From Spirochaetaceae bacterium (GTDB taxonomy: Bacteria; Spirochaetota; Spirochaetia; DSM-2461), in the NCBI GenBank assembly GCA_029210985.1, contig JARGFR010000012.1:1-35149 (forward strand): 35,149 bases of DNA, in the 5' to 3' direction. The position numbers and the translations under genes are program-made. Of the stretch, positions 1 through 35,149 are shown piece by piece. The notes under the pieces were generated by a model. It was not told where the DNA came from. It made no database searches and worked only from the letters and a program-made list of their open reading frames with translations. The number at the start of each line of letters is the position of its first letter. Position 1 is the first letter of the stretch.

Positions 1-385
1 TCTCATCCAGATCGGATACCGGCTTCTCCTTCTTGAGGTTTTCAATATTGCTTCTGATTATCGGTACCAGCAGCTTGCCGCATTTATGGCCGAAAAGACT
101 CCAGAGCCACGTAACAGCTTTTCTGACGGCTTGAGAATAGACCACCGGACGTCCCCCTCCATACCGTTTTTTCTTGCCGGCTTGATAAATCAGCATGTTC
201 TTTCCCGTACCGGTCACTATCCGTTTTCCATAACTTCGGAGAAGCGTTGCCGCATACGAACGGTTATATCCGGTGGCTCGGACAAAGCCTGTCAAAATCA
301 CACTTTTCTCCTTCCGGCTGGCCTGTCGGTAACGCCTGCCTTCCTGGTGCGTCAGTTCCCGTCTTGCACTCATCGATATCCCCAT
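1..385 (-). CDS. Transposase, N-terminal part (cut by window edge)
   Basis: Reading the minus strand from an ATG at 385 gives an open frame of about 128 codons that runs off the left edge. The protein begins MGISMSARRELTHQEG and continues with a basic segment (RYRQASRKEKS), a helix-turn-helix-like stretch (TGYNRSYAATLLRSYG) and RYGGGRPVVYS. This pattern matches the N-terminal DNA-binding part of a DDE/integrase-type transposase family, in which a similar opening precedes a catalytic rve domain. That domain would lie outside the window. The start is supported by an AGGAGG site (plus-strand 393-398) seven bases upstream; ATG 373 is an alternative. The family assignment rests on remembered motif similarity; the open frame and ribosome-binding site are seen directly. 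Confidence 0.72.
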   Translation of the reverse strand, partial: MGISMSARRELTHQEGRRYRQASRKEKSVILTGFVRATGYNRSYAATLLRSYGKRIVTGTGKNMLIYQAGKKKRYGGGRPVVYSQAVRKAVTWLWSLFGHKCGKLLVPIIRSNIENLKKEKPVSDLDE

Positions 386-437
386 AACCCGACCTCCTAA
401 TAAGAAGGTCGTTCAAATAGATTTTAGTTATGAGGCA

Positions 438-1019
438 ATGCGATATGTCGACATCGTCAACCAGACAGGCTATACAATCAATTACATTTACGTCAGCCAT
501 GAGAACCATGACACCTGGGGCGACGAAATGCTTGGCGACAGCAGTGTTCTGCCGGACGGTGAGACATATCGTGCCTATCTGACGGGCCAGCCTTCATCCA
601 TCTTCGACATCATGGTAGAGGACGAGGACGGAGACACCTATACATTCCTGGGCATCGACGTGGAACTCGACGACTTTGTGGTGACCCTCGATAATTTGGA
701 TTCCACCGCCGCAGCCTCGGTGGGAGAAACCACAGTCAACGGCCCCAGCGGCGACTTCGACGGCTATGTCGATGTCACCAATGACACCGGATTCACCATG
801 TACTACCTCTACATCAAGCAGAATACCAAAACCTGGGGCCCCGACCTCCTGGGAAACAAGGTTCTGGAGGATGGAGACATGTTCACCATCTACCTGAACA
901 ACTATCCCGGAAGCACCTTTGACATCCGTCTGGAAGATGAGGATGGCGACACATACAGCTTCCCGGGAGTCGACGCTGAAATCGAAGACGTCTACATTAC
1001 CCTGGACAATCTGGACTGA
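438..1019 (+). CDS. Two-repeat acidic protein of unknown function, probably 5'-truncated
   Basis: The 193-aa product consists of two copies of a domain of about 85 residues (roughly 3-88 and 108-193). Each copy has the pattern VDxxNxTGxTxxYxY, then TWGxxxLG, a PDGE/EDGD turn, SxFDI, and ends with EDEDGDTYxFxGxD plus a strand finishing in LDNLD. I recognise this as an uncharacterised bacterial family and know no function for it. The DEDGDT loop resembles a calcium-binding loop, which is inference. Unlike its one-repeat relative at 3615-3959 it has no signal peptide. Its ATG has only a poor, very close GAGG (432-435), and the frame is open upstream back to a stop at 330-332. A transposase gene starts just 53 bases away in the opposite direction. 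The element may therefore have replaced the promoter and leader of this gene. Confidence 0.75.
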   Translation: MRYVDIVNQTGYTINYIYVSHENHDTWGDEMLGDSSVLPDGETYRAYLTGQPSSIFDIMVEDEDGDTYTFLGIDVELDDFVVTLDNLDSTAAASVGETTVNGPSGDFDGYVDVTNDTGFTMYYLYIKQNTKTWGPDLLGNKVLEDGDMFTIYLNNYPGSTFDIRLEDEDGDTYSFPGVDAEIEDVYITLDNLD

Positions 1020-1042
1020 CCGGCCGTTCAGCGAATTGAGCC

Positions 1043-1086
1043 GACGCGGACGGGAAACACGGTCTGATAAACCACCCCGCCGCGTC
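1043..1086. terminator. Inverted repeat between convergent genes, possible terminator
   Basis: GACGCGG (1043-1049) pairs perfectly with CCGCGTC (1080-1086). The stem can extend imperfectly into the neighbouring C/G-rich bases around a loop of about 30 bases. It sits exactly between the convergent ends of the acidic-repeat gene and nrdJ. No clear T-run follows on either side, so it is at best an unusual bidirectional terminator. Confidence 0.35.
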
Positions 1087-1090
1087 TAAT

Positions 1091-3355
1091 CTACTTACAC
1101 TTACTCCAGCCGCAGGCCGGGCATGTGGCGCATCCTTCCCGGAAGATCAATCCGGTTTCACATTCTGGACACCGCTTCTCTCCGGCTATCACTTCGTCAC
1201 CGTCATGGATATATGATTTGAGAACTCTTCCCACTACCCGCTCAAAGTCCGTAAACTGCGTGTCTTTCTGCAGCTGTTTGATGATGAACTGCAGTGGTGT
1301 TCCGTGACGCAGCGCCATGGATACAAACCTGGCCAATGATGCGTTGGGCGTGTCGTACACCTTTGTAAAATCTTCCAGGACGATTCTAGGATTCTTATCC
1401 CCCAGGACCAGATCATACCGTCCTTTCCCGACTTTCCGAACAACGCCTTTTTGGTAGCCGTTGATATAGACATCTTCATCATCCGGCACGTCGATCCAGA
1501 AAACTTCATAGAGGCTGCCGTTAAAGTGTCCGGTAATGACGATATATTGCTTCCCCTTCACTTTAACTCTGTGAATTTCGCATGGAAGCTCTGTAGGCCG
1601 ATCCGGCGCCGCCCCCCGGGAGATGGTTTCCCCGGAACTCTTGTCGGAGTACTCAAGAATGCCCTTCATGCTCCCTTCGGGATTGAATGTCGTAAAACCT
1701 TTGAGCCCTTTCTTATAGGCGTAGAGGAAGAGGTCTTTATACTGTTCGAATGTCGTTCCCGGCGGGAGATTCAAGGTTTTGGAGATGGAGTGGTCGATGT
1801 TATCCTGTATCGCGGCCTGTAGATCGATGGATGCGTACGGGTCGATATCCGCAGCTGTCACCATCCACTCAGGCGCCTCTTCCTCGCCGGTTGCTTCTTT
1901 CCAAGCCAGCCAAGCGGCGTCGTACACAGTTTCCGTCTTCACTTCATCGCCCCGTCCTGTTCTGATGTTCCGTTCGTATTGGAGGGCAAATGCGGGCTCG
2001 ATTCCGCTGGAACAATTCTGGCCAACGGACAAACTGATCGTACCCGTCGGGGCTACGGTGTTCATTTGGATGTTTCGCAGGCCATTCTCGGCTATACCGG
2101 AACGAATGTCGTCAGGCAGTTTTTTCACAAAGGCGGCGTCAAGAATCTTGTCCGATTCAAACGAGGGAAACGCGCCCTTTTCTTTGGCGAGATTCGAAGA
2201 TGCACGATAGCTGGCATCCCGGAGAGTCCGAGACATCTGTGAGGCGAACTTGATGGATTCCGGCGAACCGTATTTAATCCTGAGCATACTCATGGCCGAA
2301 CCCAAAGCGGTGAAACCCAAACCGATTCGCCGCCATTGTTTGGAAAAAGTCTCGATTTTATCCAGGGGATATTCGGTGACGTCCAGAACGTTGTCAAGAA
2401 ATCGAATACCCAACCCAACCGATTCGGCGAAAGCGTCGTAATCGAATCGCGAATCCTCAGAGAAGGGATTCTCCACAAAGGCCGACAGGTTCATGGCGGC
2501 CAGGCAGCAAAGGGAATACGCCGGCATCACAAGCTCGCCGCAGGGATTCACCCGATCCATTTTGAACGCCCAGGATCCGTTATTGTATCTCTGAACCGTA
2601 TCTGCGTTGAAGATGCCGGGTTCGTTGTGGATAAATGCATTCTTCGCCAGCTTGCCGTACAGATCTCTCGCCCGGACCGTTTTGTAAACTTTGTCGTTGA
2701 AAACCAGGTCGAAATCTCCGTCTGTCTCCACCGCCTTGATGAACTCATCGCTGATCTTCACCGATATATTGAATTGGGTCAGCTCCTTGTTTTTATCACC
2801 CTGCTTAACAGTAATGAACTCCTCAACATCGGGATGGGCGATATCGAGGAGCGCGATATGAGCACTTCGTCTCTGACCGCCGGTCATGATGGTTTTGGCA
2901 CTTTGATCGAAAATTCGAAGGAAACTCACAACTCCCGAGGATTCGCCGCCCCGGGATAGGGTGTCGCCTTTGGGCCGGAGTTTTGAAATGTCAAAACCAA
3001 CACCGCCGCCCATCTTGCTGATGATCGCATCTTCAGCCAGAGATTCATAAATGGCTTCCAGGGAATCCTCGACATCGATGGTAAAGCAGTTGTTGTAATT
3101 CTTCATCGGGCTGTACGGACGGGCATTGGCCAGGATACGGCCGGCGGGTATAAAACGTCCCGAAGCAATTTCACCATAGAACTTCTCGGCATACTCGCTG
3201 CGCACCGTCTCAGGTTCGGGTGAGGCAATCTCCGCTGCGACGGCACGGAACACCTCTTCGGGCGATTTCTCTCCATGAAGCATATATTTTCTTATGAAAA
3301 TCTCTTTGCAGATAGGCTGCTTGAATGTGAACGTGTTTTTTATCGATACGGCCAT
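1091..3355 (-). CDS. nrdJ: Adenosylcobalamin-dependent (class II) ribonucleotide reductase
   Basis: The 754-aa enzyme converts ribonucleotides to deoxyribonucleotides using a radical from coenzyme B12, so it needs neither oxygen nor a glycyl radical. Family landmarks visible in order are NNCF with Cys90, GGGVGFDISKLRPKG near 116-130, the active-site NPCGE at 270-274 (Asn270, thiyl-radical Cys272, Glu274), a second redox cysteine in SLCC (283/284), TVAPTGTIS near 433-441, and a cysteine-rich tail (C729, C732, C742, C745, C748, C753) that probably relays electrons or binds zinc. Length and motifs fit a full-length, functional NrdJ. The start follows a G-rich GGGGGA stretch. A NrdR box lies about 110-120 bases upstream. 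No other reductase class is seen in the window. Confidence 0.96.
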   Translation of the reverse strand: MAVSIKNTFTFKQPICKEIFIRKYMLHGEKSPEEVFRAVAAEIASPEPETVRSEYAEKFYGEIASGRFIPAGRILANARPYSPMKNYNNCFTIDVEDSLEAIYESLAEDAIISKMGGGVGFDISKLRPKGDTLSRGGESSGVVSFLRIFDQSAKTIMTGGQRRSAHIALLDIAHPDVEEFITVKQGDKNKELTQFNISVKISDEFIKAVETDGDFDLVFNDKVYKTVRARDLYGKLAKNAFIHNEPGIFNADTVQRYNNGSWAFKMDRVNPCGELVMPAYSLCCLAAMNLSAFVENPFSEDSRFDYDAFAESVGLGIRFLDNVLDVTEYPLDKIETFSKQWRRIGLGFTALGSAMSMLRIKYGSPESIKFASQMSRTLRDASYRASSNLAKEKGAFPSFESDKILDAAFVKKLPDDIRSGIAENGLRNIQMNTVAPTGTISLSVGQNCSSGIEPAFALQYERNIRTGRGDEVKTETVYDAAWLAWKEATGEEEAPEWMVTAADIDPYASIDLQAAIQDNIDHSISKTLNLPPGTTFEQYKDLFLYAYKKGLKGFTTFNPEGSMKGILEYSDKSSGETISRGAAPDRPTELPCEIHRVKVKGKQYIVITGHFNGSLYEVFWIDVPDDEDVYINGYQKGVVRKVGKGRYDLVLGDKNPRIVLEDFTKVYDTPNASLARFVSMALRHGTPLQFIIKQLQKDTQFTDFERVVGRVLKSYIHDGDEVIAGEKRCPECETGLIFREGCATCPACGWSKCK

Positions 3356-3461
3356 TGTCCCCCCCAGGTATGGTCTGAAGCTTTACAAGCCGATACTGAA
3401 CGGCTCGGAAGATCATTGTGCCTTTTTGTCGTCATCCTGACAAGTCGAAATATCACCATTT

Positions 3462-3477
3462 ACACCACATATTGTGT
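3462..3477 (-). promoter_or_regulatory. NrdR box upstream of nrdJ
   Basis: On the minus strand this 16-mer reads ACACAATATGTGGTGT, agreeing at about 14 of 16 places with the known NrdR consensus ACACwATATATwGTGT. NrdR is the ATP/dATP-sensing repressor of ribonucleotide reductase genes. A possible partner half-site (GTGT on the minus strand, within 3504-3520) begins 42 bases away, which is four helical turns. It matches only one half of the box. Confidence 0.75.
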
Positions 3478-3562
3478 CTCAACTACTCTGATTATCGGTA
3501 TTAACACCATTGAGATAAGTACTTTTTTGATGTCGTTCGAAAAAAACCTACGTTCTTTAACT

Positions 3563-3591
3563 TTGAAAACACCCCTCAGAGGTGCTAAACT
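3563..3591 (+). promoter_or_regulatory. Promoter of the 3615 gene
   Basis: TTGAAA (3563-3568) and TAAACT (3586-3591) are separated by 17 bases, the ideal sigma-70 spacing. The spacer holds a short dyad, CACC-N7-GGTG, that could be an operator. Transcription would begin near 3598, which excludes the upstream ATG at 3582 as a start and favours the TTG at 3615. Confidence 0.6.
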
Positions 3592-3614
3592 GTAAGAGCT
3601 TGGAGGATGGACTG

Positions 3615-3959
3615 TTGATTGAAAAAAACAAGATGATAATCGCGGTATTTCTTCTATTCCTGTCCGGAATCGCTTGGGCCGCCGATACCGACGCCTTCTT
3701 CGTTGTCACCAACGATACGGGTTTTGTTCTCTCTTCCCTCCATTTCAGTCCTGTGAATTCCGAAGATTGGAGCGACGATTTACTTAACGGCAATCCACTC
3801 CTGGCGGGCGAATCAATACGTATTCCACTGGTTGAACTCAAGGGCTCCATCATCAATATTCGGGTAAAAGATGATGAAGGAGACACATATACGGTGTACT
3901 CCATCGATGTAAAAAGTGAGGATATCACCATCTCCCTCACCGATATCGATCCGGATTAA
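3615..3959 (+). CDS. Secreted one-repeat acidic protein of unknown function
   Basis: From the TTG at 3615 the product is 114 aa: a signal peptide (MIEKNKMIIAVFLLFLSGIAWA, probable cleavage after AWA) followed by a single domain. This domain matches each half of the two-repeat protein at 438-1019: VTNDTGFVLSSLHF, EDWSDDLLNG, INIRVKDDEGDTYTVYSIDV and a final LTDIDPD. It should be exported. The start is chosen because GGAGG at 3602-3606 sits eight bases before TTG and the predicted transcript begins near 3598; ATG 3633 is the alternative. The function is unknown. The acidic DDEGDT loop could bind a divalent metal (inference). It is transcribed divergently from nrdJ and ends about 80 bases before the AIM24 genes. 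Confidence 0.8.
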   Translation: MIEKNKMIIAVFLLFLSGIAWAADTDAFFVVTNDTGFVLSSLHFSPVNSEDWSDDLLNGNPLLAGESIRIPLVELKGSIINIRVKDDEGDTYTVYSIDVKSEDITISLTDIDPD

Positions 3960-4040
3960 ATAGACCGATCACACAGTTTTTCACCTGACAGCCGAGAATT
4001 ATTCCCCTTTCATGAACTAGGATAAACGTAAGGAGTCATC

Positions 4041-4715
4041 ATGAATGCGACAATCTCCGGCGGACCTGCGTTCGCCCACGTCCATGTCGACCTTGAAGCC
4101 GGCGAACAGGTGACCGCGGAAAGCGGAGCCATGCAGTCCATGTCGGCCGATCTCGATCTCAAGGCACATTTCAACGGAGGCTTTTTCTCAGCCCTGGGCA
4201 AGAAATTGTTCGGTGGAGAAAGTCTTTTAGCGGCAAGTTATGTCAACAACACCGCCGAGTCCCGCAGAGTCACACTGGCTCAGAACGTTCCTGGAGAAAT
4301 ACGGGCTGTCCAGCTGTCGGAAGGTGATACTCTCTGCATGCAGCGCGGCGCTTGGCTCGCTTCCTACGGGAACGTCAAGGTGAAGACCGTCTGGGCGGGA
4401 TTTGTTTCGTGGTTTGTCGGCGAAGGATTGGTCAAACTGCAGGCGGTTGGTGCACCGGGAGGCGGGACCGTCTGGTATGGAGCCTACGGCGGTATTATTG
4501 AGCGTGAAGTCAAAGGTGAGCTGTATGTGGACAACGGTTTCCTTGTTGCATATGAGCCTGGATTGAAACTCAAGGTTGCGCTGCCCGGCGGACTGTTCGC
4601 ATCCATATTCGGCGGGGAAGGAATTGTCACCAAAGTCGTGGGCGAGGGCAGGATCTGGATCCAAACCCGGAGTATCACCGGCTTGGCGGCCTGGCTGAAT
4701 CCCAAATTCAAGTAG
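4041..4715 (+). CDS. AIM24 / TIGR00266 family protein (copy 1 of 3)
   Basis: The 224-aa protein belongs to the AIM24 (former DUF124, TIGR00266) family, a beta-rich fold of unresolved biochemical function whose eukaryotic member is mitochondrial. Family marks are VDLEAGEQVTAESGAMQSMS near the N-terminus, a FFSALGKKLFGGESLL segment near residues 49-64, LxxGDTLCMQRGAWLAS in the middle, YGGIIEREV and VDNGFLVAYEPGL, and a C-terminal FGGEGIVTKVVGEGRIWIQTRS. It has no signal peptide or membrane segment. AGGAG lies six to eight bases before the ATG. It is the first of three consecutive paralogues separated by 9-11 bases, so the three are surely co-transcribed and may form a hetero-oligomer (inference). 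Confidence 0.9.
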   Translation: MNATISGGPAFAHVHVDLEAGEQVTAESGAMQSMSADLDLKAHFNGGFFSALGKKLFGGESLLAASYVNNTAESRRVTLAQNVPGEIRAVQLSEGDTLCMQRGAWLASYGNVKVKTVWAGFVSWFVGEGLVKLQAVGAPGGGTVWYGAYGGIIEREVKGELYVDNGFLVAYEPGLKLKVALPGGLFASIFGGEGIVTKVVGEGRIWIQTRSITGLAAWLNPKFK

Positions 4716-4726
4716 GAGGATCAATT

Positions 4727-5413
4727 ATGAAAATCGAAATCGTCCAGAGACCGGCATCCTCCGCCGCCCGTGTCGCCCTTGACGCAGGTGAGCACATGAC
4801 TGCCGAGGGCGGCTCCATGATCGCCATGAGCGGCGATATGGAGATTAACACCACCACCCATAAGAAAGAAGGCGGTGGAGTTCTTAAAGGCCTTGCCCGG
4901 ACGCTTGGTGGTGAGGGACTTTTTATGAATCATTTTACAGCAGGCCCCGACGGCGGGGAGGTTATCTTATCCACAGCGCTGACCGGTGATATGGAAGCAC
5001 TGGAACTTGACGGATCGACACCGTTGATGGTTCAGAGGGGTTCTTTCGTTGCCCATGAATCCTCTGTGGACATGTCCATCAGTTGGCAGGGATTGAAGAA
5101 CGTCTTCTCGGGAGAGAACATGATCTGGCTGAAGATGAACGGCTCGGGATCTCTCATCATCAATGCCTTCGGAGCCCTCTATCCGGTGGACGTCGATGGT
5201 GAGTACATCGTCGATACCGGGAACATTGCCGCCTTTGAAGACAGTCTCACATATAAAATTTCCAAGGCCGGCAAGAGCTTCATCGCATCAATGCTCGGCG
5301 GCGAAGGTCTGGTCTGCCGATTTTCGGGAAAGGGCCGCGTTTGGTGCCAGACTCATGCCGACCGCAATTTCGGCGCCAGCCTCAAACCTCACCTCAGACC
5401 GAAGAAAAAGTAG
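4727..5413 (+). CDS. AIM24 / TIGR00266 family protein (copy 2 of 3)
   Basis: The 228-aa protein is a second AIM24-family paralogue. It keeps VALDAGEHMTAEGGSMIAMS, a GVLKGLARTLGGEGLFMNHF segment, a central TPLMVQRGSFVAHESSV, VDTGNIAAFEDSLTYKI and a C-terminal LGGEGLVCRFSGKGRVWCQT. It starts 11 bases after copy 1, behind an AGGAGG ribosome-binding site. Copies 2 and 3 share the phrase EGLVCRFSG(K/E)G, so they look closer to each other than to copy 1. The function is unknown. It is probably a soluble cytoplasmic or membrane-peripheral protein. Confidence 0.9.
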   Translation: MKIEIVQRPASSAARVALDAGEHMTAEGGSMIAMSGDMEINTTTHKKEGGGVLKGLARTLGGEGLFMNHFTAGPDGGEVILSTALTGDMEALELDGSTPLMVQRGSFVAHESSVDMSISWQGLKNVFSGENMIWLKMNGSGSLIINAFGALYPVDVDGEYIVDTGNIAAFEDSLTYKISKAGKSFIASMLGGEGLVCRFSGKGRVWCQTHADRNFGASLKPHLRPKKK

Positions 5414-5422
5414 GAGACCGAC

Positions 5423-6106
5423 ATGGATACAACGAAAACCGACTATCCCTTCACTGTTGAGGCATCCCCGGATTACGCATTTCTCAACGTCACCATTCCC
5501 GGAGGCAAGACCCTTCGGGTTGAAGCGGAGGCCATGGCCGCAATGGATACCTCCATTACGATGAAGACAAAGATGAAGGGCGGATTCAAACGTATGCTCA
5601 GCGGAGAGAAACTCTTCATCAATGATTACACCGCCGGTGTTGAGGATGCCTACATTGGGTTGGCTCCGGCCACACCCGGCGATATCGCCCATCTTTACCT
5701 CGAAAACGAGACCGTATTCGTCCAGAACGGATCTTTTCTCGCATCAGGACCGGAAATTCAGTCCGGCATTGAGTTCCAAGGATTCAAGGGTTTCTTCTCC
5801 GGCGAAAAACTCTTTATGATCCGCAATTCGGGTACCGGTGATTTATGGTTCAATACTTACGGCGGTCTGATTGAAATTGACGTCAAGGATCGATATGTCG
5901 TGGATACAGGATATATCGTCGCCTTCACCGATAGTCTCACATACGACGTGCGTCCGGTGGGAGGCATGAAATCTTTCTTTTTCTCCAAGGAAGGATTAGT
6001 CTGCCGATTCTCCGGTGAGGGGAAAGTGTGGATACAAACCCGCCTCGCACCGGCCTTTGTCAAGTGGGCCGATGCCTTCCGGAAAGTCGAAAGCAAGAAG
6101 ACCTGA
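5423..6106 (+). CDS. AIM24 / TIGR00266 family protein (copy 3 of 3)
   Basis: The 227-aa protein is the third AIM24-family paralogue. It has a short extra N-terminal segment (MDTTKTDYPFTVEASPDYA) before the family core: LRVEAEAMAAMDTSI, KGGFKRMLSGEKLFINDYTA, TVFVQNGSFLASGPEI, YGGLIEIDV, VDTGYIVAFTDSLTY and KEGLVCRFSGEGKVWIQTR. The start lies nine bases after copy 2, behind a GGAG site. The acidic AEAMAAM motif replaces the AESGAM/AEGGSM of the other two, so the three have diverged in the N-terminal loop. The function is not known. Confidence 0.9.
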   Translation: MDTTKTDYPFTVEASPDYAFLNVTIPGGKTLRVEAEAMAAMDTSITMKTKMKGGFKRMLSGEKLFINDYTAGVEDAYIGLAPATPGDIAHLYLENETVFVQNGSFLASGPEIQSGIEFQGFKGFFSGEKLFMIRNSGTGDLWFNTYGGLIEIDVKDRYVVDTGYIVAFTDSLTYDVRPVGGMKSFFFSKEGLVCRFSGEGKVWIQTRLAPAFVKWADAFRKVESKKT

Positions 6107-6149
6107 AGCGATAAAGAGGCAGCGGTTCTGTCCCGGACCGCTATGCCAT

Positions 6150-6178
6150 TTCTCAATTGCCATTGCCCGATGTATAAT
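6150..6178 (+). promoter_or_regulatory. Possible promoter of the Gfo/Idh/MocA gene
   Basis: A perfect TATAAT (6173-6178) is preceded at 17 bases by TTCTCA (6150-6155), a weak -35. It would give a short leader containing the GAGGAG ribosome-binding site of the gene starting at 6205. Confidence 0.45.
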
Positions 6179-6204
6179 TGATACAGAACCCTTGAGGAGT
6201 GCCT

Positions 6205-7389
6205 ATGTCTCTGAATCCTGTAATCGAAACGCTGGGTCGCCGTATCCGTCTTGCTCTCATCGGCGGCGGCCCGGGATCGTTCATCGGCCGTATGCATCGC
6301 ACTGCCGCCCGCCTGGACGGCCGCTACGACATTGTTGCCGGTGTGCTGTCGTCCAATCCTGAAAAATCCCGCCAGGCCGGAATCGAATTGGGAATACCCG
6401 CCGACAGAGCCTATCCCGATGTTCAGGCAATGCTCGCCGCCGAAAGCGCCCGAAAGGACGGAGTCGATGCGGTGGCCATCATGACGCCGAATAATTCCCA
6501 TCATCCTTATGCCGTAGCCGCCATGAACGCCGGCTTTCATGTTATCTGCGATAAACCCATCACGAACACCGTCGCCGACGCTCAGGATATCGTCGAAACG
6601 GCAAAAAAAACCGGCAAAATTTTCTGTCTGACCCACAACTACTCGGGCTATCCTTTGGTTCGCCAGGCCAGGGCCATGGTGGAAGCCGGTGAAATCGGCG
6701 ACATACGCCTTGTCCAAGTCGAGTATGTTCAAGGCGGCAAGGCTGATGAGACCAAGAAGGACGATCCCACCGCCCATCGAGGATGGAAATACGACCCGGC
6801 CATCAGCGGTCCCTCTTTGGTTCTCGGCGATATCGGAACCCACGCTCATCAGCTCATGCGCTTCATCACAGGCAAGGAAATCGCCGAGCTATCCGCCGAA
6901 GTCGGATCCATCGTTCCCGGACGCATCGTCCACGACTTCACCGGTGCACTGCTGCACCTGGAAGGCGGCGGAAGGGGGGTGCTTTGGGTGACCCAAGCTG
7001 CGGCGGGCATGGAAAACAGCCTGAAGATCCGTGTATCGGGCAATAAGGGCAGCCTGGAATGGTGGCAGGAAGTACCGCAGCGCCTCAATTACATGCCCTT
7101 AGGTTCCCCGGCGCAGGTGCGGACTCAGAACGGACCCGGCACTCATCCGGCATCCCGGAGAGTCTGCCGAGTTGTGGCGGGACATCCGGAGGGATTTCCT
7201 GAGGGTTTCGCCACGATTTATTCGGATGCGGCCGAGGCCATCGCCGCAAAGATCAAGGGAATTGAACCCGACCCCCTGGCCACATGGTTTCCCACCGCTG
7301 AAGACGGTTTGGCAGGGATCCGGTTCATCCAGGCCTGTGTAACATCGTCAAACAATGGCGGCGCCTGGACGGCACTGCGGGAACTCTGA
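6205..7389 (+). CDS. Gfo/Idh/MocA family NAD(P)-dependent oxidoreductase
   Basis: The 394-aa enzyme has an N-terminal Rossmann fold with ALIGGGPGSFIGRMHRTA near residue 17, the conserved EKP-like motif as CDKPITN near 118, and the GDIGTHAHQL segment that supplies the catalytic Asp/His in this family. Members oxidise or reduce hydroxyl groups of sugars, inositols or bile pigments; the substrate cannot be read from sequence. The start is the ATG at 6205, preceded by GAGGAG at 6194-6199; an in-frame GTG at 6199 overlaps that ribosome-binding site and is rejected. It is monocistronic. Its 3' end is five bases from the convergent ridA, so the two transcripts may overlap. Confidence 0.9.
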   Translation: MSLNPVIETLGRRIRLALIGGGPGSFIGRMHRTAARLDGRYDIVAGVLSSNPEKSRQAGIELGIPADRAYPDVQAMLAAESARKDGVDAVAIMTPNNSHHPYAVAAMNAGFHVICDKPITNTVADAQDIVETAKKTGKIFCLTHNYSGYPLVRQARAMVEAGEIGDIRLVQVEYVQGGKADETKKDDPTAHRGWKYDPAISGPSLVLGDIGTHAHQLMRFITGKEIAELSAEVGSIVPGRIVHDFTGALLHLEGGGRGVLWVTQAAAGMENSLKIRVSGNKGSLEWWQEVPQRLNYMPLGSPAQVRTQNGPGTHPASRRVCRVVAGHPEGFPEGFATIYSDAAEAIAAKIKGIEPDPLATWFPTAEDGLAGIRFIQACVTSSNNGGAWTALREL

Positions 7390-7394
7390 CGATT

Positions 7395-7772
7395 TTATGA
7401 GATCAATGCCGTCGCCTTGATTTCCACCAGAACATCTTTAGGCAGGCGGGCAACTTCCATGGCCGCCCTGGCGGGAAACGGCTCGTCGAAGAATGTTGCA
7501 TACACGCTGTTCATCGCGGCAAAATCTTCCATGTCGTTGAGAAAGACATACACATCCACTACATCGGACATCGTGCATCCCTCTGCGCTCAAGATGGCTT
7601 TGACGTTGTTCAAACTCATCCTGGTTTGTGCCTCGATTCCATCGGGAATCTTGCCGCTGACGGGATCCAGGGGAATCTGACCGGAAACGAAAACCAGATT
7701 GCCCGCACGGATGGCTTGAGAATACGGTCCGAGGGCTCCGGGGGCGTTGTTCGTGGCGATTTCTTTTTTCAT
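7395..7772 (-). CDS. ridA: RidA family enamine/imine deaminase
   Basis: The 125-aa protein is a RidA/YjgF/Rid family member, which hydrolyses reactive 2-aminoacrylate and related enamines made by PLP enzymes. Diagnostic features are [29 protein letters not shown] at the N-terminus, the [12 protein letters not shown] segment, and the C-terminal [25 protein letters not shown] with the conserved active-site Arg (PARAAMEV). The family length is about 125 aa, so the ATG at 7772 is chosen and the long in-frame extension upstream to 8150 is rejected: it lies inside the divergent dehydrogenase gene and has no family similarity. No strong ribosome-binding site is visible. Its role fits a genome segment with several PLP enzymes. 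Confidence 0.93.
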
Positions 7773-7804
7773 AGCCGTCAAAGTATAAACGATATTCTTC
7801 GCTT

Positions 7805-7833
7805 TTGACTTCAACATGAATAATTCATAGTTT
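7805..7833 (+). promoter_or_regulatory. Promoter of the sugar dehydrogenase gene, leaderless geometry
   Basis: TTGACT (7805-7810) and TAGTTT (7828-7833) are exactly 17 bases apart. The -10 ends six bases before the ATG at 7840, so transcription should begin at or within a base of the start codon. No Shine-Dalgarno is present between them. Confidence 0.55.
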
Positions 7834-7839
7834 TTAACG

Positions 7840-8967
7840 ATGATTACCAAGCGCTTGATTCTAGCCGTAGGTATCGCCGGGATGACGGCTTTATCCGCAC
7901 CTGCGGCAACCCAATTCACAGTGGAGTCCGAAGAAGAAAGTTTCATCGTCGCTTCCGTCGTGGAGAATCTGGAGAGTCCCTGGGGTTTGGCTTTCCTTCC
8001 GGAAGACCGGGGAATACTGGTGACACAGAGAACCGGGGATCTGCTTCTAATACGCGACGGTCGAAAGACCATTGTTTCGGGCACTCCGGAAGTCGCCGTC
8101 ATCGGCCAGGGGGGACTGTTGGATGTGGTGCTGTCTCCGAATTTCACCACCGACTCCTTAGTCTATTTGAGCTTCTCCGAATCCGGACGGGGCGGCGTAG
8201 GCACAGCGATTTTTCGGGGGCGGTTGGTCGATACTCCCGGGAGCCCAGCGCGATTGACGAATCCGGAAGTGATGTACCGTGCTCTCCCAAAAAGCGGCGG
8301 AGGGCGGCATTTCGGCTCACGGCTGGCTTTCGACGAAGCGGGCTACCTCTATGTCACCTTGGGTGAACGCGGCTCGATGAACCGGGCACAGGACACCGAA
8401 GACCCCTACGGCAGTGTGCTGCGCCTCAATCCCGACGGCAGCATTCCTTCAGATAATCCTGGATTCGACGCGCCGGAGATATGGAGTTACGGCCATCGAA
8501 ATGCTCAAGGATTGGCCAAACATCCCGGCACCGGAGACATCTGGCTCCATGAACACGGTCCCAAAGGCGGGGATGAGGTGAATATTGTCAGGAAAGGGGC
8601 CAATTACGGCTGGCCGCGGGTCACCTACGGAATCGATTACAATGGATCGGTCATCTCAAATATGACATCCGCTCCCGGATTCGAAGAACCGGTGGTGTAC
8701 TGGGTGCCTTCCATCGCCCCGTCGGGAATGGCCTTTTACGACGGCGATGTGTTTCCGGAATGGAACGGAAACATCTTCGTCGGTGCATTGGCAGGGCAGC
8801 ATCTGCGGCGCTTGGAACTTCGGGGAAATCGAGTGGTGCATCAGGAAGTGCTTCTGTCCCGGATAGTCGGACGGATACGGGATGTGCGGAGGGGCCCCGA
8901 TGGAATGCTGTATCTATTGACCGACGGGCCCTCAGGCGTGCTCTATCAAATTTCGCCTGATCGATAA
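7840..8967 (+). CDS. PQQ-dependent aldose-sugar-dehydrogenase-like protein, exported
   Basis: The 375-aa protein belongs to the glucose/sorbosone dehydrogenase family (six-bladed beta-propeller, YliI/Asd type), which oxidises aldoses with pyrroloquinoline quinone. It has a signal peptide ([23 protein letters not shown]), then [24 protein letters not shown], the [12 protein letters not shown] motif with the presumed catalytic His157, a [14 protein letters not shown] motif and [11 protein letters not shown]. These positions supply PQQ and calcium ligands in known members. It would act in the periplasm. No PQQ biosynthesis gene is in the window, so the cofactor is assumed from the family. The gene has its own promoter and looks leaderless. 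Confidence 0.9.
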
Positions 8968-8987
8968 TGTCCCCAACGGGATGGATT

Positions 8988-9572
8988 TCAAAGGATTCTG
9001 TGGATGGGCATGTTTTCCCGGGCTACCGGTGAAAACAGTGCAATCGGACTATCGGGCAATTCCCGTTTCAGTTTCTCAGAAAGATCGCACGACATCCCGA
9101 CGTTTCCTTTCGAATCTTCCGTCTGAGTGATGCGGAATCCATAACGATGATACCAGTCCACCAGAGACATGCCCGAATCGTTGGTCATCTCCGTATCCAA
9201 ATCCACGCGCATGTAGCCTTCCTCAGTCGCCTCGATCAGCAGAGCTTGGAGTAGTCGTCCTCCCAGACCCAGCTTCGGCACGGATACGGCCAAAGTGTCC
9301 AAGTATAAAGTGCGCGAATTCCGTCCTTGGTTGATGAGGATGCAGGCCGCCGGGCCTCGGGTGTCGAAGAGTATCAGGCCCTCGAATCCATGCCGGGAAG
9401 CCCTATCTTTCAATTCATCCCGGGAGTAATGAAGACTGGGCGGAAAGGCGGCGCGCTCCACTCTCTGAAAAGCGTTGAAAAAGTAGGGTGTCCAACGGCG
9501 AAAACTCATCCACCGAAAAGTCGGTGCGGTTATCAGAGCCGATTCGGCGACCCTGGAAAGAATACCGGTCAT
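8988..9572 (-). CDS. GNAT family N-acetyltransferase
   Basis: The 194-aa protein has the GNAT core: RVERAAFPPSLHYS near 36-50, a central strand LYLDTLAVSVPKLGLGGRLL with the acetyl-CoA pyrophosphate loop (KLGLGG), and VDWYHRYGFRITQTE, the typical strand-helix end of the fold. It would transfer an acyl group from acyl-CoA to an amine; the acceptor is unknown. It is the last gene of a four-gene minus-strand operon. Its ATG (9572-9570) overlaps the TGA of the ATP-grasp gene as ATGA. This coupling suggests that it modifies the product of the preceding ligase, or an intermediate of that pathway (inference). Confidence 0.85.
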   Translation of the reverse strand: MTGILSRVAESALITAPTFRWMSFRRWTPYFFNAFQRVERAAFPPSLHYSRDELKDRASRHGFEGLILFDTRGPAACILINQGRNSRTLYLDTLAVSVPKLGLGGRLLQALLIEATEEGYMRVDLDTEMTNDSGMSLVDWYHRYGFRITQTEDSKGNVGMSCDLSEKLKRELPDSPIALFSPVARENMPIHRIL

Positions 9573-10555
9573 GTCATGCGTCCCATAGCCGAATCAATCA
9601 AGGCCGCCACGAGGGAGTCATAATCGTAACCCCCTCGGAAGGCCATGAGGGTAAAGAAAGAGAAGTCATTCTCTTTAAGATCAAAATCCATACCCGGGAG
9701 AGGGTTGGCCTCCAGGAATCGAGGACGGCCAAACTCATCCACACGAAAATCGATTCGAACGAAGTCTCGGATGCCCAGGGAAAGCCAGACACGGAGCGCC
9801 TCGGCCTTCACGACGGCTTCCAATCCCGGATTCACCCGGGCGGGGCATAAATAATGGGACATATCGTCGTATTCGGTCTTGGCGATCTGCCCGAACACAT
9901 TGCCCACCGACTCAGGCATCCGGGAAAAATCCACCTCCAAAAGCGGGAGTATTTCAGGACCCGCACCATTACGGCCTACCATTCCGACGCTGATTTCCCG
10001 TCCGGCGATAAACTGCTCGGCCAGGATAGGTTGACGGTACGTGCTCAACATCTCCTTGGCCTTGATGACGAAGGTTTCGCGATCCCTCACGACATTGTCC
10101 TCATTGATTCCGATGGAGGATCCCTCCGCATTGGGTTTCAGGATGATGGGAAAGTCCATGCGGCAGCCGTCCACGTCCGCCGGCACGGAGAGGACTTCGA
10201 AATCCGGCGTATCGACGCCCCGGGCCGCAACGAAAGTCTTCGTCCATGCTTTATCCAGGCAGACGGCCAGAGTCTTCGGCCCCGAACCGACATAGGGGAT
10301 GCCCAGCATCTCAAGGATGCATGGCACATGGCTCTCCCGACTTTCACCGCGGATGCCCTCAGAACGATTGAAAACCAGGTCGGGACGATGGACCTTCAGG
10401 CTTTCGACGACATTCTCATCGCCTTCGATGAACACATACTCATGTCCGGCGGCGATAATGCCCTTCCGGATCAGATCGATGGTGGCGGGCGGATCGAATT
10501 CCACCTGGAACTCGTCGTCGACCAGCCGTGTATTCAGAACAAGGGCAACTTTCAT
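9569..10555 (-). CDS. D-alanine-D-alanine-ligase-like ATP-grasp enzyme
   Basis: The 328-aa protein has the ATP-grasp layout of the Ddl family: an N-terminal MKVALVLNTR strand, DLVFNRSEGIRGESRESHVP, GIPYVGSGPKTLAVCLDKAWTK, the ATP-binding ILKPNAEGSSIGI and AEQFIAGREISVGMVG, and the magnesium/product segment FRVDEFGRPRFLEANPLPGM near the end. Such enzymes join an amine to a carboxylate via an acyl phosphate. The usual Ddl substrate-end motif NTLPGMT reads NPLPGMD here, and the operon context is not cell-wall division genes, so a dedicated peptide or amide ligase is as likely as a true D-Ala-D-Ala ligase. The start is the ATG at 10555 overlapping the upstream TGA (ATGA), behind GAGG. A longer upstream in-frame start at 10570 is less likely. 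Confidence 0.85.
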   Translation of the reverse strand: MKVALVLNTRLVDDEFQVEFDPPATIDLIRKGIIAAGHEYVFIEGDENVVESLKVHRPDLVFNRSEGIRGESRESHVPCILEMLGIPYVGSGPKTLAVCLDKAWTKTFVAARGVDTPDFEVLSVPADVDGCRMDFPIILKPNAEGSSIGINEDNVVRDRETFVIKAKEMLSTYRQPILAEQFIAGREISVGMVGRNGAGPEILPLLEVDFSRMPESVGNVFGQIAKTEYDDMSHYLCPARVNPGLEAVVKAEALRVWLSLGIRDFVRIDFRVDEFGRPRFLEANPLPGMDFDLKENDFSFFTLMAFRGGYDYDSLVAALIDSAMGRMT

Positions 10556-11955
10556 AGAGCCTCGCAGCATCGCCGGAAATCGGCGATTTCTTTCTGAAAA
10601 ATCTTCAAAGTCTGTTCCCTGACGGCAGATGGGACAGTGTCTGAACTGTGTATCGACACGAATCGGTCCAGCAGCTCCCCTCCCCGTTCGAGGGCCTCGT
10701 CACGGAGCGGCGAATTCCGAAACTCCCTCACCAGAGCCTCATCGGAACCGAATCCGGCGGCGAGGGAAAAGGCAAAAAGCTGTTCGTCCCTGGATGCGGA
10801 GGTCCGGCTGTAGGGAAAGCGGCTCGAACCGCCGAGTAGGGTGAAGAACCGCCTATCGGAGGATTTCAGCATGGATCGCCTGAACCCGACCATAGACGGG
10901 TCCACACCGGAGGCGACGCACATCAGATACATCTTGGCGCAGATATCACATTCGTGGCACCAGCGGGAGTCTCGACCGGCTTCCCCTTCGGCAAAACAGC
11001 TCATCTGCAGGGCTGCATACCGAGGGTAGCGTTTGACAAGAATGCGCTGGACCATCAGGTCCATGAGAGGCTCGATGAGACTGCCGGTTCGCACCGGATA
11101 AGGATCGGTCAGCTGAGACGTCATGGCATCGATGTGCCTTGTCCAATCATGGGATTGGTCGTAGCAGGGATGAACGGTCCAGCGGTCCTCTTTATCCCGA
11201 TAAGTGACAGCGGCTGTCTGCTCATTGCCGAAGAGGATGAAATCCGCGCCCCAATACCTCGCCAAAGGTAACATCAAGAGCGCATACTCGGTGGATTGCA
11301 GTCCCCAGCCGTACTCATCAGGCTCAGTTCCGAGGTGTTCCGAGTCCCGGAGCATTCCGGATTGATGGTCCACGATGACCAGCTCATGTCCGAATTCGTC
11401 CTTCATCCGCCGGGAGAGGATTTCCTTGTGATGACGCTCCCTCCCGAAAGACGGTTCGTCGACGAAAGCCCCCTTGGGCCTCAGGCCGAGCTCTTCCGCC
11501 AACGCAAAGGTGAGGAGGGAATCCTTTCCGAAGGTGAGGGGTACGATGGCGCCCGCCGGCCGAGAGGAAGGAAGCGGCCACGTCCCGGGCCGCCGGATAT
11601 CATCCGAGGCGAAACTGTATTCGAGTCCAAGAAATCTTTCGATGCCCAAACCGATGTCACTGCCGTCGACGTCGCAGCAGGAGGGTATGTCCTGCAGCAT
11701 ATTATGACGGAAATAGGGTTCGAACAGGGGTCTGGTCGTCATGTAGGACAGGCCGCTGAGACCGGGCATCTTCATCGGCAGGTGCATCGTCGCCGCATAA
11801 GCCAGGTTATCGGTCAATAAATCGCGTTCCCTTTCCGGAACCGAGTTCCAAACCTCTTTCGGATAGGCGACTGGATAGGATCGTGCCCGAAAGATCAAGG
11901 CATAGCCGTCCTCTGTCCGGTCCACGGCAATGGAGGGTTTTCCGGCCGGGTTCAT
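10552..11955 (-). CDS. PP-loop ATP pyrophosphatase protein, MurL-like epimerase candidate
   Basis: The 467-aa protein carries an N-type ATP-pyrophosphatase signature: VPLTFGKDSLLT (141-148, PP-loop with the SGGKDS Gly-Gly replaced by Phe-Gly), ADFILFGNEQ (GNE at 243-245), HPCYDQSHDW (263-271) and a cysteine cluster CHECDIC (333-339) with Cys320 nearby. An N-terminal domain of about 130 residues precedes the PP-loop. The order of N-domain, PP-loop, GNE and xYxQS motif reminds me of MurL, which epimerises the terminal L-Glu of UDP-MurNAc-dipeptide after adenylation, but this is recalled likeness and not an alignment. It would activate a carboxylate by adenylation. The start is the ATG at 11955, which shares its A with the upstream TGA; longer starts would lie inside the PLP gene. 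Confidence 0.72.
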   Translation of the reverse strand: MNPAGKPSIAVDRTEDGYALIFRARSYPVAYPKEVWNSVPERERDLLTDNLAYAATMHLPMKMPGLSGLSYMTTRPLFEPYFRHNMLQDIPSCCDVDGSDIGLGIERFLGLEYSFASDDIRRPGTWPLPSSRPAGAIVPLTFGKDSLLTFALAEELGLRPKGAFVDEPSFGRERHHKEILSRRMKDEFGHELVIVDHQSGMLRDSEHLGTEPDEYGWGLQSTEYALLMLPLARYWGADFILFGNEQTAAVTYRDKEDRWTVHPCYDQSHDWTRHIDAMTSQLTDPYPVRTGSLIEPLMDLMVQRILVKRYPRYAALQMSCFAEGEAGRDSRWCHECDICAKMYLMCVASGVDPSMVGFRRSMLKSSDRRFFTLLGGSSRFPYSRTSASRDEQLFAFSLAAGFGSDEALVREFRNSPLRDEALERGGELLDRFVSIHSSDTVPSAVREQTLKIFQKEIADFRRCCEAL

Positions 11956-13124
11956 CACGATTGCTTGCCCGTAATAATGGCGACGTACCGGTCTCCGGGA
12001 AGCGGATCGGAAATATGCCGCTCGATGAGAGCATTCAACCCGGCGGTGGAAGCCGGGAGTACCCAAAGCCCGTCGGATTCCTTCAGAGTCCGGGCCCATC
12101 GCCGCATCGCCTTGTCCGAGACATAACCGGCCCATCCCTCCGAATCGCGTATGGCGCGCAGGGCTTCATCTCCGTCTGTGGAGTGCCAGTTGATCAGGGG
12201 TTCGTTCACAACGCTTTCCCGTATTGACGCGGGGTTGAGATCGCGGCATTCCGGATACCCCTTGATCCAGGAATCCACGATGGGATTCTTGCGATATGTG
12301 GAGCCCGCGATGATTTTCGGTATCCGGGAAGTCTTGCATCGCCTGTAGAGACTTTGGAAACCCATAGATATACCCGCCAGTGTAGTGCCGTTGGAGACCG
12401 GTACCGCGACCGCCGCCGGCGCGTCCCGGAGCTCGTCGTATATTTCATAGGCGATCTGAGCGTAGGCCTCCAATTGGAGGGACGTGTTCCGCCCTCCGGG
12501 ATTCGCATCGTAGAAGTCCTCCGTTTCCGCCCTGGCGCGGGATAAAGTACAGGCTTCTTCATAATCCTTTCCTTCGAAGACCATCTCGGCATCGTAACCG
12601 GAAATCTCATCCACGCGATGGGTGGAGTAGCCCTCGGGAATGTACACCAGGCATTTCAGACCGGCGAGTTTGCAGGCCAGGGCCATGGAAGCGCCGTAAT
12701 TGCCGCATGTAGCCAATGCGACGGTATCATATCCCCGGCGCAGGGCATCATGGACCTGGGCGAAAGCGATCCGATCCTTCTGAGTGCCTGTAGGGTTCCC
12801 CCCCTCGAATTTCAAATAGAGATTTCGCAGGTTCACTTCCCGTTCGATGTTTCGCACCCGGGTCAGGGAAGTGTCGCCAATCTCGGAATCGATGATGTCC
12901 CGGAACGCGGAAACCCTGTCAGGAGTCGGCAGCAGACGGTCGGCGACCATGTCGGTGAGATTCTGGATGTCGGGATCGAAAATCGGTGATTGAGATGTGG
13001 CACCATCGAGCAGAAACTCGCGTACCCCACCGGCAGACGACGGAGGCTCTGTATCGTCGGGCCGTCCGGAATTGGCGTCTTCTCCCTGACCAAAGGCCCG
13101 GGAAACCAAGGGCGATCGATTCAC
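11955..13124 (-). CDS. Threonine-synthase-like PLP enzyme (fold type II)
   Basis: The 389-aa protein is a fold-type II pyridoxal-phosphate enzyme. It shows IGDTSLTRVRNIE, KFEGGNPTGTQKDRIA (presumed Schiff-base Lys116), the substrate-loop-like ATCGNYGASMALACKLAG, and VPVSNGTTLAG as the phosphate-binding segment. The pattern is closest to threonine synthase and cysteine-synthase relatives; the reaction would be a beta- or gamma-elimination or replacement. The first 60 residues look unlike the family and the start is uncertain: GTG at 13124 has a GAGG seven bases upstream. The 131-base gap to sufU holds a small GTCCC-TGAA-GGGAC hairpin (13152-13165) and no other gene. It is the first gene of the coupled operon ending at 8988. 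It may make the unusual amino acid that the later enzymes activate, ligate and acylate (inference). Confidence 0.82.
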   Translation of the reverse strand: MNRSPLVSRAFGQGEDANSGRPDDTEPPSSAGGVREFLLDGATSQSPIFDPDIQNLTDMVADRLLPTPDRVSAFRDIIDSEIGDTSLTRVRNIEREVNLRNLYLKFEGGNPTGTQKDRIAFAQVHDALRRGYDTVALATCGNYGASMALACKLAGLKCLVYIPEGYSTHRVDEISGYDAEMVFEGKDYEEACTLSRARAETEDFYDANPGGRNTSLQLEAYAQIAYEIYDELRDAPAAVAVPVSNGTTLAGISMGFQSLYRRCKTSRIPKIIAGSTYRKNPIVDSWIKGYPECRDLNPASIRESVVNEPLINWHSTDGDEALRAIRDSEGWAGYVSDKAMRRWARTLKESDGLWVLPASTAGLNALIERHISDPLPGDRYVAIITGKQS

Positions 13125-13255
13125 CCATAACCTCGTGCAAACCCCATTTGAGTCCCTTCAGGGACGGGTTCGCCTCATATGTGGAGGGATACTGCCGCCG
13201 GAGCCATCGAGTCAATAGATGGGGACCGATATTCCGTGATATTAATGATCGAAGC

Positions 13256-13702
13256 TTACCCTTCCAGCGCCTTCTCCAAGGCATGCCAGGCCAGAGTCGC
13301 ACATTTCACGCGCATCGGGAATTGGACAACACCTCCCAGGACGGCCAGATCGCCCCACTCTTCCAGCGTCTCGGCCGGTTCCTCTCCTCTGAGAACGTTC
13401 AGAAATACACCAATGAGTTCCCGAGCCTCATCCGGGGTCTTGCCCGCAAAGCGTTCACTCATGAGCGAAGCCGACGCGGTACTGATGGCGCAGCCGTGAC
13501 CGTCGAACCTCACCGATGCGATCCGGCCGTCTTCGCCCACCAAAACTTCCAGTTTGATCGAATCTCCGCATGAGGGATTCTCATGGAGATTCTCATCGCT
13601 GAGGTGAGAAAGGTCGGCCTTGTTGCGCGGGGACTTGTAGTGGTCGAGAATAATCTCCATATAAAGATCGTCCAATTGACCCATGCCTTGCTGCTGCATC
13701 AT
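13256..13702 (-). CDS. sufU: SufU-type sulfurtransferase for Fe-S assembly
   Basis: The 148-aa protein belongs to the IscU/SufU family. Zinc/scaffold residues are visible as NPSCGD (Cys45, Asp47), GHGCAIS (Cys71) and RVKCATLAW (Cys134). The insertion between Cys71 and Cys134 (ERFAGKTPDEAREL and GEEPAETLEEWGD) is the one typical of SufU, which takes persulfide sulfur from SufS, rather than of IscU. Its ATG overlaps the sufS stop as ATGA (13702-13699), so the two partners are translationally coupled, as expected for a desulfurase and its acceptor. It is the last gene of the SUF operon. Confidence 0.93.
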   Translation of the reverse strand: MMQQQGMGQLDDLYMEIILDHYKSPRNKADLSHLSDENLHENPSCGDSIKLEVLVGEDGRIASVRFDGHGCAISTASASLMSERFAGKTPDEARELIGVFLNVLRGEEPAETLEEWGDLAVLGGVVQFPMRVKCATLAWHALEKALEG

Positions 13703-14961
13703 CGAAAATACTCCTGAACGCCACGGACTGCATCCGCCAATCGGTCGATGTCTTCGGGGGTGTTGTATGGGGCCAGAGAGGCTCGGGCCGTGGACGGTAT
13801 GCCCATCAATCTCATCGCCGGCTGGGCACAGTGATGGCCGGACCGTATCGCGACCTGAACCTTGTCCAGGTACTGAGCGACATCGTGACTGTGTATGCCC
13901 GCCAGATTGAACGAATACACAGCGCGGCGCCGATAAGGATCCCGGGGACCATACAGAATGAGGCCTTCAACTTCGGTGAGTTTTCTCATGGCGTATGTCT
14001 CCAGGTCCCTCTCCCGGGCTTCCAGGCGTTCCACTCCATGGGAACTCATCCAATCCAGTGCCGCGGCTAAACCCACCGCGGCGGCCACATCGGGAGTTCC
14101 GGCTTCAAATTTATAGGGAAGCTCATTCCATGTGCTTTTTTCCGGCTTGACCGAGGAGATCATTTCACCGCCGGTTTGCCATGGCGGCATTTTCTCCAGC
14201 CATTCTTCCCGGCCCCACAACACCCCGGAGCCCATAGGACCGAACACCTTATGGCCGCTGAACACCAGAAAATCCGCACCGGTCGCCTGGGCGTCCAAGG
14301 GCAGATGCGGCGCCGACTGGGCGGCATCCAGAACCAGAGGAATGTCCCTCTCACGGCTCCACTTGGCCAGGATTCGAACCGGATGGACCGTTCCGAAGGC
14401 GTTGGAAATATGTGCCAAGGCGGCAATCTTCACTTTGGCCGCCCGGCCGTCGCTATCCAGCTCGTTCAGAAACCCCATATCCAGGGTTCCATCCTCCAGG
14501 GCCGGGATGAGCACCAGTTCCGCCCCTTTTCGAAGTGCAGCCTGCTGCCAGGGCACAAAATTGGCATGGTGCTCAAGAGCGCTCACCAAGATAATATCCC
14601 CTTCGCCCAGGAGAAGTTCGCTCAGGCTCCAGGCCAGGAGGTTCAGTCCCTCGGTGGTGCCCCGTGTGAAGATGATTTCCCGGGGGGAAGAGGCATTTAG
14701 AAATCGTTCCACCGTACGCCTTGCATCTTCGAAAGCGACGGTGGATTTTTCCGCCAGGGAATAGAGGGCCCGATGAACATTGGAATTGGCTTCCCGGTAA
14801 TACGTGTCGAGAGCTTTCAGCACCGCCTCCGGCTTCTGGCTGGTGGCCGCGTTGTCCAGGTATGCCAATTCCGGATGAGCCATGAGAAGAGGAAAGTCTT
14901 TTTTAATCTCGTCTCCGACAGCCGGGCGGGAATCCAGCAGCGGTGCTTCGGGCCGGCTCAT
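13699..14961 (-). CDS. sufS: SufS cysteine desulfurase (group II)
   Basis: The 420-aa PLP enzyme removes sulfur from cysteine to give alanine and an enzyme persulfide. Key marks are YLDNAATSQKP near 34, the EHHANFVPWQ motif with His131/His132, LDAAQSAPH, FSGHKVFGPMG with the PLP Lys238, and RSGHHCAQP with the active-site Cys378. The short RSGHHCAQP loop places it in the SufS/CsdA group rather than with IscS. It lies 13 bases after the Rieske gene and is coupled to sufU by an ATGA overlap. Length and motifs indicate a complete enzyme. Confidence 0.96.
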   Translation of the reverse strand: MSRPEAPLLDSRPAVGDEIKKDFPLLMAHPELAYLDNAATSQKPEAVLKALDTYYREANSNVHRALYSLAEKSTVAFEDARRTVERFLNASSPREIIFTRGTTEGLNLLAWSLSELLLGEGDIILVSALEHHANFVPWQQAALRKGAELVLIPALEDGTLDMGFLNELDSDGRAAKVKIAALAHISNAFGTVHPVRILAKWSRERDIPLVLDAAQSAPHLPLDAQATGADFLVFSGHKVFGPMGSGVLWGREEWLEKMPPWQTGGEMISSVKPEKSTWNELPYKFEAGTPDVAAAVGLAAALDWMSSHGVERLEARERDLETYAMRKLTEVEGLILYGPRDPYRRRAVYSFNLAGIHSHDVAQYLDKVQVAIRSGHHCAQPAMRLMGIPSTARASLAPYNTPEDIDRLADAVRGVQEYFR

Positions 14962-14974
14962 ATCAATCTCCTCA

Positions 14975-15307
14975 TCAGGCGTAGTCCGGGAGTTCCACCC
15001 ATATTTCGTCCCCTCTCCGCTCTACGGAATAAGCCGGAACATCGTCGGTTGCGGGCAGTCCCCTCACTTCACCGGTACGGCAGTCGAAGGACGATCCATG
15101 CTTTTCGCAGTAAACCCTGTCATCCCAAACCTCTCCTTCGGAAAGCTTTGAGAATTCATGGGAGCATGTATCTTCCAGCGCGGCCCAGCCCCCGTGAAGC
15201 TTGAACAGAACCAGATCGTACCCTTCAACATCCACCGGCAGGGACGGCTGGTCCGGATGGAGATTGTCGAAGTCCGATATGTCCGCCGCTTTCACCCATC
15301 TGCCCAT
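14975..15307 (-). CDS. Rieske-type [2Fe-2S] ferredoxin in the SUF operon
   Basis: The 110-aa protein is a stand-alone Rieske domain. The cluster ligands are CSH (Cys48, His50) and CEKH (Cys67, His70), with the SFDCRTGEVRGLPA loop following. It resembles the soluble ferredoxins of ring-hydroxylating dioxygenases and NirD-like proteins. No dioxygenase is nearby. It begins three bases after sufD and lies before sufS, so it is co-expressed with the SUF machinery. It probably supplies electrons for assembly or acts as a dedicated electron carrier (inference). Similar Rieske genes are found in SUF operons of other bacteria as far as I recall. Confidence 0.9.
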   Translation of the reverse strand: MGRWVKAADISDFDNLHPDQPSLPVDVEGYDLVLFKLHGGWAALEDTCSHEFSKLSEGEVWDDRVYCEKHGSSFDCRTGEVRGLPATDDVPAYSVERRGDEIWVELPDYA

Positions 15308-15310
15308 ACA

Positions 15311-16597
15311 TCAATTCTCTCCGTATGAGAGAGCCTCGTCCAGGTCGGCGGAGAGGATTTCGGAGACTGCGCCGGGAGCGCCGTCAATGACTGAGGCCAG
15401 AAATGCTCGTGTGAGCTCCCGTTTCGCCTCGCCCGGGGAAAAGCCCCTGCTTCTGAGATAGAAAATCTGACCCTCATCCAGTTTGCCTGTTGTGGATCCG
15501 TGACTGCACTTCACATCGTCGGTCAGGATGTCCAGCTGGGGCAGAGAGTCGGATCTTGCGTCATCTCCGAGAATCAGATTGTTGTTCGTCAGATACGCAT
15601 CGGTTTTCACCGCCTTGGGCGCCACCTCAATGAGACCCTGAAACACACTTCGTCCCCCTGAACGAACCGCTCCTTTGTAAAGCGCATTGGAATTGGCCCT
15701 GGCTGCCCGATGCTCCTGGAGGGTGCCGATATCCATGTGGCGCTTCTCACCGGCGATGTATATGCCGTTGAGCCGTACGTCGGCTCCTTCCCCGGCCAGG
15801 ATGGACCGGGCCCGTGTTTTCACCATAGCCCCCCCTAGGTGAGACTCGATGAAACCGATATGGGCATCCCGTTGGACGCTGAGGATGTCATGATGAAATA
15901 ACACAACTCTATCGCCGAGATTCTGTCTCAGGGTAATGTTCAAATGGGAATTCGGGGCCGCCGAAGCGGTCAGAGCTGAGTTGACGATGGGAGTCACACT
16001 CTCATCGGTCATGGGAGCTCCTTCCAAGGACCAGACCACCGTCAGCTGGGCGCCCTGTTCGACTTCGACATGAAGATGAGGAGCCGAGACGAGGAATAGG
16101 GCCGGATCGGATGCGATGAGGCGCTCCTCCACCAACACCGGATTTTCGATGCGGGCATTTCGGGACGCATGTACCACAAGAGAGCCCGGAAAATCCCGCC
16201 AATGCCAGGAGGTGATGCGGTCCGGCGACCGGTCCAGTTCGGCACGCGCCGCGGTTTCCAGGCTGGGTGGAAGATCTGCGGGGGCACACCATTCGATACT
16301 CAAACCGGCCTCCCCGGCCTGAGGAGAAATGACAATGGCCACAGGGATTCCCCGCTCGGTAATCACCCGGGCTGCGAACTGTTCGGGCAAGAGCGGGACA
16401 TGACGGTCGACGATTTCCGCCGGGTCGGCCGGAGGAGCTTGGGCACTCCGATCCAGCAGGCCCTTGGGCAGGAGTCGACGCAAATCGGTCCGCCGCCAGG
16501 GTTCGTCCTCGGGTGTAGGCCAAGGCGTCTTGGCGAACAGATCCTTGGCGACGGCCGTCAGGAGGTCATCTACAACACCGGCTCGTTCACTCGTCAT
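15311..16597 (-). CDS. sufD: SufD, Fe-S assembly scaffold subunit
   Basis: The 428-aa protein is SufD, partner of SufB in the SufBC2D scaffold. The N-terminal half is poorly conserved ([24 protein letters not shown]). The C-terminal beta-helix holds the family signature: [60 protein letters not shown], then [24 protein letters not shown] with the conserved His and the SufC-binding end. Its ATG overlaps the sufB stop (ATGA, 16597-16594). It ends three bases before the Rieske gene. Confidence 0.94.
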
Positions 16598-18000
16598 CCC
16601 ACGCTCCCTTCCATTTCCAGCTCTATCAATCGATTGAGCTCCACCGCATATTCCATGGGCAGCTGCTTCACCAGGGGATCCAGAAAACCGTTGACGATCA
16701 TCATGGACGCTTCCTCTTCGGAAAGCCCTCGAGCCATCAGATAGAAGAGCTGTTCCTCGCTGATTTTGCTCACCCGGGCCTCATGTTCCATGGACACATC
16801 ATCCGATTCAATTTCCATGTAGGGAAAGGTCTTGCTGATTGAAGTTTCGTCCAGAAGCAAAGCATCGCATTCCACATGGCTCTTCACGTTGTGCAGACCC
16901 TCAGCCACCTTGATGAGACCTCGATAAGTGGCGGTTCCGCCGTCCTTGCTGATGGATTTCGACGTGATGACGCTGGAGGTGTTTGATGCATGATGGACGA
17001 TTTTTCCGCCGGTATCCTGTTCCTGATTCTTCCCGCCGAAGGCGATGGAGAGCACCTCTCCATGCGCACCTTCGCCCATCAGGTACACGGCGGGATACTT
17101 CATGGTGCGTTTGGAGCCGATATTTCCGTCCACCCACTCCACAGTGGCGCCCTCTTTGGCTACGGCACGCTTGGTGACCAGATTGTAGACGTCTCCCGAC
17201 CAATTCTGAATGGTGGAGTACCGGACCCGAGCGCCCTTCTCCGCCACAATTTCCACCACCGCGCTATGAAGCGAATCGGTGGTGTAGACGGGAGCGGTAC
17301 AGCCCTCGATGTAATGCACGAAGCTGTTTTCATCCACAATAATCAGAGTGCGTTCGAATTGACCGAAGTTTTCCGAGTTGATGCGGAAATAGGCCTGGAG
17401 GGGAATCTCCACCTTCACATTGGGCGGCACATAAATGAAGCTCCCGCCCGACCAGACCGCCGAGTTGAGGGCGGCAAATTTGTTGTCGTTGAAAGGAATG
17501 ATGGTGCCGAAATATTTGCGAACGATGTCGGGGTGCTCGGCCACCGCCTGTTCGGGTGAGAGGAACAGCACGCCCTGATCCTCCAAGTTCTTATGGATGG
17601 AATGGTAAACCACCTCCGAATCGTATTGGGCTCCGACACCGGCCAAAAAGTTCTTTTCGGCTTCGGGGAGCCCCAGACGGTCGTAGGTTTCCAGAATGTC
17701 CGCGGGGAGATCTTTCCAGGAACTCACCGAAGACTGGGACGGCTTCGCGTAGTAAAAAATGTCCTCGAAATCGATATCGCTGATATCCGCTCCCCAGTCG
17801 GGCATGGATTTCCGGTGAAACGCCCTCAGGGCGCGGAGTCGGAATTCCAGCATCCATTCCGGCTCATTCTTCTGTGCGCTGATATTCCGCACCACCTCTT
17901 CACTCAGACCTTTGGCCGGCTTATAGACCGACTGGTCGGGGTAGGAGAAACCATACTGATAATCGCTTAATCCAGAAACGGGAATCTGTTCTTCACTCAT
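16594..18000 (-). CDS. sufB: SufB, Fe-S assembly scaffold subunit
   Basis: The 468-aa protein is a full-length SufB. It has the family opening ([26 protein letters not shown]), [58 protein letters not shown], the EGCTAPVY segment that supplies a conserved cysteine, and the C-terminal [28 protein letters not shown]. SufB receives sulfur from the SufS/SufU pair and assembles the nascent cluster with SufD and the ATPase SufC. Its ATG overlaps the sufC stop and its stop overlaps the sufD start, so all three scaffold genes are translationally coupled. Confidence 0.96.
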
Positions 18001-18803
18001 GCCGAAACCCCCTGTGCAGGCGAGGGGTCACCGGCTGAACCGGCCGCCGCTTTGGGGTCCAGAGTCTCTTTCACCCAGTCATAACCCTTGGCCTCAAGTT
18101 CGTGGACGATGTCCGGCCCGCCGGAGAGAACGATTTGACCGTCTACCAGAACGTGAACCTTATCGGGTTTCACATAGTCCAGAATCCGCTGGTAATGGGT
18201 AATCACCAGAGCACCGAAACCCCGGCCCCGCATTTCGTTCACACCTTTGGCAACAACCTTCAGGGCGTCGATATCAAGCCCCGAGTCGGTTTCGTCCAAA
18301 ACGGAAAAACCCGGTTTGAGCATCAGCATCTGGAGAATCTCCATCCGTTTCTTCTCACCACCGGAAAATCCCTCATTCAGATATCGATTGATAAATTTCT
18401 GGTCAATGCCCATGAAATCCATCGCCGTCCGAAGCTCCTTGATGTAGGCGGTGACGTCGAATCGCCCTTCTTCTCCTCTTCTGAGTTCCACCGCACGTTT
18501 GAGAAACTTGCCCACGGTGATGCCCGGGACTTCAACGGGATATTGGAAAGCCAAGAAGAGTCCAGCCTGGGCGCGCTCATGGGCTTCCATTTCCGATAAA
18601 TTGATGTCGCCCATAGAAAAGGATCCGGCATTCACCTGGTATTGGGGATGACCGGCCAATACATTGGCCAGTGTGCTTTTTCCCGATCCGTTGGGGCCCA
18701 TCAGAGCATGGATTTCACCGTCCGGTACTTCGAGGGATATGCCCCGCAGGATTTCCTGATCCGGCAATCCGGCTTTCAAATTCTCTATTTTTAAGTTCAT
18801 CAT
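17997..18803 (-). CDS. sufC: SufC, ABC-type ATPase for Fe-S assembly
   Basis: The 268-aa protein is the SufC ATPase. It shows Walker [10 protein letters not shown] (36-44), the Q-loop FQYPVEVPG, the signature [15 protein letters not shown], Walker [15 protein letters not shown] and the switch His in ITHYQRIL. It drives conformational change of SufB and SufD. A tail of about 20 residues rich in Ala, Gly and Pro ([15 protein letters not shown]) extends past the usual end. Two tandem ATGs (18803 and 18800) follow a GAGGAG site; either could be used. The gene follows the sufT-like gene by nine bases. Confidence 0.96.
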
Positions 18804-18812
18804 TCTACTCCT

Positions 18813-19118
18813 CTAGATGGGATATCCCATCAGTAATCGGGCATTTTCGCTCATCATGTTATGATCCCACGCCGGACTCCACACCAATTGGGTCCGCACA
18901 TCCGACACATCGGTCTGCTTTTTAATCTGCGATACGATGTCCGAAGTGATGACATCTCCCAGCGGACAGCCCGGATACGTCAGGGTGAAATCCACTTCCG
19001 CAATGTTGCCGTCCACAACTTGTGTCCGGTACACCAATCCCAAATCAACAATGTTCATGTTCAATTCCGGATCGATCACATCGTAAAGCGCATCTTTAAT
19101 CTCTTGATCTGTAGCCAC
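18813..19118 (-). CDS. SufT-like MIP18/DUF59 family Fe-S maturation protein
   Basis: The 101-aa protein is a MIP18/DUF59 domain: IDPELNMNIVDLGLVY (15-30), DFTLTYPGCPLGDVI with the conserved Cys51, and the LVWSPAWDHNMMSENAR end. Such proteins help deliver Fe-S clusters (SufT, PaaD, Cia2 relatives). The start is a GTG at 19118 with a GAGAGG site eight bases upstream. This start lies inside the 3' end of a 58-codon upstream ORF, so it may be translationally coupled to it. It is the first recognisable SUF component after the regulator in this operon. Confidence 0.88.
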   Translation of the reverse strand: MATDQEIKDALYDVIDPELNMNIVDLGLVYRTQVVDGNIAEVDFTLTYPGCPLGDVITSDIVSQIKKQTDVSDVRTQLVWSPAWDHNMMSENARLLMGYPI

Positions 19119-19272
19119 TGCCTAAACCTCTCATACCAGGTGTATTTCGCTGGTTCTCGCTGGAATTGCCGAAATGATGACAGGCAAAGCCGAAAATCGT
19201 TTCAGGCAATTCCACACCTGAGAACGCGAAATAGACCGTATTAGACGAAGCGTTCGCATCCTGACTCATCAT
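19096..19272 (-). CDS. Candidate 58-aa small protein between rrf2 and the sufT-like gene
   Basis: On the minus strand a tandem ATGATG (19272-19267) directly follows the TGA of rrf2 and is preceded by GGAG four bases upstream. The frame runs 58 codons to a TAA at 19098-19096 and overlaps the start of the sufT-like gene by 23 bases. The product begins MMSQDANASSNTVYFAFSGV and contains a Cys-His-His cluster (GFACHHFG); I recognise no family. The position and ribosome-binding site are good, but most of the coding sequence is occupied by a long palindrome. It could therefore be a true small protein, or a chance frame across an RNA hairpin. Confidence 0.4.
   Translation of the reverse strand: MMSQDANASSNTVYFAFSGVELPETIFGFACHHFGNSSENQRNTPGMRGLGSGYRSRD
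19143..19233. repeat. Large imperfect palindrome (hairpin of about 34 pairs)
   Basis: Left and right arms pair in blocks: TATTTCGC (19143-19150) with GCGAAATA (19226-19233); GTTCTC (19153-19158) with GAGAAC (19220-19225); GGAATTGCC (19162-19170) with GGCAATTCC (19205-19213); GAAATGAT (19171-19178) with ATCGTTTC (19196-19203, one G-T pair in one RNA orientation); and an inner GGC-AAA-GCC (19183-19191). Only a two-base bulge, one asymmetric internal loop and a single extra A interrupt the stem. No T-run follows, so it is not a standard terminator. It lies inside the SUF operon transcript between rrf2 and the sufT-like gene. Confidence 0.85.
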
Positions 19273-19713
19273 TCAACTCCTCGAACCGATGGCCTCGCCG
19301 GCAAGTTCCGAGCGGGCGAACTCGCCCAATGTGGTGTTCTCCACAAACTGCACCCACTTATTCTGGAACACCTGAATAATGGGTTTGATGGTGCATCCGC
19401 AGTCGTCCTGGACACAATGGCCCTCCTCAGTGAGACAATCGGCAATGCGCTCGTCTCCGCGAACGGCTCGTATCACTGCTCCGAGCTTCACGTCCATCGG
19501 CTCCATGGCGAGCCGGTATCCGCCTCGAGGACCTTTGACCGAATGTACGATTCCATGGGCACTGAGCTTCTGAAGGATTCGAGCCAATAACTTGAACGGG
19601 ATGGCGAACTGTTCCGACAGCTCTCTGGCGGACATCAGCGATTCACCGTCCCGGCGGGACATTTCCACCAGTGAAATCAGCGCGTATTCCATGTCCTTGT
19701 TGAATCGAAACAT
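19273..19713 (-). CDS. Rrf2 family Fe-S-sensing regulator (IscR/SufR-like)
   Basis: The 146-aa protein is an Rrf2-family repressor: an N-terminal winged helix (KDMEYALISLVEMSR, the recognition region QFAIPFKLLARILQKLSAHG and the wing VKGPRGGYRLAM), then a dimerisation helix. In the cluster loop Cys93, Cys100, Cys105 and Cys107 are present, with His99 beside them, which fits a [2Fe-2S] sensor of the IscR type. It heads the SUF operon, so it most likely represses it until clusters run short. An AAGGAG ribosome-binding site precedes the ATG. A near-perfect dyad overlaps its own -10, the natural place for autoregulation. Confidence 0.92.
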   Translation of the reverse strand: MFRFNKDMEYALISLVEMSRRDGESLMSARELSEQFAIPFKLLARILQKLSAHGIVHSVKGPRGGYRLAMEPMDVKLGAVIRAVRGDERIADCLTEEGHCVQDDCGCTIKPIIQVFQNKWVQFVENTTLGEFARSELAGEAIGSRS

Positions 19714-19722
19714 CGACGCTCC

Positions 19723-19749
19723 TTAATACCACCTTGTTGGTAGTATTAA
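19723..19749. promoter_or_regulatory. Dyad operator at the SUF operon start
   Basis: TTAATACCACC (19723-19733) and GGTAGTATTAA (19739-19749) form an 11-base inverted repeat with one mismatch around a five-base centre. It touches the -10 of the rrf2 promoter and covers the expected transcription start. It is the best candidate for the binding site of the Rrf2-family regulator encoded just downstream. Confidence 0.7.
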
Positions 19750-19776
19750 TATATCAACGAGCCGTAGGGAGGTCAA
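19748..19776 (-). promoter_or_regulatory. Promoter of the rrf2-SUF operon
   Basis: On the minus strand TTGACC (19776-19771) and TATATT (19753-19748) are separated by 17 bases, a near-consensus sigma-70 promoter reading into rrf2. The -35 lies within a long inverted repeat and the -10 touches the downstream dyad. Confidence 0.7.
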
Positions 19777-19813
19777 TATCTACTACTATTTTACTAGGAT
19801 ATAATTGACCTCC
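19768..19813. repeat. Perfect 10-bp inverted repeat spanning divergent -35 elements
   Basis: GGAGGTCAAT (19768-19777) is the exact reverse complement of ATTGACCTCC (19804-19813), with 26 bases between. Each arm contains a TTGACC that serves as the -35 of one of the two divergent promoters. The spacer is AT-rich with repeated TACTA-like steps. The arrangement could let one regulator act on both promoters, or reflect a duplicated upstream element. Confidence 0.75.
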
Positions 19814-19835
19814 GAAGGCACCGACGGTCTATACT
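19805..19835 (+). promoter_or_regulatory. Promoter of the NAD(P)H oxidoreductase gene, leaderless geometry
   Basis: TTGACC (19805-19810) is followed by TATACT (19830-19835) at 19 bases, or TCTATA (19828-19833) at 17. The -10 ends seven or nine bases before the ATG at 19843, with no Shine-Dalgarno between, so the mRNA should be leaderless or nearly so. Confidence 0.5.
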
Positions 19836-19842
19836 GATAAAT

Positions 19843-20454
19843 ATGGTGGCCATCATTCACGCCCATCCGGACCCTGATTCGTTCACATCCAGCTTGGCTG
19901 CGGCGGCGGCCGAGAGTCTGGCGTCATCGGGTTTGGAAACCCGTATCGTCGATCTCTACCGCGTCGGACTCTCTGATGATGAGTCAAAAAACGGCCCTTT
20001 CCCTCCGGTGATGGAAAATGACGAACTCCGTCGGAAAACAAGCTTCGATACCACGGTTCAGCGGCAGATGGACCTGGTGGAACGAGCGGACGGATATGTG
20101 ATTATCCATCCCGATTGGTGGGGAGGACCGCCGGCTGTACTCAAGGGATGGATAGATAGAGTGCTGAGGCCGGAGACGGCCTATGAACGGCCGGACGGCT
20201 TTGGGGACCGGGAACCCGCCGGACTGCTGATTGGGCGGCGGGCCTTGGTGGCCGTTCATGGAGACGGGGCCGATCCGGGTCCTCTGGAAGAATTCTGGGT
20301 CCGCAGGGTGTGGGGATTCTGCGGAGTCAGATCCGAGTTTCTATATATGCCCGAAGTGGCCAGAAGCCGAGTCGGGGACAGAGAGAATTTTACCCGTCTT
20401 CTCAGCCGGCGAGTTCTCGAATATTTCCACCTCTCGAACGGACCCGGTTCCTGA
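19843..20454 (+). CDS. Flavodoxin-fold NAD(P)H quinone oxidoreductase family protein
   Basis: The 203-aa protein has the NQO1/MdaB/YwrO-like flavodoxin fold. It shows IIHAHPDPDSFTSSLAAAAAESL at the N-terminus (FMN-phosphate region HPDPDSFT), DLVERADGYVIIHPDWWGGPPAVLKGWIDRVL (the conserved WW.PA..KGW pattern) and a C-terminal helix. Members transfer two electrons from NAD(P)H to quinones or other oxidants. It is divergent from the SUF regulator and shares that control region, hinting at joint response to oxidative or redox stress (inference). Its stop almost touches the convergent chemoreceptor gene. Confidence 0.88.
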   Translation: MVAIIHAHPDPDSFTSSLAAAAAESLASSGLETRIVDLYRVGLSDDESKNGPFPPVMENDELRRKTSFDTTVQRQMDLVERADGYVIIHPDWWGGPPAVLKGWIDRVLRPETAYERPDGFGDREPAGLLIGRRALVAVHGDGADPGPLEEFWVRRVWGFCGVRSEFLYMPEVARSRVGDRENFTRLLSRRVLEYFHLSNGPGS

Positions 20455-20456
20455 AA

Positions 20457-22292
20457 TCAGGTTTTGAACCGGCTTACACGACGTTCGAGTGTCGAGGCCA
20501 CTTCACCAAGCTGATCGGAACAGGACGTCAGGCGCTCTTCCAACTCCGCGGCCGTATTGGTGCGCTCATCTATCCCCATGCCCGCTTTGAAAGCGTCGTC
20601 CGAGGCTTGTTTGAGCGTCTCCATGACACTGCTGACCCCATCCGTTTCTGTGCGCATACGGCCGGCGTCATCCCGAAGGGCCTGGGAATGTTCCCGCAGG
20701 TCCAACATCGATTTCATGACTTCTTCCGCTCCGACTCCCAATTCGGCGACACCTGTCTCGATTTCCTGTAGCGAGTCCACCAGCTTGTCCATTTCGCTCT
20801 CCATGGATTCAAATATGGATGCGGTATCCCCGCCGAGACGGGAAGAGTTTTCGATGGAGTCGATGATTCCGCCCACCGCCTCGTTGATCCGTCGGGAATT
20901 CTCGCCGGTATTCTCGGCAAGTTTGTGGATTTCGTCGGCGACGACGGCAAAACCCCTGCCGGCATCCCCGGCGTGGGCCGCCTCGATGGCGGCGTTCATG
21001 GCAAGTAGATTTGTTTGATCGGCGACGGCACCGATCAGCTCGGTGATTTCCGTGATGGTGTTGATGCCTTTGTGGATTTGATTCACCGCCAGAAGAGTAC
21101 GGTCCAGATTCTCTCCGCCGTGCTGTGCATGTTCCACCAGAGACTTGGCGGCCACAAGCCGTTCGTGCGCCACATGATTGATGGTTTTAACCGACGCGGT
21201 CATCTGAGTGAGGGCGGCTGTGGATTCCTCGGACATGGCCGCCTGCTCGTCGATATGGGACACCACCGAAACAATGCCTCCGGTGAGGGAGTCCAGAAGT
21301 CCCTTGGCGGATTCCACCTCCCGGGTCATCACCTTCATACTCCTATCCACTTCCGTGGCATCAGTGCGTATGGAAATCAGGGCTTCGCCGGTTTGCCTGG
21401 TTGTGACGCCCAGAGAATCACCTGTCGATCTGGCCTCCATAACGGCAGATTTCAAACCCTCGGCCAAAGTGTGCAGATAGGAACGTGTCCGGTTGCAGCT
21501 GTCGATAAGTTCTCCGAACTCGTCCCGGCTCATGGTGGGCAGGGATTTTCCCTTCAGGCTGCCCTCGGCCAGATCCCGGGTGAAGTCCCTCACCGCCGAA
21601 AGCCTGTGGTTCACGCCCTTGGCCAAGAGGAAGTTATCCAGAACGACAAATACGAAGGCGAAGACAACAGTTGGAATAATGGCGGTGTTCAACCTGGCCA
21701 TGTCCTCCATACCGTGGATTCTCAAGGGAACCATCACCGCCATGATGACAAGAATGATGGAACCGATCGACGTGAAACCGGTGATGAGCAGATTGCGGGT
21801 CAGATAAGGCATTGATCTGTGCTTGTCGGAAAAGGGAAGATCCCAGGTGTAGAACTCCAATTCTTGAAGAAACAGGATGTAGAAGAACAGTGAGACCAGA
21901 AAGGTGAAAGACAGGCTGAACATCCACAGCTTTCCCGCTTCACCGACTCGATAGGCATCCACTGTGCTTTTCATGGCCAAACCAAAAACCAATGACAGGA
22001 GTATAGGCAGGTAGATGCTGAGCTTCTGGTAGACGATCATCGCCTTCTGTGCCGGTTCCATATCCTTTTCCGATCGGGATTGCATCCAGCGATTGATTTT
22101 TGCAAAGAAAACGGCACGGAGCAGGAAGGTCAGTCCGATTCCGACAGCCCAATATGCCATCATCACCGGCGATGTGAAAATTTGAAATAAATCGGCGGGC
22201 GCCGCGATCCCGAGAAGTCCCAGAAACCCGGAAGCCAGTGTGACACCGGCGGTCATGGTCAGAAAGTTATAGAGGATAATCTTGGTTCGCAA
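20457..22292 (-). CDS. Methyl-accepting chemotaxis-type protein with six-TM N-terminus
   Basis: The 611-aa protein has six predicted membrane segments (about 7-30, 42-64, 91-110, 121-143, 167-190 and 203-224) without a sizeable periplasmic domain. A HAMP-like region follows (about 225-275), and then a long coiled-coil methyl-accepting domain with the conserved hairpin tip [21 protein letters not shown] / [17 protein letters not shown]. The tip should contact CheA and CheW. Sensing is likely in or at the membrane, for example of membrane energy state or a lipid-soluble signal (inference). No CheR-tethering pentapeptide is seen at the end (ERRVSRFKT). The start is a TTG at 22292 with GGAGG six bases upstream. 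It is monocistronic. Confidence 0.93.
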
Positions 22293-22374
22293 TGAAGGCC
22301 TCCAGTGCCGTTGTGTGAATCATTAATGTCCATTCATTGTATTTCCGACGACCGATGATATCAACAATTAAGCC

Positions 22375-22403
22375 TTGAACGCCCGAAGAGCTCATGGGAT
22401 GAT
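22375..22403 (+). promoter_or_regulatory. Possible leaderless promoter of the capA-like gene
   Basis: TTGAAC (22375-22380) and GATGAT (22398-22403) are 17 bases apart. The weak -10 ends six bases before the ATG at 22410 and no Shine-Dalgarno is present, the same geometry as the promoters at 7805 and 28034. Confidence 0.35.
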
Positions 22404-22409
22404 GTCGAA

Positions 22410-23651
22410 ATGACCCGTTTCCCGGAAAAACTACTCCTCTCCACCATTGTGGCGGTTGCGGCACTCATTGTCCCGAAACAAGCCGGCGGCCAGACATTGG
22501 GGTTCGTCGGGGATGTCATGATTCACAGCAGTCAGCTCCGCCGGGCTTGGCTGGGGGAAGATGATAGGGGAGTCGACTCGGGGTATGATTTCACACCGAC
22601 ATTCGAGTGGTTCGCCCCCTATCTGCTCACTCCCGATTTGATGCTGGGAAACCTTGAAACCACCTTCGGCGGACCGAATTCGGCACTGGTAACCGATGAG
22701 AAGTACGCTTTCCGTGAGTACCAGGCCTACCCCACTTTCACCACACCGGACTCCCTGGCCTCCGCCTTGAAAGCGGCCGGATTTGATGTGATGGTGACGG
22801 CCAACAATCATAGTATGGATTCGGGCCTTGGTGGTGCGGCACGGACTCTGACCGTTCTGAAAGAAGAGGGATTGGAAGCCACCGGCACATCCCGGTCCGG
22901 CAGGCCCGTGCCCTGGCGCGGACGTGTCGGAGATTTTAACCTGAGCGTTCTGGCCTGGACGGCATCGGTGAACGGACTGATTGCGTCCCGGGGCATGGAG
23001 GCCATCAACGTTTTCAACGCCAGGGGACATGACGGAAGACTGGAGGAGATGCTGAATGACATTCGGGCCGAGGCCGAACGGCAGCCGGACCTGGTGATTC
23101 TATTCATTCATTGGGGCCACGAATATATGGAGGAACCCGACCAGTACCAGAAGAACCTGGCCGTACTCGCCGTGGACGCCGGTGCCGACGTGATTATCGG
23201 ATCTCATCCCCACGTACTGCAGCCCATCGAACGACGCATTGTCCGACGAGATGGTGAGCCGGATAATCCCCGTGAGGTTTTCATCGCCTGGTCCATGGGC
23301 AATTTTGTCTCTTCACAGAAGCACCGTGATAACTCCAGGGAATGGGTGGACGGTTCAATGCTGCTCAATCTGGAGCTGGGACGGGACAATACCGGACGGG
23401 CCCGGGTATCCGCGGCAACCGGAGTGCCTCTATACGTTCGCTGGAGCTCCGAAAATATCCGAGTCCTGGCCGTTGCCGACGGTCTGACGGACGGGGGTAG
23501 GGATCGTTACGGACTCAGCGACTATGACATCGACCGGATGACGGCACTGGAGGCCTGGGTGCCCGGCCAATTCACACGGTACCTGGGCTCACTCCCCGCC
23601 CGGCGTGTCGGCGCCGGCTGGCGGGTGGAGTTTCCTTCGATGAACCGATGA
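22410..23651 (+). CDS. CapA-like metallophosphatase-fold protein (polyglutamate synthesis family)
   Basis: The 413-aa protein belongs to the CapA/PgsA family (calcineurin-like fold). It has an N-terminal hydrophobic export segment (LLLSTIVAVAALIVPKQAGG), then the family metal motifs: LGFVGDVMIH (Asp35), LMLGNLETTFGG, VMVTANNHSMDSGLGG, LFIHWGHEY and ADVIIGSHPHVLQPIE. These positions hold metal-binding Asp, Asn and His in the fold. Members are linked with export or anchoring of poly-gamma-glutamate, and some act as phosphodiesterases; here there are no capB or capC partners, so the function is open. It is convergent with the carboxyltransferase gene with a three-base gap. Confidence 0.88.
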   Translation: MTRFPEKLLLSTIVAVAALIVPKQAGGQTLGFVGDVMIHSSQLRRAWLGEDDRGVDSGYDFTPTFEWFAPYLLTPDLMLGNLETTFGGPNSALVTDEKYAFREYQAYPTFTTPDSLASALKAAGFDVMVTANNHSMDSGLGGAARTLTVLKEEGLEATGTSRSGRPVPWRGRVGDFNLSVLAWTASVNGLIASRGMEAINVFNARGHDGRLEEMLNDIRAEAERQPDLVILFIHWGHEYMEEPDQYQKNLAVLAVDAGADVIIGSHPHVLQPIERRIVRRDGEPDNPREVFIAWSMGNFVSSQKHRDNSREWVDGSMLLNLELGRDNTGRARVSAATGVPLYVRWSSENIRVLAVADGLTDGGRDRYGLSDYDIDRMTALEAWVPGQFTRYLGSLPARRVGAGWRVEFPSMNR

Positions 23652-23654
23652 AAA

Positions 23655-25217
23655 TCAGAGGGGCATACACCCGTGTTTCTTGGCGGGCAGCATGTCTTTT
23701 TTCTCCGCCAGGATTTCCAGAGCTTTGATAATCTTCGGACGAGTTTCCCCGGGGATGATGACACTGTCGACATATCCTTTTTCGGCGGCCCGGTATGGGT
23801 TCGAAAAATGGTTCTCGTATTCTATCTCTTTTTCCTTGATATAGGCTTCCGGGTTTCCTGATTGATCCGCGTCTTTCTTGAAGATGATTTCCGCGGCACC
23901 ACGAGCACCCATCACCGCGATTTCGGCACTGGGCCATGCATAAACCACATCACCTCTTAGGTGACGGCTGTTCATGATGATATATGCGCCGCCATACGCT
24001 TTTCGAAGGATCACCGTCACCTTGGGAACGGTCGCTTCAGCATAAGCGTAGAGCAGTTTGGCGCCATGGCGGATAATTCCACGATGCTCCTGATCCGTCC
24101 CGGGCATAAATCCGGGAACATCGACAAAGGTGATCAGAGGTATGTTGAAAGCGTCACAGAACCTGATGAAGCGCGCGGCCTTCACCGATGCATCGATATC
24201 CAAAACCCCGGCTTTGACATTCGGCTGATTGGCCACGACGCCCACCGGCCGGCCGTTCATCCGACAGAATCCGATGACAATATTGGGAGCGTACTTCTCG
24301 GAAATCTCAAAAAACACTCCGGAGTCCACCACTTCATTGACGACATCTCGGACATCGTAAGGTTTGTGGTTGTCCTCCGGAACAATATCGGCAATTTTGG
24401 GCGAGACACGGTCCCATTTGTCCGCCGGCGGGCTGTAGGGCGGCTGCTTGGTGTTGTTCGAAGGCAGATAAGAAAGGATGCGCCGAATGGCAAACAGAGC
24501 CTTTTGATCGTTGTCTGAAAGAATATGAGCCACACCGCTCTTGGTACCATGGACGTTGGCTCCCCCGAGCTGGGAAGAACTGACATCCTCATAAATGACG
24601 CTCTTCACCACCTTCGGCCCGGTGACGAACATATAGCTGTTTGATTGAGTCATGACGACAAAATCCTGGATGGCCGGAGAGTAGACCGCCCCGCCGGCGC
24701 ATGGTCCGAGGATTGCCGTAATCTGAGGAATCACACCGGAATTCATGACATTTCGGAGGAAAATATCCCCATATCCGGCCAGGGAGTCGATGCCGTCCTG
24801 GACTCGGGCGCCTCCGGAATCATTCAGTGCAATAATCGGGACACCGGCCTTCACCGCCATGTCCATCACCTTGCAGATTTTCGCCGCATGGGTTTTGGAA
24901 AGGGATCCGCCGTTGACCGTGAAATCCTGGGCATAGAGGTAGACAAAACGTCCGTCTACCTTGGCGCTGCCCGTCACAACACCGTCACCCAGAAAGCTTT
25001 GCTTTTCACTGCCGAATGCACTGGTTTCCGGCAGCCGGAACATATCAAGTTCCTCAAACGAGCCGGAATCCACCAGTTCCGCGATTCGTTCCCGAGCCGA
25101 AAGTTTTCCTTTCTCGTGCTGTTTCTCGATTCGCTGTATTCCGCCGCCCTGAAGAGCTTGGGTCAACTTGGTCTGCAGCACGACAAACTCGTGACTGTCT
25201 AATCGCTTCTTTCCCAT
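23655..25217 (-). CDS. Acyl-CoA (propionyl/methylmalonyl-CoA) carboxyltransferase subunit
   Basis: The 520-aa protein is a carboxyltransferase of the propionyl-CoA carboxylase beta / methylmalonyl-CoA decarboxylase alpha family. Markers are GGSLSKTHAAKICKVMD, NDSGGARVQDGIDSLAGYG, GPCAGGAVYSPAIQDF, FVDVPGFMPGTDQEHRGII, and ILRKAYGGAYIIM followed by WPSAEIAVMGARGA; these line the acyl-CoA and biotin sites. No biotin carboxylase or biotin-carrier gene is in the window, so whether it carboxylates propionyl-CoA or decarboxylates methylmalonyl-CoA cannot be told. It starts 19 bases after the acylating aldehyde dehydrogenase in the same operon, which would supply an acyl-CoA. A GGAGC site precedes the ATG. 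Confidence 0.92.
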   Translation of the reverse strand: MGKKRLDSHEFVVLQTKLTQALQGGGIQRIEKQHEKGKLSARERIAELVDSGSFEELDMFRLPETSAFGSEKQSFLGDGVVTGSAKVDGRFVYLYAQDFTVNGGSLSKTHAAKICKVMDMAVKAGVPIIALNDSGGARVQDGIDSLAGYGDIFLRNVMNSGVIPQITAILGPCAGGAVYSPAIQDFVVMTQSNSYMFVTGPKVVKSVIYEDVSSSQLGGANVHGTKSGVAHILSDNDQKALFAIRRILSYLPSNNTKQPPYSPPADKWDRVSPKIADIVPEDNHKPYDVRDVVNEVVDSGVFFEISEKYAPNIVIGFCRMNGRPVGVVANQPNVKAGVLDIDASVKAARFIRFCDAFNIPLITFVDVPGFMPGTDQEHRGIIRHGAKLLYAYAEATVPKVTVILRKAYGGAYIIMNSRHLRGDVVYAWPSAEIAVMGARGAAEIIFKKDADQSGNPEAYIKEKEIEYENHFSNPYRAAEKGYVDSVIIPGETRPKIIKALEILAEKKDMLPAKKHGCMPL

Positions 25218-25236
25218 TTTGAGCTCCGCTATGACA

Positions 25237-26649
25237 TCACCCGGTGGGTGTGTCCCAGTCTTCGGATAAGATATCCCCGGGAAACAGATCCTCGTCGGTC
25301 GGGAGCGTACTGGGTATGGGCCACGAAACCCAAGTTGTGTTCAGCAGCTTACTCCAGTCGATATTGTCGCTTGTGCTGTTGTTTCCCCAGGTTCCGCATC
25401 CCAGGGAAAGAGTCATGGGCATTCCGTTGGTCCATGCACCGGAGTTGGCCAGACATTGGGGCTGGTTTACCATGATTCGGGAAATTCTCACCCTTTCGGC
25501 CAATTTGAGAGCCTTGGCCTCGTCGGTTGTGTGAATACCACAGGAATGTCCGGCGCCGGAGAAGCCTGTAATCTCATCCACCATACCGATGGCACGGTCG
25601 AAATCGCTCCACTTGTAAAGAGCCATCACCACCGAGAGTTTTTCTCCGGTAAACGGATAGTCTTTGCCGATTCCACTTTCCTCTACAACGAAGAAGGTCC
25701 GACCCTCCGGAAGATCAATTCCGGCAATTTCGGCAATTTTCGAGGGATGCTGAGCGACGATATCCCGGTTGAGATGGACTCCATCCGGCCACAATGCGTT
25801 CTGAAGCAAGTCTTTCTCTGCTGAAGGAACGAGGTAGGCCCCGGCTCTTTCGAGTGCCGACTTGAAATCATCATAGATGACATCCTGAGCCAGGCAGGAG
25901 TTCTCCGTCGAACAGCTGGTGGCCCAGTCAAAGGTTTTCGACCTCATGATTTTATCGGCAACGTCATCCAGATCCACAGTATCGTCCACAATGGTGACGG
26001 CGTTACCCGCGCCGACACCCAGAGCCGGTTTTCCGCTGGAGTAGGCGGCCTTCACCATGCCGGGACCGCCTGTGGCCAGAATCAGGTCGCACTGGGCCAT
26101 CAGTTCCTGGCTTCCCTCAATGGAGATTTCCTCCATGACGATCACCAAGTCTTCGGGCCATCCGTGCCGGGCCAGGACACTTCGCATCCTGTCGGCCGCC
26201 AGCTTGCCGGTCTGCGCCGCCCGGGGGTGGGGCGCCATGATGATGGCGTTTCGGGTTTTAATGGCGCTCAGGGCTTTACAGAACGGAGTGGCTTCACAGT
26301 TCGTGACAGGTATCAACGCACCGACAACACCGACAGGCTTAGCGAACTTCACCAGTCCCTTCTTCTCATCCTTTTCGATGATGCCCACGGTTTTCTCATT
26401 TTTCAGGTCTCGGTAAGTTCCTTTCACCTTAGTAATCATCTTTCCGTATTTACTGTCGACCCGGCCCATACTCGACTCTTTGACGGCCAATTCCGCGATC
26501 TTCTTGGCAAACGCTTCGGTTGTCCCGGCTCGGGCGATACGTCCGACGATATCATCAATGCTTTTCTGGTCCGCAAACTCTATCTTTTCCTGAGCTGCGC
26601 GAGCTCTCGCAATCAGTCCGGTCACATATTCTTTGGCAGTTGTACTCAT
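25237..26649 (-). CDS. CoA-acylating aldehyde dehydrogenase
   Basis: The 470-aa enzyme resembles the EutE/PduP/AdhE-N and sulfoacetaldehyde dehydrogenase (SauS) branch that converts an aldehyde, NAD(P) and CoA to acyl-CoA. Visible marks are VGVVGALIPVTNCEATPF, LATGGPGMVKAAYSSGKPALGVGAGNA, the catalytic FDWATSCSTEN with Cys246, and the C-terminal SLGCGTWGNNSTSDNID typical of the acylating subgroup. The substrate may be propionaldehyde, acetaldehyde or a sulfo-aldehyde. The propionyl-CoA-type carboxyltransferase downstream favours a short acyl-CoA (inference). No targeting peptide for a microcompartment is evident at the N-terminus. Its ATG overlaps the stop of a 55-codon gene (ATGA). Confidence 0.88.
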   Translation of the reverse strand: MSTTAKEYVTGLIARARAAQEKIEFADQKSIDDIVGRIARAGTTEAFAKKIAELAVKESSMGRVDSKYGKMITKVKGTYRDLKNEKTVGIIEKDEKKGLVKFAKPVGVVGALIPVTNCEATPFCKALSAIKTRNAIIMAPHPRAAQTGKLAADRMRSVLARHGWPEDLVIVMEEISIEGSQELMAQCDLILATGGPGMVKAAYSSGKPALGVGAGNAVTIVDDTVDLDDVADKIMRSKTFDWATSCSTENSCLAQDVIYDDFKSALERAGAYLVPSAEKDLLQNALWPDGVHLNRDIVAQHPSKIAEIAGIDLPEGRTFFVVEESGIGKDYPFTGEKLSVVMALYKWSDFDRAIGMVDEITGFSGAGHSCGIHTTDEAKALKLAERVRISRIMVNQPQCLANSGAWTNGMPMTLSLGCGTWGNNSTSDNIDWSKLLNTTWVSWPIPSTLPTDEDLFPGDILSEDWDTPTG

Positions 26650-26813
26650 TGGTTTTCGATCCTCATTGTTTCCGCCACCAAGGCGAACTCATCATAAATC
26701 TCTACAGGTGTTCTTCGATCTCCCAGACGGATTCGTTCTTCAATAAGCCGCCGAATTTCCAGGAATTCCACCACATACCACGGCTTGTACCGATCCTCGT
26801 ACGGCAGATACAT
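26646..26813 (-). CDS. 55-aa small protein of unknown function, coupled both sides
   Basis: This short minus-strand frame starts at an ATG (26813-26811) that shares its A with the transaldolase TGA, and ends at a TGA (26648-26646) that overlaps the dehydrogenase ATG. It is thus joined to both neighbours in the way real operon genes are. The product begins MYLPYEDRYKPWYVVEFLEI, is strongly charged (RRLIEERIRLGDRRTP) and ends ALVAETMRIENQ. It has no membrane segment or cysteine. I recognise no family. Its helical, amphipathic look suits a small accessory or adaptor subunit of the transaldolase or dehydrogenase (inference). It is below common length cut-offs and easily missed. Confidence 0.75.
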   Translation of the reverse strand: MYLPYEDRYKPWYVVEFLEIRRLIEERIRLGDRRTPVEIYDEFALVAETMRIENQ

Positions 26814-27898
26814 CACTCTGTATCCGGATTGGGAATCATCAAATCGCGAATTATGGCCAGAAGAGATTCATAGCCGCCGATAAACTGTCGGAGTGTCCGC
26901 CGTGTCGCACCGTAGTTTTCGAACTCGTCGGGTGTCATTCCGTCCGGCTCATATGCGCGGACGAAATCCTCAAAGTTCTTTTTCAATGTCTCAATCATCA
27001 CCGGATCGGGAGCTTTCGTGGTTGTCTCAACCACCCTCATATCCGAGGAATTGTAGCGGAGCTGCCATTTGTACGGGATGGTATGAATGATGTTTCCTCC
27101 GATCAGTTCAGAGACGTGATTCAAGTTGCGGTATGCCGCACCCAGGAGGCGGGTTCGGTAGCCTTTTTCGGCGAAGATCCTCACGGCATTCTTCATCACC
27201 GCCACACCGGCCATTTCCAGGTAAGCGGGATTCACGAGGATATTCTTCCTATTCGCCACAACCTTCAGCCAATCATCCACACGACCCACCATGATGGTGC
27301 AGACAGGAGTCATCGACTCGGTGCTCAACCCCTCCGTTTCACGGCGGGCGATACCTCGCTCCACCGCTTCGGCGACGGCAATGGACTGGGGAACAGTAAA
27401 GCAGACCGTCGCATTGATATTGACGCCATGGTATGTGGCTTCTTCGATGGCCTTCACTCCAGCGGCAGTCACCGGCATCTTCACCTGCATATTCGGTGCC
27501 AGCTGATCGAATTTCACCGCCTGTTCGGCCATGGCTTTGGCGTTCCGGTAATACTTAGCATTGGTCTGAATGGAGATGCGGCCTTTCAGACCTTTTTCCT
27601 TTTCGAAAACAGGCTTCAGGAGTTCCGCGCCTTTCACGGCCATTTCCTCAATGAGGCGCCATGCCACCTGATCCTCATCATCTTCAGGATTGTCTTTCAC
27701 AATCTCCAGAATCCGATCTCTCCAAAGATCCAGTTCTTTATCGAGGACGTTGTAGACGATCACCGGATTCGTCGTGGCGCCCACGGCACCATTGGGAATC
27801 GCATATTCAAGCTCCTGAATCGAGCATGAGTCGTTCCAATAGTCCGTGTCAGTGGTTTCCGCCATCACCTGCAGGGGCAGTCGTGTTTTTGTCGCCAT
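26813..27898 (-). CDS. Transaldolase-family enzyme, long subgroup
   Basis: The 361-aa protein has the class I aldolase barrel of transaldolases: SIQELEYAIPNGAVGATTNPVIV near 26-48, ISIQTNAKYYRN, the Schiff-base segment APNMQVKMPVTAAG (Lys140), GVNINATVCFTVPQSIAVAEAV, TIMVGRVDDWLKV and a long C-terminal extension that includes YKWQLRYNSSDMRVVE. It is much longer than the compact bacterial TalC type and belongs to an uncharacterised subgroup found in catabolic operons, so it may cleave a sugar or sugar derivative other than sedoheptulose/fructose phosphate. AAGGAG lies upstream of the ATG. It is the first gene of the operon and is divergent from the GntR-type regulator. Confidence 0.85.
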   Translation of the reverse strand: MATKTRLPLQVMAETTDTDYWNDSCSIQELEYAIPNGAVGATTNPVIVYNVLDKELDLWRDRILEIVKDNPEDDEDQVAWRLIEEMAVKGAELLKPVFEKEKGLKGRISIQTNAKYYRNAKAMAEQAVKFDQLAPNMQVKMPVTAAGVKAIEEATYHGVNINATVCFTVPQSIAVAEAVERGIARRETEGLSTESMTPVCTIMVGRVDDWLKVVANRKNILVNPAYLEMAGVAVMKNAVRIFAEKGYRTRLLGAAYRNLNHVSELIGGNIIHTIPYKWQLRYNSSDMRVVETTTKAPDPVMIETLKKNFEDFVRAYEPDGMTPDEFENYGATRRTLRQFIGGYESLLAIIRDLMIPNPDTE

Positions 27899-27934
27899 TA
27901 TATTCTCCTTCGAAAATTCATATTGTCTGACTTT

Positions 27935-27963
27935 ATGATATTACTGGACTACCAGATTGTAAA
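27935..27963 (-). promoter_or_regulatory. Promoter of the transaldolase operon
   Basis: On the minus strand TTTACA (27963-27958) and TATCAT (27940-27935) are 17 bases apart and read into the transaldolase gene. A leader of about 30 bases carries the AAGGAG site. Confidence 0.55.
27944..27955. promoter_or_regulatory. Possible FadR-type operator in the promoter spacer
   Basis: CTGGACTACCAG is a dyad (CTGG-N4-CCAG) placed exactly between the -35 and -10 of the transaldolase promoter. It loosely resembles TGGTnnnACCA-like sites of GntR/FCD regulators. The divergently encoded regulator is the natural candidate to bind it. Confidence 0.4.
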
Positions 27964-27998
27964 CCCACAAAAACGAAGAATTTCGAGAAAATATTTGT

Positions 27999-28024
27999 AT
28001 CAGATTTTTGTGTGATATTCTGAT
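27999..28024. repeat. Short inverted repeat upstream of the GntR-type gene
   Basis: ATCAGA (27999-28004) pairs with TCTGAT (28019-28024) across 14 AT-rich bases, each arm lying next to a run of T. It sits between the divergent promoters, upstream of the -35 at 28034, and may be a second regulatory site. Confidence 0.3.
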
Positions 28025-28033
28025 TTTTAAACA

Positions 28034-28063
28034 TTGACCAAACTGTCGCCGGCCATGTATTCT
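28034..28063 (+). promoter_or_regulatory. Promoter of the GntR-type gene, leaderless geometry
   Basis: TTGACC (28034-28039) and TATTCT (28058-28063) are 18 bases apart. The -10 ends seven bases before the ATG at 28071 and no Shine-Dalgarno lies between, so transcription and translation should start at about the same base. Confidence 0.5.
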
Positions 28064-28070
28064 GAGCTTA

Positions 28071-28787
28071 ATGGCAGCAGATCATATCAAGCAGCAGACC
28101 GTTGTCGCACAAGTCATGGGAGAAATACGGAATCTCATCGCCTCAAACGCCTATGCGCCGGGTGATAAAATCCCCACCGAGAAAGAATTGGCGGAAAAAT
28201 TCGGCATCGGCCGCTCTTCGATTCGCGAGGCGATAAAAATATTCAATTATCTCGGTGTACTCCAGTCTCGAGCCGCTTTGGGAACCTTCGTCCAGGATCG
28301 ATCCAATATCTCCACAGAAGCTCTCACCTGGTCGCTCCTGCTGGGCAGCGACGAGCTGGAAGATATCATCGATATGAGGGGCTCCATTGAGCTCTGGTGC
28401 CTGGTCAAGCTTGTGGACAGCTATCGAGAAGGTCGCCAATCCGCTCAAGGCACAGTTGCGGAGCTGGAGAATATCGTCAGGGACATGGAAGAAGCATCCA
28501 AAGAAAATCGCAGAGAAACACTGATCGACGATGATTATCGATTCCACTTCGCCATCATAAAAAGCTCCAGCACGCCGCTCTTTATTTCCATCTATGAAAC
28601 GCTGCGTTCATTCCTGCATCATGAAATCAAAGCATCACAAGACGACTATGACGATACATCCCTCATCTATAAAGAACACGAGAGTCTCTTAAAAGCCATC
28701 AAGAGCGGCCAAAAATCGACGATTATGCTGGACTACATCAATCATATCGACAACATCAAAATGCGGCTCAAACATCGAGAGAAGTAA
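28071..28787 (+). CDS. GntR family regulator, FadR/FCD subfamily
   Basis: The 238-aa protein has an N-terminal GntR winged helix (VMGEIRNLIASNAYAPGDKIPTEKELAEKFGIGRSSIREAI, about 15-58, with LQSRAALGTFV as the wing) and a C-terminal all-helical FCD domain (about 90-230) with the usual metal/ligand residues in LIDDDYRFHFAII and the final helices. FCD members sense small organic acids or sugar acids. It is divergent from the transaldolase-aldehyde dehydrogenase-carboxyltransferase operon and most likely controls it. The start has no ribosome-binding site and appears leaderless. Confidence 0.9.
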   Translation: MAADHIKQQTVVAQVMGEIRNLIASNAYAPGDKIPTEKELAEKFGIGRSSIREAIKIFNYLGVLQSRAALGTFVQDRSNISTEALTWSLLLGSDELEDIIDMRGSIELWCLVKLVDSYREGRQSAQGTVAELENIVRDMEEASKENRRETLIDDDYRFHFAIIKSSSTPLFISIYETLRSFLHHEIKASQDDYDDTSLIYKEHESLLKAIKSGQKSTIMLDYINHIDNIKMRLKHREK

Positions 28788-28817
28788 GACGGCCGGAAGT
28801 CAGCTGTCCCCGCAGTC

Positions 28818-29630
28818 TCAATGCACATATCCTCTCATTCCGCGACTCTCCACGAGCACTCTGAGATTCTCGCCATAGCGCTCACGATACAAGGCCGTCG
28901 CTTCGGCGGGATTCTTCTCCCCGTAGTGGAAAATGATGCAGAGCTTGCCTTCCGCCAGGAACTTCATCAGGTCTGCGCTGTCCCACCAATCCGCCTCGTC
29001 ACTCCATGATTCATAGGTGACTCCGGCGAAATCCTCCACCCCTTCCCTCATATTCTTCGCCATACAGAGAACGCCCCGTTCTTCTGCATAATCCCGTAAG
29101 GCATTGACGTAGCGCAGACTCTCCTCTTCAGTCACGTGGAATTTATACCGCCGGCGGGCCCGGCTGTCGGAGGCCCAATCCATGTTGTCGAACTCAATGA
29201 AATCAGCTCCCCAGGCCGCCGCGGCGTCTATCCTCGCCTTCATCACGTCCATGACGGTATCATCGACGTGATCGATGAAATACTCCCCCGGCCAGGCACC
29301 CCAAGGTCTCTCTACGAGACTGGGCCTCAGGGCATCGAAATCCTCCCGCCAATCCTCACCGGTACCGACGCTGATATAAATGGCGAGGGTGTTTCCCGCG
29401 GCCTTGAGGGCAGGTATCGCCGACCTGGCCTGAAGATCGTCAAAGGCATCAAGCAAGACATAGTCGTTCCGGGCATTTTCAAGAATGTCCTGAATACCGT
29501 CCGCATCCCAATTTTCCTGGTAGGCGTGATTCCAGACACTTCCCTCGGCGTAAAGGGGTAATCCTCGGCACGCCATCACCACAAAAACAAGCAGATAAGA
29601 CCGTATACTGCGCCGGGATCGATAATTCAT
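28818..29630 (-). CDS. Exported GH114-type (endo alpha-1,4 polygalactosaminidase-like) hydrolase
   Basis: The 270-aa protein begins with a basic, hydrophobic export signal (SIRSYLLVFVVMACRGLPLYAEG). It continues as a TIM barrel of the GH114/TM1410 family: YQENWDADGIQDI, YVLLDAFDD, LAIYISVGTGEDWREDF, GEYFIDHVDDTVMDVM, GADFIEFDNMDWASDS with the acidic catalytic-type residues, and GVLCMAKNMREG. Family members cleave alpha-1,4-linked galactosamine polymers; the true substrate here is not known. It would act in the periplasm or outside. A weak GAGAA precedes the ATG. It is alone on its strand up to the HAD gene, with about 98 bases between. Confidence 0.85.
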   Translation of the reverse strand: MNYRSRRSIRSYLLVFVVMACRGLPLYAEGSVWNHAYQENWDADGIQDILENARNDYVLLDAFDDLQARSAIPALKAAGNTLAIYISVGTGEDWREDFDALRPSLVERPWGAWPGEYFIDHVDDTVMDVMKARIDAAAAWGADFIEFDNMDWASDSRARRRYKFHVTEEESLRYVNALRDYAEERGVLCMAKNMREGVEDFAGVTYESWSDEADWWDSADLMKFLAEGKLCIIFHYGEKNPAEATALYRERYGENLRVLVESRGMRGYVH

Positions 29631-29683
29631 AGTTCAATTCTCGTTCAAAAAAGCCAAGGCAACGATAGGAACTTTCAATATTC

Positions 29684-29696
29684 GGCCGATACGGCC
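29684..29696 (-). terminator. Small GC hairpin downstream of the HAD gene
   Basis: GGCCG-TAT-CGGCC on the minus strand can form a five-pair hairpin about 30 bases after the end of the HAD frame. The following bases are not T-rich, so it is only a weak terminator candidate. Confidence 0.25.
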
Positions 29697-29728
29697 CGGA
29701 GTAGCCTTGAGCCGACCCGCCGGGAATT

Positions 29729-30384
29729 CTAGGAGACCTGAACCAGACTCAGGAGTTCTTCCGGATGCTCGATTGTCACCGAGAATCCCATGGTTTCGAC
29801 AGGCGTCGTATCATGATGATTCCAGGACACACCGACGGACCGCATTTTCGCGGCACTCGCCGCCAGGGAATCCGACATGGAATCCCCAACCATAAGACAA
29901 GCCTCGGTATCCACTCCGAATCGGCGGCATGCCTGGAGAATACCACCCGGAGCGGGTTTGGGCTCGTCGGCGGTATCTTCTCCGATAACAAACATGAAAT
30001 AGTCGGCGATTCCGTTGGCTTCCAGTACGCGCTCAATGACCAGCTGTCGATTGTTGCTGACAATTCCCATCTGAATTCCTGCGTCATGCAGTTTAATCAG
30101 AGTGCTCTTCACGCGTCAAAAAGCCGGACCGATTCAACCGCTTTTTCCAGCTGCTGATAGAAATCCCGGCTCAATGTCAGTGCCAGTACGTCATCTGTGA
30201 TGCGGGCATGGCACGCCATTCGCCGGACGGTCTCGTATCTCATCCCGTCGGCGACTTCTTCTATCGACACTTCAGAAAATCCGTGGGACAGCAATGCGGC
30301 GTTTGTCGCCCGGGCGACTGCCGGTATCGAATCGGTGAGGGTTCCGTCATTGTCAAAGAGAATGACTGTCTTGGAAGAAATCAT
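29729..30384 (-). pseudogene. HAD family phosphatase split by a frameshift
   Basis: Two overlapping frames together make one normal HAD hydrolase of about 217 aa. The N-terminal piece (30384-30109, 91 aa) has the nucleophile motif LFDNDGTLTDS and most of the helical cap. It stops at TTT GAC GCG TGA. The C-terminal piece starts at an overlapping GTG (30112) and holds motif II (MGIVSNNRQ), the Lys of motif III (EPKPAPGG) and motif IV (LMVGDSMSDS). A single missing base near 30111 would restore continuity. No slippery run is seen, so a disabling deletion or a sequencing error is likeliest. However, the GTGA overlap could still allow coupled translation of two polypeptides. It lies next to the DMT transporter gene on the same strand. 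Confidence 0.75.
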
Positions 30385-30399
30385 GATTATGAGATAACG

Positions 30400-31266
30400 C
30401 TACTTTCTGGAAAACCTCAAGCCTGATCGGTCCGACGCTCCGACACTCAACACCGATGAAGCCGTCACACTCACCAAAATCACGCTGCCGCCCACCAACG
30501 CCCAGAGTCCGGGTTTCTCCCCGGTGAAAATCAGCACCCAGAGGGGATTGAGCAATGGCTCCAGAACAGCAATAAGCATTGCCGAAAGAGCGGTTATCCG
30601 TCGAATTCCCCGAGTAAAGAGCAGCAGGGCCAGCCCGGTCTGGAACAGGCCAAGGCATGCCACGGAAACCCAGCCCACCGCATCAGGCGCCGGGCCGCGT
30701 CCGTAGAAGGGCAGACCGATCAGAGCCACAAGGACGTTGGAGAGAAGCATGGACTCCAGGGGTGAGCCGTCTTTTTGGCGCCGCATGAATATGGAAAACA
30801 TGGCGAAGGTGACACCGCTGCCGGCGGCCATCAGATTACCCGCCAGAAATCCCGGCGCCAATTCGTCTTGAAAAAACAGCACCATACCCGCCGCCGCCGC
30901 TCCCAGGGCCGCCCAATGATGGATGGCCGGTTTCTCGCCGAGCATCCCCCAGCCAAGGACAGCCACATAAAGGGGCGCGGTAAACTGCAGGATGATGGCA
31001 TTTGCCGCCGTGGTGGATCTCGTGGCCGAAACAAACAGCATCATCGTGCCCGCATGAAAGACGGCGGCAAAAATCTGAGGCAGGGAGAAGGTGATTTTCG
31101 GCCGCTTGAGAACGGCCAGAATCACCGCTGCGGCAATAAAGCTCCGGGCTCCCGCAATCGCCAGGGGATGCCAATTCACCAGTTTGATGAAAATGCCCCC
31201 GGTACTCCACAGAAGAGCACAGGCCGCCACGGCCAGCATCCCCTGGCGCTGTTCGTCGTCAATCAT
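30400..31266 (-). CDS. DMT superfamily (EamA) transporter
   Basis: The 288-aa membrane protein has about ten hydrophobic helices in two EamA halves. The first opens with LLWSTGGIFIKLVNWHPLAIAGARSFIAAAVILAVL and the second with NLMAAGSGVTFAMFSIFMRRQKDGSP. The typical FTAPLYVAVLGWGMLGEKP segment is present, with a second GEKP (FTGEKPGLWALVGG) near the end. Such proteins export or import small metabolites such as amino acids or sugar acids. It is 15 bases upstream of the split HAD gene on the same strand and divergent from the esterase. No ribosome-binding site is obvious before the ATG. Confidence 0.9.
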   Translation of the reverse strand: MIDDEQRQGMLAVAACALLWSTGGIFIKLVNWHPLAIAGARSFIAAAVILAVLKRPKITFSLPQIFAAVFHAGTMMLFVSATRSTTAANAIILQFTAPLYVAVLGWGMLGEKPAIHHWAALGAAAAGMVLFFQDELAPGFLAGNLMAAGSGVTFAMFSIFMRRQKDGSPLESMLLSNVLVALIGLPFYGRGPAPDAVGWVSVACLGLFQTGLALLLFTRGIRRITALSAMLIAVLEPLLNPLWVLIFTGEKPGLWALVGGSVILVSVTASSVLSVGASDRSGLRFSRK

Positions 31267-31336
31267 CGTGGTCAGCAGTTTGTCCAGTCTTCACCTGAAG
31301 CGTCAACGTCAAAGGCATTCCGGACTGAGAAAACAT

Positions 31337-31366
31337 TTGGCACAGAGCATTGGTCCGCCGCATAAT
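31337..31366 (+). promoter_or_regulatory. Promoter of the esterase gene
   Basis: TTGGCA (31337-31342) and CATAAT (31361-31366) are 18 bases apart, upstream of the esterase ribosome-binding site GGAG (31381-31384). Confidence 0.5.
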
Positions 31367-31390
31367 ACTGAAGCAGAAAAGGAGCCCGCC

Positions 31391-32401
31391 ATGCCCATCC
31401 TCGACATGCCTTTGAAGGAATTGAAAACCTACCAGGGCACGAACCCCCAGCCCGAAGACATTAACGAATATTGGGACAAAGCTCTCCGGGAGATACCGGA
31501 CGCAGGCGGTACTCCTGAATACAGGAATGCCGAATTCATCAGTCCTGCCGCCGAATGCCGTCACCTGACTTTTAACGGTATCGGCGGATCCACAATCCAT
31601 GTGAAAGCTCTCCTGCCCAAGATGCAAAATGCACCCTATCCGGCTCTCCTGCATTTCCACGGCTACACCATCGCCTCATCTCCGTGGACAGACTACCTTG
31701 AGTACGCCGCTTCGGGAATCGCCGTCTTTGCCATGGATTGCCGAGGCCAGGGAGGTCTGTCGGAAGATTTGAACACTCCCGCCGGACCCACCCTCTACGG
31801 CAACATCGTCAAAGGTCTTGAAGGCCTTCCCGAGCATCTTCATTACCGCCGGATCTTCCAGGATACCGTCCAGCTTGCCCGGATCGTGATGAACACGCCG
31901 GAAATAAATGCCGATCGGGTCGGCGTCTATGGCGCCTCCCAGGGCGGCGGTCTGAGCCTGGCCTGTGCCGCTCTGGAGCCGCGAATCTGCTGCGCCGCCC
32001 CTCTCTACCCGTTCCTTTCAGACTACAAACGGGTCTGGGACATGGATCTGGCGGAACGGGCATACAGAGGTCTCCGGGAGTATTTCCGGATATTCGATCC
32101 CCTCCATGAAAGGGAAGATGAAATCTTCCGGACCCTGGGATACATCGACGCGGCCAATCTGGCTCCTCGTATACGCGGAGAGGTTCTGTTCGGAATCACC
32201 CTCATGGATGATATCTGTCCGCCTTCCACTCAGTTTGCCGCGTTCAATCGCATCACATCCCCAAAGGAAATAGTCCTTTTTCCCGACTTCGGTCACGAGG
32301 ATATCCCCCTCTTCAAGGAGCGGCGATATCAATTTCTCATCGAAAAACTGCTCGGAACCCAGGAACGTTTCCTTGATCCATCGAAGCGCTTCAGATCTTG
32401 A
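31391..32401 (+). CDS. Acetyl xylan esterase / cephalosporin-C deacetylase family hydrolase
   Basis: The 336-aa protein is an AXE1-type alpha/beta hydrolase. It has an N-terminal PILDMPLKELKTYQGTNPQPEDINEYW typical of the family, HFHGYTIASSPW near 88-99, CRGQGG, the nucleophile elbow YGASQGGG with Ser183, the acid region MDDICPPST (Asp273/274) and His302 in FGHED. It removes acetyl groups from xylo-oligosaccharides or related molecules; there is no signal peptide, so it acts on imported substrates. The start is ATG 31391 with GGAG six bases upstream; the long in-frame extension to 31091 lies within the divergent transporter and is rejected. The downstream pseudogene may have formed an operon with it. 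Confidence 0.92.
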   Translation: MPILDMPLKELKTYQGTNPQPEDINEYWDKALREIPDAGGTPEYRNAEFISPAAECRHLTFNGIGGSTIHVKALLPKMQNAPYPALLHFHGYTIASSPWTDYLEYAASGIAVFAMDCRGQGGLSEDLNTPAGPTLYGNIVKGLEGLPEHLHYRRIFQDTVQLARIVMNTPEINADRVGVYGASQGGGLSLACAALEPRICCAAPLYPFLSDYKRVWDMDLAERAYRGLREYFRIFDPLHEREDEIFRTLGYIDAANLAPRIRGEVLFGITLMDDICPPSTQFAAFNRITSPKEIVLFPDFGHEDIPLFKERRYQFLIEKLLGTQERFLDPSKRFRS

Positions 32402-32459
32402 AGCCCTAAGACATCACACCCGGGAACCGGAGGAAATTGATCACCGGTAGCGCGCCGCC

Positions 32460-33806
32460 GTGGCCGATCTGCATCGGATCTTTTCCAAAATTCTCGTACT
32501 GGACGACGATCCAACCGGTTCGCAGACCGTCTACGATATGCCGGTGTACACCCATTTTGATTTGGATGACCTCCTGTCGGCCCATCGGGATGAGTCCCGC
32601 ACCGTATACGTTCTGACAAACTCCCGAAGCCTGCACAAGAAGGAAACCGAAGAACTCCATCGTCATTTGATTCAAAACTGGATGTCCGTCGACTCAATCG
32701 CCGACGATCCGGGAGGCGAAACCCTGGTGATTTCCCGGGGAGACTCCACCCTTCGCGAGCACTATCCCCTGGAGACCGACACCGTCAAGGACACGCTGGC
32801 CTCGGGCATCTGAGCAACCATCCTGGTTCCCGCCTTCCCCGAAGGCGGTCGATTCACCATGGACGACATTCATTACGTCCGGGAAGATCACCTCCTCGTC
32901 CCAGCGGCCGAGACCGAGTTCTCCCGGGATTCCAGCTTCGGCTACACATCCTCGAATCTCCGTCATTATGTGGAGGAAAAAACCGGCGGCGCCGTCAGGG
33001 CGGCCGACGTCGTATCCATCGGCCTTGATTCTCTCCAGGCCGGCGATATCGACGGCATTGCCCGGAAACTCGCCGATGCCCCGAAAAAGGGCGCGGTGGT
33101 GGTCAATGCCGTGGACTACAACGACCTTAAAGTGTTTACCGTCGCGTTTGCCCGAACGGCCGGGTCCGGACAGCGCTTCGTTTTTCGGAGCGCCGCCTCA
33201 CTGGTGAAAGTGTTCGCCGGTCTGGACGATAAGGCGCTATTGAAACACAACGACATGTTTGCCGGGACCTCAGCCGTCGGCGGCCCAGGCATTCTGGCGG
33301 CCGGCTCCTATGTCGGTAAAACCACAAGGCTGCTGGCCTCCCTCGTCAATCAGGGCATACTGGTCGAAGTGAATCTGAATATCCGGACAGCTCTTCATGC
33401 CGACGCGTTTCCTGCTGAAGTCCGCCGAGCCGGGCTGGAAGCCGAGGAGCACATGAAAGAAGGCCGCAGCGTATGCCTCTACACCACCAACGCCGGCCGT
33501 CGGGAGTTCCTCAGTGCAGACGAGAGCGATGAGGATCTGAGCGACTTGTAGCTCTCGGCGCGCATCTCCGCCGGGCTCGAATTTGCTCCTTCATGGGTCA
33601 TCACCAAAGGCGGCATCACCAGCCACGATATCACGGTGAAAGGGATGCGCATCCGCCGGAACATAGTCATAGGACAGATCATCCACGGCGTGCCGGTGTG
33701 GAAATGCGGGGCCTAAAGCCGCCGGCCGGGGATTCCCCTGGTGATTTTCCCCGGGAACGTCGGCGATGAAACTGCCTTGGCCCGGGCTGTGGGGAAACTC
33801 ATCTGA
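32460..33806 (+). pseudogene. Four-carbon acid sugar kinase family (OtnK/DUF1537) pseudogene
   Basis: One reading frame from 32460 to 33806 encodes a nearly complete DUF1537-type kinase interrupted by in-frame stops TGA (32811-32813), TAG (33549-33551) and TAA (33714-33716). Similarity-bearing sequence continues across each: ILVLDDDPTGSQTVYDMPV and VYVLTNSRSLHKKE before the first, ILVPAFPEGGRFTMDDIHYV after it, TSAVGGPGILAAGSYVGKTT, then APSWVITKGGITSHDI after the second, and GIPLVIFPGNVGDETALA after the third. A further in-frame TAG lies at 32448-32450, and coding-like sequence continues upstream of it toward 32370, so the true start is probably earlier. Functional relatives phosphorylate erythronate/threonate-like acids. 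With three or four stops of all types it cannot be one sequencing error. Confidence 0.88.
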
Positions 33807-33832
33807 GTTACACCTCCAGGGCGATTTCTCCG

Positions 33833-34678
33833 TCAGAGCCGGGATATTTCCTTGATGATTCGTTCCTGCATACTTCTGGGCACCTTCTGATGAAAACGCA
33901 AAGAACGAATCCGCCCGGTGTCCTCTGTGAGAGAAACGAGTTCCTGCTTGGGTATCACCAAATGGGCGGGAACATCCAGCTCCTCGGCACAGCTCTCTCG
34001 GACCGCGACGATCGTTTCGTACAGTTTTTTCTTTTTGGATGACATTTTTCGGTAGGCGGTGGTTTTGAATATACCGGGTACCGACTTCTTGTCGAAATCC
34101 TTGAAGTTACCGGCAATCTTCAGGATCAGATCTTCCACTTTGTCGCTTTGCTTGACTTTGTTCAGCAGTGTCTCATGCAGCGCGAAGAGGTGTGCGACGT
34201 CGCCCAGAGCGTACTGTTTGGCGCCCTCTTCAATGGGCCGGGTCATCCAATTGTGCATCTGGTAGCGTTTTTTCCCCTCAACGCGGATTCCGAGTTCGGC
34301 CTCGAGAACCGCATCCAGGCCCTTCTTGGGTAAATCGAGCACTTCCACAAGATGCTGCAGGTCGTAAATACCGTTCATCTTCACTTTGTACTGCTTGTAG
34401 ATAAGACTGATATCCGAATCGGCGGAGTAGAACATGTAAATCTTGTTTTTCAGGGTCAAAAACTCCGCAAGCACGGCATCGTCCATCGGAAAAGGATCGA
34501 TCAGGTAGTAATCCTTTCCGTCAAAGAGCTGGATGAGACAGAGCCGCTCGCCATAAACATGAAGATTGAACTCCCCTTCGAAATCTATGGCCAGGAGCCG
34601 GTCTTCCCGATCCAGGAGTTTGCGGGAGAGTTTCTTCAGCTGATCATCGTCGGATATCCACGTGTATGAGATAGGCAT
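33833..34678 (-). CDS. Ribonuclease D-like 3'-5' exonuclease
   Basis: The protein is 281 aa from ATG 34678, or 286 from GTG 34693. It has a DEDDy exonuclease domain: LLAIDFEGEFN (DxE motif I), MFYSADSDISLI (motif II Asp), QYALGDVAHLFAL (motif III Tyr-x3-Asp). A helical HRDC-like C-terminal region of about 70 residues follows (SSKKKKLYETIVAVRESCAEELDVPAHLVIP). It resembles RNase D, which trims tRNA and other stable RNA 3' ends. The usual RNase D has two HRDC repeats and about 370 residues, so this is a shorter single-HRDC form. Neither start has a convincing ribosome-binding site. Confidence 0.88.
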   Translation of the reverse strand: MPISYTWISDDDQLKKLSRKLLDREDRLLAIDFEGEFNLHVYGERLCLIQLFDGKDYYLIDPFPMDDAVLAEFLTLKNKIYMFYSADSDISLIYKQYKVKMNGIYDLQHLVEVLDLPKKGLDAVLEAELGIRVEGKKRYQMHNWMTRPIEEGAKQYALGDVAHLFALHETLLNKVKQSDKVEDLILKIAGNFKDFDKKSVPGIFKTTAYRKMSSKKKKLYETIVAVRESCAEELDVPAHLVIPKQELVSLTEDTGRIRSLRFHQKVPRSMQERIIKEISRL

Positions 34679-34778
34679 GGGAAATGGTAGCACGTTTGCC
34701 CCGTCGTCGTTGAGCCGTGCCGATTGAAGCGGCGTTGAATGCCCAAAAGGTTATTGCAGACTCAAGTGAAACCCCAAT

Positions 34779-34790
34779 TTGACGCGTCAA
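34779..34790. repeat. Perfect 12-bp palindrome before the right-edge transposase
   Basis: TTGACGCGTCAA is a perfect palindrome about 42 bases before the transposase start. It may be part of the element's left end or a protein-binding site; no terminal inverted repeat can be confirmed because the other end is outside the window. Confidence 0.3.
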
Positions 34791-34831
34791 TAAAGGTGTC
34801 CCAATCCTAAATTTCCACAGGAGTTACCTTT

Positions 34832-35149
34832 ATGAGTGTCTTTCAACACCATCCCGATGGGCCGCCCCACTGCTCGAACCCCATTTGTCCCAACTACGAT
34901 CGGCCTCAAACAACCGATTGGTATCGAAAAGCCGGCTTTCACCCCACAAAGGCCTTTGGGCAAGTCCCCAGATTTCTCTGTAAAACCTGCAGAAAAACCT
35001 TCTCCACCCAGACCTTCTCTATGGATTACTACGCCAAGAAACTGGTCAACTATCGATACGTCTATAACCAGATCAATGCCGGCGCCGGCATCCGCAACAT
35101 CGCCCGAGACCTGGAGGTGCGGGACTCCACCATCACCAATCGGATCAAT
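34832..35149 (+). CDS. Zinc-ribbon transposase, N-terminal part (cut by window edge)
   Basis: From ATG 34832, behind an AGGAG at 34819-34823, the frame stays open for 106 codons to the right edge. The product starts MSVFQHHPDGPPHCSNPICP and contains a zinc-ribbon pattern: CSNPIC near 14-19 and CKTC near 50-53. FSTQTFSMDYYAKKLVNY follows, then a helix-turn-helix-like RNIARDLEVRDSTITNRI. This is the N-terminal layout of IS1/IS1595-like and related transposases, with the catalytic part off the edge. I recall similar proteins in spirochaete genomes. The family name is inference; the zinc ribbon plus HTH is seen. Confidence 0.7.
   Translation, partial: MSVFQHHPDGPPHCSNPICPNYDRPQTTDWYRKAGFHPTKAFGQVPRFLCKTCRKTFSTQTFSMDYYAKKLVNYRYVYNQINAGAGIRNIARDLEVRDSTITNRIN

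Follow-up and report, generated by a model that had tools for sequence, protein, structure and literature searches.

Three described systems lie close to the locus that we analyse here. MurL is an ATP-dependent, AMP-releasing epimerase whose substrate is presumably adenylated (PMC5808125, PMC8788868), and in 2018 it was described as having no known conserved domains. DgcN-DgcA is a known route for D-Glu (PMC12363236, PMC10845958). The asnO-ngg operon makes N-acetylglutaminylglutamine amide (NAGGN) and combines acetylation, peptide ligation and ATP-dependent amidation, a single Ngg protein both acetylating and ligating (PMC8070244). The locus, which lies in a 35,149-nucleotide stretch of DNA from a Spirochaetaceae bacterium (the window), resembles each of these systems in part.

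Four overlapping, non-housekeeping genes

As read directly from the sequence, four genes of the window, all on the minus strand like every feature given below, overlap from stop to start. The first (11955..13124) encodes a PLP fold-type-II, threonine-synthase-like enzyme of the PRK06381 family (PALP, 9.3e-55), the second (10552..11955) a 467-residue PP-loop ATP-pyrophosphatase (P0001), the third (9569..10555) a Ddl-like ATP-grasp ligase of a distinct FNRSEGIRGESRES-type subgroup (Dala_Dala_lig_C, 2.1e-26) and the last (8988..9572) a GNAT-fold acetyltransferase (PF00583, 2.4e-5; 25 bits, cut-off 20.7). These family searches agree with the four enzyme classes named in the initial annotation, and the overlaps that it had placed at 11957-11953, 10555-10552 and 9572-9569 are all confirmed. 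In TGATG (11953..11957) the PLP stop TGA (11957-11955) and the PP-loop start ATG (11955-11953) share one base, while ATGA combines the ATP-grasp start with the PP-loop stop (10552..10555) and the GNAT start with the ATP-grasp stop (9569..9572). The PP-loop protein starts at 11955, rather than at the ATG at 12135 of the longest ORF, and the ATP-grasp at 10555. A promoter scan gave no signal exceeding shuffled sequence, and terminator-like sites were close to the shuffled level (7 versus 4.1, sd 2.3). Anti-phage defence was considered and set aside, PADLOC having returned no match.

The proposal of a coupled pathway had been made dependent on the order being conserved in relatives, and an identical order is found in three further Spirochaetales genomes, four with the window, with starts that overlap or nearly do so. 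One of the three (G009/L031) has stop-start overlaps at all three junctions, that of ATP-grasp and GNAT reading GTGA; L032 and L034 have overlaps at the PLP/PP-loop and PP-loop/ATP-grasp junctions, and the GNAT gene lies close downstream in both. Identity to the window is 66-71% for the PLP enzyme, 52-58% for the PP-loop protein, 57-63% for the ATP-grasp and 31-35% for the GNAT, whose homologues form the last gene of the other three operons. Such recurrence of the gene order in three further genomes goes beyond what chance would give. The operon is rare, occurring in 2 of 98 relatives and in 2 of 26 genomes of the order.

Are these simply housekeeping genes, thrC, ddl and murL, that happen to be adjacent? 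The NCBI model PRK06381 (NF004996) does name the PLP enzyme threonine synthase, at 419.9 bits against a cut-off of 266. However, the check for separate copies found a canonical ddl on contig C284 (330 bits, cut-off 245.65), a thrC on C144 (268.5 bits, cut-off 167.1) and a murI in two pieces at contig ends (132.3 bits on C300, 29.9 bits on C184), both of which fall under the cut-off of 146.65 because the gene is split; the sole-copy case that the initial annotation had raised against itself does not apply. Moreover, another thrC that exceeds the cut-off is present in 14 of 14 tested genomes with the widespread cluster described below, and the overlapping order is kept in four genomes. The operon genes are non-housekeeping, and chance adjacency, to which we assign next to no probability, is already contradicted.

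The PLP enzyme has threonine synthases as its nearest structures in Foldseek, and all 34 homologues searched match PRK06381, each at 1e-60 or better, yet it fails the thrC model TIGR00260 (84.6 bits, cut-off 167.1). Its ORF runs from a GTG at 13124, and the true start is uncertain, given that the first ~40 residues of the predicted model have a pLDDT below 50 and that most homologues begin to align only around residue 36-38. Lys116 (12777..12779; NPTGTQKDR), invariant in 81 homologues and aligned to solved threonine synthases, is the predicted Schiff-base lysine, a role assigned from this alignment and from the family to which the enzyme belongs. Cys140 (12705..12707), in the ATCGNYG loop, is family-specific; it is invariant in the 81 homologues, and PLP paralogues of the same genome carry Thr, Ser or Ala there. 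Gln217, also invariant in the 81, stands where threonine synthases carry the Arg of NP(H/Y)RxEG, presumably a phosphate ligand; three aligned solved enzymes have this Arg, and the placement is moderately certain, the pairwise alignment to 1uim being gapped at that point. For L067 and L070, recoding of the PLP gene was considered and rejected, the in-frame TGA being an ordinary stop codon.

The ATP-grasp reaches 135.8 bits with TIGR01205, under the cut-off of 245.65, and alignments to solved Ddl enzymes (8evy, 5d8d and others) show that the Ddl motifs HGxxGEDG and AKY are absent. Spirochaete relatives occur in 51 of 393 genomes; of 19 loci examined, 15 place the gene next to a KamA-type aminomutase, and a further ATP-grasp and a GNAT are frequent companions. 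The GNAT of these KamA operons has no significant match within the window locus, and we found no paper naming such operons.

A remote relative of MurL

A PP-loop fold is predicted for the second protein by AlphaFold (pLDDT 79.7, pTM 0.86), a check that the initial annotation had called for. Foldseek matches the model to MnmA (9.6e-4), QueC (1.7e-3) and Cap9 (TM 0.66 by target length), and also to ThiI and TtuA; in a profile search the PP-loop motif aligns, at weak E-values, to 3k32, 2hma and further entries. The motif itself, TFGKDS (11518..11535), is SGGK(D/E)S in most homologues, and G143, K144 and L147 are invariant in 37 sequences. Motif and predicted fold together fit the PP-loop ATP-pyrophosphatase superfamily, which is marked by a loop of the SGGxDS type within an alpha/beta HUP fold. 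Four cysteines, C320, C333, C336 and C339 (SC...WCHECDIC; 10939..10998), spaced C-x12-C-x2-C-x2-C, form a predicted metal site; they are invariant in the 37 sequences and in all 33 of a further alignment (A4).

The protein has no match in Pfam and none to an amidotransferase family. Its best NCBIfam match is MurL (2.5e-4, 19.7 bits; 1.7e-4 with NF041275), and 28 of 37 homologues match the MurL model, the best at 2.1e-7, with no other NCBIfam family matched. The alignments are collinear, residues 233-446 of P0001 lying on model positions 225-440 and residues 121-395 of L027 on 129-398, and the curated cut-off of NF041275 (700 bits) is missed by far at 19.7-20.2 bits. The hint of a MurL-like protein in the initial annotation thus holds in the form of remote homology. 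The gene setting expected of MurL, a host that lacks murI and uses MurD2/MurL, is not seen here, murI being present. We interpret the PP-loop protein as remotely related to MurL, with a predicted fold like that of QueC and four invariant cysteines; it may epimerise or amidate its substrate. If this is true, MurL gains a candidate fold, a PP-loop with a four-cysteine site, that would account for AMP release. A search for viral relatives found none. Solo PP-loop relatives in G285/G307 have no common gene context.

A widespread cluster around the PLP enzyme

The PLP family is strongly conserved; the 80 loci examined come from genomes that carry roughly twelve different phylum names, bacterial and archaeal. 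At the 61 loci with enough downstream DNA, where neighbours were scored by tblastn with core-type and window-type PP-loop queries, a DgcN-like protein usually follows the PLP gene (57 of 61), a core-type MurL-like PP-loop protein, in many cases as a fusion with a creatininase, is present in 54 (two weak matches being sister operons) and a dipeptide epimerase in 43. The three sister operons match the window-type query. The two PP-loop types are homologous (~47-84 bits by tblastn in most loci) and just ~20% identical, so their chemistry may differ. In either cluster type, the PLP gene has a PP-loop homologue next to it; the PLP/DgcN-like pair stands without an adjacent PP-loop gene in L057, L071, L083, L102 and G011, and the PLP gene stands alone in G050/G070. 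Among same-strand neighbours no transporter or regulator recurs. The window genome has no DUF1611, hence no DgcN-type cluster elsewhere.

In the window version the PLP enzyme is retained, the PP-loop protein is far diverged, and a ligase and an acetyltransferase stand in for the remainder. The view of the four genes as the natural pathway unit, taken in the initial annotation, is not supported, the operon being a rare variant related to this larger and far more widespread cluster, which is invisible from a single window. Its statement that no named cluster has this content is borne out in the open-licence literature, where we found neither cluster type described; an account in a subscription journal is possible. 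We tentatively propose that the PLP enzyme, the DgcN-like acyltransferase and the MurL-like PP-loop protein might be the core of an undescribed pathway, ancient or widely transferred, for a conserved intracellular metabolite, and that the window holds a version remodelled with a GNAT and an ATP-grasp that take over acylation and completion. If this is right, one as yet unassigned pathway unites, in many genomes, genes that now carry the labels 'threonine synthase', 'DUF1611', 'creatininase' and 'mandelate racemase-like'. Such a pathway is testable, as two hosts are named and cultured, Flexithrix dorotheae DSM 6795 and Desulfosarcina widdelii PP31.

Proposed chemistry, alternatives and known systems

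What might the operon make? We speculate, with somewhat less than even confidence, that this is neither a housekeeping nor a cell-wall operon but a mosaic one, whose enzymes synthesise a small, N-acylated metabolite resembling a dipeptide. The PLP enzyme would act on a hydroxy- or phospho-hydroxy-amino acid and turn it, by beta/gamma-replacement or elimination, into a non-standard amino acid. The GNAT would N-acylate that amino acid, a role that in the widespread cluster we give to the DgcN-like protein, and the Ddl-like ATP-grasp would ligate it to a second amino acid via an acyl-phosphate. The PP-loop enzyme would adenylate the free carboxylate of the N-acyl product with release of PPi and AMP, and would then either invert the alpha-carbon like MurL, which we slightly favour, or amidate the carboxylate like QueC. 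These steps are a set of reactions and imply no sequence; substrates, step order, product and role are all inferred, and four enzymes of one operon need not share one linear route. The earlier idea of a coupled, non-housekeeping, apparently undescribed dipeptide-type operon is retained, and the peptidoglycan precursor and the four genes as a natural unit are dropped.

QueC is a carboxylate-amidating PP-loop enzyme with a Zn site. The four-cysteine spacing of the PP-loop protein is QueC-like, as is its predicted fold, and a conserved transporter is absent, which would suit a compatible solute made as NAGGN is by Ngg and AsnO, with the GNAT and the ATP-grasp making an N-acetyl dipeptide that the PP-loop enzyme amidates. 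We regard this as rather unlikely, since the PP-loop protein matches the MurL model but neither AsnB nor QueC models, the searches revealed no glutaminase domain, and descriptions of the known operons include no threonine-synthase-like enzyme (PMC8070244). The GNAT does not match TIGR03103, the model for the fused GNAT/ATP-grasp, nor does that model figure among the 25 matches listed for the ATP-grasp. Less probable still is D-amino-acid salvage by a relative of the DgcN-DgcA route, in which a D-amino acid would be N-acylated, epimerised, released and then degraded by the PLP enzyme. The widespread cluster does have a DgcN-like protein (159-173 bits), an enzyme resembling DgcA and Ala-Glu epimerases (155 bits), an amidohydrolase of the creatininase family and, at two of the loci, a carboxypeptidase of family S66, but the first two scores are far under their cut-offs (480 and 400), and most archaeal loci are without epimerase and creatininase. 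Likewise, DUF1611 is wholly absent from the window genome, and the operon has no DgcA-type epimerase, amidohydrolase or transporter, yet has a ligase.

The homologies to MurL and Ddl could also be read as an altered peptidoglycan precursor or a D-Glu supply, with the PP-loop protein as MurL and the ATP-grasp as a variant Ddl. The initial annotation had offered such a precursor as one possible product; it is highly improbable, because the PLP/PP-loop pair also occurs in archaeal genomes and the genome has its own ddl and murI. The operon is, in addition, missing from nearly all relatives. Archaea are not known to have murein.

The mosaic operon that we favour resembles several known systems in part and coincides with none. 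Its PLP enzyme has fold type II, as threonine synthase (PRK06381/TIGR00260) does, and threonine synthases as its nearest solved structures; it differs in its sub-threshold TIGR00260 score, the invariant Cys140 and Gln217 and a co-occurring separate thrC. Its ligase has the ATP-grasp fold and C-terminal motifs of Ddl; in contrast, it carries SEGIRGESRE for HGxxGEDG, AKT for AKY and ~6 residues inserted after PGM, and the canonical ddl sits elsewhere. DgcN-DgcA is echoed in the widespread cluster alone, neither gene being in the window version, and that pathway has no PLP enzyme, PP-loop protein or ATP-grasp. As in asnO-ngg, an acetyltransferase, a peptide ligase and ATP-dependent carboxylate activation follow the logic of an N-acyl dipeptide amide, whereas the window has separate genes, a MurL-like PP-loop protein for the AsnB-type enzyme and an extra PLP enzyme. 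The closest relatives that the ATP-grasp has among spirochaetes (30-38% identity) are encoded in the KamA - ATP-grasp - ATP-grasp - GNAT operons of Spirochaetota, which likewise pair ligation with acetylation and have an aminomutase where the window has its PLP and PP-loop enzymes. MurL, finally, is remotely homologous and collinear over much of its length, with AMP release expected of the PP-loop fold; unlike it, the window operon has different neighbours, no MurD2-like partner and a murI in the same genome.

A coupled four-gene unit and its surroundings

The operon is real and unusual. Its four genes and three stop-start overlaps, as claimed by the initial annotation, were all read from the minus strand at the positions proposed: TGATG (11957-11953) joins the PLP enzyme gene (11955-13124) to the PP-loop gene (10552-11955), ATGA (10555-10552) joins the latter to the ATP-grasp gene (9569-10555), and a second ATGA (9572-9569) leads into the acetyltransferase gene (8988-9572). 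Pfam domains were PALP for the PLP enzyme, D-Ala-D-Ala ligase C-terminus for the ATP-grasp protein and GNAT for the acetyltransferase; a Pfam search with the PP-loop protein gave no match. The gene order is kept in relatives, as the whole unit is found in three Spirochaetales genomes besides that of the window (G009, read as locus L031, and those of loci L032 and L034), with overlaps or near-overlaps retained while protein identity falls to 52-71% (31-35% for GNAT). Genuine as it is, the unit is sparsely distributed, with the window-type PP-loop gene present in 2 of 98 relatives and in 2 of the 26 genomes of the order.

Upstream, and likewise on the minus strand, lies a suf-type gene set (13256-18803) whose last gene, SufU, ends 131 bases short of the operon; it is probably an incidental neighbour, since the sister operons read carry other genes there. 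Elsewhere in the window lie three tandem AIM24-family genes (4041-6106, plus strand), and a ribonucleotide reductase gene is flanked by two plus-strand proteins (438-1019 and 3582-3959) that apparently share a repeated motif, NDTGF...LxxS/K, and had no Pfam match.

A widespread core cluster and its mosaic variant

The main worth of the operon is as a pointer to a widespread, undescribed cluster, for which a literature search found no published description. Scanning named genomes with the PLP alignment yielded 148 loci with relatives. Record titles of the best 80 of these cover Desulfobacterales and other Deltaproteobacteria, Acidobacteria, Zixibacteria, Gemmatimonadota, Planctomycetota, Latescibacterota, Krumholzibacteriota, Calditrichaceae, Ignavibacteriae, Bacteroidetes-type genera, Nitrospirota, Spirochaetota and others, together with the archaeal Bathyarchaeota and Thermoplasmata; as the majority are MAGs, individual assignments may be wrong. 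Several loci lie on whole-chromosome records, and two belong to named strains, Flexithrix dorotheae and Desulfosarcina widdelii. Sixty-one loci have 4.7 kb or more of sequence beyond the PLP gene on its downstream side; in these, tblastn detected same-strand neighbours: a DUF1611 (DgcN-like) gene in 57, a match to the core-type PP-loop query in 54, an enolase-superfamily dipeptide epimerase in 43 and a creatininase in 41, in most cases as a fusion with the PP-loop domain. Most archaeal loci have only PLP-DUF1611-PP-loop. PLP and PP-loop genes are linked in both cluster types. G011, from the same family as the window genome, carries PLP-DUF1611-epimerase instead of the window-type unit.

In the tblastn survey two spirochaete loci showed an ATP-grasp and an S66 carboxypeptidase gene upstream; ATP-grasp and S66 LD-carboxypeptidase genes stand immediately upstream of the PLP gene at loci L030/L085 and L144. 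L030 encodes its DUF1611 and PP-loop parts as a single fused protein. At L142 and L143 (genomes G050 and G070) the PLP gene adjoins transposase-like genes, lacks its usual partners and is possibly a relic or orphan.

The window version of the cluster is a mosaic. In the PLP tree the sequences of the four window-type operons form one clade (support 0.98) that falls within the bacterial DUF1611-type sequences, where the surrounding branches are moderately supported (0.75-0.87). The PP-loop protein shares only ~20% identity with the core type and groups with solo spirochaete PP-loop proteins in a midpoint-rooted tree, whose long branches make gene swap and fast divergence indistinguishable. Relatives of the ATP-grasp protein (30-38% identity) occur in 51 of 393 Spirochaetota genomes. 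Of 19 such loci examined, 15 have a KamA-type radical SAM aminomutase as a neighbour, and a further ATP-grasp and a GNAT are often present too. The ligase and acetyltransferase logic is repeatedly paired with amino-acid-making enzymes, which supports, without proving, a peptide-like product. The recurrent KamA-type aminomutase/ATP-grasp/(ATP-grasp)/GNAT operons (Spirochaetota loci L116-L134 and L145-L149) may themselves encode an undescribed beta-amino-acid peptide pathway.

Enzyme families and a candidate pathway

The NCBI 'threonine synthase' model PRK06381 matched all 34 PLP homologues tested, and the predicted structure is nearest to threonine synthases. This label is probably wrong for the family: the enzyme scores far under TIGR00260, its Gln217 aligns with an Arg of three solved threonine synthases and is invariant, with Cys140, Asp206 and Asn208, in 81 family sequences, and all 14 core-cluster genomes tested carry another thrC above cut-off.

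For the PP-loop protein, NCBIfam matches were only MurL (2.5e-4) and one weaker family, and MurL is the sole family matched among its homologues (28 of 37). Its AlphaFold model (pLDDT 79.7, pTM 0.86) retrieved PP-loop enzymes as best Foldseek PDB matches, MnmA (9.6e-4, alone passing 0.001) and QueC (1.7e-3), then 4-thiouridine synthetase, ThiI, Cap9 and TtuA; TM-scores by query length stay <0.3 because the protein has N- and C-terminal parts absent from the matches. G143, K144, E167, P230, E245, Q267 and S319 are invariant in 37 homologues, as are C320, C333, C336 and C339, whose spacing suggests that they bind a metal, much like the zinc site of QueC. MurL consumes ATP and releases AMP, and adenylation of its substrate is assumed (PMC5808125, PMC8788868). 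By analogy, the PP-loop protein likely adenylates a carboxylate, with epimerisation or amidation to follow.

What might the unit make? We tentatively favour a scheme that would combine the supply of an unusual amino acid by the PLP enzyme with N-acylation by the GNAT (or by the DgcN-like protein), ligation by the ATP-grasp enzyme, and adenylation plus epimerisation or amidation by the PP-loop enzyme. An NAGGN-like amide is a less probable product, and D-amino-acid salvage is unlikely. The idea that these are housekeeping genes has almost nothing left to it, as the same genome (3.68 Mb, 341 contigs, estimated completeness 94.6%) holds separate copies: a true thrC on contig C144 (268.5 bits, cut-off 167.1), a canonical ddl on C284 (330 bits, cut-off 245.65) and murI, split across C300 and C184. 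An altered peptidoglycan precursor, also entertained in the initial annotation, seems very improbable. The acetyltransferase closing the operon (ACETYLTRANSFERASE) is unspecific by family match; the ATP-grasp protein is Ddl-like, falls under the Ddl family cut-off and differs from solved Ddl enzymes in its substrate-side loops.
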